Shown here: positions 1 to 64,000 of the stretch, piece after piece
Layout: every line of letters starts with the position of its first letter
Numbering within the stretch: position 1 is the stretch's first letter
DNA from: Rhodospirillales bacterium
GTDB taxonomy: Bacteria; Pseudomonadota; Alphaproteobacteria; TMED109
Assembly: GCA_028824295.1 (NCBI GenBank)
Contig: JAPPED010000023.1
Location: 1-64,000, forward strand
Length of the DNA stretch: 64,000 bases
Direction of reading: 5' to 3'
Program-made: the position numbers and the translations under genes
The notes under the pieces: model-generated
The model's database searches: none
Told to the model about the DNA's origin: nothing
Seen by the model: only the letters and a program-made list of their open reading frames with translations

Positions 1-725
1 TGAACCTGGCTGGCATCAAGGCGCTGACGTTCGATACCGGTGGCACCCTGCTCGACTGGCACAGCGGCTTTCGCGACGCTCTTGCCGAAGCCGGCCTACG
101 CCACGGCATCGAGCGTGACTGGGCGCAGCTGGCCAATGACCTCCGGCGGAAGTCGCTGGCAGCCATGCTCGACCAAGGGCGCGACGGGCCACCTACCCAC
201 AACATCGACGACGCCCACCGGTTTTGCCTCGACGCACTTTGCGCTGAAGCAGAACTCGAAGCGTTCGACGCCGAAAACCGGCATGCGATCGCCTGGGAAG
301 CGCCACACCGCTTCACCGCCTGGCCCGATGTTCGCGAAGGATTGCGGGCCCTCCGAGGGACCCACATCGTCGTGTCCTTCACGATCCTGTCCTATCGGCT
401 GATCATCGACACGGCGCGCTGCAACGGGCTGACCTGGGACGCCGTTCTCTCCTGCGAGGGACTCGGTGTCTACAAGCTCTTGCCCGAAGCCTATCGCCGT
501 GCCGCCACACGTCTGCAGTTGACGCCCGATCAATGCCTGATGGTCGCCAGCCACCCCTATGACCTGGATGCGGCGCGCTCGGTCGGTTTCAGGACGGCGC
601 TCATCCGAAGACCTGACGAGTGGGGGCGGGATTCAGGAGACGCGCCGCCACGTAGGCAATCGGGCCCATACGACCTGGAGCTGGATAGCTTGATCGAACT
701 CGCCCGCGTAGCCTCCGAAACATGA
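1..725 (+). CDS. HAD-family hydrolase, haloacid dehalogenase type II-like (5' end at window edge)
   Basis: The reading frame is open from the first full codon at base 3, and bases 1-2 are 'tg', so the start codon may straddle the window edge (NTG). The protein begins NLAGIKALTFDTGGTLLDW. DTGGT is the HAD motif I nucleophile loop in the D-x-x-G-T form of 2-haloacid dehalogenases and phosphonatases. A Lys follows in GVYKLLPEAY (motif III), and VASHPYDLDAARSVGFRTALIRRP is the usual motif IV region. At about 240 residues it has the normal length for the family. It is a cytosolic enzyme that probably hydrolyses a small halo- or phospho-acid; the substrate cannot be read from the sequence. No operon partner is visible, because the next gene lies on the other strand. 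Confidence 0.8.
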   Translation, partial: NLAGIKALTFDTGGTLLDWHSGFRDALAEAGLRHGIERDWAQLANDLRRKSLAAMLDQGRDGPPTHNIDDAHRFCLDALCAEAELEAFDAENRHAIAWEAPHRFTAWPDVREGLRALRGTHIVVSFTILSYRLIIDTARCNGLTWDAVLSCEGLGVYKLLPEAYRRAATRLQLTPDQCLMVASHPYDLDAARSVGFRTALIRRPDEWGRDSGDAPPRRQSGPYDLELDSLIELARVASET

Positions 726-800
726 CCGGGCGGTAACCCGCTGGCCATGAACGTGTTTCCGGAGGTCGTCAGCTAGCGCGCCTGGCGCACCCTGTGCACG

Positions 801-1169
801 TCACTCGCAGGCGAAATACGCGAGCGAAAGCGAGTCGTCCGCGCCGGCAGTGCAAGTGGCGCCGTCCGGGCCTGGACGACTTACCAGAGCGAAAGCACCG
901 TTCGGCAACTCGTACTCACAGACCAACTCGCCTTGACGGACGTACAGCTTCGGCAACCCCACCGTCCGCTCGCCTTCACCGCGGCGGATCTTCAGGCCCC
1001 AATCTGCCTCCGCGCCCGCTGCGAGATTGCCGTCGGAATAGTGGAACCGATACAGCACCTGGCCCGGGCAGTCGATTCGGGTGGCCGCCTCGGCCGCCGA
1101 AACGGCCGCTGCAACCATTCCGGCAGCGATCAACGCGAACGAGAAGACGCGCCGAACCCGGTCATTCAT
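801..1169 (-). CDS. small secreted protein of unknown function
   Basis: The 122-residue product begins MNDRVRRVF, then a hydrophobic stretch and AEAATRID, which looks like a Sec signal peptide cleaved near residue 30. The mature part is about 90 residues with four cysteines (DCPG, LVCEYE, ATCTAG, YFACE) that could form two disulfides. I do not recognise the family. The start is chosen at the ATG at 1169, with GGAG upstream; it overlaps the stop of the DUF3299 gene by 8 bases, so the two are probably translated together. The role is presumably linked to that exported partner. Confidence 0.6.
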   Translation of the reverse strand: MNDRVRRVFSFALIAAGMVAAAVSAAEAATRIDCPGQVLYRFHYSDGNLAAGAEADWGLKIRRGEGERTVGLPKLYVRQGELVCEYELPNGAFALVSRPGPDGATCTAGADDSLSLAYFACE

Positions 1170-1629
1170 CAAGGAGCTCCACGTTTGTCATTCGGTACAG
1201 GGATCCCTCGACCGTCTCATCGGCAATGTCGAAACGCCCCTCGACCACCACGGCACGGAACAAGAACCCGATTGGTTCATCACTGGTCAGCTCAATCAGG
1301 CTTTCCCGTGTAATCGGCAAGCAGAACGGGCAGTGGGGCGACGTCTCCATCAGGAACTGCCGGTCGCCAGACGTGCTTAGCGGCAGCAGAAATCCGACCG
1401 CCTTGACGGTCTCCCCCTCCTGCTCCAACAGATCCTCAGGGACCACCGTGCGTGCGCGATCGCCATCGAATTGGACTTCCGCCGCTCCAAGCGATCGCCA
1501 GGAGAGGGCGTCTTCGACCTCCGGCACCGGAAAGAGATTGCTTTGGTCCTGCTGAGCGAGCGTCGAGCCGGACGCCATCACCGCCATCGCACATGCTAGA
1601 GCCGTGGTCAGCCAACGTCGAAGCTTCAT
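1162..1629 (-). CDS. exported DUF3299-family protein, copy 1
   Basis: This 155-residue protein starts MKLRRWLTTALACAMAVMAS, a clear signal peptide ending near TLAQ. It then shows the features shared with the second DUF3299 protein at 3640-4221: a segment around EDALSWRSL, the stretch VKAVGFLLPL, and a Cys pair in SPHCPFCLP (CxxC). Function is not established for the family; the periplasmic location and the CPFC pair suggest metal or thiol chemistry. It sits upstream of, and overlaps, the small secreted protein. Directly upstream of its ATG are two tandem 22-bp repeats (1635-1678). It is clearly a paralogue of the copy linked to the ABC transporter. Confidence 0.75.
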   Translation of the reverse strand: MKLRRWLTTALACAMAVMASGSTLAQQDQSNLFPVPEVEDALSWRSLGAAEVQFDGDRARTVVPEDLLEQEGETVKAVGFLLPLSTSGDRQFLMETSPHCPFCLPITRESLIELTSDEPIGFLFRAVVVEGRFDIADETVEGSLYRMTNVELLDE

Positions 1630-1634
1630 CTGTC

Positions 1635-1678
1635 AACCCTTCCAAAAGTGGCACCAAACCCTTCCGAAAGTGGCACCA
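1635..1678. repeat. two tandem 22-bp direct repeats
   Basis: The unit aacccttccaaaagtggcac-ca occurs at 1635-1656 and again at 1657-1678 with one mismatch. The pair lies 5 bases upstream of the ATG of the DUF3299 gene (1629, minus strand) and just after a hairpin that follows the cyclase gene. It could be an operator or a remnant of multiple-repeat insertion-sequence ends. Confidence 0.8.
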
Positions 1679-1682
1679 AGAA

Positions 1683-1720
1683 GATGCTGGAGACCAGCGA
1701 CCATCGCGGTCTCCAGCATC
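1683..1720 (-). terminator. hairpin downstream of the cyclase gene
   Basis: A perfect 13-bp inverted repeat (gatgctggagacc / ggtctccagcatc) has a 12-base loop. It starts 9 bases beyond the cyclase stop codon on the minus strand and is followed by TTCTTGG in that direction. The stem is strong but the T tract is short, so it may be an imperfect intrinsic terminator. Confidence 0.6.
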
Positions 1721-1729
1721 AGTGCATCC

Positions 1730-2788
1730 TCAGTAAGCGGCGATCGGGTTACCCGGTGCACCAGTGGCGCCCACGAGCTTGAGCGGCGCCCACGAGAACA
1801 GGAACTCGTACGCCTGGTCCTCGCCCAGCTGCTTGAGATCGAGGTTCTCAAACAGGTAGATCCCGCGGCGCACCGACAGGTTCATGTGGCAGTACGCCCA
1901 GTCCTTGACCTCGGCGAATGGCGTTGGCCAATCGCCTTGACCGGCGAAGTCGTACGGTTCGATGCCCCAGTTGTCGGCACCCAGCATCGCGATCTTCTTC
2001 CCAGCGAGGTGGTCGCAGACGTCGGGGGCTATCCCAGGGCCGCCTGCGTTGAAGGCCGCGTTGTTTGCGATTGCTTCACCTGTCGGCAGGTTGTGGTTGT
2101 CCCGCCAGATATCGTTCCACCCGGTCCGGACGAGCACCACGTCGCCCTGGCCGGCGTCTGCGATACCCTGCGCCGCCAATGCCGCGTTGTAGTCATCCAT
2201 GGTGATCGGGTAGCCGATCGGCAGGTTCCCGCCCTTCAACGCCACGAGATCGATCAGGATGCCGCGCGTGAAGAAGGAGCCGACGTTCTCGGTGCCGTTC
2301 TTCTTGAGGCCGTATGGTCCGCCGACGTCCTCCAGGCGATAGCCATTGTAGAGATAGTTGCCGTCCTTCCAGCCGTCCTGTCCCTCGACCTTGATCATGG
2401 GGTGGGCAAGCGAGTCGAACTGCGTGCCGACCTGACCGATGTTGGCCGTCATCAGTTCGTCCATGAAGGTTTGACGGTAGCTGTCGCCCGACCAGGCCAG
2501 ATCGTGCGTGGGTAGGCCACCGCCAGGGATCGTGAGGGACAGCACGCGTCCGGGAAACAGCGGCGTCGTGTTGTGGTAGTGCATGCCCAAGGTGGCGACC
2601 CGACCGGTCTTGACCAGCGCCGCGGCTGCCATCCGCTTCTCAGGCGTGATCCAGTTCGTGGCGCCCGCCTCGTCGTCGGCTCCGAACTCACTGGGCCACC
2701 AGTTCTCGTCAACCGGATTGTTACCGGCGTGAGCCGACGCCACCAGCATGAATGCTGCCGCGATCGGCAACAACACGTGAAGTTTCAT
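1730..2788 (-). CDS. secreted cyclase-family (kynurenine formamidase-like) hydrolase
   Basis: The product is 352 residues, starting at the ATG at 2788 because a strong GGAGG lies 7 bases upstream and MKLHVLLPIAAAFMLVASAHA is a good signal peptide. The mature protein belongs to the cyclase family (PF04199), metal-dependent hydrolases that open amides or cyclic esters. The metal motif of this family (HxGTHxDxxxH) appears as GQVGTQFDSLAHP: the Asp and last His are kept, but the position after GT is Gln instead of His. The C-terminal half holds the second family block (VVLVRTGWNDIW, MLGADNWGIEPY). Substrate unknown. The gene stands alone, with a hairpin behind it and a promoter region with repeated TATAACT boxes in front. 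Confidence 0.85.
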   Translation of the reverse strand: MKLHVLLPIAAAFMLVASAHAGNNPVDENWWPSEFGADDEAGATNWITPEKRMAAAALVKTGRVATLGMHYHNTTPLFPGRVLSLTIPGGGLPTHDLAWSGDSYRQTFMDELMTANIGQVGTQFDSLAHPMIKVEGQDGWKDGNYLYNGYRLEDVGGPYGLKKNGTENVGSFFTRGILIDLVALKGGNLPIGYPITMDDYNAALAAQGIADAGQGDVVLVRTGWNDIWRDNHNLPTGEAIANNAAFNAGGPGIAPDVCDHLAGKKIAMLGADNWGIEPYDFAGQGDWPTPFAEVKDWAYCHMNLSVRRGIYLFENLDLKQLGEDQAYEFLFSWAPLKLVGATGAPGNPIAAY

Positions 2789-2827
2789 GTGATTTCCTCC
2801 ATCCGGGATCCGTCGGAACCATCCAAC

Positions 2828-2945
2828 GGAACGTTCCAGAAGTGTAACCATATAACTTTTTGCAAGGAGGGGCCCGGATTCCGGACGAAGCCGAACAATC
2901 CTTGTCCAAGCATTCGTATAACTTCTTGATACCGTTTCTATAACT
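2828..2945 (-). promoter_or_regulatory. upstream control region of the cyclase gene with three TATAACT boxes and a palindrome
   Basis: The heptamer TATAACT (AGTTATA on the transcribed strand) occurs at 2851-2857, 2917-2923 and 2939-2945. Two copies are preceded, in the gene direction, by CAAAA or CAAGA. A perfect 10-bp palindrome ggaacgttcc lies at 2828-2837, 40 bases from the ATG. The stretch is AT-rich for this genome. This looks like an operator array, but no regulator gene is adjacent. Confidence 0.4.
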
Positions 2946-3104
2946 GACCTGCCGCAACACGCGGCCTCACCGCAGCGCGCCAAGCATTTATGTCGCGCCT
3001 CTTCACATTCCTGACAGTGTCCGGCCCGAACACGGATATCGACGCCTGCTCGACGCGATCCTGATCAATCTGTGGAGGCGGGGCTCCCGGTACGGGACTC
3101 GACC

Positions 3105-3486
3105 GCTGCGTGCGGCTGCCAATAGTGCGATCGGCACGGGGTACGGCGAGCAGGACCCTCAATCGAGGCCAAGGAGACGCCCATGCAGAACCGACGCCGG
3201 GTCGCACCAGTGATCCCCACGGCTAGCCAGCTTCAGGCCGATCGCGCGGCCCGTCTGCGGGCAGGGGCACACTGAATCAGTCCGCCCACTCCTGCGACGT
3301 CGAGCGACCTGAATGGATCCACTGCAAACACACCCGCCTCCAGATGCCCGGCGAGGGATCGCCCGGCATCGTCACGGCTGACGCCAAAGGTCGTCCAAAT
3401 GAGATCGTTCGTCCCGGCCTGCAGTAGTGCGCGCTCTCGGCGATCGACCCGGCATTCAGGCCCGCCCACGGCAGGTATGGCGCTCC
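3105..3486 (-). pseudogene. decayed C-terminal fragment of pyruvate phosphate dikinase
   Basis: Translated in three frames of the minus strand, this stretch gives the end of PPDK. One frame reads AGSIAESAHYC. The next reads GTNDLIWTTFGVSRDDAG and then HLEAGVFAVDPFRSLDVAGVG, which matches the highly conserved GTNDLTQTTFGxSRDDAG...FAVDPFxSLD block. A third frame reads GRAIGLKLASRGDHWCDPAS and then GLD-stop-GSCSPYPVPIALLAAA, matching LKLGICGEHGGDPAS...LDYVSCSPYRVPIARLAAAQ. So only the last 110 or so residues remain, with at least two frameshifts and a stop. The catalytic Cys region has become HWC. No other part of ppdK is nearby. It is either a relic of an old gene or of a transferred segment. 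Confidence 0.8.
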
Positions 3487-3639
3487 GGCTCCGTCGCCTC
3501 GGACCCCGCCTGATCCAGCAGCCGCAGCGACGTCCAAGCCACCGATGGCCTGAACGGCTCAGCACCACAGATCACGATTGGGCAAACGGGCTCACGACCA
3601 AACTGTGTGCCGGGAATCTGCACGACAAGGACGGGCCGT

Positions 3640-4221
3640 TCAGGAAATTCTTCGAGCGCCCGTCAAACGATAGAAGTAGCGCCCCGTCCAGACTCCATCG
3701 CCAATCAGTTCGAACGTCCCTTCCAGTATGATCGGCTCCAATTGCATCCCGATTGACTCCACCGCTTCGACCTCGACCACGGTCTCCGGCCCGCCCGGCA
3801 GGCAGAACGGACACGAAGGCGAGATCAGACTCAGCAGAATTCGGTGCCCCGAACTGTCGAGCGGGATATTGAAGCCAACAATCTTGACCTGGGTCCCCGC
3901 TAGCGCCCGCACTTCTGGCGGGAACATCGGACGCAGTTCGTCAAACCGCTCGTCGTAACCCAGCGTGCTGGTGATCAACAGGTCCCACGAGACGGCATCT
4001 TCAATCTCTGGCAATGCAGGTGTAATGCCGAGCTCAAGCGCCTCTCGGTAGTCCATGCGCTCGTGCGGCTCTTCGTCGATCGCCACGTCTGCGCCTTCCG
4101 CCGTCACCGACACCGCATCCTGCTCGTAGTCCTGCCCGTAATCCTGCGCAGTGGCCCACATCGCCCAGCCGATCACCACCGCCGCCACGACAGCCCCTGG
4201 GAAAGGCCGACAAATCTGCAT
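3640..4221 (-). CDS. exported DUF3299-family protein, copy 2, linked to the ABC transporter
   Basis: This 193-residue protein has an N-terminal signal (MQICRPFPGAVVAAVVIGWAMWATAQ) followed by an acidic linker (DYGQDYEQD). The DUF3299 core begins near residue 68 (LPEIEDAVSWDLL), with VKIVGFNIPLDSSGH and SPSCPFCLPGGPETVVEVE. The CPFC pair matches copy 1 (CPFC in the same context). It begins 25 bases after the permease stop codon, so it is the third gene of the unit ATPase-permease-DUF3299. I recall DUF3299 proteins beside FtsX-type ABC transporters in zinc-regulated operons of other proteobacteria; together with the His-rich permease loop this points to a role in periplasmic zinc or another metal. 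This is an inference. Confidence 0.8.
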   Translation of the reverse strand: MQICRPFPGAVVAAVVIGWAMWATAQDYGQDYEQDAVSVTAEGADVAIDEEPHERMDYREALELGITPALPEIEDAVSWDLLITSTLGYDERFDELRPMFPPEVRALAGTQVKIVGFNIPLDSSGHRILLSLISPSCPFCLPGGPETVVEVEAVESIGMQLEPIILEGTFELIGDGVWTGRYFYRLTGARRIS

Positions 4222-4246
4222 GTTCGATCTCCCTCACGCCGGCGCC

Positions 4247-5632
4247 TTAGCCGCCGGACAACACACGAGGAATATCGATTCCGGCGGCCCGAATGGCAGA
4301 CGGAAGCGCTGCCAGGACGCCGAGCCCGAGCACTGTCAGAACCAGTACGATTTCCCCGTCGGCCCAAGCGAACGACACCAGGATCTGGCTGTACTCCCAC
4401 AACCACAGGCTTGCACCCCAAGCCAGACCGTGGGCGAGCGCCAGCCCCAGTGCTATACCGGCAACGGTCAATATAAGACTCTCGGCCACGATCTGCCAGA
4501 ACAGCCGGCGTTGCGTGGCCCCCAATACCCGCATGACCGCGAGGTCTGCACGCCGCTCTTCGTGGGCCTGGAAGAGGGCGGTAAAAAGGCCGAGCACCGC
4601 CCCAATTACCAGAATCACCGCGAACGCACGCACAACGTCGGCACCAAACCCGATCAACCGCAACAGTCGCTGAATTTCGTATGCCGGGCGCGCCGCTTGC
4701 ATCACCGTGGACTGGTTGATCTCTCGAGGCAGCGCCACCGCCGCCATCGGCGTGGAAAACTCGACCAGGAACGCCGTGATCTCGGGTGCCCGGAGTACCG
4801 AATCGTCCGCATGGTCGGCGTGATCGTCGTCGTCCGCATGATCGTCGTGATGCGCGTCGTCGGCGTGATCGTCGTCGTCCGCATGATCGTCGTGATGCGC
4901 GTCGTCGGCGTGGTCATCGTGATGCGCGTCGTCGGCGTGATCGTCGTCGTCCGCATGATCGTCGTGATGCGCGTCGTCGGCGTGATCATCATGATCGTGG
5001 TCGTGATAGGGATCCATCTCGTGCACGATCTGAACCGTTGCCGCCGACGTAAACACGAGACGGTCCACTACGCTTCCGGTAGGAGCCAGCACGCCCACCA
5101 CGTCATAGGGAAAGTCGTCGTGGGTCGGCCCGCCAGCCTCGCTAAGCCCGTGTTCCCCGACGAAACGGTCACCCAGCCCCAAGCCGGTCTGCGCGGCCGA
5201 AACTGCCCCAAAAACCGCTTCCAGCGGCGCGTCCCACAGCCGGCCCTCGGCCAACTCCGCGCCGTACAGATCAAGGTAGCTCGTATCCGTCCCAACAATC
5301 CGGAATCCCCGGAACCCGTCCCCCAGCGCCATCGGGATGACTTGCTTGACCATCGAGTGCTGCTCGAGAAACTGGACCTCTTCCGCGGGGACGTTGCCGA
5401 CCGGCGCGTCGACATGGAACACCGTCGAGAGCACCAGCTGCATTGGGCTGCCCTTCGCGCCGACCACCATGTCGACGGCGTCGGCGTCCGCGGTGAGCCG
5501 CTGCTCGAACTGCTGGACCGCTATCATCAGCAAGGCAATGGTCGCAGTCCCCAGGCCGAGCAGCGCGACGTTCAGCGCGGCACCCAGCGGCCGGAACCGA
5601 ATCCAGGCCCATGCCAGGCCCCAGGCGCTCAC
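4247..5632 (-). CDS. FtsX/MacB-type ABC permease with a His/Asp-rich periplasmic loop
   Basis: The protein has 461 residues and the FtsX architecture. TM1 lies near residues 17-40 (LGAALNVALLGLGTATIALLMIA). A large periplasmic domain follows, and three TM helices sit at the C-terminus (FAVILVIGAVLGLFTALF, LILTVAGIALGLALAHGLAW, VLVLTVLGLGVLAALP). The periplasmic domain holds a segment at about residues 209-278 made almost only of His, Asp and Ala, with about 20 His. Such a loop is expected to bind zinc, nickel or cobalt. The gene overlaps the upstream ATPase by 4 bases, and the DUF3299 gene follows at 25 bases. As with LolC/E and MacB, these transporters act on lipids, peptides or periplasmic proteins rather than pumping ions directly; the His-rich loop may sense or donate metal. 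Confidence 0.88.
   Translation of the reverse strand: MSAWGLAWAWIRFRPLGAALNVALLGLGTATIALLMIAVQQFEQRLTADADAVDMVVGAKGSPMQLVLSTVFHVDAPVGNVPAEEVQFLEQHSMVKQVIPMALGDGFRGFRIVGTDTSYLDLYGAELAEGRLWDAPLEAVFGAVSAAQTGLGLGDRFVGEHGLSEAGGPTHDDFPYDVVGVLAPTGSVVDRLVFTSAATVQIVHEMDPYHDHDHDDHADDAHHDDHADDDDHADDAHHDDHADDAHHDDHADDDDHADDAHHDDHADDDDHADHADDSVLRAPEITAFLVEFSTPMAAVALPREINQSTVMQAARPAYEIQRLLRLIGFGADVVRAFAVILVIGAVLGLFTALFQAHEERRADLAVMRVLGATQRRLFWQIVAESLILTVAGIALGLALAHGLAWGASLWLWEYSQILVSFAWADGEIVLVLTVLGLGVLAALPSAIRAAGIDIPRVLSGG
4798..5007 (-). repeat. 45-bp imperfect tandem repeat encoding the His/Asp-rich loop
   Basis: The coding strand carries repeated blocks encoding DDAHHDDHADDDDHA (15 residues, 45 bp) in about four and a half copies, some shortened by one internal unit. 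The start of the array reads HDHDHDDHADDAHH. Such repeats expand and contract easily, so the copy number probably varies between strains. Confidence 0.85.
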
Positions 5633-6339
5633 GAACTCCCCCCATCGCCGAGGACCAAGCGTTGCGCAAACCTTTCGCGCACGCGGGCGTCGTGGGTGGT
5701 CATCACGAGAGTTGAGCCGAGGCGTTCCGCCTCCTGCGCTAGGAGATCCGCAACGGTCTCCGCGTTCCGATCATCCAAGCTCGCGGTCGGTTCGTCCGCC
5801 AGCAAGATCTTCGGCTCCACGACCAGCGCCCGAGCCAGCGCCACGCGCTGTGCTTCCCCGACGCTCAGTTCCGCCGGCCGGGTCCGGGCGAACGCATCGA
5901 CGCCGAGCCGGCGGAGCGTACTGTGCACGATCTCCGGCCCCGGGTCCAATCCCGCCAACCGCCGGGCCAGGCCTAGGTTCTGCGTCACGTTGAGCGCCTG
6001 AACCAGATGCTGTCGTTGAAAGACGATCGCCATGTTCCCGCCCCGGAAGCGGTCCCGCGCGGGGGTAGCCAGGGTCGCCAGGTCCATGCCCAGGACCTTT
6101 GCGGTCCCCGAGACAGGGGACAAGAAACCGGCCAACAGATGCAGGAGCGTGGACTTACCGGCGCCGCTGGGACCAATGACGAGCCAATGTTCGCCGCGTT
6201 CGACCCGCCAGTCCAGCTCTTCCAGAACCGGAACACCGCCGTAACCGAATGTCGCGGCAGCCAACTCGATCGCCGGAACCTGCCCCGGCAGGGGTGCAGT
6301 CTCGGATTGGGGGGACACTTCAGAATGACTGTCCGTCAT
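5629..6339 (-). CDS. LolD/MacB-type ABC transporter ATPase
   Basis: This is a 236-residue ATPase with Walker A GPSGAGKSTLL, Q-loop region FQRQHLVQ, signature LSVGEAQRVALARAL, Walker B ILLADEPTASLD and the switch His in MTTHDARV. The signature has Val where LSGGE is usual. Length and motifs fit the LolD/MacB group that pairs with FtsX-type permeases. Its stop overlaps the start of the permease by 4 bases (ATGA), so the two are translationally coupled. It is the first gene of the three-gene unit with the His-rich permease and DUF3299 copy 2. A possible Zur-like box lies about 125 bases upstream. Confidence 0.92.
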   Translation of the reverse strand: MTDSHSEVSPQSETAPLPGQVPAIELAAATFGYGGVPVLEELDWRVERGEHWLVIGPSGAGKSTLLHLLAGFLSPVSGTAKVLGMDLATLATPARDRFRGGNMAIVFQRQHLVQALNVTQNLGLARRLAGLDPGPEIVHSTLRRLGVDAFARTRPAELSVGEAQRVALARALVVEPKILLADEPTASLDDRNAETVADLLAQEAERLGSTLVMTTHDARVRERFAQRLVLGDGGSS

Positions 6340-7177
6340 ACGTCTTCACGCGGCCGTCGCAGCTGGCTTCAGCCCGGGCCGCGGTCTGTTCTTGGTGAGC
6401 GGCATCGCTTGCTCTCTCCGTCGGCGGACCTGCCGAAGATACACGTGGCGTCTCCCAGCACCGGTAATAACGTAACACAAAAGGCAACCCGTCAGAGACT
6501 CGCCCCCGCGCTCCTACCCGGTTCGGATTGCTGGTACCGGACTGCCTTACCTGCCAGATCGAAATACCACGTTCGGCCAAGAGGACGAGTTCGTCGAAAT
6601 CCTGAACGAGCCAGACGGTGGCTTCGCGGCCGCATCGATCTCGCGTCGGGCGCGCAGTTCGAGAGGGGCCGTCATCTCGCGGGGCACCCGATTCGGACCG
6701 ATGCTCGACGAGCCTTGGAACCGACCAACGCGCTCGACAGGCTATGCCTGGTCTGAGATTTCGCACACCGCAACCAATTCAGGCGCGGAGCTGCGGTCGC
6801 CTGCATCGGGTTACCTGCCATTCGCTCTCGCCTCGTTCGAGGCGCATTGTTCCATAAGCGCATCAAACGGTTCGTTCTCGTCAAGCTGCATGCCGTCGGC
6901 CGACATCTTGGCGTAGTCATTGGCGAGCACCGAATGCGCTCCGCCGACATACATGAGAGTGGTCGTTGACTGCAACGCGCTCGTATTGGCAGCACGAACC
7001 GGTGGAGTGTGCGGCAATATGCTGACGTGGCTCGCTGCACCGGAAAAGGAACGGATGGCGGTCCGCCGGGCCGCCGCCTAGCTCGATAAGGGTGGCAACG
7101 TTGGTGAGAAGCGTCAGACCGCTGAACTCCCTGCAGGAACTACAGGTTCACACAATGGGCACGCGCATCCACGTCTC
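6340..7177. other. gap without a convincing gene, possibly gene remnants
   Basis: No frame here gives a recognisable protein from end to end. Two minus-strand stretches look protein-like: one near 6540-6620 (ATVWLVQDFDELVLLAERG) and one at 6811-6990 (YVGGAHSVLANDYAKMSADG, then DENEPFDALMEQC). They are short and could be relics of a lost gene. I assign no function. Confidence 0.4.
6464..6476 (-). promoter_or_regulatory. possible Zur-like operator upstream of the ABC/DUF3299 unit
   Basis: The sequence GTTACGTTATTAC (minus strand) resembles the palindromic GTTATnnnATAAC core of alphaproteobacterial Zur boxes, with one mismatch in each half. It lies about 125 bases upstream of the ATPase start. 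Alone this is weak; the His-rich permease and DUF3299 gene make it worth noting. Confidence 0.3.
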
Positions 7178-7206
7178 TTGGACCGGAACACGGAATGTGA
7201 TATCTT
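7178..7206 (+). promoter_or_regulatory. predicted promoter of the toxin-antitoxin operon
   Basis: TTGGAC at 7178-7183 and TATCTT at 7201-7206 are separated by exactly 17 bases, close to the sigma-70 consensus. The antitoxin ATG lies 38 bases downstream of the -10 box. A start of transcription near 7213 would give a short leader. Confidence 0.55.
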
Positions 7207-7244
7207 ACTCTTGCCTTACATCCCGCTGAGCTGGAAGCCTTGCG

Positions 7245-7514
7245 ATGCCGGAACCGCTCACCACTACCGTCTCGACCAAGGGCCAAGTCATCTTGCCCAG
7301 TGCGATTCGCCGGGCACTGCGCTGGGGCCCCGGAACGCGGCTTGCCGTCGAAACCACATCTGGGGGCGTGCTGCTGAAGCCGGCGCCAGGGTTCCCGGAG
7401 ACCCGGCCGGACGAGGTGTTTGGCCGACTCGCCTTCCACGGCTCCCCCCGGTCCCTGTCGGAAATGGAGGCGGGCATTGCGGCGGAGGCGAAACGTCGGC
7501 ATGCGGGCGATTGA
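7245..7514 (+). CDS. AbrB/MazE-type (VapB) antitoxin
   Basis: This 89-residue protein opens with the swapped-hairpin DNA-binding domain of AbrB/SpoVT type: TTVSTKGQVILPSAIRRALRW, then GTRLAVETTSGGVLLKPA. The C-terminal tail (residues 50-89, SEMEAGIAAEAKRRHAGD) is the part that would wrap the toxin. It overlaps the PIN-domain toxin gene by 14 bases, typical for a vapBC pair. The antitoxin is expected to neutralise the toxin and repress the operon from the promoter just upstream. Confidence 0.9.
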   Translation: MPEPLTTTVSTKGQVILPSAIRRALRWGPGTRLAVETTSGGVLLKPAPGFPETRPDEVFGRLAFHGSPRSLSEMEAGIAAEAKRRHAGD

Positions 7515-7887
7515 TACCAATGTCGTGGTCCGGTACCTCACCGGCGACGATCCGGACCAGTCCGCGAGGGCGCGGGCCGCGGTCAACGGCGGGGCGGTGT
7601 TTGCGAGCACGACGGTCCTGCTGGAAAGCGAATGGGTCTTGCGGAGCGTCTACGGCTTTGCTCCCGAAGAAGTCGCGTCGGCACTCCGGGCCTTCGCAGG
7701 GCTGCCGGGCGTTGCGGTCGAGAATCCGGGCCGGATTGCCGCAGCCCTTGACCGCGCGGAAGCCGGCATGGACTTTGCCGATGCACTGCATCTTGGTGCC
7801 GCCGCGCGATGCGACGCCATGCTCACATTCGATCACCGCTTTATCGAGCAGGCCCAGGGGGGCTCGGTACAAATGCTCGAGCCCTGA
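7501..7887 (+). CDS. VapC-type PIN-domain toxin RNase
   Basis: The 128-residue protein begins MRAIDTNVVVRYLTGDD at the ATG at 7501, which overlaps the antitoxin end by 14 bases. A longer frame upstream exists but lies within the antitoxin gene. PIN acidic residues are visible: Asp5 (AIDTN), Glu42 (LESEWVL), Asp94 (DFADALHL) and Asp111 (TFDHRF). VapC toxins are Mg-dependent RNases that cut tRNA or rRNA. All catalytic acids are present, so the toxin should be active. The pair may act in stress response or simply stabilise the locus. Confidence 0.9.
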   Translation: MRAIDTNVVVRYLTGDDPDQSARARAAVNGGAVFASTTVLLESEWVLRSVYGFAPEEVASALRAFAGLPGVAVENPGRIAAALDRAEAGMDFADALHLGAAARCDAMLTFDHRFIEQAQGGSVQMLEP

Positions 7888-8103
7888 GAGGAATCGACTC
7901 AAAACCCGTCCCCGTCTGCAGACGCCGAAAACGGATGCCACGGCCGACTGTCCGCCAGGCCAGCATGCGCGAAGATCCAGGTGCCGGGGGGGGCATCCAA
8001 TCAAGAAGGCGATCGTTGCGCGATGGGCCGTGTTTGGGCGACCCTTGCAAACCCGAGCCACGCTTAGAGGCGCAGATCAACAACATTCTCCGACAGAACG
8101 GAT

Positions 8104-9324
8104 CTATTCAGTGCCTTGCCTGCGCGGCAGCCCGCCCTCCAACACGGCGGCAGCGACGAGTGCAAATGCGGCCAAGAGCGATGGCACTTGATAGCTGCCT
8201 AACGAATCGTAGAGGACGCCGGCAAACGTCGGCCCCACCATTTGGCCTAGCCCGAAAGCCGCGGTCATCAGCGCCAGATTTCGACGTGGATTGCCAACGG
8301 ACATCCGCCGGACGCTGACGAGTCCCAACGCGGTCAGTCCTACGAACGTCCCACCAAGGAGGCCTGCCGCCAATAACACTGGCCAAACTCCGTCCACCAA
8401 GACGCTCATCGCGACGCCGCCCGCCGCTACCAGGCAGGCGGCCGCGAAAGCGCCCGGAATACTCCAGCGGCGCCCTATCCAACCCCAGAATACGACGGAC
8501 GGGGCCGCCGCCAAACCGACACAAAGCCAGACCAGGTCTTCAGCGGGCCGCAGCACGGGGTCGATCCGCATCATGTCAGACACGAACGTTGCAGTGATGA
8601 CATAGCCAAATCCAGACAAACCGTAGGCGACAATGAGCGAACGAATCCCCTGTTCTCCCTGCCCTACCCTTGATCCCACAGAAACCGAGGCAGGTGTCAA
8701 CGGGGCTCGCAACAGCACAGCGACCGGAACGGACAGGGCAATGGAAAGAGCACCACAGAACAGCCACGGGCTTTGCCAGTCCTCGATCCCTGACGCTGAC
8801 GCTGGAACCGCCAGCGAGGAAATCGCGATACCCGTCCCCACACCCGCATAGATCAGGTCCGCCCAACCATCGCGGCCGGCGGCCGCGAGCCGGTCCATCA
8901 GGAGCGAGGAGGCGAACACCATCACTAACGCTCCGGCCGCTCCACCCAAGAAACGCAGCAGCAGAAACACCATCAGGTCCGTCGTCAGGGCCATGGCACA
9001 GGTACTCAACCCGCTTGCCGCCAGCGCTCCGAGCAGCCAGCCACGCGGATTACCGGGCAAGCCCCGTAACGCAGCCGCCAGCGCACCCAGCAGATATCCC
9101 GCGTAGTTAGCCGATGCGATCAGGCCAACCTCAGACTTGCCCAACGCCAGGCCTGCGGTCATGTACGGCAAAATCGGGGTGTAGGCGAAACGCCCAATAC
9201 CGACTGCCACCGCCAGCGACAGGAGACCAGCCAACGCCAGGGCAGCCGGGTGCAATGGGGTCTGTGAACCTAAAATCGTGCGGAGCTTCGGTAGCGGAGC
9301 CCTACTCGAGCCGCTTGACCTCAT
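8104..9324 (-). CDS. MFS transporter, YbfB/YjiJ family
   Basis: The product is 406 residues from the ATG at 9324 (MRSSGSSRAPLPKL); a longer frame to 9393 adds a poorly hydrophobic, unlikely leader. The sequence has the twelve hydrophobic segments of the major facilitator superfamily and the N-terminal signature of the YbfB/YjiJ family (AVGIGRFAYTPILPYM), then SANYAGYLLGALAAAL. An inner-membrane exporter or importer of a small organic compound is likely; the substrate is unknown. No partner gene is adjacent. Confidence 0.85.
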   Translation of the reverse strand: MRSSGSSRAPLPKLRTILGSQTPLHPAALALAGLLSLAVAVGIGRFAYTPILPYMTAGLALGKSEVGLIASANYAGYLLGALAAALRGLPGNPRGWLLGALAASGLSTCAMALTTDLMVFLLLRFLGGAAGALVMVFASSLLMDRLAAAGRDGWADLIYAGVGTGIAISSLAVPASASGIEDWQSPWLFCGALSIALSVPVAVLLRAPLTPASVSVGSRVGQGEQGIRSLIVAYGLSGFGYVITATFVSDMMRIDPVLRPAEDLVWLCVGLAAAPSVVFWGWIGRRWSIPGAFAAACLVAAGGVAMSVLVDGVWPVLLAAGLLGGTFVGLTALGLVSVRRMSVGNPRRNLALMTAAFGLGQMVGPTFAGVLYDSLGSYQVPSLLAAFALVAAAVLEGGLPRRQGTE

Positions 9325-9551
9325 GCGGTCGCGCCCGTCGCTGCCGCACCACATGCCTGTCGCTGCAAGTCCCGATTCAAGGGGCGCATCCACTCAAATT
9401 TCGGGTTGCCAGCTCGACATGCCGTGTCGGCGGTCATCAAGAATCGCCCGGAGGGGGTTTCGTGCATTTGGCCTGGCGTCCTGGTCCGGGAACGCGGTGC
9501 ATATTCGAATGAAGTTTCATCCATACTCCGTACCTGTTCCAGACCCGCGCT

Positions 9552-9746
9552 CTAGCAATGCACGCATATGACCGCAACATCCGGCACTTGCGGCAGGTCA
9601 TCAAATGGAACCCACACGCTGACCGGGTTACACACCGATCCGTCGGGCGCTTCTTCCCCGTTTTCCGCCAGATGCCGCTGTATACGGGTTACCGCGTTCT
9701 CGACAGGACCGCCGGGTTTGACCCAGAGATCGGTTTCTACTTGCAT
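9552..9746 (-). CDS. possible small hypothetical protein
   Basis: An open frame of 64 codons begins MQVETDLWVKPGGP and ends VPDVAVICVHC. Its composition looks protein-like, but I see no Shine-Dalgarno sequence and no known domain. It sits in the gap of about 520 bases between the MFS gene and the aldo/keto reductase. The rest of that gap shows nothing I can name. Confidence 0.25.
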   Translation of the reverse strand: MQVETDLWVKPGGPVENAVTRIQRHLAENGEEAPDGSVCNPVSVWVPFDDLPQVPDVAVICVHC

Positions 9747-9849
9747 CGAGGTTCACGTCGAACGCCTATCATCGCCGTTAGGTGCTGGGCATTGAAGTTC
9801 CGGTTCTCATTCTTCGCGGTCAATACCGGAAACACGAGAGATCGTTTGC

Positions 9850-10716
9850 ATGATTCAAACGCGTCGTTTCGGCCGTACAGGCCACCTGAGCACCGTCACA
9901 ATATTTGGGGCGGCCGCGCTCAAGAATGTGACCCAGGCCCGCGCCGACCGCGCACTTGAATTGCTGCTGGAACACGGCGTCAACCACATCGACACGGCAC
10001 CTCGCTACGGCGACGCGGAATGTCGGATCGGCCCCTGGATGCGAGAGCACCGTAATCGGTTCTTTCTGGCCACCAAGACCGGCCAGCGCACGCATTCGGC
10101 TGCGCGGGACGAAATTCGGCGCTCCCTAGAACGTCTCCGAGTGGACTCCGTTGACTTGCTGCAACTTCACTCGTTGGGTCATCCGGACGAGTGTGAGACC
10201 GCAATGGGTCCTCAAGGCGCCCTGGAGGCAGTGGTCGAGGCCCGTGAGGAAGGTCTGACGCGCTTCATTGGCGTCACCGGTCATGGCTGGACGATTGCGG
10301 CGATGCACTACCGAAGTCTTCAGCGCTTCGACTTCGATTCGGTCCTGCTGCCGTGGAATTTCGTGATGTACGAAAACGCGCGTTACCGCAAGGACTTCGA
10401 AACTCTTTGCAAGCTCTGCGAACAACGGGACATCGCCGTGCAAACCATCAAGTCGATCGCGCGCGGCCCCTGGGCGGTTACGGATCCCATACGGAACACG
10501 TGGTACCAGCCCTTCGAAGATCCACAAGACATTCATCAAGCTGTGCACTGGGTGCTGGGCAAACCGCAGATCTTCCTGAACACGGTTGGCGACTTGGATC
10601 TGCTGCCGGTTGTTCTCGATGCCGCGAGCCAATTCGTTGAGGCTCCCGATGACCCTGCCGTCCGAGCAATGATCAATACGAGGCGTGCTACATCGCTGTT
10701 TGGAATTGCCAACTGA
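9850..10716 (+). CDS. aldo/keto reductase-family oxidoreductase
   Basis: This 288-residue enzyme has the AKR fold signatures and the full catalytic tetrad: Asp48 ([12 protein letters not shown]), Tyr53, Lys76 (ATKTG) and His107 (LLQLHSLG). It is a little short for the family and has Leu-Leu-Pro-Trp-Asn in the region that is QxxYN in many members. It would reduce a carbonyl or oxidise an alcohol with NADP(H) in the cytosol. It stands alone, so the substrate cannot be inferred. Confidence 0.85.
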
Positions 10717-11004
10717 TTGGTGCGCGCTGCAAGGCTCGACCGGTGCCAACGCGTTCCGACCAGGCACCGACAACGCCGAACCGCCCCACCGGAAAAGAAG
10801 TGACCGTGCTGTCGATTACGACAATTCCGCTACTTGATAGCGGGGGCCTTCGTAAGGAGCCCCGGTACCGTGATGGGCCCCCTGAAACCGCCGTTTGAGC
10901 GTCCCGAACGCCCACTCCTCGATCCATCGCCGGCGCACCGCCAGCCGACTCCTGCCCCCGTGGACCAAGAGGAGACATGACTCGGTCATGCAACGGAAGT
11001 GCGA

Positions 11005-11274
11005 ATGACTGTAAAGACCGCACTCAGCTTCACTGACCGCCACGACCGTATCCCCTCGGAGAAGTTCAGGGACAGGCAGTTTGCCGCTCGGAGCGCTGCT
11101 GTAGCCAACGCCATCAAGCGCACAATGCAGGATGAGGAAGAACGGGAAGTCGCGCTTTCCGCCCTCACCGGGGAAGTCCGCGCGCGACCGCGAACGGCCC
11201 GTTCGGAGTACGTTGACCCAGCGGCAGCGTTATCGGCCGTCCGCGCCGCCGTGGAAGCATCGCGCGGCAAGTAA
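11005..11274 (+). CDS. ParD/CopG-like antitoxin, apparently orphaned
   Basis: The 89-residue protein begins MTVKTALSFTDRHDR, which matches the N-terminal ribbon of ParD-type antitoxins. It continues with a helical acidic segment (MQDEEEREVALSALTGEV). A GTG two codons upstream (10999) is an alternative start. Immediately behind it, overlapping its stop, is the damaged ParE/RelE-like toxin remnant. A short inverted repeat (catga-ctcgg-tcatg, 10976-10990) just upstream could be the operator. The antitoxin itself looks intact. Confidence 0.65.
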   Translation: MTVKTALSFTDRHDRIPSEKFRDRQFAARSAAVANAIKRTMQDEEEREVALSALTGEVRARPRTARSEYVDPAAALSAVRAAVEASRGK

Positions 11275-11510
11275 CGGATCGAATCCGCTTCCATCCGCAG
11301 GTCTCACGGGGCTTGGAAGCGATCGGCCTATGGATCGTTGCGCATGCGGGAAGTCAGGTCGCAGATCGAAAACTTGCAGGGATTGCGCAGACGATCACAG
11401 GCCAGGTGCAGATGCCGCACAAGGGGACTGTTCGCGATGACGTAGCACCCAGCCTTCGGGGAATTCTGGCCGCGAGACGAGCCGTGCCCGCATTCTCCAG
11501 AAACGTTCCG
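11271..11510 (+). pseudogene. degenerate ParE/RelE-like toxin gene
   Basis: The frame overlapping the antitoxin stop reads VTDRIRFHPQVSRGLEAIGL, then WIVAHAGSQVADRKL, TITGQVQMPHKGTVRDDV and APSLRGILAARRAVPAF. This is a good ParE/RelE match (LDAIxxYIAEHAG, MPHMGRxRDDLxPGLR, RRAVIAF). No ATG or GTG opens it (the codon at the expected place is GTA), and the C-terminal strands are missing after PAFSRN, where the frame runs on without similarity for another 400 bases. I read it as a toxin lost by mutation, leaving the antitoxin behind. Confidence 0.65.
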
Positions 11511-11650
11511 ATTACTCACATTTTCAGCGGACTAGTTTGCCCCGGGGGGCGGGGCAGATCGCCCCACCCTCACATGCAGTCTTGGGTCCTCGCTGCGCCT
11601 CTGATTACCTCGACGCCATCATCCCGGATTCCCTGCCTTTGCCGACAGGC

Positions 11651-12679
11651 TCAGCGGGTCAGTGCTTCGAACGCCTCCGCCACCGAACTCCACGACTGCC
11701 CGCCGCGCTCACGGGCATGCTCACTCATGCGGGCGTGGGTCGCCTGGTCATCGAGCAGCCGAATGGCGTACTCGGCAAACGCATTGTCATCCTTCGCCAG
11801 GAACCCGGTCTTGCCGTCAAGGATGCGTTCACCGGCCGCGCCAAAGGGGCGCGCAATCGCCGGCAATCCGACCGCCTGGCTCTCGGCCAGCGTCATCGCC
11901 GAGACGTCGGTCTCATGGGACGGGTAGAGATGCACCCGGGCAGCCCTCAGGAACTCGACCATTTCCGCATCCGGCAATGGTTTGTGGACATGCACGCCGG
12001 ACTTCTCTGCCGCCGTGACGATGGCGTGGATCCGCTCGTAGGCAGGCGCTGGAGACCGGCCCTCTGACGCGCCGTGCAGCGCGCTCGAGAACACATGGAG
12101 CTCAGCCCAGGGCAGGCGGCCGTGAATGCGCCTGCGCCAGAGGCCGATGAGCCACTCGAGTCCGAGTAACGGGTGCGTCGTCACGACCGCCCTCGGCGAC
12201 ACGGCCGGACGGGGCTCCTCCGCATTCAGGAATGCCTCGCCCACCCCGTTCCGGATGCGGGCCCCCTCGAACGCGAGGAGTGCGTCAGGAATGGTCTTGA
12301 GATGCGCATCACCCTGGTAGACGAGCGTCGGTCGGTGCCGAGCCGCCGCGGCAAACCGCTCCGGCTTGACCAGTGGCTTTCCCGAGCCGGTCAGCCACAG
12401 GACCCGGGTCTTGATGTCGGGCACCAGGTCAAGGAGCTCAGGATCCTGATGCGCGATACAGAGATCGGTGCTGGCCGCGGCTGCCTCTTCCAAGGGGACC
12501 CAGCTCACGTCGCGCACCACCGTCGACATCTCGCACTGGTTGAAGACCCGGACCGTGTGGCCTGCCTGCGCCAAGGCCTCTGCCAGCTCGACCACGCCTT
12601 TCTGGCCGGGAGGCAGGGCGATCTCGCAGGGCGTGTTCCCGTCAAAGGGAAAGGAACGGTCGGCAATGGTCACGAGCAT
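11651..12679 (-). CDS. GT-B glycosyltransferase, GT4-like
   Basis: This 342-residue protein starts MLVTIADRSFPFDG. It contains an N-terminal segment with a GxxGVVELAEALAQAGHTV acceptor-side motif and a C-terminal nucleotide-sugar part: VHVHKPLPDAEMVEFLRAARVHLYPSHETD, then MTLAESQAVGLPAIARPFGA. The usual E-x7-E pair appears as D-x7-E (DVSAMTLAE). It is slightly short for the family. It probably transfers a sugar to an envelope glycan, but no other glycan genes are adjacent. The gene is divergent from ygfZ. Confidence 0.75.
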   Translation of the reverse strand: MLVTIADRSFPFDGNTPCEIALPPGQKGVVELAEALAQAGHTVRVFNQCEMSTVVRDVSWVPLEEAAAASTDLCIAHQDPELLDLVPDIKTRVLWLTGSGKPLVKPERFAAAARHRPTLVYQGDAHLKTIPDALLAFEGARIRNGVGEAFLNAEEPRPAVSPRAVVTTHPLLGLEWLIGLWRRRIHGRLPWAELHVFSSALHGASEGRSPAPAYERIHAIVTAAEKSGVHVHKPLPDAEMVEFLRAARVHLYPSHETDVSAMTLAESQAVGLPAIARPFGAAGERILDGKTGFLAKDDNAFAEYAIRLLDDQATHARMSEHARERGGQSWSSVAEAFEALTR

Positions 12680-12762
12680 GGGGAGGCCTGTAGGGGGAAG
12701 TCTGCCGGCGCCGGCACCGTGTACGATGAGGTTCTCGGGGTTCGCTAGTACACTGACATCGC

Positions 12763-13686
12763 ATGGCCGACAACCACGCCCCTCTGCGTCACTGGTGCCT
12801 GCTTCCAGACCGGGTCATCACCCGGGTCGAAGGCCCGGACGCGCGCGAGTTTCTCCAGAACGTCGTCACCAACGACCTCGACCGGCTCGAAGGTGACCGC
12901 GCCCTCTACGCCGCGTTGCTGACCCCCCAGGGCATGTACCTCCACGACTTCCTGCTGACCGAAGCGGGCGGCGCCATCCTCCTGGACAGCGAGCGCGAGC
13001 GTCAGCCGGATCTCGCCCGCAAGCTCGCCCTGTACCGGCTCCGCAGCAAGGCCACCATCGAGGTCGATGCGGGGCTCGCCGTCGGCGTCGGCTTTGGCAT
13101 GCACGCGGCGCAGGCGGCGGAACTCGATGGAACGCGCGGCCAGGCGCGGAACCTTGCCGACGGCATCGTGTTCACGGATCCCCGCTCGGACGAACTGGGG
13201 GTCCGCGTTCATCTTCCGGAAACGCGCCTCGCTGAGTTCTTCGGGGCGGCTGGCTTTGCGGAGGGCAGCCGCGACGACTACGACCGACACCGCCTCTCCG
13301 CCGGCATTCCCGACGGCAGCCGGGACCTCGTCATCGGACGGAGCTACCTCCTCGAGAGCAACTTCGACCTGCTGGACGGCGTCTCGTTCTCCAAGGGCTG
13401 CTACATCGGGCAGGAGAACACGGCCCGTCAGCGATACCGGGGGACCGTGCGCCGGCGACTGGCGCGCGTCGCGATCACCTCCGGACCCGTGCCGGCCGCA
13501 GGAACGCCGATCCGCCTCGGCAACCGGGACGTGGGCACGATGCGCTCGAGTCAGGGCAACGACGGCCTGGCGCACGTCCGGCTCGCGCTCGTCGCCGAGG
13601 CGGCAGCGGCAGGTGAGGAACTCGACTGCGGCGACGCGAAGCTCAAGATCCGGACGCCGATCCCCGAAGCGCCGACGGCCAACTGA
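12763..13686 (+). CDS. ygfZ: YgfZ/GcvT-family folate-binding protein
   Basis: The 307-residue product carries the hallmark KGCYIGQENTARQRYRG at about residues 211-227, the KGCYxGQE signature of YgfZ/IBA57. The N-terminal part (EGPDAREFLQNVVTNDLDRL) is the GcvT-like folate-binding fold. YgfZ helps maturation or repair of certain Fe-S proteins, such as MiaB, using tetrahydrofolate. The cysteine in the motif is present. It is encoded alone, divergent from the glycosyltransferase and convergent with the SDR gene 7 bases away. Confidence 0.93.
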   Translation: MADNHAPLRHWCLLPDRVITRVEGPDAREFLQNVVTNDLDRLEGDRALYAALLTPQGMYLHDFLLTEAGGAILLDSERERQPDLARKLALYRLRSKATIEVDAGLAVGVGFGMHAAQAAELDGTRGQARNLADGIVFTDPRSDELGVRVHLPETRLAEFFGAAGFAEGSRDDYDRHRLSAGIPDGSRDLVIGRSYLLESNFDLLDGVSFSKGCYIGQENTARQRYRGTVRRRLARVAITSGPVPAAGTPIRLGNRDVGTMRSSQGNDGLAHVRLALVAEAAAAGEELDCGDAKLKIRTPIPEAPTAN

Positions 13687-13693
13687 ACGTTTT

Positions 13694-14428
13694 TCAGGCG
13701 GCGGAGTAGCCGCCGTCGACCGGAATCAGGGCCCCGGTCACGTAGGACGCCGCCGGTGAACACAGGAACACGGCGGTGCCCGCGACGTCCTCCGGCCGGC
13801 CCCACTCCCCCATCGGAATCCGCGACCGGATCCCCTCATACTGCTCCTGGTCCTCCCGGAGCGCCTGCGTCATCTTCGTAGCGATCCAGCCCGGCGCGAT
13901 GGCGTTCACGCGGATGCCGTGCTCGGCCCAGGCGTGCGCCAGCGAACGTGTCAGCCCGACCAGACCCGTCTTCGAAGCGGTGTAGCCCGGCGCCGTGCGC
14001 GAACCGAAATACGACCACATGGACGCAACGTTGACGATACACCCCCGCGTCAAGGCCAGCTTGGGCAGGCAGTGCTGGGCCATGCGCTGCACGCCCATCA
14101 GGTTGGTGTTGATCACGTCGGCGAAGTTCTCGCTCTGGAACTCAAGCGCGCGCTTCACCATGCCAGCGTTGTTCACGAGGATGTCGAGCCGGCCGATCTG
14201 CTCGAGTGCGGCGTCGATCGAAATATCATTCGTCACATCGAGCTTCAGCAGCTGCATCGTGCCGGACTCAGTTTCCGGGTTGCACGCCGCCAGGGAGGTA
14301 TCGCTCCGGGCCGTCGCCACCACGGCGGCACCGGCCTCGAGGAAGGCGCTTCCGATCGCATAGCCGATGCCGGTGGCGCCGCCCGTGACGAGTGCCACCT
14401 TGCCCGAAAGGTCCACGGTCCAGGCCAT
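13694..14428 (-). CDS. short-chain dehydrogenase/reductase in a sugar-acid cluster
   Basis: This 244-residue SDR has the NAD site TGGATGIG, then NNAG and the catalytic Tyr-Lys pair in GYTASKTGL. The start at 14428 overlaps the stop of the upstream dehydrogenase gene (TGATGG), a sign of coupling; longer frames upstream lie inside that gene. With the FAH-family hydrolase two genes upstream, the best match is the 2-keto-3-deoxy-sugar-acid 4-dehydrogenase of non-phosphorylating L-fucose or L-rhamnose breakdown. That assignment depends on context; the sequence alone only says classical SDR. Confidence 0.85.
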   Translation of the reverse strand: MAWTVDLSGKVALVTGGATGIGYAIGSAFLEAGAAVVATARSDTSLAACNPETESGTMQLLKLDVTNDISIDAALEQIGRLDILVNNAGMVKRALEFQSENFADVINTNLMGVQRMAQHCLPKLALTRGCIVNVASMWSYFGSRTAPGYTASKTGLVGLTRSLAHAWAEHGIRVNAIAPGWIATKMTQALREDQEQYEGIRSRIPMGEWGRPEDVAGTAVFLCSPAASYVTGALIPVDGGYSAA

Positions 14429-15420
14429 CAGAAGCTCCTTTTCAGTACCTCGGGGTTGACGGGCGTCGGGACGTCGCCACCCGTCAGGGCTGCTTCCAGG
14501 TTGCGGGCAGCTAGGTCGATCATCGCCAGACGCGTGGTGCGCGTGGCGCTCGCAATGTGGGGCGTGAGAACCACGTTCTCCATCTCCCACAGCGCGGAAT
14601 CGACCTTGGGCTCGAACTCGTAGACGTCGAGGGCGGCCCCCGCAATCTCCCCCTTCTGCAGCCCCTCCACCAGCGCCTGCTCGTGCACGACCGGTCCCCG
14701 CGCCATGTTGATCAAGAACCCGTCATCTCGCATCCGCGCGAGCTCCGGCGCCCCGATCAGGTGGCGGGTCTCCGGTGTGAGCGGGCAGAGGAGAACCACG
14801 TACCGCGCCTCCACCAGCAGGTCGGACAGGCTCCGCCACTCCACGTCGTGCGCCGCCGCCTCGTCATCCGGAAGACGGTTCCGGTTGTGGTAGCAGACCT
14901 TCATCCCGAAGCTCTGCGCCCGCGCGGCGACCCGCTTGCCGATGCGCCCGAGGCCGATGATCCCAAGCGTCTCGCCGCCGATGTCGGCGCTCCACAGCAA
15001 CTGGAAGGGATAGGTGCGGAAGCGCCCGGCGCGAACGTACCGGTCGCCCTCCGCAAGACGCCGGCCGACCGCCAGGACCATCGCCATGCTCATGTCGGCG
15101 ACCGGCGCGTCCAGCACGCCCGGCGTGTTGGTCACCAGCACGCCGTTCCGCGTGGCGGCATCGACATCGATGTTGTCCACTCCGACCGCGATGTTGGCGA
15201 CCACCCGGAGGGTGCCGGCACAGGCATCGAAGACCTCCGCGCCGACGTACGGCCCCAGCAGCAGCGCCCCGGCCTTGTCCCGGAAGCGCTCCTTCAGGGG
15301 CTCTGGTTCTAGCAGGCCGTCGGCGAACACGTCGTGGTAGTCCGCGTCGAACCGGTCGTCGAGCCGAGCCCGGAGGTCGTCGGGCACCCAGGTGTGGACA
15401 AGGACGGACAGGCGGTTCAC
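14428..15420 (-). CDS. D-isomer-specific 2-hydroxyacid dehydrogenase
   Basis: The 330-residue protein starts at a GTG at 15420 with GGAG upstream. It has the NAD-binding GLGRIGKRVAARAQ, the substrate Arg region NMARGPVVHEQAL, and the catalytic Glu and His in AALDVYEFEP and LTPHIASAT. It fits the glyoxylate/hydroxypyruvate reductase group of the family. It lies between the FAH hydrolase (27 bases upstream) and the SDR (overlapping), so all three are one operon. A role in reducing the 2-oxoacid or glyoxylate-type product of sugar-acid breakdown is plausible. Confidence 0.9.
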   Translation of the reverse strand: MNRLSVLVHTWVPDDLRARLDDRFDADYHDVFADGLLEPEPLKERFRDKAGALLLGPYVGAEVFDACAGTLRVVANIAVGVDNIDVDAATRNGVLVTNTPGVLDAPVADMSMAMVLAVGRRLAEGDRYVRAGRFRTYPFQLLWSADIGGETLGIIGLGRIGKRVAARAQSFGMKVCYHNRNRLPDDEAAAHDVEWRSLSDLLVEARYVVLLCPLTPETRHLIGAPELARMRDDGFLINMARGPVVHEQALVEGLQKGEIAGAALDVYEFEPKVDSALWEMENVVLTPHIASATRTTRLAMIDLAARNLEAALTGGDVPTPVNPEVLKRSF

Positions 15421-15447
15421 GGGCGCTCCGTCAAGACTGCGGGTGCA

Positions 15448-16299
15448 TCAGCGGGCAACCCACTTCCGCACCTTCTGGCGCTGCGCGCCCAGTCCCTCGA
15501 TGCCGGGCTCCATGACGTCGTCCTGCTTCAGGAACAGCGGCGGCTTCATGCCGGAGCCCACCCCCGGCGGGGTACCCGTCGCGATCAGATCTCCCGGGTA
15601 GAGCGTCATGAACTTGCTGATGTAGGAGACCAGCGTCCGGACATCGAAGATCATCGTGCTGGTGTTGCCGTCCTGCATGCGCTTGCCGTTGACGTCCATC
15701 CAGAGGTTGAGGCGCTGCGGGTTCCGGATCTCGTCCCGCGTGACCATCCACGGGCCAACGGGGCAGAACGTGTCGCACCCCTTGCCCTTGTCCCATGTCA
15801 TGCCGCGCTCGATCTGCCATTCGCGTTCCGACACGTCGTTCACGACCGTGTAGCCGGCCACGTGCTGCAGCGCGCGGCTCTTGGGCACGTTGTTCGCCGC
15901 GGTGCCAATCACCACGCCAAGCTCGATCTCCCAGTCCGACTTCTTCGAGCCCTTCGGCATCTCGACGATGTCGTTCGGCCCGTTGAGCGCGCTGGTGGGT
16001 TTCATGAAGACGATGGGCTCCTCCGGAATCGCGGCGCCGACTTCCTTCGCGTGATCGATGTAGTTGAGGCCGATGCAGACGATCTTGCCGATGTCGGCGA
16101 CCGGGACCCCGATCCGCGGCCGGCCGGTCACCTTCGGAAGCCGTGCCGGATTGATCCTGGCCAGTCGCTCCAGCCCCTTGTCGGACAGCACCTTCGACGA
16201 GATGTCGGGCACCCGTTTCTCCAGCGAGCGCAAGTTGCCCTCGTCATCAATCAAGCCGGGCTTTTCCCTGCCGCGCGGGCCGAAGCGCACCAATTTCAT
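15448..16299 (-). CDS. FAH-family hydrolase, 2,4-diketo-3-deoxy-fuconate hydrolase-like
   Basis: The 283-residue protein starts at the ATG at 16299 behind AAGGAGAG. It has the fumarylacetoacetate hydrolase domain: GKIVCIGLNYIDHAKE, the metal-binding Glu pair in DWEIELGVVIG, and FDVRTLVSYISKFMTLYPGDLIATGTPPGVG. The C-terminus ends GLGAQRQKV, a tail typical of the ureidoglycolate lyase/2,4-diketo-3-deoxy-L-fuconate hydrolase subgroup. It would cleave a C-C bond of a diketo sugar acid. As first gene of the unit with the hydroxyacid dehydrogenase and SDR it points to a non-phosphorylating sugar-acid route. Confidence 0.88.
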   Translation of the reverse strand: MKLVRFGPRGREKPGLIDDEGNLRSLEKRVPDISSKVLSDKGLERLARINPARLPKVTGRPRIGVPVADIGKIVCIGLNYIDHAKEVGAAIPEEPIVFMKPTSALNGPNDIVEMPKGSKKSDWEIELGVVIGTAANNVPKSRALQHVAGYTVVNDVSEREWQIERGMTWDKGKGCDTFCPVGPWMVTRDEIRNPQRLNLWMDVNGKRMQDGNTSTMIFDVRTLVSYISKFMTLYPGDLIATGTPPGVGSGMKPPLFLKQDDVMEPGIEGLGAQRQKVRKWVAR

Positions 16300-16705
16300 G
16301 ACGACTCTCCTTCATGGAAACCGAACTGCGTACCGCGGGCACGCGGCGGGCACCTTAACACGCCTCCCCATTGAATCTCCCGCGTTTTCCCGGCTGCTGA
16401 AGCGCCCAACCCCCGCAAGCCACCGCAGTGCTCAACCTCCGGGAGACAGAGACCCGCAGCGGACCCATCTGCCCGACGGCGAAGCCGTGCGCAATGCCCG
16501 CTCCAACGGGAATGGACGGAACCTGAACCGCCTGCAGTCGCAGTCCTCGAATCCGCGGGAGGCGGTTGCACGCGAGCGTGGCGCGGGCGGCACGGTGCGC
16601 CCCGTCGTCAGGCCCAAGCGTGTCACGCAAAACGGCTGTTGGTGCCTCGCTGCTGCTAACATCCGGCTCTTCAGCCCCCCAAAGTGTCTGGTCAGGAGGG
16701 CCGCC
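16300..16705. other. divergent control region between the FAH and UxaA-type genes
   Basis: About 400 bases separate the two divergent sugar-acid genes and must hold both promoters. I see AAGGAG before the FAH gene and AGGAGG at 16694-16699 before the dehydratase. No clear operator palindrome stands out, and no credible coding frame is present. Confidence 0.5.
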
Positions 16706-18235
16706 ATGACCGCACAGGAAACACTGACCATCCGCCTCAACGCCGCGGACAACGTGGTCACCGCGAAGACGACGCTGGCGCCGGACACGGCCGTACCCAG
16801 TGAAGACGTGGTTACGGCCCGGCAGATCCCAGTCGGCCACAAGATCGCCACGCGCCGCATCGACGTCGGGGACGCGGTGCGCAAGTACAACCAGATCATC
16901 GGCTTCGCCACCGAGACCGTGGAGCCCGGCGACCACGTGCACACGCACAACGTGGCCGTCCGCCAGTTTCAGCGCGACTACGAGTTCACCCAGGGGGCAC
17001 AGGCGACCGCCATGGTGCCGGAGGCCGAACGCGCGACGTTCCGGGGGATCCAGCGGCCTGACGGGCGGGTTGCGACCCGGAACTACATCGGCGTGCTGTC
17101 GTCAGTGAACTGCTCGGCCACGGTCTGCCGGTACATCGCCGACACGTTCAAGGGCGACGGGCTGAAGGACTTCCCCAACGTCGACGGCGTCGTGGCCATT
17201 ACCCACGGGACCGGGTGCGGCATGGCCGGCAAGGGGCTCGGCTGGGACCTGCTGCAGGCCACCATGGCGGGCTACGCGCGGCACCCGAACTTCGCCGGCA
17301 TCCTGGTCGTGGGTCTCGGCTGCGAGGTCAACCAGGTGGACACGATGGCGGCCAACCACGAATGGTCCGCCAACGACATGTTCCAAATGATGACGATCCA
17401 GGACACCGGCGGCACGCGGGCGACCATCCAGGCCGGCGTCGAGCGGATTCGCCACATGCTGCCGCGCGCGAACGACGTCCGGCGCACGCCGCTCCCCGCC
17501 AGCCACATCCGCCTGGCACTCCAGTGCGGCGGATCGGACGCGTACTCGGGCATGACCGCCAACCCTGCGCTCGGGGCGGCCGTCGACCGGCTGGTGCGGC
17601 ATGGCGGCACCGCGACCCTGGCCGAAACGCCGGAGATCTACGGGGCCGAGCACCTCCTCACGCGCCGGGCGGTCAGCGAGGAGATCGGCGAGAAACTGAT
17701 CAAGCACGTCCGCTGGTGGGAGGACTACACCGAGCAGCACGGGGCCGAGCTCAACAACAACCCCTCTCCCGGCAACCAGGCCGGCGGCCTGACGACCATC
17801 CTCGAGAAGTCCCTCGGCGCCGTGGCCAAAGGGGGCACCACCAACCTGGTCGACGTCTACCAGTACGCCGAGGCGATTCGCGCGCAGGGCTTCACCTTCA
17901 TGAACACGCCCGGCTACGACGTGGTCTCGGTCACCGGCATGGTCGCCGGCGGCGCCAACGTCGTCTGCTTCACCACGGGACGGGGCTCCGTGTTCGGCTG
18001 CAAGCCGGCGCCGTCCATCAAGCTCGCGACCAACTCGCCCATGTACGAACGCATGAGCGAGGACATGGACGTGAACTGCGGCCAGGTCCTCGACGGCACC
18101 AAGAGCATCGACGCCATGGGCGAAGAGGTCTTCGACACCATTCTTCGGGTGGTGTCCGGCGAGGAATCCAAAAGCGAGGCCGCAGGGCTCGGCGATGAGG
18201 AGTTTGTCCCATGGCAGATCGGCGCCCTGCTGTAA
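16706..18235 (+). CDS. UxaA/GarD-family sugar-acid dehydratase with SAF domain
   Basis: The 509-residue enzyme starts at the ATG at 16706 with AGGAGG 6 bases before it. Residues 1 to about 95 form a SAF domain (VGHKIATRRIDVGDAVRKYNQ, GDHVHTHNV). The rest is the altronate/galactarate dehydratase core, with conserved GTGCGMAG, GLGCEVNQ, LQCGGSDAYSG and VVCFTTGRGSVFGCKPAPSIK. Members dehydrate altronate, galactarate or related sulfo- and hydroxy-acids using an iron centre. With the divergent FAH-SDR-dehydrogenase unit, an aldonate- or fuconate-type substrate is likely. The aminotransferase gene overlaps its 3' end by 25 bases. Confidence 0.9.
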   Translation: MTAQETLTIRLNAADNVVTAKTTLAPDTAVPSEDVVTARQIPVGHKIATRRIDVGDAVRKYNQIIGFATETVEPGDHVHTHNVAVRQFQRDYEFTQGAQATAMVPEAERATFRGIQRPDGRVATRNYIGVLSSVNCSATVCRYIADTFKGDGLKDFPNVDGVVAITHGTGCGMAGKGLGWDLLQATMAGYARHPNFAGILVVGLGCEVNQVDTMAANHEWSANDMFQMMTIQDTGGTRATIQAGVERIRHMLPRANDVRRTPLPASHIRLALQCGGSDAYSGMTANPALGAAVDRLVRHGGTATLAETPEIYGAEHLLTRRAVSEEIGEKLIKHVRWWEDYTEQHGAELNNNPSPGNQAGGLTTILEKSLGAVAKGGTTNLVDVYQYAEAIRAQGFTFMNTPGYDVVSVTGMVAGGANVVCFTTGRGSVFGCKPAPSIKLATNSPMYERMSEDMDVNCGQVLDGTKSIDAMGEEVFDTILRVVSGEESKSEAAGLGDEEFVPWQIGALL

Positions 18236-19401
18236 GCGCGGTCCCCGGCCCCCCGGCCATCCGCCGGCGCATCGCGCGGATCAAGGAATCGGGCATCCGC
18301 GTCATCGCGAATGCCACGATGGGGCGGGAGGACGTCATCCCGCTCTGGTTCGGTGAATCGGACCAGCCGACGCCCGAGTTCATCTGTGACGCGGCCGCAG
18401 CGGCGCTTCGCGCCGGCGACACGTTCTACGCGCCCAACCGCGGCAAGCCCGAACTCGTGACCACGATCGCCGAGTACGAGAACCGCCTCTACGCGAGGCC
18501 GATCGCCGAAGACCGGATCGTGGTGACCAACGCCGGTATGAACGCCCTCATGATCGCCGCGGAGCTGCTGGTCGACCCTGGCGACGAGGTGATCTGCGTC
18601 ACACCGGTCTGGCCGAACTTCCTCGGCTGCGTCGAGATCATGGACGGCCATCCGGTGGAGGTGGCGCTGGCACCCAAGGACGGCCGCTGGCACCTCGACC
18701 TCGACCGTCTGTTCGGTGCCGTCACGGCTCGAACCCGGGCGATCTACCTCAGCACCCCGAACAACCCGACCGGCTGGATGGCCGAACGCGACACCCTCGA
18801 AGCCATCCTCGAGTTCTGCCGGCACCACGGGCTGTGGGTGGTCTCCGACGAGGTCTATGCCCGCGTGGTCTACGACCGGGACGTCGCCCCGTCATTCCTG
18901 GACCTTGCCGAACCCGACGACGCCGTGATCGTGGTGAACAGCTTCTCGAAAAGCTGGTCCATGACCGGCTGGCGCCTCGGGTGGGTCGTGGCGCCGGCCG
19001 AGGCCGCCACCATGATGGAGCGACTGAACGAGTTCAACGTCGCCAGCCCGGCGGCGGCGGCCCAGACGGCCGGGATCACCGCCATCCGCCAGGGCGAGCC
19101 CCACGTGCTGGAAATGCGCGCCGGCCTCTCGCAGGCCCGCGACACCGTGATGACGGCCCTCGGCGCGATCGACCGGGTGGAACTGATCCGGCCGGACGCC
19201 GCGTTCTACGCGTTCTTCGGGGTGCACGGCATGAACTCACCGACCGCCATGGCGTGGTCGCTGGTCGAGCAGGCGGGCGTCGGACTGGCGCCCGGCGACG
19301 CCTTCGGTGCGGGCGGCGACAACTACCTCCGTATCTGCTACGCCAAGTCGCCGGACCTGCTGGAAACGGCGCTCAATCGACTGGCCGTGGCACTCCGGTA
19401 G
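18211..19401 (+). CDS. class I/II PLP-dependent aminotransferase
   Basis: This 396-residue aspartate-aminotransferase-fold enzyme has the PLP Lys in NSFSKSWSMTGWRLGW, the NPTG motif (STPNNPTGW), the SDEVYARVVYD block and a C-terminal Arg (NYLRICYA). It overlaps the end of the dehydratase gene by 25 bases and is followed with no gap by the Sua5-type gene, so all three may share a transcript. Its amino donor and acceptor are unknown. A role in the sugar-acid pathway is possible but not required. Confidence 0.88.
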   Translation: MADRRPAVSAVPGPPAIRRRIARIKESGIRVIANATMGREDVIPLWFGESDQPTPEFICDAAAAALRAGDTFYAPNRGKPELVTTIAEYENRLYARPIAEDRIVVTNAGMNALMIAAELLVDPGDEVICVTPVWPNFLGCVEIMDGHPVEVALAPKDGRWHLDLDRLFGAVTARTRAIYLSTPNNPTGWMAERDTLEAILEFCRHHGLWVVSDEVYARVVYDRDVAPSFLDLAEPDDAVIVVNSFSKSWSMTGWRLGWVVAPAEAATMMERLNEFNVASPAAAAQTAGITAIRQGEPHVLEMRAGLSQARDTVMTALGAIDRVELIRPDAAFYAFFGVHGMNSPTAMAWSLVEQAGVGLAPGDAFGAGGDNYLRICYAKSPDLLETALNRLAVALR

Positions 19402-20379
19402 GTGCTCGCGACGGCCGCCGACATTCGCCAAGCGGCGGCCCACCTCAGGAACGGCCGTCTCGTCGCCTTTCCGACGGAAACCGTCTACGGGCTCGGCGCC
19501 GACGCCACCAACGCCGACGCCGTCGGGCGGGTGTTCCTGGCCAAGAACCGCCCGGCCGGCCACCCGCTGATCATCCATACCGCCACCACTGCGGCCGCGT
19601 TCGCGGTTGGCGCGGCCGAGCCGGCCGCCGCACGGCTGGCCGAACGGTTCTGGCCCGGTCCACTGACCCTGGTCCTGCCATTGCGGTCCGAGGCGGGCAT
19701 CGCCGACGCCGTCACGGGGGGGCGTTCCACGGTCGCCGTCAGGGTCCCCCACCACCCGGTGGCCGCGGCTCTCCTCCGGGCGGTCGGGCGGCCGGTAGCG
19801 GCACCCAGCGCCAACCCACACGGCCGACTAAGCCCCACCGAAGCGCAGCACGTCCGCGACGAGCTCGGGCCGGCGATCGACCTGGTGCTGGACGGCGGGC
19901 CCACCGAGATCGGCCTCGAATCGACGGTGCTCGAACTCGTGAGCGGCCGATCGGTGCTGCTCCGCGCCGGCGGCATCACCGTCGAGGACCTAGAAGCGGT
20001 GATCGGCCCAGTGGACGAGCCGGGCGCCGACGAGACTGCCCGCGCGCCCGGCATGCTCCGGCAGCACTATGCGCCCCGGACGCCGCTCCGGCTCGATGCC
20101 GATGACCCGCTCCCGGACGAGGTGTACCTGGGGTTCGGCGCCGCATCGGGCGTCACCTGCAACCTCAGCCCGACCGGCGATCTCGAGGAGGCCGCGCGGA
20201 ACCTGTTCGTGATGCTGCGCCGGCTGGACCGCGCGGGCGCCCGGCGCATCGCGGTCGCACCAATCCCCGACTATCGCCTGGGCAAGGCCATCAACGACCG
20301 GCTGCGGCGGGCGGAGCGCGGCGCGGCCTCCCCAGGCGGGCCGGGTTCTGGTCAGACGGTGTGCGAGAGACCTTCCTGA
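19402..20379 (+). CDS. tsaC: L-threonylcarbamoyladenylate synthase, Sua5 type
   Basis: The 325-residue protein starts at a GTG directly after the aminotransferase stop. The YrdC domain is clear: LVAFPTETVYGLGADATN, KNRPAGHPLIIH, WPGPLTLVLP and APSANPHGRLSPT. A linker (APGMLRQHYAPRTPL) and the smaller Sua5 C-terminal domain follow, so it is the long form. It makes the threonylcarbamoyl-AMP needed for t6A37 in ANN-decoding tRNAs. Its 3' end overlaps that of dnaE, on the other strand, by 28 bases. Confidence 0.93.
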   Translation: MLATAADIRQAAAHLRNGRLVAFPTETVYGLGADATNADAVGRVFLAKNRPAGHPLIIHTATTAAAFAVGAAEPAAARLAERFWPGPLTLVLPLRSEAGIADAVTGGRSTVAVRVPHHPVAAALLRAVGRPVAAPSANPHGRLSPTEAQHVRDELGPAIDLVLDGGPTEIGLESTVLELVSGRSVLLRAGGITVEDLEAVIGPVDEPGADETARAPGMLRQHYAPRTPLRLDADDPLPDEVYLGFGAASGVTCNLSPTGDLEEAARNLFVMLRRLDRAGARRIAVAPIPDYRLGKAINDRLRRAERGAASPGGPGSGQTVCERPS

Positions 20380-23300
20380 TCGGTCAGTTCTTCGACACCG
20401 GTGACGCCTGAGAGCCGCTCGACGGCCAGCCGAAGGCTCCGGCCCAGGCGCACGCTGACGCCAAGATTCATGTCCGCCTCCAGGTCCCCGTCCAGCGGAA
20501 ACACCACTTCCACTCGCCCGTTGCCGGGGCGCGCGGTTTCGAACAGGTCGAACAGCGCCGCGATGTCGAACGTGTCGTCGGTCCAGATCTTCCATCCGGG
20601 CGGGAGTTCGCGTTCGAGGCCGCCGTCCTCGAGCAGGGCGAAGTCGTGCGCGATCAGGCTGTCGGCCCGCGAAGAATCCGCTTCCCGGGTGACCTCGACC
20701 AGCAGCAATGTCCCCTCCCGGAGCACATTCCGGTACCGGACGAGGGTCTCGGGGAAGACCATGACCTCTTCCGCCCCGGTCGCATCGGAGAGCCGCACGC
20801 GCGCAAACCTTCGCTTCTGCTGTGAGACGCGCTCCTTGACCTGAGCGACGACCCCGGCCACCCGGAATGCCGTACCCGCCTCCTGCCTGCCCGCCTCGCC
20901 GAGCGGCACCGCGTGCATCGCGGCGAGCTGCTGGGCGTGCTGCTCCAGGGGGTGCCCCGAGCCGTAGAAGCCGAGCACCGCGAACTCGCGGGTGAGCATC
21001 TCGGAACGATCCCAGGCCTCGACCTCGGGCAGCACCCACAATTCCTGCGACGACGTGTCGTCGCCGAACAGGCTTGACTGCGAGAGACGTTCCTCCGTCG
21101 CCGCCTCCTGCCCGCAACGAGCCGCCATCTGGGCTGCGGCATGGGCCACCGCGCGGGCCTGGTCCTGCGCCATGCCGGTGAGGAGCCGGTCGAGCGCCCC
21201 CCCTTCGGCCAGATTCTCGAAGTGCTCCTTGTTGAGGTCGGCCTTCCGCGACCGGCGGGCCAGGTCCCAGAGATCGGCGAACGGACCGGCCCGGTCCCGC
21301 TCGTTCACGACCACGTCCATGGCGGCATTGCCGACCCCGCGGAGCGTACCCAGGCCGCAGCGCACGGCCGGCTGATTCCCGTTCATCGCCTCGACCGTGA
21401 ACTCGGTCCGCGACCGGTTGATGTCGGGCGGCAGCAGGCTGATCCCGCGGCCCGTGATCTCGTCGTGGAACAGGTTGAGCTTGTCGCGGTTGCCGGATTC
21501 GATCGTCATCATCGCGGCGAAGAAGTCGGCCGGGTGGTGCGCTTTGAGGTAGGCCGTGCGGTAGCTGATCAGCGCGTAGGCGACCGCGTGGCTTTTGTTG
21601 AATCCGTACCCGGCGAACTTCTCGAGATCGGCAAAGATGTCGACCGCCACCTCGCGAGGCACTCGGTTCTGCACGGAACGGTCCACGAAATCAGCCTCGA
21701 GCGCCTGCATTTCCGACTTGATCTTCTTGCCCATGGCGCGCCGCAGGATGTCGGCCTCGCCCAGAGAGAAGCCGGCGAGTACCTGGGCGGTCTCCATGAC
21801 CTGCTCCTGATAGACCCAGATGCCGGAGGTCTCTTCCAGGATGTCCCGCAGCTTCTCGTGCGGATAGGCGATTGCTTCGCGCCCGCGCCGCCGCTCGATG
21901 AAGCTGGGAATGTTGTCCATGGGACCCGGCCGGTACAGCGCCAGGATCGCCACCAGATCCTCGATCCGGTTGGGCTGCAGGCGCCGCAGCACCTCCCGCA
22001 TCATCGGGCTCTCCAGCTGGAAGATCCCGCCCGTCTCGCCGCTCGTGAGCAGCGCGTAGGTCGCCTTGTCATCGAGCGGCAGTGCCTCGAGATCGAGCTC
22101 GGTGCCGCGCTCCCTGAGCAGGCGGACGGCGAGATCCATCGACGTCAGGGTCTTCAGGCCGAGGAAGTCGAACTTCACGAGCCCGGCCTGCTCGACGCGT
22201 TTCATGTCGTACTGGGTGGCGGCGATCTCCGAGCGGGGGTCGCGGTACAGCGGCACCAGTTCCTCGATCGGCCGGTCGCCGATCACCAGGCCCGCGGCGT
22301 GCGTCGACACGTTGCGGTTGAGGCCCTCCAGCGAGAGCGCGATCTCGAACAGCCGCTCGACGTCGCCGTCGGTCGCCCGCGCCTCCTGCAACCCCGGCTC
22401 GGACTGCAGCGCCTCGCTCAGGCTGATGGGATTGGCGGGGTTCTCCGGCACCTGTTTGGCGAGCTCGTCGACCTTGCTGTACGAGAGCCCGAGGGTCCGG
22501 CCCACGTCGCGAACCACCGCCCGCGCCTTGAGCGAACCGAAAGTGATGATTTGGGCGACCCGGTCGTCCCCGTACAGCTCCCGCACGTGAGCGATGACTT
22601 CCTCGCGGCGCTGCTGGCAGAAATCCAGGTCGAAGTCGGGCATGGAGACCCGCTCGGGATTGAGGAAGCGCTCGAACAGCAGGCCGAACCGAAGCGGATC
22701 CACGTCAGTGATCCCGAGCGCCCATGCAACCACGGAGCCGGCGCCCGAACCGCGGCCCGGCCCGACCGGAATCCCCTGCTCCCGGGACCAGTTCATGACC
22801 TCGCCCACGATCAGGAAGTACCCGTCGTAGCCGGTCTCGCGGATGATCTCGAGCTCGCGTTGCAGCCGGTCCGCGTAGCGCCCCCCCTGCTCCCGACGCT
22901 GGCCATCCGTCATGCCCGCCGTGAACACGTGCCGGTCGAGCCGCTCTTCGAGCCCCCGCTCCGCCCGTTCCGCCAGCACCTCCGCATCGGACCGGCCGCC
23001 GGTGTCCGGAACCCTAGGCAGGATCGGCATTCGCGCCTCCAGCACGTGCGAGCAGCGCCGCGCGATGACCGCCGTATTGGCCAAGGCCTCGGGCAGGTCC
23101 GCGAACAGCTCCGCCATTGCCGCCTGGGACCGGAAACAATGGTTCGGCGTGAGCTGGACGCGCCGGTCGTCGAGGATGGTCGTCGAATCCCGGATGCAGA
23201 GCAGACATTCGTGCGCGGCGTGCATCTCCGGGCCGGAGAAATAGACGTCGTTGGTGGCCACGATCGGGATGTCGCGCGCATGGGCAAGGCGCAGGAATTC

Positions 23301-23866
23301 CGGCTCCAGGGACGCGTCGGTATCCGTGCCGTGGCGATGCAGCTCCATGTACAGCCGATCCGCGAACACCGACTGCAGGCGCGCAAGCAGGGTGTAGGCG
23401 GATTCCGCCCTGCCGGTCGCCAGCAGCTGTCCGAGGGGTCCCGGGGCAGCACCGGTCAGCGCGATCACGCCGTCGGCGTGGTCGGCCAGGTGCCCCAGGG
23501 TCACGACCGGCGTTCCCGGGCTGCTTCCCTCCAGGTACATCTGCGAGACCAGCCGCTTGAGGCCGTGCCAGCCGGTCTCGGTGGCCGCAAGCAGCACGAT
23601 CGGCGCGCGCGGCCATTGCAGCGAATTCGCGAGATGAACGTCTTCGTCCGGGGCGAGTTCGACCAGAGCGCCGGGAATAGGCTGAATCCCGGCCCGGCTT
23701 GCCGCAAGCGCAAACTCGAGCGCGCCGAACAGGTTGGAATGGTCCGTGAGGGCCAGCGCAGGCATCGCATCGCCGGCGGCGAGCTTCACGAGATCGGGGA
23801 TCTGAATGGCCCCTTCGGCCAGCGAGTAGGCGGACCGGACCCTGAGATGGATGAACGGAGCAGCGC

Positions 23867-23870
<4 letters not shown>
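20352..23870 (-). CDS. dnaE: DNA polymerase III alpha subunit
   Basis: The 1172-residue replicative polymerase starts at the ATG at 23870 (MSAAPFIHLRVRSAYSLAEG), which overlaps the lolD stop as ATGA. The PHP domain occupies residues 1 to about 280. The palm has the catalytic acids in PDFDLDFCQQRREEV near residue 408 and GRGSGAGSVVAWALGITDVDP just before. The tau- and beta-binding end and the OB fold follow (FRVAGVVAQVKERVSQQKRRFARV). In the PHP domain the metal pair HxH of active PHP enzymes reads H8...R12, so PHP nuclease activity is probably lost. It is the last gene of the proS-lolC/E-lolD-dnaE run. Confidence 0.97.
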
Positions 23871-24602
<732 letters not shown>

Positions 24603-24610
<8 letters not shown>

Positions 24611-25853
24611 ACCGGAGCACCTCCGCCGGATCGATCCGCGAGGCCCGCCAGGCCGGGTAGATCGTGGCCATGAGCGCCAGCGCCAGCGCGAATGCCAGGA
24701 CGCCGATCACCTGCAGGGGCTGCACTTCGGCGGGCAGCTGCGAGAGGAAGTAGATCTCGGCGGCAAACAGGTCGACACCCGCGATGCTCTCGAGAAACCG
24801 CCGCATCGCCTCCACGTTGGTGGCGAAGGCAAGGCCCAGCACGAACCCGAGAAGGGTCCCGACGACCCCGACCGAGCCCCCGGTGAACACGAAGATCCGC
24901 AGCACTGCGGGGCGCGTGGCCCCCATGGTGCGCATGATGGCGATGCCCTTTTCCTTGTCGCGTACCAGCATGATCATGCTGGAGACGACGTTGAACGCGG
25001 CCACCAGGATGATCAGCGTGAGGATCAGGAACATCACGTTCCGTTCCACCTTGAGGGCGTTGAAGAACTGCCGGTTGAGGCTCGGCCACGCCGAGGTGCG
25101 CGCCCGGCCGGCAAACGTCTCCGCAAGCCCGGTGCTCACCTGCTCGGCCGAGTCCGGATCATCGAGCACGACCTGAATCTTGGTCGCTTCTTCCCCCGCC
25201 CGGAAGAAGATCAGGGCATCGTCCAACGGGAGGTAGACGAGACCGGAGTCGTATTCGTACATGCCGATCTCGAAGAGGGCGGCGATGGTGTACGTCCGGA
25301 CGCGTGGAATCGTGCCGACAACGGTGACGTCGCCGTCCGGGTGCAGCAGCGTCAGGGCGTCGCCGGCCCCGACCCCCAGCTGCCGGGCCAAGCGGGAGCC
25401 GATGACGGCGCCGCCCTCCGTCGCAAAGGTGTCCAGCGAACCGTTCGTGATTGCGTCGGCCACGAGCGTCCGCCGGCGAAGATCGTCGGGACGGATACCG
25501 CGGACCAGGGTTCCGGTGGCGTTCCCGGTCGTGGTGGCCAGCGCCTGGCCCTCGGTCTCGGCAAAGACGTCCAGCACGTTCGGGAAATCGCGCAGTTCGC
25601 GTTCCAGTCCCGCCACGTCCGAGAGCGTGTCGGCACCAGGGGGCGGATGCAGGACCACGTGGCCGTTCACGCCGACGATCCGGTCCACCAGCTGCGTGTG
25701 GAAGCCGTTCATCACCGACATCACGATGATCAGCGTGGCCACCCCCAGCGCGATGCCGATCAGCGAGAACCCGGCGACGACGGAGATGAAGCCTTCAACC
25801 CGGCGTGCCCGCAGGTAGCGGCGGGCAATCCACAATTCAAGTCCGAGGTTCAC
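24603..25853 (-). CDS. lolC: lipoprotein-releasing system permease LolC/LolE
   Basis: The 416-residue membrane protein has the LolC/E N-terminus ([47 protein letters not shown]), a periplasmic domain, and three C-terminal helices with [17 protein letters not shown] between them, the coupling motif of the family. It ends [18 protein letters not shown], the typical C-terminus. Only one permease gene is present, as is usual in alphaproteobacteria, where a single LolF/LolC-type protein may form a homodimer. It overlaps proS upstream and lolD downstream. Confidence 0.95.
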
Positions 25854-27172
25854 GCGCCCTGGATGCGCTGGAGCGCGTCTTCGGGCGAGACCTCCGCGCT
25901 CTCGCCGGTCGCGCGCGCGCGAAGCTCGACGACACCCTGCGCGACGCCGCGCGGGCCCACCACCACCTGCCAGGGGAAACCGAGCAGGTCGAGATCGGCA
26001 AGCTTCGTGCCGGCCCGTTCATCGCGGTCGTCGTAGAGAGCCTCGACGCCGGCGGCGGTCAGCGAGTCGTACACCGCGGACGCGCACTCCGCGCAAGCCG
26101 GGTCGTTCTGCCGGAGATTGGCCAAACCGACCTGGAACGGCGCGACCGAGGCCGGCCACAGGATCCCGCGATCATCGTGGCACGCCTCGATGATCGCACC
26201 GACCAGCCGGGATACCCCGATACCGTACGAGCCCATCTCGACGGGGGCGCGCGATCCGTCCGGCAGGTCGACCACCACGCCAAGTTTTTCGGAGTACTTG
26301 GTCCCGAAATAGAACACGTGGCCGACCTCGATCCCGCGCGCCTCGACCCGCCGCTCTTCGGGAACCTCCTGTTCGAACCGTTCGGGCTCGTGCATGTCGT
26401 CGGTGGCGGCATAGGGTCCGGTCCACTGGTCGACGATCCGCTGCAGTTCCTCGGGATCGTCGTACACGGGACCCGGAACCGGGTGGTCCAGGATGCCGCG
26501 GTCGCAAAACACGCCGCTTTCCCCGGTGTCGGCCAGGATCACGAACTCGTGGCTCATGTCGCCGCCGATCGGGCCGGACTCCGCGCGGACAGGTATCGAA
26601 GTCAGGCCCAACGCCTGAAAGGTGCGGAGGTAGGCCAGGAACATCCGGTGGTACGACAGGCGCGACGCAGCCGCATCCACATCGAACGAGTAGTTGTCCT
26701 TCATCAGGAACTCCCGGCCACGCATGACCCCGAAACGGGGCCGCAGCTCGTCCCGGAACTTCCATTGGATGTGGTACAGATTCTTCGGGAGATCCCTGTA
26801 GCTCTTGAGAAATTCGGCAGCAATCTCGCAGATCTGCTCTTCATTCGTCGGCCCGTACAGCATCTCCCGTTCGTGGCGATCGGTAACCCGGAGCATCTCC
26901 AGGCCATAGTCTTCGTAACGGCCGGATGCCTTCCAGAGGTCCGCCGCCTGGATCGTCGGCATCAAGACCTCGACGGCGCCCGCCGCGTTCTGCTCAGCCC
27001 GGACGATGCCCTCGATCTTCTTGAGAACCCGGAACCCCATCGGCAGCCAGCTGTAGATCCCGGCGCTCGCCTGCCGCACCAGCCCGGCACGCAGCATCAA
27101 CCGGTGCGAGACGATCTGCGCCTCCGCCGGGTCGTCTTTCTGGGTAGGAACTGGAAATCGTGTTCGCAACAT
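25850..27172 (-). CDS. proS: prolyl-tRNA synthetase, short alphaproteobacterial type
   Basis: The 440-residue enzyme starts best at the ATG at 27172 ([21 protein letters not shown]). Class II motifs are visible: motif 2 around [28 protein letters not shown] and motif 3 around [14 protein letters not shown]. The editing insertion found in longer bacterial ProS is absent, as is normal for this group, so Ala-tRNA(Pro) editing must be done in trans. The anticodon-binding domain is at the C-terminus ([20 protein letters not shown]). It is the first gene of the proS-lolC/E-lolD-dnaE unit. Confidence 0.95.
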
Positions 27173-27560
27173 GGCCGGGGATCTCATTTGGGACAAACTG
27201 AACGCGGTATCGCAGGGCTGACAGCAGCGGGTTCTTGCAGGAGCGCTGGCCCGCCCCCTTCTGTTTTGCTGGACGGCGGCACGGCGGGACCGGCGCTACG
27301 CCGTCTGCGGATCATAGCCGCGACGTGGGCCATTCCGGAAATCAACGCGGCGGCGCTTTGTGCCGCGGGAATCGGCCGAAGCAGGCTGCCAATAACGGTG
27401 AAATCGACCTGAGTCGCCGGTCGCAGGATCCGCCATCGCCTAGCACGACCGCGGCGGAACTGCCGGAGCCGGAGACGCGCCGCGGGCGCACGGGCTTGTG
27501 GAGCGGCGCGCCACGGCGCGGTATACGTACCAGGTTCTCGGGAGCCGTCTCCGCCCGCCC
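27173..27560. other. gap between proS and the deoxyribosyltransferase gene
   Basis: Frames open here on both strands are rich in Arg and Pro and lack any domain I know. The region should contain the promoter of the proS operon. I see no clear sigma-70 boxes and no RNA gene. Confidence 0.4.
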
Positions 27561-28028
27561 CTATCCGCGCAGCCATCGCGCCAGAGCCTTGTCTGGATCC
27601 CCGATCTCTCCGACGTCGCTGTACCAGTGGGCCTCCCAACCGTTCTCCGGGAGGCCGGTAAACACCATGAGGTTCAGCGGATAGGTTTCGCTGTCCGTAC
27701 ATCGTCGGAAGTCATCACGGAACAGGAACACCGGCTTCTCCCAGGCCACGGCCATTCCCAGCTCAACCATGACGCCCTCGTCCGGCGGGCAGCCGTTGAC
27801 CACTGCGAACATCCCGTCCGCTTGACGCACGTCCCGTAGGTCAGCCTGTCCGATGCGGTACGCCCAGCCGGGGACAGTGCGGTCGACCACGTTGTTTCGG
27901 GCGAAGGGTTCCCAGACTTCGGCACCAGCTGCCTCCAAGGCAGCCACGAGGAGCTGAAGCGGACCGTCTCGCTGCTGCGCGGAGAATCCGTACGGGTTCG
28001 CCAAGTACAGTGTTTTCCTTGATGCCAT
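27561..28028 (-). CDS. nucleoside 2-deoxyribosyltransferase-like protein
   Basis: The 155-residue product starts MASRKTLYLANPYGFS at the ATG at 28028; a GTG two codons upstream is an alternative. It shows the family pattern: LANPYGFS substrate loop, DLRDVRQADGMFAVVNG with the acidic active-site residue, and DEGVMVELGMAVAWEKPVFLF with the Glu nucleophile. These enzymes move or hydrolyse the deoxyribose of nucleosides in salvage. The family also includes enzymes hydrolysing modified nucleotides. No neighbour suggests which. Confidence 0.85.
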   Translation of the reverse strand: MASRKTLYLANPYGFSAQQRDGPLQLLVAALEAAGAEVWEPFARNNVVDRTVPGWAYRIGQADLRDVRQADGMFAVVNGCPPDEGVMVELGMAVAWEKPVFLFRDDFRRCTDSETYPLNLMVFTGLPENGWEAHWYSDVGEIGDPDKALARWLRG

Positions 28029-28034
28029 GATCAC

Positions 28035-28398
28035 GGCCGCGCCTCGTTTTTTCGGACCTTCGGAAACGACTGCGTCACGGATTCAGCGAACTCTCGACAG
28101 TCGAGTTGCATCGTAACGCTGGGCCAGCGGCTCTTCAGGCAGGTTTCCAGCAAGGCGATGTATCTGATGGTTCGCTGATGTAACCACCAGCTTCCACGAG
28201 CGGCCCTTCGGCCGCTCCCAAGTGAGAACATCCTGTCAACAAGGCCAGGGGATACGAATCCGACCGTCGTACATCCTCCACTTGATCAAGAATCGTGTTC
28301 GTCAGGCAGAACAGGGCAGTATCGACGGCTTTTCCGGGTGCACATGCGGCGGTTCCTGAGCAATCGCCATAATGGATTGAGAACACTCCCCTGCGGTG
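28035..28398. other. gap with a doubtful small frame
   Basis: A minus-strand frame at 28031-28231 encodes 66 residues ending CREFAESVTQSFPKVRKNEARP and runs into the start of the deoxyribosyltransferase gene. It has no recognisable domain, though its position would suit a short leader gene. The rest must carry the promoter of the PEP-mutase/TRAP operon on the plus strand; I see no clear boxes. Confidence 0.3.
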
Positions 28399-29286
28399 AT
28401 GGACCGAGACTCCCCGATGACCCCCGCCCAACAGCTCTCCGCGCTGATCGCCGCCCCCGGATGCACCCTGATCCCAGGCGCCTATGACGCCTGGACCGCG
28501 CGACTCGTGGCCCAGGCCGGCTTCGGCGCCTGCTACATGACGGGCTTCGGCGTTTCCGGGGCGTATCTCGGCGCCCCGGACATCGGCCTCATGACGGCGA
28601 CACAGATGGCGGATAACGCTGCCCGCATGGCCGATGCCGCAGGGATCCCGATCGTCGCCGACGGCGATACCGGGTATGGGAACGTCCTCAACGTTCGCCA
28701 CACGGTGGCCGCCTATCGCCGGGCCGGCGTAGCCGCGATCCAGCTGGAGGACCAGGATTTTCCCAAGCGTTGCGGACACATGGCAGGGAAGCAGGTCATC
28801 ACCGCCGCAGAGATGGTCGCCAAGATCAAGACCGCCAAGGACACGGCCAGCGACGCGGTCCTCGTCATTGCTCGCACTGACTCCCGGTCCACACATGGAC
28901 TGGACGAAGCCATCGATCGGGGGCTGCGCTTTCGCGATGCAGGCGCCGACGTCGTGTTCATCGAGGCTCCCATCGACCGGGACGAGATGCGCACCATCTG
29001 CCGGCGCGTCACCGGCGTGCCGCTGCTGGCAAACATCGTCGAGGGCGGCAAGACCCCCTACCTCGATGCCGACACCCTGGCCGGCATCGGATACCAGTTG
29101 GCGATTTACCCGCTGAGCCTGCTCGTCACGGCCACGCGTGCGATGCGGGCGACCCTTGGCGACCTGCGCGCCCAGGGCAAGGCGCCGGACCACCTGCAGG
29201 GAGGGTTTGACGACATGTGCGAAACCGCCGGCCTCGAAGCCTACATGCGCTACGCGGAACGCCAGGAAACGGGAGCGGCGTCATGA
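28399..29286 (+). CDS. isocitrate lyase/PEP mutase superfamily enzyme
   Basis: The 295-residue TIM-barrel enzyme has the Mg site DGDTGYGN, the mobile loop FPKRCGHMAGKQVI carrying the catalytic Cys, and IARTDSRS. KRCGH is the pattern of lyases (methylisocitrate, dimethylmalate) and carboxyphosphonoenolpyruvate mutase-like enzymes rather than of true PEP mutases. The protein probably cleaves or decarboxylates a 2-hydroxy or 2-oxo dicarboxylate. A GTG codon precedes the ATG, and a further ATG lies at 28417. Its stop overlaps the start of the TRAP binding-protein gene (ATGA), so substrate uptake and breakdown appear coupled. Confidence 0.88.
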   Translation: MDRDSPMTPAQQLSALIAAPGCTLIPGAYDAWTARLVAQAGFGACYMTGFGVSGAYLGAPDIGLMTATQMADNAARMADAAGIPIVADGDTGYGNVLNVRHTVAAYRRAGVAAIQLEDQDFPKRCGHMAGKQVITAAEMVAKIKTAKDTASDAVLVIARTDSRSTHGLDEAIDRGLRFRDAGADVVFIEAPIDRDEMRTICRRVTGVPLLANIVEGGKTPYLDADTLAGIGYQLAIYPLSLLVTATRAMRATLGDLRAQGKAPDHLQGGFDDMCETAGLEAYMRYAERQETGAAS

Positions 29287-30302
29287 CCCGGCCGGCGCGC
29301 TGGCTGTCACTGGCCGCGACGGCCTTCCTGGCCGTAGGTTTCGCTCACGGGCCCGCCGAAGCCGAGACTAAGCTGCGGATTACCACGCAGCTTCCGCTGA
29401 CCACGCCGCTCGGTCAGAACCTCGTGCGTTTCAAGGAGCTTGTCGAGGCGGAATCGGACGGCGAGCTGGTGGTGGAGATTTACCCGGCGGCCCAGCTCTT
29501 CACCGACAAAGAGGTTCCGGGAGCCGTCGCCTCGGGCCAGATCGAGATGGGCTCGTCGTCGCTCGCCCGTTTTGCCGGCACCATCCCGGCCGTCGACATC
29601 TTCAACGTGCCGTTCCTGCTGGACACGCCGGAACTGGTCCGGGCGGCCACCGAGCCGGATTCTCCCGTACGCGGTCCGCTTGACGCCGCGATGACCTCGA
29701 AGGGCGCCCGCCCGCTGTGGTGGCAACCCTACGGACTGTCGGTCCTGATGACGCGCGATACGGTCGTCCGTCGACCCGAGGACCTCCAAGGCCTCAAGAT
29801 GCGTACGTTCGGCAAGGCACTCGAGCAATTCGTGAACCACGTCGGCGGCGCTGCCACGAACATCGGTGGATCTCGGCAGTACCTCGCCTACGAACGCGGC
29901 ACAGTCGACGGCGGCATGACCGGCATGCAAAGCGTCAGCGAACGAAAGCTGTATCAGGTCATGAATCACCTGACCGTCACGAATCACAGCAACATCGAGT
30001 TCATCGTGCTGATCAACGATCGGGTCTGGCAGCAACTGGGGCCCGCGCTCCAGGTCCTCATCAGCCGGGCCGCGCGAACGGTGGAAATCGAGATGCGCGA
30101 CGCACTGGCCGAGATCGAGGCCGAAGCGTACGCCGTGGCGGAAGCCAACGGGATGAGCATCCATCGCCTCAGCGCAACCGATGTCGCGGCCTGGCAGGAC
30201 GCCACCCGTGGCCTCAAGGAGCTCTACCGAACGGCCGCTGGGCCTCTCGGTGAGCAGCTGCTGGCTGCCGCCGAGGCGCTACGCGCCGCCAGCACGCCCT
30301 GA
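29283..30302 (+). CDS. dctP: TRAP transporter substrate-binding protein (DctP family)
   Basis: The 339-residue protein starts at the ATG at 29283, overlapping the stop of the lyase gene. A signal peptide (MTRPARWLSLAATAFLAVGFAHGPAEA) precedes the DctP domain: FKELVEAESDGELVVEIYPA, the substrate Arg in GLKMRTFG, and YERGTVDGGM. It binds a carboxylate in the periplasm and hands it to DctQM. The three TRAP genes are complete and consecutive. Confidence 0.93.
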   Translation: MTRPARWLSLAATAFLAVGFAHGPAEAETKLRITTQLPLTTPLGQNLVRFKELVEAESDGELVVEIYPAAQLFTDKEVPGAVASGQIEMGSSSLARFAGTIPAVDIFNVPFLLDTPELVRAATEPDSPVRGPLDAAMTSKGARPLWWQPYGLSVLMTRDTVVRRPEDLQGLKMRTFGKALEQFVNHVGGAATNIGGSRQYLAYERGTVDGGMTGMQSVSERKLYQVMNHLTVTNHSNIEFIVLINDRVWQQLGPALQVLISRAARTVEIEMRDALAEIEAEAYAVAEANGMSIHRLSATDVAAWQDATRGLKELYRTAAGPLGEQLLAAAEALRAASTP

Positions 30303-30316
30303 AGGCACCTCCTCGA

Positions 30317-30826
30317 GTGCTCCACCTGATCAATCGCATGACCCAGGTCGCAGCGTGGGTCGCCGGGGCCCTGTTCGCGGTAATCGGGCTCATCGTGTTC
30401 TACGAAGTGGCCATGCGGCATGCCTTCCTGGCACCGACCAGCTGGGTCGAGGAAACCGCGCGAGTGCTGCAGATCTATGGAGTCTTCCTGGCGGCGGCGT
30501 GGCTCGTCGGGCGCCGCGAACACATCCGCATCACCGTCCTGACCGCCCATCTTCCGCCGGCGGTGCAGACCTGGCTGTCGCGCATCGTGCTGCTGGTGAT
30601 CGGGGCCGTGGCCGGCGTCTCTGCCTGGTACGGAATCAAGCTGATGCAGTTCTCGATCGACATCGGGCAGACCACCGACACTACCCTGGAATTGCCGATG
30701 TGGCTGCTGCAGGGGCCGGTCGTCGCCGGGCTGGCGCTGATCGTCCTGCAAGTGCTGGCGACGGTCATCGGAAGCTTTCGTTCGCCCGCGCTCCTCGGAG
30801 GCGAGCAACCCCATCGCGAGGTCTGA
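30317..30826 (+). CDS. dctQ: TRAP transporter small membrane subunit (DctQ)
   Basis: This 169-residue inner-membrane protein has four hydrophobic helices and the DctQ signature FYEVAMRHAFLAPTSWVEETARVLQIY. It starts at a GTG 14 bases after dctP. It forms the transport complex with DctM, driven by a sodium or proton gradient. Confidence 0.92.
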   Translation: MLHLINRMTQVAAWVAGALFAVIGLIVFYEVAMRHAFLAPTSWVEETARVLQIYGVFLAAAWLVGRREHIRITVLTAHLPPAVQTWLSRIVLLVIGAVAGVSAWYGIKLMQFSIDIGQTTDTTLELPMWLLQGPVVAGLALIVLQVLATVIGSFRSPALLGGEQPHREV

Positions 30827-30835
30827 CGGCGCGCC

Positions 30836-32131
30836 GTGACCGGCATTTTCATTCTGCTGACGCTGTTCGGATTCCTGCTGGCCGGAATCGACATCGCCTT
30901 CGCCATGGCCGGGCTCGGCATCGTGATGCTGCTGGTCGGCGGCTACTCACCGCTGATGGTCCCGCAGGCGATGCTCTCCAGCGTCGACAATTTCATCCTG
31001 CTGGCGGTGCCGCTGTTCATCCTGATGGCCAATGTGCTGCTCAAGGGGGGTGCCGGCGAACGCCTGTTCAGCGCGGTGCAGAGCTGGATCGGTCACTGGC
31101 CGGGCGGGCTGGCCGTGGCAACCGTCCTGTCCTGCGCCATCTTCGGAGCGACGTCCGGATCATCGGTCGCCACGTCGGCAACGATCGGTACGGTCGCGAT
31201 CCCGGAGATGGTCAACCGCGGCTACGAGCGGCGCTTCGTCTTCGGCCTGCTGGCGGCGGGCGGCACCCTGGGAATCCTGATACCCCCTTCGATCCCGATG
31301 ATCGTGTTCGGTTTCGTACTCTCGGAGTCGATCGTCGACCTGTTCCTGGCGGGAATCGGCCCCGGCTTGCTGCTGGCCACAGTGTTCATCGCGTACGTCG
31401 TGGCAAAGGCGCACTTCGGGTCGGGCTACCAGTCGATGCCCCGAGCCAGCTGGGTAGAACGGTGGACGGCCACGGCACGGGCATTGCCTGCCTTCGCGCT
31501 CGCGGCTGGCATCGTGTTCGGTATCTATCTAGGCGTTTTCACACCCACGGAAGCCGCCGGCGTCGGCTTCGTCGCGGCACTGGTGATCACGCTGGGCATC
31601 TATCGCTCGCTGCGGTTTTCCGACCTGCCGCAGATCGCGATCGCGTCGATGCGAACGACCGTGATGATCCTGTTCATCATCGTCGGCGCGAAGGTGTTCG
31701 GGCAGGCCATTACGCTCTACCAGCTCCCGCAGGATGTCACCGCGCTCGTAACCGGCAGCATGACCAGCCCAATCGCATTCATCGTGGCCATCTGCGCGTT
31801 GCTGCTCGCGCTGGGCTGTGTCCTTGAGACGCTTTCGATGATGCTGTTGATGCTGCCCATCATTCAGCCGTCACTGGGTGGCCTCGGCATTGACCCAATC
31901 TGGTTTGGCGTGATCTTCACGATGATGATCGAGTGCGCCCTGATCACGCCTCCGGTCGGCCTGAACCTGTTCGTGATTCAGGCGGTCGCCCGCCAGACCC
32001 CTGACGGAGCCGGAACCACGATCGCCGACATTGTGCACGGCGTGCTCCCCTTCGTGATCCTGATCCTGATCACGGTGTCGATCGTCGTGGCCGTCCCGGA
32101 TATCGCGCTCTACATCCCGTTCCGCTTGTAG
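30836..32131 (+). CDS. dctM: TRAP transporter large membrane subunit (DctM)
   Basis: The 431-residue protein is very hydrophobic, with about 12 helices. It carries DctM landmarks: VPLFILMANVLLKGGAGERLF, FGATSGSSVATSATIGTVAIPEM, AAGGTLGILIPPSIPMIVFG and FTPTEAAGVGF. It starts at a GTG 9 bases after dctQ. It is the channel part of the TRAP carrier for the carboxylate handled by the upstream lyase. Confidence 0.94.
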   Translation: MTGIFILLTLFGFLLAGIDIAFAMAGLGIVMLLVGGYSPLMVPQAMLSSVDNFILLAVPLFILMANVLLKGGAGERLFSAVQSWIGHWPGGLAVATVLSCAIFGATSGSSVATSATIGTVAIPEMVNRGYERRFVFGLLAAGGTLGILIPPSIPMIVFGFVLSESIVDLFLAGIGPGLLLATVFIAYVVAKAHFGSGYQSMPRASWVERWTATARALPAFALAAGIVFGIYLGVFTPTEAAGVGFVAALVITLGIYRSLRFSDLPQIAIASMRTTVMILFIIVGAKVFGQAITLYQLPQDVTALVTGSMTSPIAFIVAICALLLALGCVLETLSMMLLMLPIIQPSLGGLGIDPIWFGVIFTMMIECALITPPVGLNLFVIQAVARQTPDGAGTTIADIVHGVLPFVILILITVSIVVAVPDIALYIPFRL

Positions 32132-32325
32132 CTCGAGCGGCAGCACCGACGTCGCAGGGACTCGGAACTGCACTCCAGAGCAGATGCCATGGTTTGGGAA
32201 TTACTCCACGTGCAACACCTGCCGGAACCGGTTACCCACGCGGGACCGGTCGCCACCGCACTGCCAGCCAGCGCGGGTGCGGTAGGCTAGACCTGCTCAT
32301 CCGACCCGATCCCGGGGATGTCCCG

Positions 32326-32736
32326 ATGCTGAAACTGGCACTCTTCGTCATCTTAACCTTTGCCGCCAGCTCCCCTGCCCGCGCCGAGATAACGGATATC
32401 GGCACTACTACGCTTGAACAGCTGCTGGCGAACGGGGTTGCTGTCATCGACATCCGAAGACCCGATGAGTGGGTGCAGACCGGTATCATCGAAGGCAGCC
32501 ACCTTCAGACTTTCTTCGATGAAGAGGGACGCTTTGACGTCCGCGCATGGATGGCAGCGATCGGGCCGATCGCCGCTGCCGATGAACCCATCGTGTTGAT
32601 CTGCCGCAGCGGCGGACGCAGCGCTGCGGTGAGCCGCCTCCTGAGCGAGCAGCTTGGATACCGACAGGTCTACAACGCGCACCAGGGCATCCTGCAATGG
32701 ATTGCCGAGGGTCGACCGACCGTGCCGCCCCGTTAG
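32326..32736 (+). CDS. exported single-domain rhodanese-like protein
   Basis: The 136-residue protein starts at the ATG at 32326. A signal peptide (MLKLALFVILTFAASSPARA) precedes one rhodanese domain with the active-site loop Cys93 in LICRSGGRSAAVS and the family end GYRQVYNAHQGILQWIAEGRP. It would carry or move sulfane sulfur in the periplasm. It follows dctM by about 190 bases and may be separately transcribed. Confidence 0.88.
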   Translation: MLKLALFVILTFAASSPARAEITDIGTTTLEQLLANGVAVIDIRRPDEWVQTGIIEGSHLQTFFDEEGRFDVRAWMAAIGPIAAADEPIVLICRSGGRSAAVSRLLSEQLGYRQVYNAHQGILQWIAEGRPTVPPR

Positions 32737-32976
32737 CACGGACATCAAGACACAATGACACAGAGTGTGCGGTTTGAAGATGTGGCGACACAGTTGAAAC
32801 CCCTTTCGTGCCTTAGCGTGCCGTAATAGTTGGTCAGGCGCTGCCGGCTGACAACGGACTTCTGTGTGTCGCTTGTCCGCGCGTACGGGAGTGGTATCGC
32901 CTCCAACCGTGCAAGTTCAACCAGGCCATGATACCTTCAAGTCTCAGCGGCCTTGGAGCGCTCCTTCTTGGGCAGG

Positions 32977-33990
32977 ATGACTCTCCGCGACGTTGCCGAA
33001 CACGTTGGTGTGTCCGCGGCGACGGTATCTCTCGCGATGCGCGGTAACGAGCGAATCTCGGCCGCGACACGGGAGCGGGTTCTCGCTGCCATTGCCGAGC
33101 TCGGCTACGTCTATCAACGGAGCGCGGCAAGCCTTCGCACCTCCATGACCCAGACCGTTGGGGTCATTCTCAACAACGTTTCGGACCCATTCTTCGGCTC
33201 GCTGCTCGCGTCATTGGAGGACGCGTTAGCAGCGTCCGGGCGAACGGCGTTTCTGTGCCACACGAATGAGGTGATCTCGCGCCAGACCGACTTCGTTCGA
33301 AAGATGGCGGAGTACAGCGCCGATGGCCTGATCGTTTGTCCCGCGGTCGGCACGACATCGGCCCATTTTCAGCCCGGGCAGGGCGGCATCCCGCCAACCG
33401 TCTTCGTGTCGCGAGCCCTGTTCGAACTCGGATTCGATTACGTGATCAACGATGACAGCGAAGCGGCGCGAATGGCAACCAATCGACTGCTCCGCCAGGG
33501 CCACCGACGGATTGCCTTTGTCGGCGGGGACACCCGGGTCAGCTGCTTCGTTGAACGATTCAGCGGCTATCGCGAGTCACTCGACCGTGCTTCAGTAGGA
33601 TTCGACCCGGCGCTCGTTAGATCCTCCGTTCCGACCCGGAAGGCCGGATTTGACGCAGCACGCTGGATAGCATCGCTATCACCGCGGCCCACGGCCGCTA
33701 TCTGCTACAACGATTCCCTTGCGCTCGGTCTGATGGCGGGCCTCCAGAGAGACGGACTGTACCCGGGAAGGAATTTCGCGCTGATCGGTAGTGAGGACGT
33801 GGAAGAAACCGGCATGACCAACCCTGCGCTGAGCGTCACCGCCGTCGACCGTGACGAAATGGGACGGCGCGCGGCCGCGGCCCTCATCGAGCGTATCGAC
33901 CAACCGGAATCACCGCAGCAGCGGATCGTCCTCCGGCCGGAACTGATCATTCGGGAAACCTGCGGATTCCGGATTCCATCGGGATCGTGA
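32977..33990 (+). CDS. LacI-family transcriptional regulator
   Basis: The 337-residue protein begins MTLRDVAEHVGVSAATVSLAMRG, the LacI helix-turn-helix and hinge (residues 1-55). A periplasmic-binding-protein-like effector domain follows (TVGVILNNVSDPFFGSLLASLE, RIAFVGGD, AAICYNDSLALGLMAGL). A TTG at 32953 could add eight residues. Such regulators usually bind a sugar or a nucleoside. It stands just downstream of the TRAP and rhodanese genes; the sugar-acid cluster is 14 kb away, so its target is uncertain. Confidence 0.9.
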   Translation: MTLRDVAEHVGVSAATVSLAMRGNERISAATRERVLAAIAELGYVYQRSAASLRTSMTQTVGVILNNVSDPFFGSLLASLEDALAASGRTAFLCHTNEVISRQTDFVRKMAEYSADGLIVCPAVGTTSAHFQPGQGGIPPTVFVSRALFELGFDYVINDDSEAARMATNRLLRQGHRRIAFVGGDTRVSCFVERFSGYRESLDRASVGFDPALVRSSVPTRKAGFDAARWIASLSPRPTAAICYNDSLALGLMAGLQRDGLYPGRNFALIGSEDVEETGMTNPALSVTAVDRDEMGRRAAAALIERIDQPESPQQRIVLRPELIIRETCGFRIPSGS

Positions 33991-34083
33991 CGCACGGTTC
34001 AGTGGACGGCACGGTCTTCCACGACGCAAGTTCTCCCGGCACAGGACCGCACAAGTCGGATCGCGGATCGCGAGTCGGCAGTC

Positions 34084-34959
34084 CTACGCGGCGGCCTCAA
34101 GCCGGTCCTGGGTCCGAAGCTCGAAGTCGGATGCATCGTGGCGCTCGCGGAGCTGGTCTTCCAGCGGGCCACTGATGCGGTTGACTTTCCGGCCCCTTAC
34201 CACGGCGTCGCGGGCGGCGATCTCTTCATACCAGCGGACCACGTTCTTGTATTCGCTTGCCGCCAGAAACTCGGCCGCGTCGTATAGCCTGCCCGTCGTC
34301 AGGACACCGTACCATGGCCAGACCGCGATATCGGCAACAGTGTACGCGTCGCCGGCCAGGTAGCGTGTCTCGGCCAAGCGCCTATCGAGGACATCGAGCT
34401 GGCGTTTTACCTCCATGGTGTAGCGATCGATCGGGTACTCCATCTTGTAGGGCGCGTATGCGTAGAAGTGCCCGAACCCGCCGCCGAGGTAGGGCGACGA
34501 GCCCATCTGCCAGAACAGCCAGGAGAGACACTCGGCCCGTTCGGACGGGTCTTTCGGAATGAAGGCGCCAAATTTCTCCGCGAGGTAGAGCAGGATCGCT
34601 CCCGATTCGAACACCCGCGTCGGTTTGGGCAGCGAGTAGTCCACCAAGGCGGGAATCTTCGAGTTCGGATTGATGGCAACGAACCCGGACCCGAACTGAT
34701 CGCCGTTCCCGATGTGGATCACGTAGGCGTCGTACTCCGCACCGCTGTGCCCGGTCGCCAGCAACTCCTCGAGCATCACCGTGACCTTGACCCCGTTGGG
34801 AGTCGCCAGGGAGTACAGCTGGAGCGAGTGTTCGCCGCGCGGAAGTTCCTTTTCGTGCGTGGCGCCGGACACGGGGCGGTTGATCGAGGCAAAGCGGCCG
34901 CCGCTCTCCTTTTCCCATTTCCAGACTGTCGGTGGTTCGTAAGGTTCAGCATCCGTCAT
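34084..34959 (-). CDS. glutathione S-transferase, YghU/nu-class
   Basis: The 291-residue protein starts at the ATG at 34959, with AGGAAG upstream. It has a YghU-type N-terminal extension (YEPPTVWKWEKESGGRFASINRP) before the thioredoxin fold. The glutathione site reads LYSLATPNGVKVTVMLEEL, then NPNSKIPALVDY and FESGAILLYLAEK. The C-terminal helical domain has the FWQMGSSPYLGGGFGHFYAYAP segment typical of YghU/YfcG, which act as disulfide-bond reductases. A damaged relative lies at 56410-57069. Confidence 0.92.
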   Translation of the reverse strand: MTDAEPYEPPTVWKWEKESGGRFASINRPVSGATHEKELPRGEHSLQLYSLATPNGVKVTVMLEELLATGHSGAEYDAYVIHIGNGDQFGSGFVAINPNSKIPALVDYSLPKPTRVFESGAILLYLAEKFGAFIPKDPSERAECLSWLFWQMGSSPYLGGGFGHFYAYAPYKMEYPIDRYTMEVKRQLDVLDRRLAETRYLAGDAYTVADIAVWPWYGVLTTGRLYDAAEFLAASEYKNVVRWYEEIAARDAVVRGRKVNRISGPLEDQLRERHDASDFELRTQDRLEAAA

Positions 34960-35233
34960 TGCGTCTTCCTTCAAGGGCTTAGCGGACATTTGCGGAATCC
35001 GGCATCCGGACTTTGGGGACGCCGAAGCGATTGACTTAGCATTCCGGGACTCGGATTGCACGCGCACTGTCGCTCATGTCGGCAGGGGATCCCGTTGACC
35101 GCTGAAACCCCGCACCCTCCAAGAAGTCGGGTTCATCCCAATTGGATCGAGCGTCAGCCCCCGGATGGCTGCAGGCGATCTCTCTGGCCGAGCGGGCAGC
35201 TTGCCCCTCGCCAGAATCGACGCTGCCGCCTGG

Positions 35234-36475
35234 TCAGCCCGTCAATCTGTTCCGCTCGATATTCGCGCTTCGCACCGGAATGCCGAATTCCTCGTGACAG
35301 ACGTCTGCAAGCACCTTCACACCCTCCCGAATCGCGTCTGCCGTCGGGTTCCCAAAACAAAGGCGTATCCGCGAACGCGCAGGCACCGCATCAGCTGACC
35401 AGTCGGGTCCGGGATTAATGGCCACTCCTCGGGCGGCCGCGGCTGTAGCCAGCTTCGTGGCGTCTACGGCATCCGGGAATGTGACCCACAGGAAGATCCC
35501 GCCGGGAGGCGGCGTGAATTCGGCCGTCGTTCCGAAGTTCTCCTCCAGCGCCTCGATCATCGCGTCGAGCTTGTCCTTGAGCAGCACGGTGACCTTGGCA
35601 ACATGATCGTCAAAATGCACTCGGCAATACTCGGACAGCATCATCTGTTCGAGGGCGCCGGTGCCACCGTCTTCCTTGCAGGCAGCCATTTGCGCCACGA
35701 GGTTTGGCTCCGCAACGATGTAGCCCACTCGGAGAGCCGGCGCGATGGTCTTCGAAAACGAACCGCAGTGGATGACCTGTTGGCAGCGGTCCATGGCTGC
35801 AATAGCTGGTGGACGTTCACCCGTCCACAATAGGTCCGCGTAACACTCATCCTCGAAAATCGGCACACCGTATTCGGCAGACACTTCCAGCAGTTCTGCG
35901 CGCCGTGCCTCGGGCATGATGCTGCCGTCAGGATTCTGGACGGTCGGAATGACGTAGATGAACTTCGGCTGGATTGCCCGCGCCTTGAGCTGAGCCAGCT
36001 TCGCAGCCAGCCGATCCGCGCGCATGCCGCTTTCGTCGAGCGGGATGCCGACCGGCTTCACGCCGAGACTCCGGAGCCGGCTGAGCGTGCCCGCATAGGT
36101 GAACTGCTCAACCAAGACCGTGTCGCCGGGACAGCAAAAGACCTCGTAAACAAGTTCGAGCGCCTGTATTGATCCGGAAGTGATCAGGACATCATCAGGT
36201 GAAACCGACAGGCCACTGCGCTTCTCGAGTTTTGCAGCGACAAACTCCCGGAGCGGCCGATAACCAAGCGGGCCGCTCTCCAGTCCATAGGTAGACAGCG
36301 TGGCTCCGTCCCGCCGCAGAGCCGTCGCCGTCGCCGTGATCATGTCCTCGACCGGCACGCTAGCTGCATCGACGTGCCCGCCAATGAAATTGTAGGGCGG
36401 GCGCCCCTGCCAGCCGGGAGCAGGTGCTGGGAGATCAGGCGCCAGCAGCGCCGCGTAGTCGATGGTCACTGCCAC
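35234..36475 (-). CDS. PLP-dependent aminotransferase, 2-aminoadipate/MocR-like class
   Basis: The 413-residue enzyme starts at a GTG at 36475 (MAVTIDYAALLAPD) with AAGGAG upstream. It has the PLP-binding Lys in CGSFSKTIAPALRVGYI, the N-loop YVIPTVQNPDGS and EDECYADLLW, which is the pattern of LysN/valine-pyruvate type aminotransferases and of the MocR C-terminal domain, but there is no HTH domain. The substrate is unknown. It lies upstream of the gap preceding the PKS operon's 3' end and is probably independent of it. Confidence 0.88.
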   Translation of the reverse strand: MAVTIDYAALLAPDLPAPAPGWQGRPPYNFIGGHVDAASVPVEDMITATATALRRDGATLSTYGLESGPLGYRPLREFVAAKLEKRSGLSVSPDDVLITSGSIQALELVYEVFCCPGDTVLVEQFTYAGTLSRLRSLGVKPVGIPLDESGMRADRLAAKLAQLKARAIQPKFIYVIPTVQNPDGSIMPEARRAELLEVSAEYGVPIFEDECYADLLWTGERPPAIAAMDRCQQVIHCGSFSKTIAPALRVGYIVAEPNLVAQMAACKEDGGTGALEQMMLSEYCRVHFDDHVAKVTVLLKDKLDAMIEALEENFGTTAEFTPPPGGIFLWVTFPDAVDATKLATAAAARGVAINPGPDWSADAVPARSRIRLCFGNPTADAIREGVKVLADVCHEEFGIPVRSANIERNRLTG

Positions 36476-36876
36476 CTTGATTCTCCTTCATCCGTTCTGG
36501 ATACATTGCGTGATGTCCGCGGATAACACGTGGGCGACTGTTACCCTTGCGGACCAACGATACGTGCCGTTGCGTCGGCGGCGTACACGTTATACGGACC
36601 CCGCTGGATGTCTCCAACTTGCTTCGAGGCAACTCCCGGTGTCCCAACACGGACGGGCGTTCAACGGTCGCTGACGATCGTATAACATCAAACATCTGAT
36701 GATAGTCTCGCGAGGCAGCGATGGCTGGTGCGTCGGAACCAATAGAGCCGGGCAAACCGGTTGAAACCGCGTATCTACTTTACACTCGCAGGTGGGCGCC
36801 AGCGTCCGTGCATCGGCGACCAGAGAAGCCTGTCAAGTCGTCTGCATCCGCGAAGCCTTGTTCAGAGGTCTTGTCG
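36476..36876. other. gap between the aminotransferase gene and the 3' end of the PKS operon
   Basis: No credible coding frame is seen apart from shadows of the neighbours. The aminotransferase promoter must lie in the part near 36480-36700, where the sequence is AT-richer (gtataacatcaaacatctga near 36680). No strong terminator hairpin was found behind the operon. Confidence 0.4.
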
Positions 36877-39414
36877 TCAGGTGGTATCACGGCGGGCTGC
36901 CGGCGGCGGCTTGACGTCGTGCACGTAGTTTCGAGTCGCGAGAAACTTGGCATAGCTGGCGAATGCTGCGTCGACCCCGTCGGCGGTCAGGCCGTAGTCA
37001 TCCAGAGTGTATCGGTGTCGTGGCTCCCGCCGCCGCCGTTCCATCTGCCGGTCCAGCCAACCGGTCATCTCGTTCACGGCCGACCGCGTGAGCGACCACC
37101 CGAACCGACCGTAGATGGCCTCTACTACCGCCATCGGATCGCGAACCAGCGCATGGTAGTTCACGTCCACCCAGCGGGCTTCCAACTCCGGATGCGACTC
37201 CCGAAACCGGATTCCCCGGTCCAGCATCCGGCTCATGAACGACAACTGCTCGGCACCGACCTCGGAGGGAACAACCCGATCGCTGTTGAGCGAGCGAATT
37301 CGTTCCACCAGGCTGTTCCACGATCCCATGAATTGTATCGGCTCCCGGTGGGTCTGAATGAACAGGGCGTCGGGATAGGTTGCCATCAAGGTATCGAGTT
37401 CCATCAGATGGAAGGGCATCTTAAGTAGCCACTGCCCGCCGTGCCCCGGAAAGCGCTGCCTACGCTGCCAGTTGAAGTGCTGCATGGTGCGCCGATGGAA
37501 GCCATAAGCTTCGCTGGATCCACGTTCCGCCAACCAGCGCGCATACCCCGGAACAGGAAACTGGGCGAGGAAGACCCAGGTCGTGAAGGTCATTCGGAAG
37601 ATCGGGTAGTCCTCTTCCGGTTCATCCATGTCAAAGTCGTGAATCCCGGCGAACACTTCGGCGAACCGAGAGGCACGGAAGATTTCCTCTGTCCGAATCC
37701 GGCGGGGGTCTGCAGGGGTGCCGCCGACGCCCGCATAATCGCCGTCCGGCAGCACCGGCTCGATGTACTCGTATTGCCGCAATGCCCAGAACCGAGGGTC
37801 TCGGGCCAGCAGGCGATGGAGATACGTGGTGCCGGTACGGTTGATCCCGACAATGAATACCGGCCGGATAACCTTCTCACGGTCAATTTCGGGGTGGCGC
37901 AGTCGCTCACCGGCAAGTGCTGCATTGCCGCGCAGGAAACGGCTCAGGCTGTATACGGTATCGGCCAGCCTGTCCTGCTGCAGCCTGACTCCGGGCTCCT
38001 GCAACGCCTGGACCAACTGCTCCAGACCCTCCCGCATCCACGCGGGATACGTGGCCTCGAAAGCTACCCCCTCGTCCTTCGCGTACTGTTCCGCTCGGCT
38101 GATCAAACCGTCGAAGTCGAGGCTGCTTTGATGAACTGAATATGGCCAATCCTCACGGTGGGCCCGAATCCATCGGTGGGAGCGTCGAAGCTTGGTCAGG
38201 GCGCCCATCCATTTGATGGGAAACGGACAGTCCTCGCGAATGGCGCGGTCGCACATCGGGAGCTGGTCCGCAGGCTTGTTCCTGCTGAACCAGTACTTCC
38301 CGAAATGATCCAGCACCGCCCAGTGGCCATGCAGCGGTGATCGCTGACCGTAGGCCTGACACGCGCGCTTGAATTCCTCGTAGGAAACCTCGGGCCAGTA
38401 CAATCCGAAGTCCGCCGGTTCCAGATCGTGGTGATCCAGTTCCGGATTGCAGCAGTGGTAGATCGTGAAGCGCCGGCTCGCGTTCAGGGTTATCGCCACG
38501 CAAATTCGGGCTACCGTATCGACGACTTCGTTGCTGGACCGAAACGAGAATCCTTTCGGCATGATTCCGATTTCACCGACCGCGGCCAGTATCTTTATGG
38601 AAAGGTCATGTGCCGGCGTGTAGCCGCTACTTGACAGACCGGTTTGCGGGAGACGGAAAATCGCCAACGGCATGCCTGCCTGCTGGGCAAACAAGAGGAT
38701 TTGTTCGGACACCAACTTGCTCCAGGGATAGCCGAGCAAACCGATTGGGAACATCCGCTTCATGCAGGTCAGATCCGGTTGCATTTGATGCCGGATCCGA
38801 CTCTGCTTGAACTCGTGTGCGAAGGAAAAGAAGTATTGCGGAAACACGCCCATTGAGGATGCGTAGTACAGGTACTTGTAGCGGGTCCGGAGGCACAGCT
38901 CCAGCACGTTACGAAGGCTGAGCGTGTTGACCTCGCGGATGCCCTTGTAAGAAGAAGAGAGCGTGATATCAGCGGCGAGATGATAGACCGCGTCGATCCG
39001 CCCGCACAAATTGTCAAACTTGATATCGTCAAGCCCGAATCGCGATAGCCCGATATCACCAGGGACTGCGCGGATCCGCGGTGCGAAGTCATCATCCCAG
39101 ATTTCCGCCTCGGACATCGCACGGCGGATACGGTCGATGCCGCGCTCCGAATCTTCGGCGCGAACCAGGCAGTACACGACTACACGGGAATCCTGCCGAA
39201 GGAGCTCGTACAGGAAAAAACGTCCAATGAACCCCGTACCACCGGTGAGCAGTACCTCTCGAATGTCCGTTGGAGGAACCGCCGCAGACGGGGCTTCTTC
39301 ACTGATGACATCGTGGACAAACCGGCGCAGCGCGTTGACATCTCTCTGGCAGTCGGGCGGAAGTTCCCCTGCAAGCGGCGATACCGCCGTGTCCGCAACG
39401 GCCTGGTCGGTCAT
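36877..39414 (-). CDS. thioester reductase-sulfotransferase fusion, third gene of the PKS operon
   Basis: The 845-residue protein starts at the ATG at 39414 (MTDQAVADTAVSPLAG), 35 bases after the radical SAM stop. Residues 45-400 are a thioester reductase/male-sterility type NAD(P) domain: VLLTGGTGFIG near residue 53, YASSMGVF, and the catalytic Tyr-Lys in LGYPWSKLVSE near residue 226. A linker of about 110 residues follows. Residues 515-800 are a sulfotransferase (PF13469-like): PAPS 5'-phosphate loop FIVGINRTGTTYLHRLL near residue 521 and 3'-phosphate motif QTHREPIQFMGSWNSL. The expected job is to reduce the ACP-bound chain to aldehyde or alcohol and sulfate a hydroxyl. No thioesterase exists in the PKS, so this is the likely release enzyme. 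Confidence 0.9.
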   Translation of the reverse strand: MTDQAVADTAVSPLAGELPPDCQRDVNALRRFVHDVISEEAPSAAVPPTDIREVLLTGGTGFIGRFFLYELLRQDSRVVVYCLVRAEDSERGIDRIRRAMSEAEIWDDDFAPRIRAVPGDIGLSRFGLDDIKFDNLCGRIDAVYHLAADITLSSSYKGIREVNTLSLRNVLELCLRTRYKYLYYASSMGVFPQYFFSFAHEFKQSRIRHQMQPDLTCMKRMFPIGLLGYPWSKLVSEQILLFAQQAGMPLAIFRLPQTGLSSSGYTPAHDLSIKILAAVGEIGIMPKGFSFRSSNEVVDTVARICVAITLNASRRFTIYHCCNPELDHHDLEPADFGLYWPEVSYEEFKRACQAYGQRSPLHGHWAVLDHFGKYWFSRNKPADQLPMCDRAIREDCPFPIKWMGALTKLRRSHRWIRAHREDWPYSVHQSSLDFDGLISRAEQYAKDEGVAFEATYPAWMREGLEQLVQALQEPGVRLQQDRLADTVYSLSRFLRGNAALAGERLRHPEIDREKVIRPVFIVGINRTGTTYLHRLLARDPRFWALRQYEYIEPVLPDGDYAGVGGTPADPRRIRTEEIFRASRFAEVFAGIHDFDMDEPEEDYPIFRMTFTTWVFLAQFPVPGYARWLAERGSSEAYGFHRRTMQHFNWQRRQRFPGHGGQWLLKMPFHLMELDTLMATYPDALFIQTHREPIQFMGSWNSLVERIRSLNSDRVVPSEVGAEQLSFMSRMLDRGIRFRESHPELEARWVDVNYHALVRDPMAVVEAIYGRFGWSLTRSAVNEMTGWLDRQMERRRREPRHRYTLDDYGLTADGVDAAFASYAKFLATRNYVHDVKPPPAARRDTT

Positions 39415-39449
39415 GCATTCGATCCCTGGATGTGCGGCCCGGCAGTTCC

Positions 39450-41198
39450 TCAGGCCGCCGGCAACCGCGCCTGCTGCGCAGCCTGCACGTTGATGGCCGT
39501 GCGGAAAGAGTCCAAGGCGGTGTCGATTCCATCGCTGTGGTAGCGGAAGTCGCCCGGGATCGACTTGTAACGGGTGTTGACGTCCGCGAACAGTCTTTGT
39601 CGCAGGACGTCGACGTGCTCCGGCTGTTCGGCACACGCGGCCGCGTCTTCTTTGAACGACTCCAGTTCCTCTGCCAGAAATTCCTTGAAGTCATGGATCG
39701 CGATTTGCTGGCGGGTGATCTTCTCGAAGTGGTAACCCAATGCCGCCAGCCGGATGGCCTTTGGAAGCATGCGGGGATGCTTTCTCGATACCTCCGCCAC
39801 GTACTTCGTGTAGGCCGGGACCTGCTCCGGGGAAAGACGTCCGCGCACAAGCATGAGGTCCGTGAAGACCGCGTTCTTGCTCTTGGGTTTCTGCAGGTGC
39901 GGTACCGGCTTCAAGTGTTCGAACAGCGTCAGGCAGCGGCTGAAATAGTTCTCCAGTGTCGGATCGTAGAGCGTGGAGGTCACGCGCCGATATCCTTCGA
40001 GCAACGTCCGGTGATCCAGTTCCGTCTTGAAGTTCAGAATGGTGGCCTGGGTCCCGATCGCCACATTGAGCAGGCGGCCTTCATCCTGAAGGCGCTTGTA
40101 CATGTCCGTGCCCTTCAGTGCCGTAAGGAGATAGATCGGGGCCACGGGAATCCCGGTCGCCTGGATGAACTCGATCTGGATGTCGAACACGGTTTCGTCA
40201 TCGCCGTCCAGACCCAGGATGAAACCTCCCTGCACCTGCATGCCCTTGCGTTGGATCCTCCGGACTGCCCGAAACAGGAAGTTCTCTTCTTCCTTGCTGG
40301 TGTTCTGGGGTTTCTTCGTCTTGAGCAGAGCCTCAGGGTTGGGGGTCTCGATTCCCAGGAACACGGTGTCGAAGCCGGCCTGGATCATGGCTTCCATGAG
40401 GTCGTCCATGCGCGCGAGATTCAGGCTTGCCTCGGTGCTCAGGAGGAACGGGTAACCGCGCACCTGTTGCCATTCCGCCAGTACCGGCAGCAGATTCATT
40501 GCGTCACGCTTGTTGCCGATGAAATTGTCATCGACGAGGAACACGGGGCCCCGCCAGCCAAGTTCGAACAGAACGTCGAACTCGCGCACCATCTGATCTG
40601 GTGACTTGGTCCGGGGCACCCGGCCGTAGAGCTTGGTGATGTCGCAAAACTCGCAATCGAATGGACATCCGCGTGAGAACTGAACCCCCATCGAGTGATA
40701 GCTCTTCATGTCGATGAGGTCGAAGCGCGGGATCGGCGTTCGGCTCACGTCCGGTTTCCGCGGTTCCCGATACATCTTCTTCGGTGTGCCGTTCTCCAGG
40801 TCGCGCAGAAACTGGGGGAATGTCTCTTCGGCCTCGTCCAGCACGAAGTAATCGACACCGCGGATCTCATCGTGAAATGTGGTCGGATGCGGCCCACCGG
40901 CCACGACCGGCACCCCGGCCCGAATGCAGCGCTCGATGACCGTCTGGAGGGATACTCGCTGCACAATCATGGTGGACGTAAACACCATGTCGGCCCATTC
41001 CAGGTCCGAGTCGGTCACGGGGTCCACGTTCATGTCCACGACACGGAGGTTGTATTTCGGTGGAAACATGGCCGCGATGGTCAGGAGGCCCAGCGGCGGA
41101 AAGGCCGCCTTGATTCCCACGAATTCCAGCGCGAAGTTCGCTCCCCAGTAGGTATGGGGGTGCTCCGGATAGACCAAGAGCGCGTTCCGCATGGCCAC
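39450..41198 (-). CDS. B12-binding radical SAM enzyme, second gene of the PKS operon
   Basis: The 582-residue protein has an N-terminal cobalamin-binding Rossmann domain (residues 5 to about 140, LLTIAAMFPPKYNLRVVDMNVD and AGGPHPT). The radical SAM domain follows, with the 4Fe-4S cluster motif CPFDCEFC (CxxxCxxC) near residues 177-184, the SAM-binding VDDNFIGNK and TEASLNLA, and GFILGLDGDD. The C-terminal part looks like DUF4070, as in the HpnP/BchE-like group. Such enzymes methylate unactivated carbons, make C-C bonds or open rings. It lies 8 bases after the PKS stop, so its substrate is probably the PKS product or its carrier-bound form; the DxHxxG B12 ligand motif is not evident. Confidence 0.92.
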   Translation of the reverse strand: MAMRNALLVYPEHPHTYWGANFALEFVGIKAAFPPLGLLTIAAMFPPKYNLRVVDMNVDPVTDSDLEWADMVFTSTMIVQRVSLQTVIERCIRAGVPVVAGGPHPTTFHDEIRGVDYFVLDEAEETFPQFLRDLENGTPKKMYREPRKPDVSRTPIPRFDLIDMKSYHSMGVQFSRGCPFDCEFCDITKLYGRVPRTKSPDQMVREFDVLFELGWRGPVFLVDDNFIGNKRDAMNLLPVLAEWQQVRGYPFLLSTEASLNLARMDDLMEAMIQAGFDTVFLGIETPNPEALLKTKKPQNTSKEEENFLFRAVRRIQRKGMQVQGGFILGLDGDDETVFDIQIEFIQATGIPVAPIYLLTALKGTDMYKRLQDEGRLLNVAIGTQATILNFKTELDHRTLLEGYRRVTSTLYDPTLENYFSRCLTLFEHLKPVPHLQKPKSKNAVFTDLMLVRGRLSPEQVPAYTKYVAEVSRKHPRMLPKAIRLAALGYHFEKITRQQIAIHDFKEFLAEELESFKEDAAACAEQPEHVDVLRQRLFADVNTRYKSIPGDFRYHSDGIDTALDSFRTAINVQAAQQARLPAA

Positions 41199-41206
41199 GG
41201 CCCCTC

Positions 41207-44200
41207 CTATCCCGCCGCCTCGAGCCGTAACGGGGGCGATTCCGCTACAGCGACATCGACGTCCTTCGGAAAGTGGTCCTCCGGCGCGCTCGCGAAACGC
41301 GACGGTGCCCGCTGCAGGCGTTCCGCAAAGACGGGCGACGTGTCCGTTACCTCCCTTGCCGGATCATCGGACGAGATCTCCTCCTCCTCATCCTTTCCGT
41401 GGATGATCCCCTGCGCCAACGACAGCGCCGAAGCTGTCGTCATGAGTTCAAGCGCGCTCACCCGGTAATTGAACTGCGTCTGGATAAACGTTCCCAGCTC
41501 GGCAACCGAAATCGAGGTGAGACCGAAGCTGGACAGTGGCTCTTCGACGCCACCCTCGTCATGACCGCACAGCTCCGCCACCTTCGCGGCAATCTGCGCC
41601 GCCACGCTCTCGAGCGTCTGTTCTCCGGTCATGCCGGCCTCGAACGCATCCTGATTGCGCATCAGGCGCCCAATGCGCATGTAGTCCGGGAGGTCAACCG
41701 TCCACGACGGACGCTCGAACAACACCGAGACAAGATGGTCCGAGTCCGCCATGGCGCGGAGCGCGAAGTCCAAATTGGAAACAGCGAAATCACTGCTGAT
41801 TGCCGGCAGGCCGGCCGCCCGCATCATGCGGAGCACCGGCAGGCTACGCGCGGCCATGCCGGCGTCGGCGACGGCGGCCATGTTGTATGAAAGGCCCGGC
41901 AAGCCCTGCTGACGGCGGCTCGCAGCCAGTCCGTCGAGAAAAGCGTTGGCGGCGCCATAGTTGATCTGGCCCGGGTTGCCGAGGACCGAGGCGGACGACG
42001 AGAACAGCACGAAATGGTCGATCGGGTGGCCCTTGGTGGCCCGATGCAGGTGGAGCGCACCACGAGCCTTAGGGGCAAACACATTTGCAAGTGACTCGGC
42101 CGAAAGATCGTCGAGCAGGCAGTCGTCGAGGGATCCGGCAAGATGGAACACGCCCTTGAGCGGCCGCTGGAGCTGGCCAATACAGCGCTGAACGTCTTCC
42201 TCGACCGATACGTCTCCCACAACGAAGTCGAATTCTACATCCTCATCCATGTAGGCGAGTGCGCTGTGCCAGCGAATCCACTCGGCATCCCGGCCGTGTT
42301 CCGGATTGCGGTCCATCAGGGTGAGGTGGCGCGCCCCCAATGCCGCAAGGTATGGCAGCAGGCGGCGGCCGAATCCGCCCTGACCGCCCGTTAGCAGATA
42401 GGTTGCAGCCGGATCGAACAGCGGTCGCACGTCCGCGATCGGCGCGCCCAGCGGACCGGAGCCCTGCGGAGCCCGCAGGACCAGCTTGCCCTGATGCCGG
42501 CCGGTGGTCATCAACCGCAGGGCCTTCGCGAATTCTTCGTACGGAAATACAGTGACCGGCAATGGCGGCACGGCACCGCCTTCTATCAGGTCGACACAGG
42601 CGACTGACAACTCCCGTGCCAAGGCCGGGTCATCGGCCATCAGCCGGTCCACATCGATGGCCGCGAACCGCAAGTTCTTGCGGAACACCCGCAGGCCGAG
42701 TTCGTTGTCGGCATAGATATCGACCTTGCCGATCTCGCACAGCCACCCGCCGGGACGCAGCGCCTCGAGACATAAATGGACATGGCGCCCCGCCAGGGAG
42801 TTCAGCACGACGTCCACGCCCTCTCCTCGGGTGGCCACCATCAGTTCGTCGTGCCAGTCGAAACTGTGCGAATCAAAGGCTGCCCGCACACCAAGTGACT
42901 GCAGCTGCGCGCGCTTTTCCTCGGTTCCGGCAGTAGCGTAGATTTCCGCCCCGACGTGTTTGGCCAAAGCGATGGCGGCCTGTCCCACTCCGCCCATCGC
43001 CGAATGGATCAGGACCCGCGCCCCTTTCCGCAAGCGGGCCAGATGGATCAAAGAGTAGTACGCGGTGACATAGACCGACAACGATGCTGCGGCCTCGTCC
43101 ATGTTGATACCGTCGGGCTTGCGGAACACGCGGTATTGGCTGGCCACCACGCGATTCGCGATGCAGCCGCCCTGGATGAAAGCCACCCGGTCTCCGACGC
43201 CGTGATCCTGAACAGCTGACCCGACCCGACGTACGACCCCGCTCCCCTCCATGCCGACCTCGTGCCCCAGGGCTGAGCGCTCATACGCCAATGCCGGCAA
43301 CAGCCCCAGCGTCACCATGATGTCGCGGAAGTTGAGTGCAGCGGCAGCGACGTCGATCTCCACGTCTTCCGGACCCAACGGCGGAAGTTCGTACGTCTTC
43401 ATCTCGAGGCCATTGATCTGCCCCGGATTGTCGAGCGTCAGGCGGTACGTTGGCAGGGTGCCGGCAGGGATCCGCGCATAGCGCTCCCGGAAACTGACCA
43501 TTCGCGGCACCCAGACGTCATTCTTCCGCACTGCCAGTTCGCGTTCCCGCACGTCGTGGTGCATCAGCCAGTGCAGCGTCTGGAGATCGTCCCGGTCACC
43601 CAGATCCACCAGGCGGAAATCGAGTTTCGCCTCCTCGTCAATTTCCACAGCCATGCTGCGGACCGCTCCCCACAACACGCTGCCGCGCGGATCCTCTACA
43701 TCGTGGACGGCGCGGCGCGTGATGACGGTCAATCGGCACGGGCAGTCCGCGTGCTCAATCCGGTAGGGGACCAGGGCCTGGACAAACGCGACAAAACGGG
43801 ATGCCGCTCTCTCCCCTGTCGGGTCTTCCGGATCCTGGCCGCAGAAGTAGTCGACCGCCTGCAAGTTGGCGGCCTCCGGCCAGTCCTCCAGCGCATGGAA
43901 ACGACCAGCCAGCAACGCTTCTTCGGGGAGCGCGTGCGCATTGTCATGGGGCTTAAAGAACGCCGACCAAGCCGGTACCCAACTTTCGGGCTCGCCCAAG
44001 ATCCATCGGGGACTGCGGAGCGCGTCGGCATCGAGTTGATCGCGGTCCGGACCGGGAGCTTGCAGCAGGGTGGCGCGTTGTCCGGCTCGAACCGCTTTCC
44101 AGCCGGGACTGGCAGAAACGACGTCGCCCTCGTCGTGCTCAACCAGCACCCAAGCGCCGGGCACCGCCAGGCTCCGCACCGTTTCCCACTCGCTTTGCCC

Positions 44201-47200
44201 GAAGCTCGCGGCCTCCCGGTGGAGGAAAATGATCTCGGCGGCGCCCGGCCGCAGCAGGCCCGCGTCCAGAGCGGCGGCATCCGCCATGTCGAATGTCGCG
44301 AAGCGCAGCGGCACGTCACAGGCATGGAAGGCGTCGTACAAGGCCCGCGTGCTCTCTTCACTGTCCCCCACGAGCCAGAACTCACTTTGCCCGGCAGTCT
44401 GCGCGAGGTTGGCGGCGCATCGTTCAAGAATGGTCTCGTCCGGCTCTCTGGAGCCGGCGAACTCGATGATGTGACAAGCGTATCGCTCGCCCTTATCCGG
44501 GTGTGTCAGCGCCGCGACTACGGTCTCGGGCTCCGGCTCCCCGCCCGGCAGCCTGTCGAGGAATTCCTGAACTGCGGGAAGCGCCTTTGGCTGCCAGCGA
44601 ACCTGGTGCTTGCTGTTCGGCAAGTCATTCCATCGCGGGTTGGACGTGAAGTACGTGTACTCGCCGATATGGGCGACGAGATCACCGGTGGCGCCGTCGT
44701 AGAAGCTGATGCTGCCGCCCGATCGTTCGCCGCGCCGAACCGAATACTGGCCCCGTTCGTTGGCGTTCATCCAGTCGTCGCTGGGCTTCGTGACATGGCA
44801 GGTAATGCGGGGCCCGGTGGGACGGCGCAAGAAGGTCACCCATTCCGCCCGCTGCGGAATCGCAAACAGGTCGGCGGCGGTCAATAGGTGATACAGGAAT
44901 ATCTGCAGCCCGCCGTCGAGCAGAGGAGGACAGGTGACGTAGCCCTCCTCCACTCCTGTCGCCCACAGCCCCTCGTCCATCTCGACGTCAAACAGGTAGG
45001 CCTTCGATACGCCGTCCACCAATACGCGCTGGATCGTCCTGAAATACGGGCCGTACTGGAATGTTTCGCTCAAGACCGATTGCAAGCGCTCGTAGAAATT
45101 CTGGTCGTCAGCAAGAATTGACTGCTCGAAGCCATCGGTGTCAATGTCCGTCAATCGCATCGGCACGCTGAGCGCCGGCTCGGTGCTCAGCACGCGCACC
45201 TTCCCGCGACAGTGGATCTCGCTGCTAGCGTCGACCTCGTAGGAACGCGAGGAAATTGTGAACGTGAACTCCTCCGGATCCGTCGGAACCGGCTGCAGGG
45301 CCGTTTGCAGCCTCACCGGCGCCTTGGGAACCGGACACGGCTGGAGAAATTCGAGCACCGTGAATTGGACCGGAACTCCGCCCAGCGCCTCAAGGATCAG
45401 CTCGATGTAGCCCGCCGCCGGCATGATCGCCGCGTGATGCACGCGATGGTCCGCCAGCCAAGGGAAGTCAGCTTCCGACAGTCGTGCTTCGAACTGCAGG
45501 TGCTCACATGGGACCCGGTGGCCGACCAGTGGTCCTTGTGAGTACTCGCCTTGCTGAACGAACATCTCGTTGTCGCAATGGAGATCCATCGTCGCCCGCT
45601 CTTCCCGAGGATGTCCGGGCAGGCGATCTGCGATCGGCTGCGGACGCGGATACTGGGCCGCGAAGTCCAGGGGAACGCCCGCCTGGAACAGTGCGCCCAG
45701 AGCGGTCTGAAAGCCGATGCAGACATCCGTCTCTCGGGTCAGCGTCTGAATGTTGGCTGGTACCGCGCGACTGCCTTCCAAACACTGGGCGATCGTGGAC
45801 TGAAGCGCACAGTGAGGCGCGATTTCCAGCACCACGTCGGGCTGAATTTCTCGCGTGATGGTTTCCATCGCGGCAGCGAACCGCACCGGCTGGCGGATAT
45901 TTGACCACCAGTACGCGTTGTCCAGTCGCCGTGTCGGCAGTCCGGTAACCGACGACACGAACGGGACATCGGCGTCGAAGTCGAGGTCATTCAGGAACGA
46001 CAGCGCCGCCAGCGCATCGTCCTTGAGGGGCTGCATCGCGGTGGAATGAAAGGCGATGTTGCCGGGCAGCAGCTGATTCTGCAGATGCCGGTGGTTCAAC
46101 GCCGCCATGACCGGCTGCAGGGCTTCCTCTGTTCCGCAGATCACGGTGTTGGCAGGGGCGTTCTCGCAGGCGATCTCTACCTGCGGCGGTTGGTCGGAGT
46201 CGTCCTCGCCGCTGCCGAAGGCGACGTCCAGTTCCGTCAGCAGGTCTTCCACGCCCGGACGGTCGAGGCCGATCGCCAGCATGCGGCCAGATCCGGCGGT
46301 CCGCTGCTGGAGCGTGGCGCGATGAAACACCAGACGCGTGGCTTCCTGCAGCGACAGCGCCCCGCACGCGTAGGCCGCCGCGACCTCGCCCGAACTGTGA
46401 CCGACCACGCAATCCGGGTAGACGCCCCAGGTCTTGAACAGCTCCACCAGGGCACACTGGATCATGTAAATGACCGGCTGCGCCAGCCGAACCTCGTTCA
46501 GCTCGGTCTGCGGTGCGCCGAAGCAGGCCTCGCGCAGCGAGATTTCCGAATGTTCGCGCCAATGCGCCTCGACGGCATCGATGGCCCGCCGGAACACAGG
46601 CTCAGCGTGATACAGGTCGCGACCGCACCCTGCCCACTGGGTGCCCTGACCGGAAAACACCATCGCCACGCGGCGCCCGCCGTCGTCGACCGAGTGGACA
46701 GGCGGCGGGTCCTCGATAAAGGCCTCAAGCGCTTCGACCAGTTCCTCGCGGTTCCGGACCGCGAATGGCGCGCGCATGGCGAAATGCGTGCGGCGGCGAC
46801 CGAGATTGCCGGCCAGGGTGTAGAGGTCGGGTTCGTGTTCGGCGACGAAGTCTCGCAGCCGCCGTGCGCTCTCGGTGAGTGCGCTGCCAGTGCGGGCCGA
46901 CAGCGGAATCATGAACCCGGCCTCCGGCGCGAGCGAAACCGACCAGGTCCGGGGACGGGCCGGGCGATACTCGCGGACCACGCAGTGCCCGTTGGCACCG
47001 CCAAAGCCGAACGAGTTGATTCCCACGACCACTGGGCGCTCGGGAAACGGCTCGCATTCGGTCTGCACCTGCATGGGACAGCGATCGAAGTCGATTTCCG
47101 GATTGGGCACCACGAAGTTCTTGGAAATCGGTGCAAATGTCCGCCTCTGCAACATCAGCAGGACCTTGAGCAGGGCGCAGTGGAACGCCGCGGCTTCCAT

Positions 47201-48283
47201 GTGCCCCAGGTTGCTCTTGACGCTTGCAATCCGCAGCGAGGTCTCTCGCTCGGGTCCGGCAAACGCGTCCGTAATGGCGTTTCCTTCGATCCGGTCCCCC
47301 ACGACAGTGCCGGTGGCATGGGCCTCGATGTAGTCGAACTCCTGTGGCGCGCGACCGGCCCGGGCGCCGGCCACTCGCATCAGCTCCGCCTGGGCGTGAC
47401 GGGTGGGGGCTGTGATGTAGCGCCCCTGCGCCAAACCCTCAGTCCCGTCGGCAGCGCCGGCCGCATTCACGGCGGTAGCCTCGATGACGGCGTGAATGGG
47501 ATCCCCGTCGCGCTCGGCTGCAGTCAGCGGTTTGATGGTGAAGACGAACGCCCCTTCCGAGCGCATGTAACCATTGGCTTCCGCGTCGAAGGAATGGCAC
47601 TTCCCGTCAGGGCTGATCACTCCCAGGGCGTTGAACGAGGCGCTCAGCCTGGCAGTTCCCATGTAGTTGACCGAACCGACCAGCGCCTGCTCGCAGTCAC
47701 CGCGCTGGAGCCCGTTCATTGCCGCATGGAGAGCAGTGAGGCTCGCCGAACATGCCGTGCAATAGGTCGTGGAGGACCCCATCAAGTTGAAGTGATAGGA
47801 GATACGGTTGGCGAGCATGGCCAAGCTGATGCCCGTCACGTCGAACGGCTGGGCGCCCCGCATCGGCCGCCAGTTCGAGACGGGCGGTACTTGCGCGCCG
47901 ATGTAGACGCCGGTCGGGCTGTTGCGGAGCGAATGGAGGTCCCAGCCCACGCGCTCGAACGCTTCCCAGGCGCATGTCAGCAACATCCTCACCTGAGGAT
48001 CCGTCGACAGCATTTCGCTTTGGGACAGCCCGAAGAGACTGCGGTCAAACAGCTTCTCTTCGTCGTCGCGAATGAGACCCTCGTAGGCGCTGGCAAACCG
48101 ACCTGGGCCGGAGAAACCGCCGATCGGCCGGTAACCTCTCCCGTAGCGATCGGTTATGGGTTCCTGGACGATTTCGCGCCTGCTAAGCAGATCCCAGAAG
48201 TCGGAGTCGGTGTGGATGCCGCCAGGCAAACGGTAGCTGTACCCGGTAATGGCAACCGGGAAATTGAACTCCTGTGAACTCAT
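41207..48283 (-). CDS. single-module, FAS-like, fully reducing type I polyketide synthase
   Basis: The 2358-residue protein starts at the ATG at 48283 (MSSQEFNFPVAITG); a TTG five codons upstream is possible. Domain order: KS 8-435 (Cys178 in CTACSASL, His in EAHATGT, Lys/His in KSNLGH); AT 560-880 (GQGTQW, Ser630 in GHSSGE, IAFHS, a malonyl-type motif); DH 930-1160 (His946 in DHRVHHAAIMP, Asp1123 in LLDGGLQ); a pseudo-methyltransferase about 1275-1445; a pseudo-KR 1480-1590; ER 1610-1935 (SAMGGVGQAA); KR 1960-2180 (TGGQGGFG, Ser in FSSSASVLG, Tyr2109 in NYGAANAF); ACP about 2215-2290 (Ser2257 in FGLTSISVAEL); then an acidic tail of about 65 residues. No thioesterase. This is the order of animal fatty acid synthase and suggests an iterative enzyme making a reduced alkyl chain. 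The radical SAM and reductase-sulfotransferase genes follow closely. Confidence 0.96.
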   Translation of the reverse strand: MSSQEFNFPVAITGYSYRLPGGIHTDSDFWDLLSRREIVQEPITDRYGRGYRPIGGFSGPGRFASAYEGLIRDDEEKLFDRSLFGLSQSEMLSTDPQVRMLLTCAWEAFERVGWDLHSLRNSPTGVYIGAQVPPVSNWRPMRGAQPFDVTGISLAMLANRISYHFNLMGSSTTYCTACSASLTALHAAMNGLQRGDCEQALVGSVNYMGTARLSASFNALGVISPDGKCHSFDAEANGYMRSEGAFVFTIKPLTAAERDGDPIHAVIEATAVNAAGAADGTEGLAQGRYITAPTRHAQAELMRVAGARAGRAPQEFDYIEAHATGTVVGDRIEGNAITDAFAGPERETSLRIASVKSNLGHMEAAAFHCALLKVLLMLQRRTFAPISKNFVVPNPEIDFDRCPMQVQTECEPFPERPVVVGINSFGFGGANGHCVVREYRPARPRTWSVSLAPEAGFMIPLSARTGSALTESARRLRDFVAEHEPDLYTLAGNLGRRRTHFAMRAPFAVRNREELVEALEAFIEDPPPVHSVDDGGRRVAMVFSGQGTQWAGCGRDLYHAEPVFRRAIDAVEAHWREHSEISLREACFGAPQTELNEVRLAQPVIYMIQCALVELFKTWGVYPDCVVGHSSGEVAAAYACGALSLQEATRLVFHRATLQQRTAGSGRMLAIGLDRPGVEDLLTELDVAFGSGEDDSDQPPQVEIACENAPANTVICGTEEALQPVMAALNHRHLQNQLLPGNIAFHSTAMQPLKDDALAALSFLNDLDFDADVPFVSSVTGLPTRRLDNAYWWSNIRQPVRFAAAMETITREIQPDVVLEIAPHCALQSTIAQCLEGSRAVPANIQTLTRETDVCIGFQTALGALFQAGVPLDFAAQYPRPQPIADRLPGHPREERATMDLHCDNEMFVQQGEYSQGPLVGHRVPCEHLQFEARLSEADFPWLADHRVHHAAIMPAAGYIELILEALGGVPVQFTVLEFLQPCPVPKAPVRLQTALQPVPTDPEEFTFTISSRSYEVDASSEIHCRGKVRVLSTEPALSVPMRLTDIDTDGFEQSILADDQNFYERLQSVLSETFQYGPYFRTIQRVLVDGVSKAYLFDVEMDEGLWATGVEEGYVTCPPLLDGGLQIFLYHLLTAADLFAIPQRAEWVTFLRRPTGPRITCHVTKPSDDWMNANERGQYSVRRGERSGGSISFYDGATGDLVAHIGEYTYFTSNPRWNDLPNSKHQVRWQPKALPAVQEFLDRLPGGEPEPETVVAALTHPDKGERYACHIIEFAGSREPDETILERCAANLAQTAGQSEFWLVGDSEESTRALYDAFHACDVPLRFATFDMADAAALDAGLLRPGAAEIIFLHREAASFGQSEWETVRSLAVPGAWVLVEHDEGDVVSASPGWKAVRAGQRATLLQAPGPDRDQLDADALRSPRWILGEPESWVPAWSAFFKPHDNAHALPEEALLAGRFHALEDWPEAANLQAVDYFCGQDPEDPTGERAASRFVAFVQALVPYRIEHADCPCRLTVITRRAVHDVEDPRGSVLWGAVRSMAVEIDEEAKLDFRLVDLGDRDDLQTLHWLMHHDVRERELAVRKNDVWVPRMVSFRERYARIPAGTLPTYRLTLDNPGQINGLEMKTYELPPLGPEDVEIDVAAAALNFRDIMVTLGLLPALAYERSALGHEVGMEGSGVVRRVGSAVQDHGVGDRVAFIQGGCIANRVVASQYRVFRKPDGINMDEAAASLSVYVTAYYSLIHLARLRKGARVLIHSAMGGVGQAAIALAKHVGAEIYATAGTEEKRAQLQSLGVRAAFDSHSFDWHDELMVATRGEGVDVVLNSLAGRHVHLCLEALRPGGWLCEIGKVDIYADNELGLRVFRKNLRFAAIDVDRLMADDPALARELSVACVDLIEGGAVPPLPVTVFPYEEFAKALRLMTTGRHQGKLVLRAPQGSGPLGAPIADVRPLFDPAATYLLTGGQGGFGRRLLPYLAALGARHLTLMDRNPEHGRDAEWIRWHSALAYMDEDVEFDFVVGDVSVEEDVQRCIGQLQRPLKGVFHLAGSLDDCLLDDLSAESLANVFAPKARGALHLHRATKGHPIDHFVLFSSSASVLGNPGQINYGAANAFLDGLAASRRQQGLPGLSYNMAAVADAGMAARSLPVLRMMRAAGLPAISSDFAVSNLDFALRAMADSDHLVSVLFERPSWTVDLPDYMRIGRLMRNQDAFEAGMTGEQTLESVAAQIAAKVAELCGHDEGGVEEPLSSFGLTSISVAELGTFIQTQFNYRVSALELMTTASALSLAQGIIHGKDEEEEISSDDPAREVTDTSPVFAERLQRAPSRFASAPEDHFPKDVDVAVAESPPLRLEAAG

Positions 48284-48442
48284 CCGCCAAGCATCCAATT
48301 GAGGCGGTCTCCAGCAGTTCGGCGGCGGTGCCCGCCCACGGACGCCTAGAGAGTCAGCGACGCGTGTACCGCTGCGAATTCAACCATGGTCCTAGTTAGC
48401 GCAGCCGACCCATGCGCGTCCTAACTATCGCGATCTTCAAGA

Positions 48443-48472
48443 CGTATAGCGGCTTCTTGCACTTGTTTCCAA
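48443..48472 (-). promoter_or_regulatory. candidate promoter of the PKS operon
   Basis: On the minus strand TTGGAA and TATACG are separated by 18 bases, in an AT-richer part of the long gap upstream of the PKS. It would give a leader of about 150 bases before the ATG at 48283. The -10 box matches only four of six positions. Confidence 0.35.
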
Positions 48473-48978
48473 TACCGATTGATACTGTGCGGTCGGCGCG
48501 ACCATTACAATTCCTATAGCTCCAGCGACTGGCACTACGGGCACTTGGCACCCTTCGAACGGTCGAAGCCCGGCGCCAGCAGAGCGGGGATCAGGCCCCA
48601 GGAACGATGTCGCCTGATGGTCCGCCGGCCGGCGGGAGCGAGACCCGAGGAAGAAACGCGTCGGGGGCGGAGGAAGCCTCTCGTGATACGTGCTTCAAAA
48701 GGTAACCGCCTATGCATTTTGAGCCTGCCCTCTCCCCCTAGGTGCCCCGCCGGCTCTCTGCATCACCGCCACCACGGCTGCAACCGCCGCTCAGCCGTCC
48801 GGACAAGCGGCGACCAGGCAATTTTCAGGCAGTGGCGAGTCTGGTCCACGAATACCGTTGACGACGTTACCCTACGTGCCGCGACCTCTTCCGTACCGAG
48901 TATGAAAGTGCCGGAGCCCGCGCAGCGCAACGGCTTTACGACAAACTGCTGCACGAATTGCTGCTGGAGCGCCCAACG
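48473..48978. other. remaining gap between the PKS and dipeptidase promoters
   Basis: This stretch has no recognisable gene. Open frames on both strands are Arg-rich and without known domains. It should hold the promoter of the plus-strand dipeptidase. I see no repeats or RNA genes. Confidence 0.4.
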
Positions 48979-50235
48979 ATGCCATTTTCCGTTGCATCCG
49001 GGATGGTTCTGCTCGGAATCGCCTTTGTTGCGCTTCCGGCGACCGCGAACCGTGATGCCGCCTTCCAGGCTGAAGCCGCAGCCGTTCACGCGCGCGTGCT
49101 GACCATCGACACCCATATCGATATTCCGCCCACCTTCGGCACCGCGGCCTACGACATTCTCCGAGCCAAACCTCCTCGCCAGAAGGTAGATTTGCCGGGA
49201 ATGAAGAAAGGCGGGCTGGATGCCGCCTTTTTTGTCGTGTACGTCCCGCAACGTGAACGTAATCCTTCTGGATACGCACGCGCCGTATCCGATGCCTTTG
49301 TCAAAGTTGCCGCGATTCGGGAGATGACCGACCTCCAGCATCCGGACCGAATCGGTCTGGCCCTTTCCGCCCGTGATGTGCACCGGATCCACGCCGAAGG
49401 GAGGCGCGTGGCCCTCATGGGCATGGAGAACGGGTTCGCCTTGGGCCCCAATGTCGACCTCCTCGATACCTATTACGCGTTCGGTGTCCGTTACCTAGGC
49501 CTTGTGCACAATGGACATAATGACATCGGTGATTCCGCTGTACCGAATCTCCGCCGGGGCGAGCCCCCGGCGGAGCATGGCGGCCTAAGCGACTTCGGGC
49601 GCAAGGTGATCGCCCGCGCCAATGCCCTTGGAATCATCGTCGACATCTCGCACGCCGCCATGACGACAGCGCTAGACGCCATCAACGCTTCGCATGCGCC
49701 TGTACTCGCCTCCCACTCGGCTGTACGCGGTGTGTACGATCATCCGCGCAATCTCTCCGATGAAGCCCTGTGGGCCCTCCGCCGGACCGGCGGGGTCGTA
49801 TCCATTGTCGCTTTCGACTCTTACCTGCACCCCGTACCCGAGGAAAAGAAAGCTGCCCTTGCGGCGTTGCGGACGGAATTCGACCTCCGGGATGCAGTGG
49901 ACTGGGCGCGAATGAGCGAGGCCGAGCGCGATGCCTATGTCGAACGCCGCGTCGAATTGGATCGGACGTGGCCGAAGGCGTCGGTGAGGCACCTCGTCGA
50001 CCACATCGACTATGCCGTCAATCTCATCGGAATCGACCACGTCGGAATCACGTCCGATTTCAACGGCGGCGGTGGAATCGAAGGCTGGAACGCCGCCGAT
50101 GAGGCCCTTAACGTCACCATCGAGCTGATGCGCAGAGGATACGCTGAAGATGCCATCGCCAAGCTCTGGGGCGGTAACCTGCTTCGGGTGATGAGAGCTG
50201 TGGAAACGGTTGCGGCAGCAGCGCAGGACCAGTGA
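48979..50235 (+). CDS. exported M19-family (renal-type) dipeptidase
   Basis: The 418-residue protein starts at the ATG at 48979. A signal peptide (MPFSVASGMVLLGIAFVALPATA) is followed by the metal ligands of membrane dipeptidase: HxD in TIDTHIDIP, Glu in GMENG, His in DISHA and HSAVRG, and the Asp in HVGITSDFNGGGG. Residues 25-60 carry the family's N-terminal block. It would cleave dipeptides, including D-amino-acid or lactam-type substrates, in the periplasm. It is divergent from the PKS operon and separated by about 700 bases; a link to it is not evident. Confidence 0.92.
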   Translation: MPFSVASGMVLLGIAFVALPATANRDAAFQAEAAAVHARVLTIDTHIDIPPTFGTAAYDILRAKPPRQKVDLPGMKKGGLDAAFFVVYVPQRERNPSGYARAVSDAFVKVAAIREMTDLQHPDRIGLALSARDVHRIHAEGRRVALMGMENGFALGPNVDLLDTYYAFGVRYLGLVHNGHNDIGDSAVPNLRRGEPPAEHGGLSDFGRKVIARANALGIIVDISHAAMTTALDAINASHAPVLASHSAVRGVYDHPRNLSDEALWALRRTGGVVSIVAFDSYLHPVPEEKKAALAALRTEFDLRDAVDWARMSEAERDAYVERRVELDRTWPKASVRHLVDHIDYAVNLIGIDHVGITSDFNGGGGIEGWNAADEALNVTIELMRRGYAEDAIAKLWGGNLLRVMRAVETVAAAAQDQ

Positions 50236-50815
50236 GCTACCATCAAGGGCTGTCCCATCCCTCCAACGACCTGGCCGGGTCCCAGACCGGACCGGGGCCC
50301 GGAGACATCCTCGAACGGCGCCAAGCGTGAATCATGGCCATCAGGTAACGGGCGCAGGACCGGGATTAGTCGACCCACACGGCGCCGTGCCCGAGCGGAA
50401 ACGGCCGGCGAACTCCCCGCGACCGGATGGTGAAGCCCCAGCGGCACGGCACACTTACTGTCCAGATGCGGGCGTCACACTCTCTGGTCGGTCAGTTACC
50501 GCGTTTCCGTGATCGTCACCACGGCGCCGGCGGCGCATCCGTTCGGACAAGCCTAGGGACTGTGCATCCTTGCTGCGGGGAACTTTTGAGTACGGCCGTA
50601 GTCCCCGTCTATCGCGACGTGCTATCGCGTCGCGAAGCTTTCAAGCCATGGCGGTACCTGCAACACTGGGTGAAATGCCCATCGGACGGAACGCATGTAC
50701 CGCCGACCGGGGCATCTCCCTCGAAGCCCTGTCGAACAGTCGGGATGTCAACCGGTCAATCGGCTTGGGGGGCGTCCTGGCAGGTGCTCCCGCCTTCGCG
50801 TTCGCGCCCCGCCGG
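50236..50815. other. gene-free gap of about 580 bases
   Basis: The dipeptidase stop and the bamE stop face each other across this gap. Frames here give no recognised domain, and no clear tRNA, repeat or insertion-sequence end is present. It may hold decayed sequence. Confidence 0.4.
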
Positions 50816-51310
50816 TTACCGGACGGTCGGCGTGGAGAATCGGCCGATGTCGCCGAACAGTTCCTGCAGCAGGGTCCGCTTGTTGCCGACGACGACCGTC
50901 GCATCAGGATTGAAGACCATATTCCGGAGCTCGTTGTCACCGTAGTCCGCAACCTCCAACACGTTAGGGTTGTCGCCGCAGCTCGACCGCCCCGCGTCGA
51001 TCTCCGAATCGAAAAGTACCGCAATTACCCGCTGCTCGATCACGTCGGGCTTCAGGAACGCGTAGTAGCTGACACGTTGACCGATGTAGAACCATGCGTC
51101 GTTGCCGAACGGATCGCCGGTGAAGTGGCGCCGTGCCGTCGGCGTTCCGAGTGTCGCCAGGACGTCTTCACAAGTGACGCCGTCTTCTTCCAGGAAGGAA
51201 AGATCGAGCCCCGAAAACAGGAATCCGTTGGTCGTGACGCGTGGCGACCCGCAGGCGGCCAACGCCACCAGCAGGGCGATCAGCGGCAACGCTAGCGGCG
51301 AGACGCGCAA
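50816..51310 (-). CDS. bamE: outer-membrane assembly lipoprotein BamE (SmpA/OmlA)
   Basis: The best start is a TTG at 51310, with CGGGAG 8 bases upstream. It gives MRVSPLALPLIALLVALAAC, a lipoprotein signal with lipobox LAAC at Cys20; an ATG further upstream gives an unlikely long leader. The 164-residue product has the SmpA/OmlA domain: CEDVLATLGTPTARRHFTGDPFGNDAWFYIGQRVSYYAFLKPDVIEQRVIAVLFD. BamE supports the BAM complex in outer-membrane protein insertion. In alphaproteobacteria bamE commonly lies divergent from yceD; here a ThDP enzyme gene sits in between. Confidence 0.85.
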   Translation of the reverse strand: MRVSPLALPLIALLVALAACGSPRVTTNGFLFSGLDLSFLEEDGVTCEDVLATLGTPTARRHFTGDPFGNDAWFYIGQRVSYYAFLKPDVIEQRVIAVLFDSEIDAGRSSCGDNPNVLEVADYGDNELRNMVFNPDATVVVGNKRTLLQELFGDIGRFSTPTVR

Positions 51311-51514
51311 CAGCCGAACTCCCGTGAGGCATGCGAAGCAGTCAGCATAGGCGGGTACGTCCTGCACACCAGATGATGCGTTGCCGTCCGTTCCCATGAC
51401 GAGCCCATCGGTACGGCAAGGCGGTAGCAATACCGGCTCCGGTGCCTGACCCCGGCCCTCCGCACGCGGGCGGACACTGCAGCCATCTCGGCCCCACCCC
51501 TTCCTGGTAGCACG

Positions 51515-53137
51515 CTAGTGTCGCGAAACCTGGACTTCCTTCGACGTGATGAACTCGAGCAGCGCCGGTTGCCCATTCTCGGTCGCAGCGATTCCGCGCG
51601 CAATGGCCTCGCGGATCTGGCCTGGCTCCGTGATGCGCTCCCCGTACCCTCCGAAGGCCCGGGCCATGGCGGCGTAATCGCCGGAAATGTCGGTCGAACG
51701 ATACTTCTCTGTCGAGACCGGCATGACCTTGAGTTCGATGGCCATCGAGAAGTTGTTCAGCAGGACTGAAAGAATCGGGATGCGTTCACGAACCGCGGTC
51801 TCAAAGTCCATACCCGTGAAACCAATTGCGGCGTCGCCCCAGACGTTGATGCACAGCTTTCCCGGGCAGGCCAGCTTGGCACCCATGGCAAGCCCGAGGC
51901 CGTAGCCCAGCTGCGTGGTCTTGCCCCAGCCGATGTACGAGAGCGGCGTGGCGGCCTTCCAGAATGGCGAAAGCTGATCGCGCGGACTGCCGGCGTCGTG
52001 GGTGATGACGACATTCGCCTTGTCGACCGACTGCTGGAGTTCCCACAGCACGCGGTACGGACTGAGCGGCGTGGCATCGCTGGTGAGCTTGGGCAGCCAC
52101 TCCGCCATCCACGCTTCCGTGCTTTGCGAAATCTCTGCCTCAACCGCCGATGAATCGCGCGGCGGTTCATCCTCCAGCGCCGCAAGCAGAGCCTTCAGGG
52201 TCAAGTCGGCGTCGCCGACAAGACCGACTTTCGAACGAACATCCTTGTTCAAGTCGGACGGATCCAGCGTGGCGTGAATGACCGTCTTGCCTTTCGGCAT
52301 GGACACACCAAAGGCGGTTTCCGTGAAACTGCACCCGATTCCGAAAATCACATCCGCCTGATCCAGGAAGGTCCGGACCGGCTTGGGCATCGATACACCG
52401 CCCGAACCCAGACTCAGCGGGTGGTCCTCGGGAAAGGCGCTCTTGCCGCCGAGACTGGTGCAAACGGGAATCGCCAGTTTCTCGGCCAACTCCCGCAGGC
52501 CGGGCCACGCCTTCGCATAGTGGATTCCCTGGCCCGCATAGATGACCGGGCGTGTCGCCGACCGAAGGAGGCTGGCAGCCTGGGCGACAGCCTCAGGGTC
52601 AGGCCCGTAGCGGGTTGCGTAGACCGGTTCGTAATCGAGCTCGTCGGGCAACTCCTCCTGCATAAGGTCGGCCGGAATCTCGACCACCGCCGGTCCGCCC
52701 CGACCGGTTCTCAACTTGGAAAACGCCCGCCGCAGCACGTTCCCGACTTCCGCCGGGGCCGTCACCGGCTCCGTCGACTTTGCGACCGGTCGCATGGCCT
52801 GCGTGGAATTGAAATTGGGGGAAATGTGAGCCAGTCGCCGTGCGTATCCCATCGGCAGCACCAGTATCGGCACCGATTCACCAAACGCCTGGGCCACCGC
52901 CCCGTACGCGTTCTCGGAGCCGGGCCCGTGCTGCATCGCAAACACACCGATCTTGGCCCCCGACGTGATGCGGGACATTGCATCAGCCATATGCAGGCCA
53001 ATACGCTCCTGCCGCACGATGATCGGTCGAATGTTGGCCCGAGCCGCGTACTCCAGGACATGATTGACCGGATAGCCGAAAATGATCTCGACGTTCTCGC
53101 GCTTCAGGATTTCCGCCACCGATTCAACGACTTTCAT
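51515..53137 (-). CDS. ThDP-dependent enzyme, acetolactate synthase-like family
   Basis: The 540-residue protein starts at the ATG at 53137 with GGAGAG upstream. It has the three ThDP domains: the Pyr domain with Glu44 (RQERIGLHMADA) and GAVAQAFGES; the middle domain (RPVIYAGQG, FGIGCSF); and the PP domain with WGDAAIGFTGMDFETAVRER and then LNN, the ThDP/Mg motif (GD-x25-NN type). Members include acetolactate synthase, glyoxylate carboligase and oxalyl-CoA decarboxylase. The catalytic chemistry cannot be fixed from these motifs. It is inserted between bamE and yceD, and no ilvN-like small subunit is near. Confidence 0.88.
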   Translation of the reverse strand: MKVVESVAEILKRENVEIIFGYPVNHVLEYAARANIRPIIVRQERIGLHMADAMSRITSGAKIGVFAMQHGPGSENAYGAVAQAFGESVPILVLPMGYARRLAHISPNFNSTQAMRPVAKSTEPVTAPAEVGNVLRRAFSKLRTGRGGPAVVEIPADLMQEELPDELDYEPVYATRYGPDPEAVAQAASLLRSATRPVIYAGQGIHYAKAWPGLRELAEKLAIPVCTSLGGKSAFPEDHPLSLGSGGVSMPKPVRTFLDQADVIFGIGCSFTETAFGVSMPKGKTVIHATLDPSDLNKDVRSKVGLVGDADLTLKALLAALEDEPPRDSSAVEAEISQSTEAWMAEWLPKLTSDATPLSPYRVLWELQQSVDKANVVITHDAGSPRDQLSPFWKAATPLSYIGWGKTTQLGYGLGLAMGAKLACPGKLCINVWGDAAIGFTGMDFETAVRERIPILSVLLNNFSMAIELKVMPVSTEKYRSTDISGDYAAMARAFGGYGERITEPGQIREAIARGIAATENGQPALLEFITSKEVQVSRH

Positions 53138-53584
53138 GGATCTTCTCTCCTCGCACGGTCCTGAAACACGAAAGCACCGGCCAAACCGCCGGTGTCGGAG
53201 CGGCGAGCCATGAAGACAAGCGCGCCTGAATTGGACGCGACATGGTAGCTGATGTCCGGTCCCCGAGTCGTCGTCGTGGGTGCGGGTTTTCGCTGTCGGC
53301 GAGGGACCACCCACGACCCGGCCGGTGGCACGGTACCAGCCGTGCCAACTGTCATTTCCGGCTAGCAGCGCTTCGACGAGGCATCACCGCAATCCGAATG
53401 AACGCGGTTCGTGGCGTGCCCTCCCGCCACGGACCGCCTCTTGTCAAACCGTGTCGTCCGGCGCCCGGTGAATTAGACTCGCCCTCATCTTTCCTTTCGG
53501 TCGCCGCGCCTGCATCGAACCTCGCCGGTTAGCGCGCGGGCGCAATTGAGGCAGTCGCCCTGACATTCCGGGAACGCCATCCGC
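53138..53584. other. divergent gap between the ThDP enzyme and yceD
   Basis: About 450 bases hold both promoters. No gene is recognised, and the ubiquinol-cytochrome c chaperone gene that often precedes yceD in alphaproteobacteria is not seen. No clear boxes are visible. Confidence 0.4.
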
Positions 53585-54118
53585 ATGCCTAACGCCCGCC
53601 CGCTGCTCGATCCCGTCCCGGCGGAACTATGCAGTACGGTTAACAGCCGCTTTCGACTTCGCTGCTTGGGCGCGGAACGTCCCGAAGTGGTGGAACGACT
53701 TGGCTTGTCCGGACTGAAGTCCCTCACGGTCGAGGCAAGGACCGCCTCTGTATCCGGCAGCGAGGTCCGCCTCGAGGCTCTGGTCCGTGCCCGCTTGATC
53801 CGGACCTGTGTCGTGACACTCGAAGACTTCGAGGAAACGATCGTGCTCCCGTTCGAGACGACCTTCGACGAACGCACCGGTCATTCTGTCCCGGTTGAAG
53901 AACCAGCTGACCCGGAGAGCGACCTCCCTGAGCCGCTCGGTGCGGAGGGGCTGGAACTGGGGGAGCTCGCCATCCAGCATCTGTCCCTGGCTCTCGATCC
54001 TTATCCCCGTCACCCTGACGCTCCGCCACCCGGGCAGGCGGATTGGCTGGAAGGCGGCACGGAGTCCGAATTCGCTTCGCAGCTCGCCCGCCTTAAGGAT
54101 CCGAGTGATCGTGCCTGA
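53585..54118 (+). CDS. yceD: YceD/DUF177 family protein (large-subunit rRNA accumulation)
   Basis: The 177-residue protein fits the DUF177 group: RLGLSGLKSLTVEARTASV, CVVTLEDFEETIVLPFETTF and an acidic middle (PADPESDLPEPLGAEGLELGELAIQHLSLALDPYPRHPDA). It is followed by rpmF 99 bases downstream. In bacteria yceD-rpmF-plsX is a frequent operon start, and YceD affects 23S rRNA levels. The C-terminal end is a short hydrophilic tail. Confidence 0.9.
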   Translation: MPNARPLLDPVPAELCSTVNSRFRLRCLGAERPEVVERLGLSGLKSLTVEARTASVSGSEVRLEALVRARLIRTCVVTLEDFEETIVLPFETTFDERTGHSVPVEEPADPESDLPEPLGAEGLELGELAIQHLSLALDPYPRHPDAPPPGQADWLEGGTESEFASQLARLKDPSDRA

Positions 54119-54217
54119 ATCCCTGGCGCCGCCGACAGGTTCCGTGCTTGCGCAGAGGCGTCAATTGGGTTACCAAGTCCGCCCCCAAGTCTTGTTCGAC
54201 TCTGATCAGGCAACCTC

Positions 54218-54409
54218 ATGGCAGTTCCGCGTAAGAAAGTGACGCGTTCGCGGCGAGGGCATCGTCGCGCGCACCAGAGCTTGAAGCCGGTGAACGCCGT
54301 CGCATGTCCGCACTGCGGTTCCTACCGGCGCCCACACCATGTTTGCGGGTCGTGCGGGCATTATCGTGGTCGGGACTTCGTCGACGACACGCCCTCCGCC
54401 CGCGACTGA
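54218..54409 (+). CDS. rpmF: 50S ribosomal protein L32
   Basis: The 63-residue protein begins [19 protein letters not shown], the L32 signature, and has a four-Cys zinc ribbon (C30, C33, C43, C46 in CPHC and CGSC). It lies between yceD and plsX. The Cys-containing form is the zinc-binding type. Confidence 0.96.
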
Positions 54410-54419
54410 ACCTTTCTTC

Positions 54420-55448
54420 ATGAACCGACAACCGACTATCGCAGTGGATGCGATGGGAGGTGACCGCGCGCCGGAACTCGTAATCCGGGGGGCCGCGCTG
54501 GCGTGCGCACGCCATCCCGACGCCCGCATCCATCTCATGGGAGATCCGGACCGCATCAAACCGCTCCTGGATCGCCAGAAGACGCTGCGCAGCCGCTGTG
54601 ACGTCGTCGCTGCAGGTGCGAGCGTGGAAGCCGGCGAGAGGCCGTCCCTCGCGCTCCGCAACAAGACCGACTCGAGCATGGCGCTCGCGATCGGCGCGGT
54701 GAAGGACGGGACGGCGGATGCCGCGGTTTCAGCAGGAAATACCGGCGCGTTGATGGCGTTCGCGATCAAGCTTCTCGAATGCCTTCCCGGAATCCATCGC
54801 CCGGCGATTGCGGCCACGATCCCAACGCGGCGCAGTGAGATCGTGCTGCTGGACATGGGCGCCAACGCCGAATGCGAGGACAGCCATCTAGTCCAGTTCG
54901 CGGTCATGGGGACCGCGTTTGCGCGCGTGGTACTCGGCCGCGTCGACCCGGAAGTCCGACTCCTCAACATCGGGCAGGAACGGGGCAAGGGACGCGCCGT
55001 CATCCGTCAGGCTGATGCGCACTTGCGGAACGGACCGCTCAGCGAGAACTACCAAGGATACATCGAGGGCGACGGCGTGGCGGCCGGTGAGGCGGACGTG
55101 GTGGTGACCGATGGTTTCACCGGCAACGTGATGCTGAAAACCGCAGAAGGCACGGCAAAGCTCTGCAGCCATTACCTGCGCACAGCACTCAGGAGTTCAC
55201 TCGGCGGACTGATGGCAGGAATACTTGCGCGCCCCACGTTCCAGACCCTGCGCGAGAAGCTTGATCCCCGGAAACACAACGGCGCGATTCTGCTGGGCCT
55301 AAACGGCGTGACCGTCAAGAGCCATGGCGGCACCGATGCGCTGGGGTTCGCGCACTCTATCGACGTGGCGTACGATATGGTGCGTGGTGACGTTAATCAG
55401 CACATCCTTGCGGCCATCAAGGAGATTGGAGAAGCTGCACCGGCCTAG
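54420..55448 (+). CDS. plsX: phosphate acyltransferase PlsX
   Basis: The 342-residue enzyme starts at the ATG at 54420, 10 bases after rpmF. It has the PlsX motifs IAVDAMGGDRAPE, SAGNTGALMAFA, LLDMGANAECED, TDGFTGNVMLKTAEG and the C-terminal LGLNGVTVKSHGGTD. It makes acyl-phosphate from acyl-ACP for phospholipid synthesis. The fabH gene usually behind plsX is not present; instead an AT-rich gap leads to ihfA. Confidence 0.96.
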   Translation: MNRQPTIAVDAMGGDRAPELVIRGAALACARHPDARIHLMGDPDRIKPLLDRQKTLRSRCDVVAAGASVEAGERPSLALRNKTDSSMALAIGAVKDGTADAAVSAGNTGALMAFAIKLLECLPGIHRPAIAATIPTRRSEIVLLDMGANAECEDSHLVQFAVMGTAFARVVLGRVDPEVRLLNIGQERGKGRAVIRQADAHLRNGPLSENYQGYIEGDGVAAGEADVVVTDGFTGNVMLKTAEGTAKLCSHYLRTALRSSLGGLMAGILARPTFQTLREKLDPRKHNGAILLGLNGVTVKSHGGTDALGFAHSIDVAYDMVRGDVNQHILAAIKEIGEAAPA

Positions 55449-55576
55449 CGGAATTCGTGCTAGAGAGTAATTCAGTTACATCAGTATCAAGTCCACGTCC
55501 AATACCTGTCCTTGAATTCAATAAGTTTAACTTTTCCCATTGGGAACCCTGGCGCCGAATGTCTCGGTATTTAGCA

Positions 55577-55606
55577 TTGACATTAGCATTAACTGATGGA
55601 TAGATT
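55577..55606 (+). promoter_or_regulatory. predicted promoter of ihfA-merR
   Basis: A perfect TTGACA at 55577-55582 and TAGATT at 55601-55606 are 18 bases apart. They lie in a strikingly AT-rich stretch (55460-55610) with the direct repeat ttagcatt at 55571 and 55583. Transcription would begin near 55613, about 20 bases before the ATG. Confidence 0.65.
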
Positions 55607-55632
55607 AGACGTTGGGTTCGACGGGGGTGCGC

Positions 55633-55938
55633 ATGCGCAAGGGAACATTGACCCGCGCTGGCCTGGCCCGGGAAATATTCGAACAGCTCGGGGTTTCCCA
55701 ACAACTCGCCTCCACCCTCGTGGATCGGGTATTCGAAGAGATTGCTGAGCGTCTGGCCGATGGCGAAGTGGTCAGAATTCGCAACTTCGGCCGGTTTATC
55801 TTACACCGGAAGGGGATGCGGTTGGGACGAAACCCCAACACGCAAGTCGAGGCTGTCATCAAGCCTCGACGGGTAGTCAGTTTCCGATCCTCGAACAACT
55901 TGAAGCGACGAGTCAATTCCGCGCCGCGGCACAAGTGA
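55633..55938 (+). CDS. ihfA: integration host factor alpha subunit
   Basis: The 101-residue protein starts at the ATG at 55633 ([20 protein letters not shown]) behind ACGGGGGTG. It shows IhfA features: [30 protein letters not shown] and [17 protein letters not shown]. Pro in GRNPN is the residue that kinks DNA. It is followed by merR with no gap, a normal arrangement; fabH, normally upstream, is missing. Confidence 0.93.
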
Positions 55939-55939
55939 G

Positions 55940-56413
55940 GTGTCAGGCGAATCCGACCCTCACACCGAGCCCGCGGGTCGGCCTGCAGGCGGCACCATGA
56001 AACCAGATCCGGCAAAGGCGGAACAACCGCCGAGTTCACCGGTATCCGAACCTGGACGGCTTGATTTCCGAAGTACAGCGCTTCGTGAAATCGGAGACGT
56101 GGCCACTGAACTCGACGTTCCGCAGCATGTGCTCCGCTACTGGGAAGACAAGTTTCCGGTCCTGAAGCCCCGGCGGGTCGGTGGCGGGCGTCGCCGCTAC
56201 AGCCCCAAGGACGTGGCCCTCCTCAGGGGCATCAAGCGTCTCCTGCACGAGCGCCACCTCACTATCGACGGCGCGCAAAAGGCGTTGCGTGAGGAAGGGA
56301 TTGACGCCGTACGGTACCCGGGGGCGGTCACCATGGATCCGGAACTCCGGAAACGATTGCGCAAGCTTCGTGAGGACCTGCTGGCGGCGCGCGCGGATCT
56401 CGCCGCCACCTAG
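55940..56413 (+). CDS. MerR-family transcriptional regulator
   Basis: The 157-residue protein starts at a GTG one base after the ihfA stop; an ATG at 55997 is an alternative. After a Pro-rich leader of about 45 residues it carries the MerR DNA-binding domain: [50 protein letters not shown]. The C-terminal part is a short helix ([19 protein letters not shown]). Such a gene follows ihfA in most alphaproteobacteria. The signal it senses is unknown. Confidence 0.92.
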
Positions 56414-57069
56414 CGAACCAGCAATTTCCTGCCCATGTCGACCACTTCCATCCGTCTCGGGGACGACGGACGCGTGACCCCAAGCGCGCAGGCTGGCCGG
56501 GCCGCCATGCGGTCCATCCACGCTTGCAGATGCTCGAGGTTCTCGACATCCGGGCTTCCCGACCAGTTGTAGCGGCGTATCCGCGGCCACGTCGCGATAT
56601 CGGCGATCGAGTACGCGCTGCACAACCGTTCACGACCCCGAAGCCGTCGGTCCAGGACCCGGTACAGGCGGGCGGTTTCGTTCCGGTATTGCCCCACCGC
56701 TGCAGCGAGTCTCGGTCGAAATAGCGGTGAAACACGGTTACCTGCCCCTGCATCGGCCCGACGCCGCCCATCTGGAACATCAGCCACTGCAGTACCTCAG
56801 AGCGCCCCTTCACGTCCGACGGCATGAGCTTCCCCGTCTTCTCGGCCAGATAGATGAGGATCGCACCGGACTCGAAGACCGCCAGATCGCCGGCATCCCG
56901 ATCGACGATGGCCGGAATGCGGCCGTCGGGACTGATCCTGAGGAACCAGTCCTCCCGCTGCTCGTTCGCGCAGATCCAAGGCGTGGAGGTCATAGGGAAG
57001 CCCCAGTTCCTCCAGCTCGATGCTCGCCTTGTAGCCGTTCGGCGTGGCTGCCGTATACAAGTCAATCGT
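56410..57069 (-). pseudogene. glutathione S-transferase pseudogene with a lost start and two frameshifts
   Basis: The minus-strand sequence encodes a GST in pieces. The expected start [16 protein letters not shown] reads TIDLY: codon ACG (57067-57069) is where ATG should be. After ALDL an extra base near 56970 moves the frame, and the next segment ([20 protein letters not shown], then [20 protein letters not shown] and [13 protein letters not shown]) is in the second frame. A missing base near 56705 restores the first frame for [20 protein letters not shown] and [17 protein letters not shown]. Ends at 56410, overlapping merR by 4 bases. Three lesions make a real protein unlikely, unless they are sequencing errors. 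Confidence 0.85.
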
Positions 57070-57182
57070 GGGACTATCGGAGCCGGTGGTCGGAATTCTA
57101 CGTCGATGTCGTGACGCCGCAGGTCATCAGCATGGGCTTGGCAGCATTGGCCAGCGCTTGTCGGACCATTTGAGCGCTTCGC

Positions 57183-58019
57183 TCAGTCTTCCCTGACTGC
57201 AGCGAGTTCGCGTGAGCGGGCAGCGGCGGCAGCCACGGCCTGTTCCACCCGTGACGCCCATTGCTGCTCGTCGTCCATCAGCACGCGAAGTGCGGCTGCC
57301 GTGGTACCGCCCGGACTCGTCACGTCGGCCCGGAGCTTGGCAGGGTCATCGTCGGTCGCGGCCATCAGCGCTGCCGCGCCGGCCACCGTCTCCCGAGCCA
57401 AGCTGCGCGCAAGACCCGACGGCAGCCCGGCCCGCTCGCCCGCCTTCGCCATCGCTTCGGTCAGGAGGAATACATAGGCCGGCCCGCTCCCCGAGAGCGC
57501 CGTGACCGCGTCCATCAACGTCTCATCCTCGATCCAGTGAACGGCGCCGACCGCGCCGAGCAGCCGACCGGCGCATTCCCGAATACCCGCGTCCACGTGG
57601 TCATTCGGAACTGCCACGCTCACCCCCTGCCCCACCGACGCCGGCAAGTTGGGCATCGCTCGCACGATCGGGACCGTATCACCGACACCGCGCGCAAGCG
57701 TCCGCAGGTCCTTTCCGGCGGCGATGGAAACAGCACAACTGGCGGTACAGTGCGCGCGGTAGGCAGGCAGGACCTGATCCAAGATCTGCGGTTTGACGGC
57801 AAACACCACGGCGTCGCCGGACCATGCCGCCGGTACGACAGGGCTCACGGGTACCCCGTGCGCAGACTCCGCTTGGCTGCGACGGTCTTCGTCGGGCTCG
57901 ACAACCGTGATTGCGGCGGGGTCCGTGATCGACTGTCCCAGCCAGCCACGAAGCATGGCCGAGCCCATGCGGCCGGACCCGACGAGCAGGACCCGAAGTG
58001 CCTCCGCAGGCAAGGTCAA
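57183..58019 (-). CDS. proC: pyrroline-5-carboxylate reductase
   Basis: The gene encodes about 278 residues if the TTG at 58019 is used (MTLPAEALRVLLVGSGRMGSAMLRGW). The TTG at 58013 and one at 58115 are alternatives, the last overlapping ubiK. NADP-binding VGSGRMGSAM and FAVKPQ are followed by the catalytic C-terminal domain MDAVTALSGSGPAYVFLLTEAMAKAGERAGL and SPGGTTAAALRVL, the ProC signature. It reduces pyrroline-5-carboxylate to proline in the cytosol. It follows the ubiK-type gene by about 22 bases. Confidence 0.92.
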   Translation of the reverse strand: MTLPAEALRVLLVGSGRMGSAMLRGWLGQSITDPAAITVVEPDEDRRSQAESAHGVPVSPVVPAAWSGDAVVFAVKPQILDQVLPAYRAHCTASCAVSIAAGKDLRTLARGVGDTVPIVRAMPNLPASVGQGVSVAVPNDHVDAGIRECAGRLLGAVGAVHWIEDETLMDAVTALSGSGPAYVFLLTEAMAKAGERAGLPSGLARSLARETVAGAAALMAATDDDPAKLRADVTSPGGTTAAALRVLMDDEQQWASRVEQAVAAAAARSRELAAVRED

Positions 58020-58041
58020 GGTTTGACCGGCGCGCCAGGAA

Positions 58042-58341
58042 TCACGACGAGGACTCTCCCGCCTTCCTGGTCGTGCTGCGTCGTCTGGTCGTCCGTTTTC
58101 GCCCGCCGGTTTCAAGCCCTGCGATTCGCTCGGCCAATCGTTCGCTTTCCAGGCGTGCGTTCTCGGCTAGCTCGCGAACCGCGTCGAACTCCTCGCGAGG
58201 CACCAATCCCAGCCGGTCGAGCAGCCGGTCCCGCGCGGGCAGTCCGCGGCAGGCCGCTTCCCTGCCGATCTGACGACAAGTCCGCACAGCCCCCCTGGTG
58301 AGCCGAAACAGGTCGGATGCAATCCGCCGGGACGTGGCCAT
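58042..58341 (-). CDS. UbiK/YqiC-family accessory factor (BMFP)
   Basis: The 99-residue protein ends in a basic tail (GGRKRTTRRRSTTRKAG) after a helical segment with heptad-like spacing (EEFDAVRELAENARLESERLAERIAGLE). An N-terminal segment (LFRLTRGAVRTCRQIG) is helical. This is the pattern of YqiC/UbiK, a small trimeric coiled-coil protein that assists ubiquinone synthesis. It is divergent from lgt, the usual alphaproteobacterial context. Confidence 0.8.
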   Translation of the reverse strand: MATSRRIASDLFRLTRGAVRTCRQIGREAACRGLPARDRLLDRLGLVPREEFDAVRELAENARLESERLAERIAGLETGGRKRTTRRRSTTRKAGESSS

Positions 58342-58427
58342 CGACGTGTCTCTCCCCGAAGTGTGCCGCTAGTATACGGATCAGCATTGATCTTCCATCT
58401 ACGCTGCGCCCGACAAGACTTCCCGAC

Positions 58428-59216
58428 ATGCCGTTCCCCGACATCGATCCGGTGGCCTTTGCCATCGGTCCGCTGACCGTCCGCTGGTACGCCCTCGCGT
58501 ACATCGCCGGCATCCTTCTCGGATGGCGCCTCCTGTCGCAATCCATTCATAGGTTTCCTGCCAATGCGACGCCGAAGGATGTCGCTGACTTCGTCCTCTG
58601 GACGATCCTCGGGATCATCGTGGGCGGCCGCCTCGGATACCTGCTGTTTTACGGTCACGAGATCCTCGCCGGTGATCCCGCTGCCGCTTTCGCTATCTGG
58701 GAGGGAGGCATGTCCTTCCACGGAGGCCTCGCCGGAAGTGCGGGCGCAGCCTGGCTCTTCTGTCGCATCCGTGGCCTCGGGTTCGCTTCATTCTGCGACG
58801 CGATTGCCTGCGTCATCCCAATAGGCCTTTTCTTCGGGCGGGTCGCCAATTTTGTGAACGGAGAACTGTGGGGCCGGCCCACCGAGCTCCCGTGGGGCGT
58901 TGTGTTTCCGGGGGCAGGCTCCGATCCCCGCCATCCGAGCCAGCTATACGAAGCCGCCCTGGAAGGGGTTGTCCTGTTCCTCGTGCTCCGTTTCCTGGCT
59001 ACGCGAACGCCGATGGTCCACCGCCCCGGCGCCCTGGCCGGCGTATTCCTCGCAGGCTATGCGTGCTCTCGCATCCTCGTGGAATTCGTTCGAGAACCGG
59101 ATGCCCACCTGGGTTATTTGGCAGGTCCGCTGACGATGGGCATGGTGCTGTCGATCCCGGTCCTGGTCATCGGCGCGACCGTGTGGGCGCGGGCCTATCG
59201 CCGGCCCGGACCGTGA
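58428..59216 (+). CDS. lgt: phosphatidylglycerol-prolipoprotein diacylglyceryl transferase
   Basis: The 262-residue inner-membrane enzyme starts at the ATG at 58428 and has the seven-helix topology. The Lgt signature GRVANFVNGELWGRPTELPWGVVF is intact, with the invariant Arg and Asn-Gly-Glu, and SFHGGLAGSAGAA precedes it. It adds diacylglycerol to the lipobox Cys of lipoproteins such as BamE. The next gene begins at a GTG overlapping its stop. Confidence 0.95.
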   Translation: MPFPDIDPVAFAIGPLTVRWYALAYIAGILLGWRLLSQSIHRFPANATPKDVADFVLWTILGIIVGGRLGYLLFYGHEILAGDPAAAFAIWEGGMSFHGGLAGSAGAAWLFCRIRGLGFASFCDAIACVIPIGLFFGRVANFVNGELWGRPTELPWGVVFPGAGSDPRHPSQLYEAALEGVVLFLVLRFLATRTPMVHRPGALAGVFLAGYACSRILVEFVREPDAHLGYLAGPLTMGMVLSIPVLVIGATVWARAYRRPGP

Positions 59217-60277
59217 CCCTGCGGGACGTCCTGATCCGCCGGATCCGCCGCGACGGCGCGCTGACGATTGCCGACTTCATGACCACGGTCCTGCTGCATC
59301 CGGAGCTGGGCTACTACGCCCGCCGCACTCCGATCGGCGAAGCGGGTGATTACACGACCGCACCGGAAATCCACCAGATGTTCGGCGAGATGATCGCGGG
59401 CTGGCTGATCGACTACTGGCACCGTTCCGGAAGCCCCGAACCGCTTCTCCTCGTCGAGCTCGGCCCCGGCAGGGGTACGCTCGTGCAGGACATCCTGCGG
59501 ACCGCCGACACCGTGGCGCCCTCGTTCGCCCGTGCCGCCAGCATCTGGTTCGTGGAGACCTCACCCAGACTGCGTGGCGCGCAGGCCGCTGCCGTTCCTG
59601 ATGCTCGTTTTGCCATCGAACTCGCCTCGGTTCCGCAGGCGTTCTCACTGGTCGTGGCCAATGAGTTCTTCGACGCACTGCCCATTCATCAGTACGTCAA
59701 AACCGGCACGCACTGGCGCGAACGGACGGTCACCTGGGACGAATCAGGAGCCCGTTTCATCTTCGCGCTTGCCCCTCGCCGCTCGCCCATCACGAGTCGG
59801 CTGCCGGAGTCAGCGGGCGAAGGCGAGGTCGTGGAGATTTCGCCCGTCGCCCAAGCGGTCGTTGCCGATCTTGCCGCCCGTGCCGTAAGCGACGGCGGCG
59901 CCAGCCTGATTGTCGACTACGCGCGCGATTGGGAGGAGCCATTCGGAACCCTGCAGGCGGTCCGGTCGCACCGGCGGGTGGACCCGCTGGACGACCCCGG
60001 CTCGGCGGACCTGTCCTCCCGGGTGGATTTCCAGGCGCTGGCGGCTACGGCGCGCACGGGCGGTGCCTGCGTGCATGGTCCTCGGAAGCAGGGCGAGTTC
60101 CTTGAAGCCATCGGCATCCGGCAGCGCGCGCAACGGCTGGCTGCAATGCAGGCCGTGGCAAGCGCCGGCATCGAGACCGCCCTTCACCGTCTTGTTCACC
60201 CTGAGGGCATGGGGTCCCGCTTCCACGCCATGTCGGTGGCCTGCCCGAACGGCCCGAACCCGGCGGGGTTCGCATAG
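59213..60277 (+). CDS. SAM-dependent methyltransferase, MidA/NDUFAF7 family
   Basis: The 354-residue protein starts at a GTG at 59213 that overlaps the lgt stop (GTGA). It has the COG1565 core: GYYARRTPIGEAGDYTTAPEIHQMFGEMIAGWL, SAM motif LLVELGPGRGTLVQDILR, and VVANEFFDALPIHQY. In mitochondria NDUFAF7 methylates an Arg of complex I; the bacterial role is less certain. It is followed with overlap by pgeF. The lgt-midA-pgeF trio is common in alphaproteobacteria. Confidence 0.92.
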   Translation: MTLRDVLIRRIRRDGALTIADFMTTVLLHPELGYYARRTPIGEAGDYTTAPEIHQMFGEMIAGWLIDYWHRSGSPEPLLLVELGPGRGTLVQDILRTADTVAPSFARAASIWFVETSPRLRGAQAAAVPDARFAIELASVPQAFSLVVANEFFDALPIHQYVKTGTHWRERTVTWDESGARFIFALAPRRSPITSRLPESAGEGEVVEISPVAQAVVADLAARAVSDGGASLIVDYARDWEEPFGTLQAVRSHRRVDPLDDPGSADLSSRVDFQALAATARTGGACVHGPRKQGEFLEAIGIRQRAQRLAAMQAVASAGIETALHRLVHPEGMGSRFHAMSVACPNGPNPAGFA

Positions 60278-61044
60278 TGAAGCGAGTAGAGGCGCTCCAG
60301 TCCCCGGCGTTCAAGGACTGCCCGGTGCGGCACGGTTTCCTGACCCGCCGCGGCGGTGTATCCGACGGCCCGTTCCGGTCCCTCAACTGTGGGTTCGGAT
60401 CCAATGACGTGCGTGCACGGGTTTCCGAGAATCGCCGCCGGGCGGTTGCCGCCGCGGGCCTGGGAAACGCACCCCTGGTAACCCCTTATCAAGTCCACGG
60501 CACCCGCGTCATCATCGCCGGGCCCGAGCCGACGCCCGCGCAACGGGCGGACGCAGTCGTGACGACGGAGCCGGGGGTCGCGGTCGGCATCCTGACTGCG
60601 GATTGTGCTCCGGTCCTGTTCGCCGATCCGGTCGCCGGCGTGGTTGGCGCCGCCCATGCCGGATGGAAGGGTGCGCTGGCCGGCGTACTGCCGGCAGCCG
60701 TCGATCGGATGGAACGGCTTGGCGCCAAGCGCGAGCGCGTGGTCGCCGCGATCGGGCCGGCAATCGCCCAAGCCAGCTACGAGGTGGATCCTCCGTTCGC
60801 CGAGCCCTTCCTGCGAGACGACCCGGCCGGCGAGTCGCTGTTTCGACGAGCAGGCGCGAAGCTTCTGTTCGACCTGCCTGGATACGCGGTCCGTTGCCTG
60901 GAAAAAGCAGGGATTGGCATCGTCGATGTCCTCGACCGCGACACCGCCGGCGAACCGGACAGCTTCTTCAGTTACCGCCGGAACTTCCGGGCCGGGGAAC
61001 CGCGCTACGGGCGATTGCTCTCACTCATCGGCATCGCAGCCTAG
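60277..61044 (+). CDS. pgeF: peptidoglycan editing factor PgeF (laccase-domain, YfiH)
   Basis: The 255-residue protein starts at a GTG overlapping the stop of the methyltransferase gene. It holds the multicopper-oxidase-like laccase domain: SLNCGFGSNDVRARVSENRRRA, the metal ligands in YQVHGTRV, TADCAPVLFAD and AAHAGWKGALAGVL, and ends with FSYRRNFRAGEPRYGRLLSLIG. PgeF removes wrong residues (L-Ser) from peptidoglycan precursors. Confidence 0.93.
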   Translation: MKRVEALQSPAFKDCPVRHGFLTRRGGVSDGPFRSLNCGFGSNDVRARVSENRRRAVAAAGLGNAPLVTPYQVHGTRVIIAGPEPTPAQRADAVVTTEPGVAVGILTADCAPVLFADPVAGVVGAAHAGWKGALAGVLPAAVDRMERLGAKRERVVAAIGPAIAQASYEVDPPFAEPFLRDDPAGESLFRRAGAKLLFDLPGYAVRCLEKAGIGIVDVLDRDTAGEPDSFFSYRRNFRAGEPRYGRLLSLIGIAA

Positions 61045-61189
61045 CGAGGTCGGCTGCGGTCCGGGCGCGACGCGACGCGGCGCTGTACCGCCGCTTCAAG
61101 GGCGGGGGATTTCCTGGAGGTACGTGGTCATGCGCCGCGGGCAACCGGGGAAGCCGGCACGATCATCCTGACCGCGCCATTGCGGATGG

Positions 61190-61765
61190 TTAGCGGAGAC
61201 TCGCGTAGTAGTGTGACAGCGCGAGAATTTCGTCATCGGTCAGGTCGCCCATGACGAAGCCTTTCCCGCGGGCAGCCGGGCTGGTACGGCCGCCGTCCCG
61301 GTAGGCGGTGCTCGCCGCAACGAGGTAGTCGACGCTCTGGCCGGCGAGACGGGGTGCGCCGATCCCGCCCTCGCCCGAGCGGCGGTGGCACGAACTGCAT
61401 GATGCGCGGGCCTTCCTGCTGCCAGCCTTTGCAAGATCGCTGTCGACCGGGCGCTCGCTCGCGATCCAGGGTTGCTCGGAAAACCAGGCAGCAAGCATGT
61501 CGAGGGTTGCATCGTCGAGCCCCTGGGCCGCCTGCTGCATCTCCTCATGCAGGCGCTCACCCGAGCGATAGTCCGCCATTGCCGCCAGGACGTGCTTCTT
61601 GCGAAGCCCCGCGACGAGTGGCGTGACGGCGTCGGCAGCAAGCCCGTCGGCTGCATGACAGGCGAGACACGGCGCCACCCCCTCCGGAGCCTCGGCCGCG
61701 TGCACCGGCAATACGAAGACGAAAAACGTCAACGCGATCAGAGGGATACGCAGGGGCTTCGACAT
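61190..61765 (-). CDS. dihaem c-type cytochrome (c4-like)
   Basis: The 191-residue protein starts at the ATG at 61765 (MSKPLRIPLIALTFFVFVLPVHA), with a signal peptide. Two CxxCH haem sites are present: CLACH at residues 33-37 and CSSCH at 123-127. Two short cytochrome domains of about 80 residues follow each other. Likely a periplasmic electron carrier to a terminal oxidase. An upstream in-frame ATG at 61795 is possible. It is isolated from other respiratory genes. Confidence 0.88.
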   Translation of the reverse strand: MSKPLRIPLIALTFFVFVLPVHAAEAPEGVAPCLACHAADGLAADAVTPLVAGLRKKHVLAAMADYRSGERLHEEMQQAAQGLDDATLDMLAAWFSEQPWIASERPVDSDLAKAGSRKARASCSSCHRRSGEGGIGAPRLAGQSVDYLVAASTAYRDGGRTSPAARGKGFVMGDLTDDEILALSHYYASLR

Positions 61766-61818
61766 GATCGTCAGCATCATTCGAACATAGCGCATGCGCG
61801 ACAGCCGCGGAACCGACC

Positions 61819-62604
61819 TCAGTTCGCCGGACGCTTGGCCTTGGAGAAAAGCCGAAAGAAGTTGTCAGTCGTGGCCTCGGCCAGACGCGACGGATCGATT
61901 TGCCGCAGCTCCGCGATCGCCGCCGCCGTGCGCGCGACAAACGCGGGTTCGCACCGCTTGCCTCGGTGCGGCACGGGTGCCAGAAACGGTGCGTCCGTTT
62001 CCACGAGCAATCGATCAAGCGGGACGTCGCGGGCCGCGGCGTGCACGTTCTCCGCCTTCTTGAAGGTCACGATGCCGGAAATGGAGATCAGGAATCCGAT
62101 GTCCAATGCGGCGCGCGCCAACTCCGGGCCGGCCGTAAAGCAGTGAATGAGTCCGGGAAACGGACCCGCCTCGTACTCCTCCCTGAGCACCGCCACGATG
62201 TCGTCGTCCGCATCGCGGGCGTGCACGATCAACGGCAGCCCGGTCCTGCGGCTGGCCTCGATGTGGTTCCTGAAGCTCTCCTGCTGCCGCTCGCGCGGAC
62301 TGTGCTCGTAGTAGTAGTCAAGGCCGGTCTCCCCCACCCCGATCACGTCCGGGTGGTCCGACAACGCCACGATTCGATCCGGCGACACGTCTTCCTCGGT
62401 CGCGGCCTCGTGCGGATGCAGACCTACCGAGCACCAGATGTCGGGATCCCGGGACGCCACGTCGAGGATGGCATCCACCGTTGCCAGACGGGTCGAAATG
62501 GTCTGGAGTGTTCGCACCCCCGCCGCTCGCGCGCGCTCCAGCATGGCCGGAAAGTCGTCCGCGAAGGCAGGGAAATCAAGATGGCAGTGGCTGTCAACCA
62601 GCAT
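61819..62604 (-). CDS. tatD: TatD-family Mg-dependent DNase
   Basis: The 261-residue TIM-barrel protein starts MLVDSHCHLDFPAF. Metal ligands are seen in SHCHLD, IGVGETGLDYYY, PLIVHARDAD, LIHCFTAG and LVETDAPFLAP. It overlaps the end of metG by 11 bases, the usual metG-tatD order. The enzyme is a 3'-5' DNase/deacylase-type hydrolase. Confidence 0.95.
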   Translation of the reverse strand: MLVDSHCHLDFPAFADDFPAMLERARAAGVRTLQTISTRLATVDAILDVASRDPDIWCSVGLHPHEAATEEDVSPDRIVALSDHPDVIGVGETGLDYYYEHSPRERQQESFRNHIEASRRTGLPLIVHARDADDDIVAVLREEYEAGPFPGLIHCFTAGPELARAALDIGFLISISGIVTFKKAENVHAAARDVPLDRLLVETDAPFLAPVPHRGKRCEPAFVARTAAAIAELRQIDPSRLAEATTDNFFRLFSKAKRPAN

Positions 62605-64000
62605 CGGCTTCGACCTTGGACGCTAGGCGCGGAAAGACGGGACTTGGCGGGGCCAGCGGCGTCCCCGGGGCGGGGCCACGGCCGGCGTCCCCGAACTGGC
62701 GCTGATCGGCCGGTACGCCGAGCTGATCCAGGATTGCCGCTGCGCCGGTCGGCACGAACGGCTGCGAAAAGATGGCGACTCGCCGGAGGACCTCCAGCAA
62801 CACGCTCAGCACGGTCCGGCACCGATCGAGATCCGTGCGGGCAAGGACCCACGGCGCCGCATGATCGATGTAGGCATTCGCCGCCCGGATCACGTCCCAC
62901 AGCGCTCGCAGGGCGGCATGCATTTGCTGCGTTTCCATCAATGATCGCAGTTCAGCCCCGAGACCCGCAGCCGCCTGCAGCAGGGTGTCGTCCTCCGGCG
63001 TCGCCGCGCCGCGCTCCGGGACGGCGGCCTCGCAGTTGCGCTGCACCAGCGTCAGGACCCGTTGCACCAGATTTCCGAAGTCGTTCGCAAGGTCTGCATT
63101 CGCGCGGTGTATCATCGCCGCCCTGGAATAATCGCCGTCATTCCCGAAGGGTACCTCGCGAAGCAGGAAGTAGCGGACCTGATCCAACCCGTACTCCTTC
63201 ACGAGTTCGAACGGGTCGACCACGTTGCCGACCGATTTCGACATCTTCTGACCTTCCACGGTCCACCACCCGTGCGCGAACACTCGTCTCGGCGGGGCGA
63301 CTCCGGCAGCCAGCAGCATGGCCGGCCAGTAGACGGCATGAAAACGGACGATGTCCTTTCCGACGACGTGGACATCGGCAGGCCAGAACTGGTTGTACGT
63401 GTCCGAATCCTCGTCCGGGAAGCCGGCCGAAGTCAGGTAGTTGGTGAGCGCATCCACCCACACGTAAATGACGTGATCGGGATCGTCGGGAACCGGCACG
63501 CCCCAGCGAAAGCTGGTCCGGGATACCGAAAGGTCGTCAAGACCGCCTTCCACGAAGCGCACGACCTCGTTCCGGCGGGATTCGGGCCCAATGAAATCGG
63601 GGTGCTCCGCGTACCACCGAAGCAGCGGTTCCTGCCAGCGCGAAAGGCGAAAGAAGTAGCTCGATTCGGCAACCCACTCGACCGGCGCCCCGCTTGCCGC
63701 CCGGAACGAACCGTCCGGCTGGCGAATCAGCTCGCTCTCCGCGAGATAGGCCTCGTCCCGAACCGAGTACCAGCCTTCGTACTTGCCCGCGTAGATCTCA
63801 TCGCGCTGGACCAGCCGGCGCCAGATCTCCTGAACCGACCGGTAGTGACGCTCTTCGGTCGTCCGGATGAAATCGTTCGGCGTAGCCCCCACGGCCTCGA
63901 CGAGAGACCGGAAGCGCTCGGACACCCGATCCGTAAACGCGCCGGGATCCAGCCCCGCGGCTACCGCGGATTTCGCCACCTTCTGGCCGTGCTCGTCGGT
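62594..64000 (-). CDS. metG: methionyl-tRNA synthetase, C-terminal part (N-terminus beyond the window)
   Basis: The frame runs off the window end with TDEHGQKVAKSAVAAG, so the N-terminal HIGH region lies outside. The segment TTEERHYRSVQEIWRRL, the ATP-binding WTVEGQKMSKSVGNVV (KMSKS) and the helical anticodon domain are present. The C-terminus ends soon after the anticodon-binding domain, without the tRNA-binding extension. It attaches methionine to tRNA(Met) and overlaps tatD. Confidence 0.96.
   Translation of the reverse strand, partial: TDEHGQKVAKSAVAAGLDPGAFTDRVSERFRSLVEAVGATPNDFIRTTEERHYRSVQEIWRRLVQRDEIYAGKYEGWYSVRDEAYLAESELIRQPDGSFRAASGAPVEWVAESSYFFRLSRWQEPLLRWYAEHPDFIGPESRRNEVVRFVEGGLDDLSVSRTSFRWGVPVPDDPDHVIYVWVDALTNYLTSAGFPDEDSDTYNQFWPADVHVVGKDIVRFHAVYWPAMLLAAGVAPPRRVFAHGWWTVEGQKMSKSVGNVVDPFELVKEYGLDQVRYFLLREVPFGNDGDYSRAAMIHRANADLANDFGNLVQRVLTLVQRNCEAAVPERGAATPEDDTLLQAAAGLGAELRSLMETQQMHAALRALWDVIRAANAYIDHAAPWVLARTDLDRCRTVLSVLLEVLRRVAIFSQPFVPTGAAAILDQLGVPADQRQFGDAGRGPAPGTPLAPPSPVFPRLASKVEADAG

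Follow-up and report, generated by a model that had tools for sequence, protein, structure and literature searches.

The swf cluster (swfA, swfC, swfB), first described in 2013 from symbionts of Plakortis and Aplysina sponges, encodes proteins of 2349-2361 (SwfA), 832-839 (SwfB) and 585 (SwfC) amino acids (PMC3908369). SwfA is listed in that work as KS-AT-DH-ER-KR-ACP only, and its FAS-like DPQ(I/V)R motif was pointed out. The same authors already proposed an alkyl sulfate product, possibly methylated by SwfC, and noted that standard fatty-acid workflows miss such sulfated lipids; expression of one swf cluster in E. coli led to no new compound being detected (PMC3908369). Besides this original description, swf-like GCFs have been seen in Nitrospirota, Latescibacterota and Acidobacteriota (PMC9426513). 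Like Sup, Swf is a small single-module PKS widespread among sponge symbionts, and it is one of the two such families throughout microbe-rich sponges; Sup was set apart here on the papers' descriptions, in which the two families are distinct.

This paper describes a minus-strand locus in the window, i.e., the complete 64,000-nucleotide stretch of alphaproteobacterial DNA that was analysed. The locus comprises swfA (41207..48283), encoding a single-module type I PKS/FAS, swfC (39450..41198), encoding a B12-binding radical SAM protein with a DUF4070 domain, and swfB (36877..39414), encoding a thioester reductase-sulfotransferase fusion of 845 amino acids. The swfA open reading frame spans 41207-48298; ATG at 48283 yields a protein of about 2358 amino acids, and TTG at 48298 is an alternative start. 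The swfB frame spans 36877-39636 with ATG at 39414 as the likely start, which leaves gaps of 8 and 35 bases between successive genes, in agreement with the three-gene operon proposed in the initial annotation. No non-coding RNA or tRNA was found beside swf within the window. Because the gene set, the order A-C-B and the SwfA motifs fit the published description, the trio is identified as the swf cluster of PMC3908369; membership was judged by motifs, architecture and gene order. All published SwfA signatures (DPQVR, HATGT, IAFH, GHSSGE, QCALVEL, FSGQGTQW) were found, which confirms the guess that this might be a SwfA family member, together with the expected SwfA size and architecture, the KS motifs DPQ(I/V)R and HATGT, the AT motifs, the SwfB fusion and the CX3CX2C motif of SwfC. 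The locus thus shares its proteins, domains, sizes, KS and AT motifs and the gene order of POR_0547-0550 with the published clusters, and differs from those of PMC3908369 in its alphaproteobacterial host. The pseudo-domains of SwfA, the PAPS-synthesis genes and the RND pump reported below are absent from the PMC3908369 description. As far as the literature search went, the alphaproteobacterial carriers, the linked PAPS genes, the RND link and the deletion scars in two phyla are new.

Pfam and NCBIfam profiles matched KS, AT, PKS_DH_N with a weak PS-DH, ER (ADH_zinc_N), KR and PP-binding in SwfA, B12-binding, Radical_SAM and DUF4070 in SwfC, and NAD_binding_4/Thioester-redct and Sulfotransfer_3 in SwfB, and no thioesterase in the three proteins, so that the domain sets initially assigned were borne out. 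In SwfA, the KS domain (46967..48259, minus strand, as are all features given here) contains DPQVR, TACSAS, HATGT and KSNLGH, the malonyl-type AT domain (45677..46660) FSGQGTQW, QCALVEL, GHSSGE and IAFHS, and the DH domain (44654..45532) HRVHHAAIMP and LLDGGLQ. These are followed by the ER domain (42473..43438, the ADH_zinc_N match), the catalytic KR domain (41867..42406; TGGQGGFG, FSSS, YGAAN) and the ACP domain (41411..41596; GLTSI).

The DH-ER linker of SwfA (about 400 residues) was aligned over 13 homologues and folded with AlphaFold2 (pLDDT 74, pTM 0.76). Comparison of the predicted structure with known folds revealed that residues ~1238-1418 (44045..44587) match PKS C-methyltransferases (DszA, Z 16.2; CurJ, Z 15.9), while a further part matches the DH-ER-KR region of the MAS-like synthase 5bp4 (Z 17.5), which supports its reading as a pseudo-KR at residues ~1430-1605 (43484..44011). 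In the alignment, the expected site of the SAM-binding glycine loop reads EFAGxREP and a glycine-rich loop is not conserved; therefore, the methyltransferase inside SwfA is probably dead. The modelled linker thus upholds the earlier suggestion of a pseudo-methyltransferase and a pseudo-KR between DH and ER.

The resulting domain order, KS-AT-DH-pseudoMT-pseudoKR-ER-KR-ACP, is that of animal FAS (2vz8), and the initial annotation had called the synthase animal-FAS-like. At the level of the KS this description was not supported. A KS-only phmmer search against the PDB ranked PikA1 (269 bits), Pks13 (260), GfsA (257) and EryAI (252) above animal FAS (~223), and a phylogeny of 26 KSs united all eight from Swf in one clade (100/100, stem 1.21) for which no sister group was supported, with pig FAS, MAS and modular KSs placed apart. 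The Swf KSs are thus a deep-branching lineage of their own: the anticipated grouping with FAS-like KS domains was not obtained, and neither was the grouping with ordinary modular PKSs that would have weakened the single-pathway reading. Therefore, "animal-FAS-like" covers domain order only, and an animal-FAS origin of SwfA finds no support at the KS level in the phmmer ranking and the tree. Unlike animal FAS, moreover, SwfA has no thioesterase, and release is assigned to a separate reductase-sulfotransferase. The nearest solved structure across the whole of SwfA is mycocerosic acid synthase (MAS, 9d2y/5bp4), which is likewise a single iterative module without a thioesterase and with a pseudo-KR ahead of the ER; SwfA differs in its extra pseudo-methyltransferase fold, its malonyl-type AT motif and its separate deep KS clade, and no grouping of Swf KSs with MAS was supported in the 26-KS tree.

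The catalytic motifs of SwfB and SwfC are conserved across 12-13 homologues. In the reductase domain of SwfB (38308..39255) TGxTGxxG and YxxxK are invariant, and its best solved relative is the terminal reductase of MxaA, an enzyme that yields primary alcohols. The Sulfotransfer_3 domain (37090..37863) has its nearest solved structures in 2zq5 and 2z6v and retains the PAPS-loop region and partner residues, with GINRTGTTYLHR mostly invariant and R685 and S693 invariant. SwfC carries an invariant C178xxxC182xxC185 in the homologue alignment; against curated radical-SAM families its best scores were mixed (MJ_1487, ApyD, BchE, PhpK, HpnR, HpnJ), all below the family cut-offs, and its predicted structure was too poor a model for fold comparison. 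A C-methylation of the chain by SwfC is plausible, and is a guess since the protein scores under every curated cut-off.

Fifteen related loci were found, in MAGs of Alphaproteobacteria, Nitrospirales, Latescibacterota, Acidobacteria and Rhodobacteraceae. Most of these carry the A-C-B set; it recurs in the same order across four phyla, far above chance, with identities of ~55-96% per protein among sponge MAGs, which bears out the initial reading of the three genes as a single pathway. This cross-phylum sponge distribution is shared with the GCFs of PMC9426513, where Alphaproteobacteria are not listed among the swf carriers. SwfB was found at E<=1e-100 in 3 of 385 sampled alphaproteobacterial genomes, and SwfC in five of the seven genomes of the window's genus. 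The congeners with 92-96% identical SwfB and SwfC belong to the MAG series jk18x, from Caribbean Ircinia sponges, and p16x, which by its naming is probably of the same project. In the protein trees, SwfB of an acidobacterial locus (L019) lies inside the Latescibacterota group and its SwfC adjoins a Latescibacterota locus, positions as expected under transfer between phyla.

In the window, swf is flanked by genes for an aminotransferase, a GST, a LacI regulator, DctM, an M19 dipeptidase, a TPP enzyme and a PF02504 fatty-acid-synthesis protein. These ordinary genes showed no connection to swf and were dismissed as pathway components. Since the flanks are conserved over ~10 kb in congeners, one of them without swf, a mis-binned contig is ruled out; a plasmid location was likewise rejected, as no plasmid record matched at >=60% identity and the flanks are syntenic within the genus.

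The cluster is dispensable, judged from its remnants. In the alphaproteobacterium SB0662_bin_7 (L020) the window's flanks are kept around a scar at 9809-10837 in which no more of swfB is left than its final 278 codons, and neither swfA nor swfC was found in that genome. A scar in the Nitrospira genome G428 (L076, 9676-10644) joins swfA codons ~14-54 to swfB codons ~548-823, and in another genome, G416, swfA is patchy, swfB contains a stop and swfC is absent. Both scars leave only the 3' third of swfB, from codons ~548-562 onward, a similar breakpoint in two phyla. The three genes do not always occur together: the trio recurs in most loci, and swfC is missing from some genomes, including the entire genomes of the Rhodobacteraceae symbiont G411 and its relative G418, and therefore looks like an optional tailoring step; it is also missing from PSA11D7 (PMC3908369). 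In G409, G408 and G313 swfA is split by homopolymer frameshifts or by one TGA at a Trp position, which were set aside as interruptions or consensus errors rather than new architectures. The frameshifts lie in C or G runs (L011 4290-4377, L013 2891-2991), the in-frame TGA of the G313 gene falls on a conserved Trp position within the AT region (L050, ~10528), and the break in L011 falls in the DH, close to the published POR_0547/POR_0548 split.

PAPS-synthesis genes accompany swf in some lineages. In five Nitrospira genomes (G409, G412, G416, G420, G422) a CysNC or APS kinase gene lies ~0.5-0.7 kb after swfB and encodes the sole APS kinase at E<=1e-20 in each of them, an adjacency that may have been inherited from a single event. 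The Rhodobacteraceae show a separate arrangement: in G411, CysD and then CysNC directly follow swfA, and the combination CysD-CysNC-RND was found again in G418. APS kinase also belongs to ordinary sulfate assimilation and occurs in 28 of 49 genomes of that Nitrospira family; because many of these are swf-free, it is the adjacency of the gene, and not its presence, that carries the argument. The window's genome carries genes for APS kinase and phosphopantetheinyl transferase, with the APS kinase gene located elsewhere and none near swf. The shapes of the swf-linked CysNC genes look as if PAPS formation had been the part retained. As called, CysNC in L010 (4221-5990) and L011 (12925-14679) lacks the beginning of CysN; in G420 and G422 the open frames extend further upstream than these calls, and L012 (13113-13721) encodes APS kinase alone.

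One RND exporter family is linked to swf in three lineages: a permease and adaptor adjoin swfA in G313 and separate swfA from swfB in G411, and an MFP-RND-CysD-CysNC group lies ~6 kb from the deletion scar of G428. The swf-linked permeases share 49-65% identity with the G313 pump, as compared to 33-38% for other RNDs in these genomes. No RND pump was found near swf in the window's own genome, which encodes a homologue of the G313 pump (61% identical), together with an adaptor, on another contig (G000:C18:54754-57921; L083 8746-13077). This pump is intact in all five swf-positive genomes of the window's genus and in neither of the two swf-negative congeners, one of which has a broken copy with two stops and the other no copy; the sole other match among the remaining genomes of the panel is 38% identical. 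Fisher tests of RND against swf gave 0.048 within the genus and 2e-7 over 61 genomes, uncorrected for relatedness; since the presence of swf in the panel was judged from SwfC, a swfA-swfB cluster without swfC would escape there.

Taken together, the locus is read, with a probability of roughly 0.6, as a swf member that makes a saturated chain, releases it as a primary alcohol, sulfates it and exports it, with optional methylation by SwfC; chain length, methylation site, alcohol release, sulfated position and export are all features that we infer. With its malonyl-type AT, its single ACP and a complete reductive loop, SwfA would, once primed with a short acyl unit, use malonyl-CoA iteratively to build a largely saturated long chain on the ACP. 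The SwfB reductase domain would release this chain, probably by four-electron reduction to a primary alcohol, after which the sulfotransferase domain would transfer sulfate from PAPS, supplied by an APS kinase whose gene is linked to swf in some lineages, to give an alkyl sulfate, and a dedicated RND pump with its adaptor would export the amphiphile. SwfC, where present, would probably C-methylate an unactivated chain carbon through B12/radical chemistry, a role proposed because the methyltransferase fold in SwfA looks dead. A rearrangement, oxidation or cyclisation by SwfC instead, which would alter a single step and leave the remainder of the pathway as proposed, is a less likely though serious option: its mixed, sub-threshold family scores are in keeping with it, and the 2013 tree that groups SwfC with methyltransferases, nearest HpnP (PMC3908369), argues against it.

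A hydroxyl within the chain could carry the sulfate, or sulfation could prepare an elimination. In the latter case the beta-hydroxyl of the ACP-bound chain would be sulfated and sulfate loss would give an alkene or unsaturated product, a curacin-type precedent raised in PMC3908369 and in line with the fusion of the sulfotransferase to the chain-releasing domain. This outcome is improbable, as there is no thioesterase, the fusion partner is a reductase and not a hydrolase or decarboxylase, and the sulfotransferase is of the Sulfotransfer_3 type nearest to 2zq5/2z6v; the linked exporter and PAPS genes also fit a retained sulfate, short of proof. Somewhat less remote, yet unlikely, is the incorporation of the aldehyde or alcohol into a larger membrane or surface lipid of which SwfB sulfates another part, so that swf would make a structural lipid instead of a small amphiphile for export. 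The closeness of SwfA as a whole to the solved structure of the lipid synthase MAS, and the chromosomal synteny of swf within the genus, would suit such a lipid, against which stand the deletion of the cluster in genomes of two phyla and the flanks examined, where the PAPS and RND genes alone recur and no acyltransferase, glycosyltransferase or other lipid-assembly gene does. The SwfB motifs, the PAPS supply and the RND export favour the exported alkyl sulfate. The sulfated lipid product put forward initially accordingly stands as the best inference, backed by the linked PAPS genes and the RND exporter, with the published expression without a product on the other side.

On a wider and more tentative view, for which the odds fall slightly short of even, swf would be the core of a complete pathway with its own PAPS supply and RND exporter, passed between phyla inside sponges, making an exported (methyl-)alkyl sulfate common in sponge holobionts, and repeatedly lost when unneeded. 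The genomic context sharpens the known question of the swf product: the linked PAPS synthesis and exporter point the search to an anionic, exported sulfated lipid and show which genes are worth adding to swf expression, and an alphaproteobacterial carrier with close relatives that have clean deletions enables comparisons.

Two further PKSs were encountered. A Planktothrix agardhii plasmid encodes a PKS (L063 5560-13092) whose in-line C-terminal sulfotransferase shares 32% identity with the SwfB sulfotransferase. The window's genome contains a separate PKS frame of ~3484 codons with two KSs (G000:C3:135291-143783; L001, L002), with a phosphopantetheinyl transferase gene a few kb off; relatives of its KSs are found in sponge MAGs of Nitrospira and Acidobacteria, making this another possible cross-phylum PKS.

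Follow-up and report, generated by a model that had tools for sequence, protein, structure and literature searches.

The 64,000-nt stretch of DNA analysed here (the window) carries on its minus strand a gene whose product joins a thioester reductase (R) domain to a PAPS-dependent sulfotransferase (ST) domain. From its architecture, sizes and hallmarks, compared with published text, the surrounding operon is identified as swf, one of the two PKS/FAS groups that are very widespread in sponge microbiomes, and the fusion as SwfB. Judged from the sequences, swf is probably a pathway for long-chain alkyl sulfates, in which SwfA would build the chain and SwfB would reduce, release and sulfate it. The operon comprises:

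36877..39414, minus strand: swfB, the R-ST fusion (845 aa; open reading frame and Pfam; 28 near-full-length homologues)
39450..41198, minus strand: swfC, a B12-binding radical SAM enzyme with DUF4070 (582 aa; Pfam)
41207..48298, minus strand: swfA, a monomodular type I PKS/FAS, KS-AT-DH-ER-KR-ACP (2363 aa; all six domains matched by Pfam)

The genes are tightly spaced in the order swfA-swfC-swfB, with gaps of 8 and 35 nt. The swfB frame is unbroken from an ATG start at 39414, with neither stop nor frameshift between the halves; an alternative GTG start extends it to 39636, where the extension overlaps the upstream radical-SAM gene. Pfam matched NAD_binding_4 (E=4e-47) followed by Sulfotransfer_3 (E=5e-36), both far past the cut-offs, which is the domain order that the sequence-only reading had proposed to search for. 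Its central observation, a reductase and a sulfotransferase in one polypeptide, is borne out by the single 845-aa frame with Pfam and fold matches for both halves. An assembly chimera or a frameshift fusing two genes is ruled out, because full-length copies recur in many independent assemblies, four of them congeneric genomes at 83-92% identity and many others at 46-67%.

The swf operon was described in 2013 by Della Sala et al. from metagenomes of Plakortis simplex and Aplysina aerophoba (PMC3908369). Published sizes are 2349-2361 aa for SwfA (KS-AT-DH-ER-KR-ACP), 832-839 aa for SwfB (R + ST) and 585 aa for the radical SAM protein SwfC, and a hallmark of SwfA is I or V in place of the second Q of DPQQR (PMC3908369). 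The window SwfA carries all six published hallmarks (DPQVR, HATGT, GHSSGE, IAFH, FSGQGTQW and QCALVEL). SwfC, with its CX3CX2C motif, is described as optional in swf and is absent from PSA11D7 (PMC3908369); the CxxxCxxC motif was present in 25/25 SwfC homologues and reads CPFDCEFC in the window. The published clusters (PS11G3, PSA11D7, POR_0550; PMC3908369) share with the window the R + ST fusion at near-equal length, the SwfA and SwfC neighbours and the SwfA hallmarks, and the gene order A-C-B is that of the POR cluster. The window differs in its host, an alphaproteobacterial genus; the likeness is to published descriptions rather than to deposited sequences. Since the operon is the swf of PMC3908369, the fusion and the main idea were already known, and the novelty implied by the earlier reading falls away: the 2013 paper on SwfB had already put that idea forward. 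The window gene is a new alphaproteobacterial copy of a known fusion. The poribacterial origin of swf was withdrawn (PMC4245539), swf-like clusters were placed in Nitrospirota, Latescibacterota and Acidobacteriota MAGs (PMC9426513), and swf was reported in 'Thalassonella' (PMC10227082); no mention of alphaproteobacterial hosts was found in this literature (PMC3908369, PMC4245539, PMC9426513, PMC10227082). Expression of a complete swf cluster in E. coli yielded no detectable compound (PMC3908369), and no report of a swf product or a SwfB assay was found in the openly licensed PMC literature. In a Nitrospira genome (G193) swfA consists of two overlapping open reading frames split near residue 1125 (L027:997-8036), in the manner of the published POR_0547 and POR_0548, a split formerly ascribed to Poribacteria; this likeness would point to Nitrospirota as the source of that cluster.

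The boundaries of the two domains were placed by structure matches:

38125..39366, minus strand: R (thioester reductase) domain of SwfB, residues 17-430 (model match 4w4t_A)
36931..38127, minus strand: ST (PAPS sulfotransferase) domain, residues 430-828 including its N-terminal helices (model match Stf1 2zq5, Stf9 2z6v)

A first model, for which 27 close sequences were used, was of middling quality (pLDDT 69); a second, built from a 52-row alignment to which stand-alone ST and R relatives had been added, reached a mean pLDDT of 90.9 and a pTM of 0.88. Its R half matches the terminal R domain of MxaA from the myxalamid system (4u7w, 4w4t; Z 40.2 and rmsd 2.7 over 379 residues against 4w4t_A) and shares its NADPH and YxxxK motifs, although identity is 26% and MxaA is without a sulfotransferase. 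Residues 429-821 superpose on Mycobacterium tuberculosis Stf1 (2zq5) at Z 39.5 and rmsd 2.7 over 359 residues; Stf9 (2z6v) ties with it (Z 40.1), and the ST fold match reaches about residue 827. These mycobacterial enzymes share the whole ST fold, N-terminal helices included, and differ in being stand-alone proteins of 28-32% identity. Stand-alone bacterial sulfotransferases (~28-39% identity) also begin near SwfB residue 429. In the model the R and ST domains abut, since the superpositions and the stand-alone ST starts meet at ~429-430. The flexible linker of about 110 residues seen by the sequence-only reading, which had set the ST start near the PAPS loop, is ruled out: R runs to ~430, and the stretch belongs to the ST fold, both in the model and in stand-alone relatives, with the N-terminal helices beginning at ~429 as in Stf1 and Stf9.

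The motifs named earlier were all present (TGGTGFIG at 57, YPWSK at 229, INRTGTTYLHRLL at ~524-536 and THREP...GSW at ~688-699). Conservation was scored on a 27-row alignment, and motif counts on 29 proteins agree with it:

39223..39246, minus strand: NADPH-binding loop TGGTGFIG, residues 57-64 (T57, G58, G61 and G64 invariant in 27 sequences)
38716..38730, minus strand: catalytic YPWSK (YxxxK), residues 229-233 (Y229 and K233 invariant)
37825..37848, minus strand: PAPS 5'-phosphosulfate loop GINRTGTT, residues 523-530 (N525, R526, G528, T529 and T530 invariant)
37312..37356, minus strand: presumed PAPS 3'-phosphate motif QTHREPIQFMGSWNS, residues 687-701 (R690, G697 and W699 invariant)

The last of these we take to be the 3'-phosphate motif from general knowledge of sulfotransferases; its S698 is kept in 26 of the 27 sequences.

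Searches for SwfB homologues covered the window's genus and relatives of several hosts, with taxa taken from record titles or from the named genome at the search centre. The 28 near-full-length homologues, at 46-92% identity, come from at least four phyla: besides the window's genus, the hosts include a second alphaproteobacterial family (G572, 57%), Rhodobacteraceae (46%), Nitrospirota, Acidobacteriota and Latescibacterota. The homologous MAGs fall in phyla reported for sponge swf (PMC9426513); their titles name no host animal, and we infer a sponge source for them from the swf literature. The SwfB trees intermix phyla, which points to transfer of swf between them. Among 72,556 plasmid records no SwfB match covered 80% of the query, and the best plasmid matches listed span the ST part only. 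SwfA orthologues of >50% identity occur in nearly every genome carrying an intact SwfB. No swfC turned up at the loci of G572, G1073 and Rhodobacteraceae (swfC missing: L087, L096, L098), and a tandem pair of swfC genes stands in three Acidobacteriota-related genomes, G204, G205 and G206 (L079:10463-14017, L083:5255-8569, L084:5332-8885). Because swfC is missing or doubled at some loci, SwfA and SwfB emerge from the comparison as the conserved core and SwfC as an optional decoration.

Across 29 proteins the distance matrices of the R and ST halves have a correlation of 0.92 (Mantel p 0.001), and SwfA distances correlate with those of R at 0.71 and of ST at 0.83 (n=14). Within the genus dN/dS is ~0.14 for the whole of SwfB, and in the comparison of the window with G005 the R half has 0.14 and the ST half 0.12. 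On these measures R and ST evolve as one protein, permanently joined, and purifying selection acts on both halves. Redox-inactive R domains are known, as cited in PMC3908369, and one half of SwfB might accordingly be catalytically dead and serve as a scaffold or a carrier-protein docking domain; this is very improbable given the invariant cofactor residues, purifying selection and co-inheritance of both halves and the PAPS-synthesis genes beside the cluster.

Decayed swf operons were found in several lineages (L021:14353-15186, L091:9186-10144, L086:9393-10146, L028:6734-12445). The congeneric G004 retains only SwfB residues 566-844, having lost a dipeptidase gene, swfA, swfC and the rest of swfB relative to its congeners; the fragment is without the PAPS loop, and its comparison with the window gives a dN/dS of 0.27 (0.0603/0.225). 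In G675 the beginning of swfA leads, out of frame, into what remains of SwfB, from residue 553 on (dN/dS 0.28). The surviving fragments of these two unrelated genomes thus start nearly alike, just past the PAPS loop. G202 keeps scraps of swf, and in G194 swfA is broken and a stop interrupts swfB. The swfB of G416 (L085:8214-10583) is an orphan, shortened at its start, that adjoins gyrA and is without a stop codon; no swfA orthologue was detected in that genome. Six otherwise invariant residues are changed in its product, including S698A in the presumed 3'-phosphate motif and W662G, and its overall dN/dS of 0.18 is not raised. The swfA of G005 (L017:5546-12633) is split near residue 997 with a TAG inside, either a recent pseudogene or an assembly error. 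The G003 contig stops ~0.6 kb upstream of the aminotransferase gene described below, where the swf site would be sought.

Genes for PAPS synthesis lie beside swf in several lineages. Nitrospirota carry cysNC, with an APS kinase domain, ~0.6 kb downstream of swfB (G192, G193, G667, G669; partial in G194), Rhodobacteraceae (G200, G1059) have cysD 36 nt after swfA and then cysNC, and in G1073 cysD and cysNC follow swfB. An exporter is also linked: in Rhodobacteraceae the genes directly after swfB are one that matches the HlyD family weakly and one for an AcrB-type RND pump, and an RND gene lies just upstream of swfA in G572 and G1073. The positions are:

L034:17195-19905, L097:8137-10844, L096:11766-15970, L026:4230-5987: PAPS-synthesis genes beside swf
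L027:12925-14670, L088:12594-14396, L089:12871-14661, L028:13104-13718 (partial): further PAPS-synthesis genes beside swf
L034:12600-16836, L097:3544-7780, L087:13153-15999, L096:4-1584: HlyD-like and RND genes at swf

With one cysNC per ~2.5 Mb genome and 3 kb taken on each side, chance adjacency is ~0.2% per lineage, a rough arithmetic that assumes three independent lineages; three different cysNC arrangements by accident are therefore very unlikely. The PAPS-synthesis genes tie the ST half to PAPS-dependent chemistry, and the RND pump, found in three lineages, is likely the exporter of the swf product. No mention of either linkage was found in the main text of the swf papers, whose supplements may show it, and the cysNC/cysD and RND linkages would be a new context for swf. 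Many swf loci, that of the window included, have no PAPS gene or exporter nearby; this weighs against the alkyl sulfate reading, as do the long swfB of G416 with no swfA detected and the negative E. coli expression. In the window genome a 649-codon frame contains an APS kinase domain and two genes encode phosphopantetheinyl transferases, which makes cofactor supply plausible. Elsewhere in that genome, outside the window, lies a second large PKS open reading frame of 3484 codons (G000:C3:135291-138749), with 36% identity to SwfA; a gene that probably encodes an Sfp-type phosphopantetheinyl transferase (G000:C3:150052-150363) is ~11 kb away from it. Similar large frames occur in many swf genomes and are candidates for sup PKS.

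In the window's genus one further gene stands downstream of swfB:

35234-36475, minus strand: class I/II aminotransferase, syntenic in the genus with or without swf

Its presence could suit a scheme in which the ST half sulfates some other acceptor (a lipid head group, an amine or a different small molecule), with the fusion merely holding together two enzymes of one pathway; Sulfotransfer_3 enzymes use many acceptors, and the acceptor is not readable from sequence. The aminotransferase was nevertheless rejected as a pathway gene and is attributed to ordinary synteny, because it is kept where swf has decayed and, beyond the genus, had no match next to swf. The swf loci compared showed no further conserved partner gene, and sulfation of such an acceptor is considered unlikely.

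A sulfotransferase also ends the PKS line in CurM and the olefin synthases, which sulfate beta-hydroxyacyl-ACP, as cited in PMC3908369. These systems differ from SwfB in their thioesterase partner; their structure 4gox matched the first model at Z 11 and was not among the 50 matches listed for the second, a result that is uninformative alone. The contrast drawn by the earlier reading with ST-thioesterase alkene formation is upheld, as the partner in SwfB is a reductase, the ST half is closest to Stf1 and Stf9, and Pfam found no thioesterase domain in SwfA, SwfB or SwfC. CurM-type decarboxylative elimination was rejected on this last ground. The ST half might still act before release on an ACP-bound hydroxyl, for example the beta-hydroxyl; the sulfate would then either stay or depart as a leaving group, and the R domain would free an aldehyde, an alcohol or an unsaturated product. 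The CurM precedent and the possibility that the reductive domains of SwfA are skipped in some cycles, leaving a hydroxyl, would favour such an order of events; but SwfA has KR, DH and ER, so that a kept beta-hydroxyl is not expected by default; the thioesterase needed for the decarboxylative route is absent; and the ST domain follows R on a protein distinct from SwfA, its nearest counterparts being stand-alone sulfotransferases. Sulfation ahead of release is accordingly given a low probability. A further comparison is the multimodular type I FAS of coccidia, which by the description in PMC3908369 has contiguous R and ST domains at its C-terminal end and differs in holding them inside one large eukaryotic protein.

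The coupling of release to sulfation, as first proposed from the window, is the best reading of the comparative data, because R and ST keep their cofactor residues, stay joined and coevolve. In the alkyl sulfate pathway SwfA, presumably used iteratively, would build a probably saturated acyl chain on its ACP, and SwfC, where present, would decorate it, probably by methylation. The R domain would free the chain by reducing the acyl-ACP thioester with NADPH, first to the aldehyde and, as the myxalamid reductase does, on to the primary alcohol. The ST domain would then move sulfate from PAPS to the new hydroxyl, the released alcohol being its likely acceptor, and the resulting long-chain alkyl sulfate may be exported or take its place on the cell surface. 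An R domain may go no further than the aldehyde; by analogy the alcohol is favoured here, the myxalamid domain being the nearest match of the R half and the ST domain next in line needing a hydroxyl. The myxalamid R domain was studied for primary-alcohol production, according to the title of Barajas 2015 cited in PMC13303079, and CpFAS1-R of Cryptosporidium is the terminal R domain of a reducing megasynthase for which alcohol or aldehyde was left open (PMC2995488). Alkyl sulfates are rare but known from sponges, ascidians and echinoderms (PMC6780655).

Taken as a whole, swf may be a pathway that has spread horizontally among sponge symbionts of several phyla and that produces a long-chain, often methylated, alkyl sulfate for export, with one bifunctional terminase that reduces, releases and sulfates, and with PAPS synthesis and an RND exporter in the locus of some lineages; this fuller picture is put forward tentatively. 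If it is true, swf would be a bacterial source of aliphatic sulfates like those of marine invertebrates. The linkage to PAPS genes names the class of compound to seek, sulfated long-chain alcohols, and PAPS supply is one suggested change for the heterologous expression of swf that failed.
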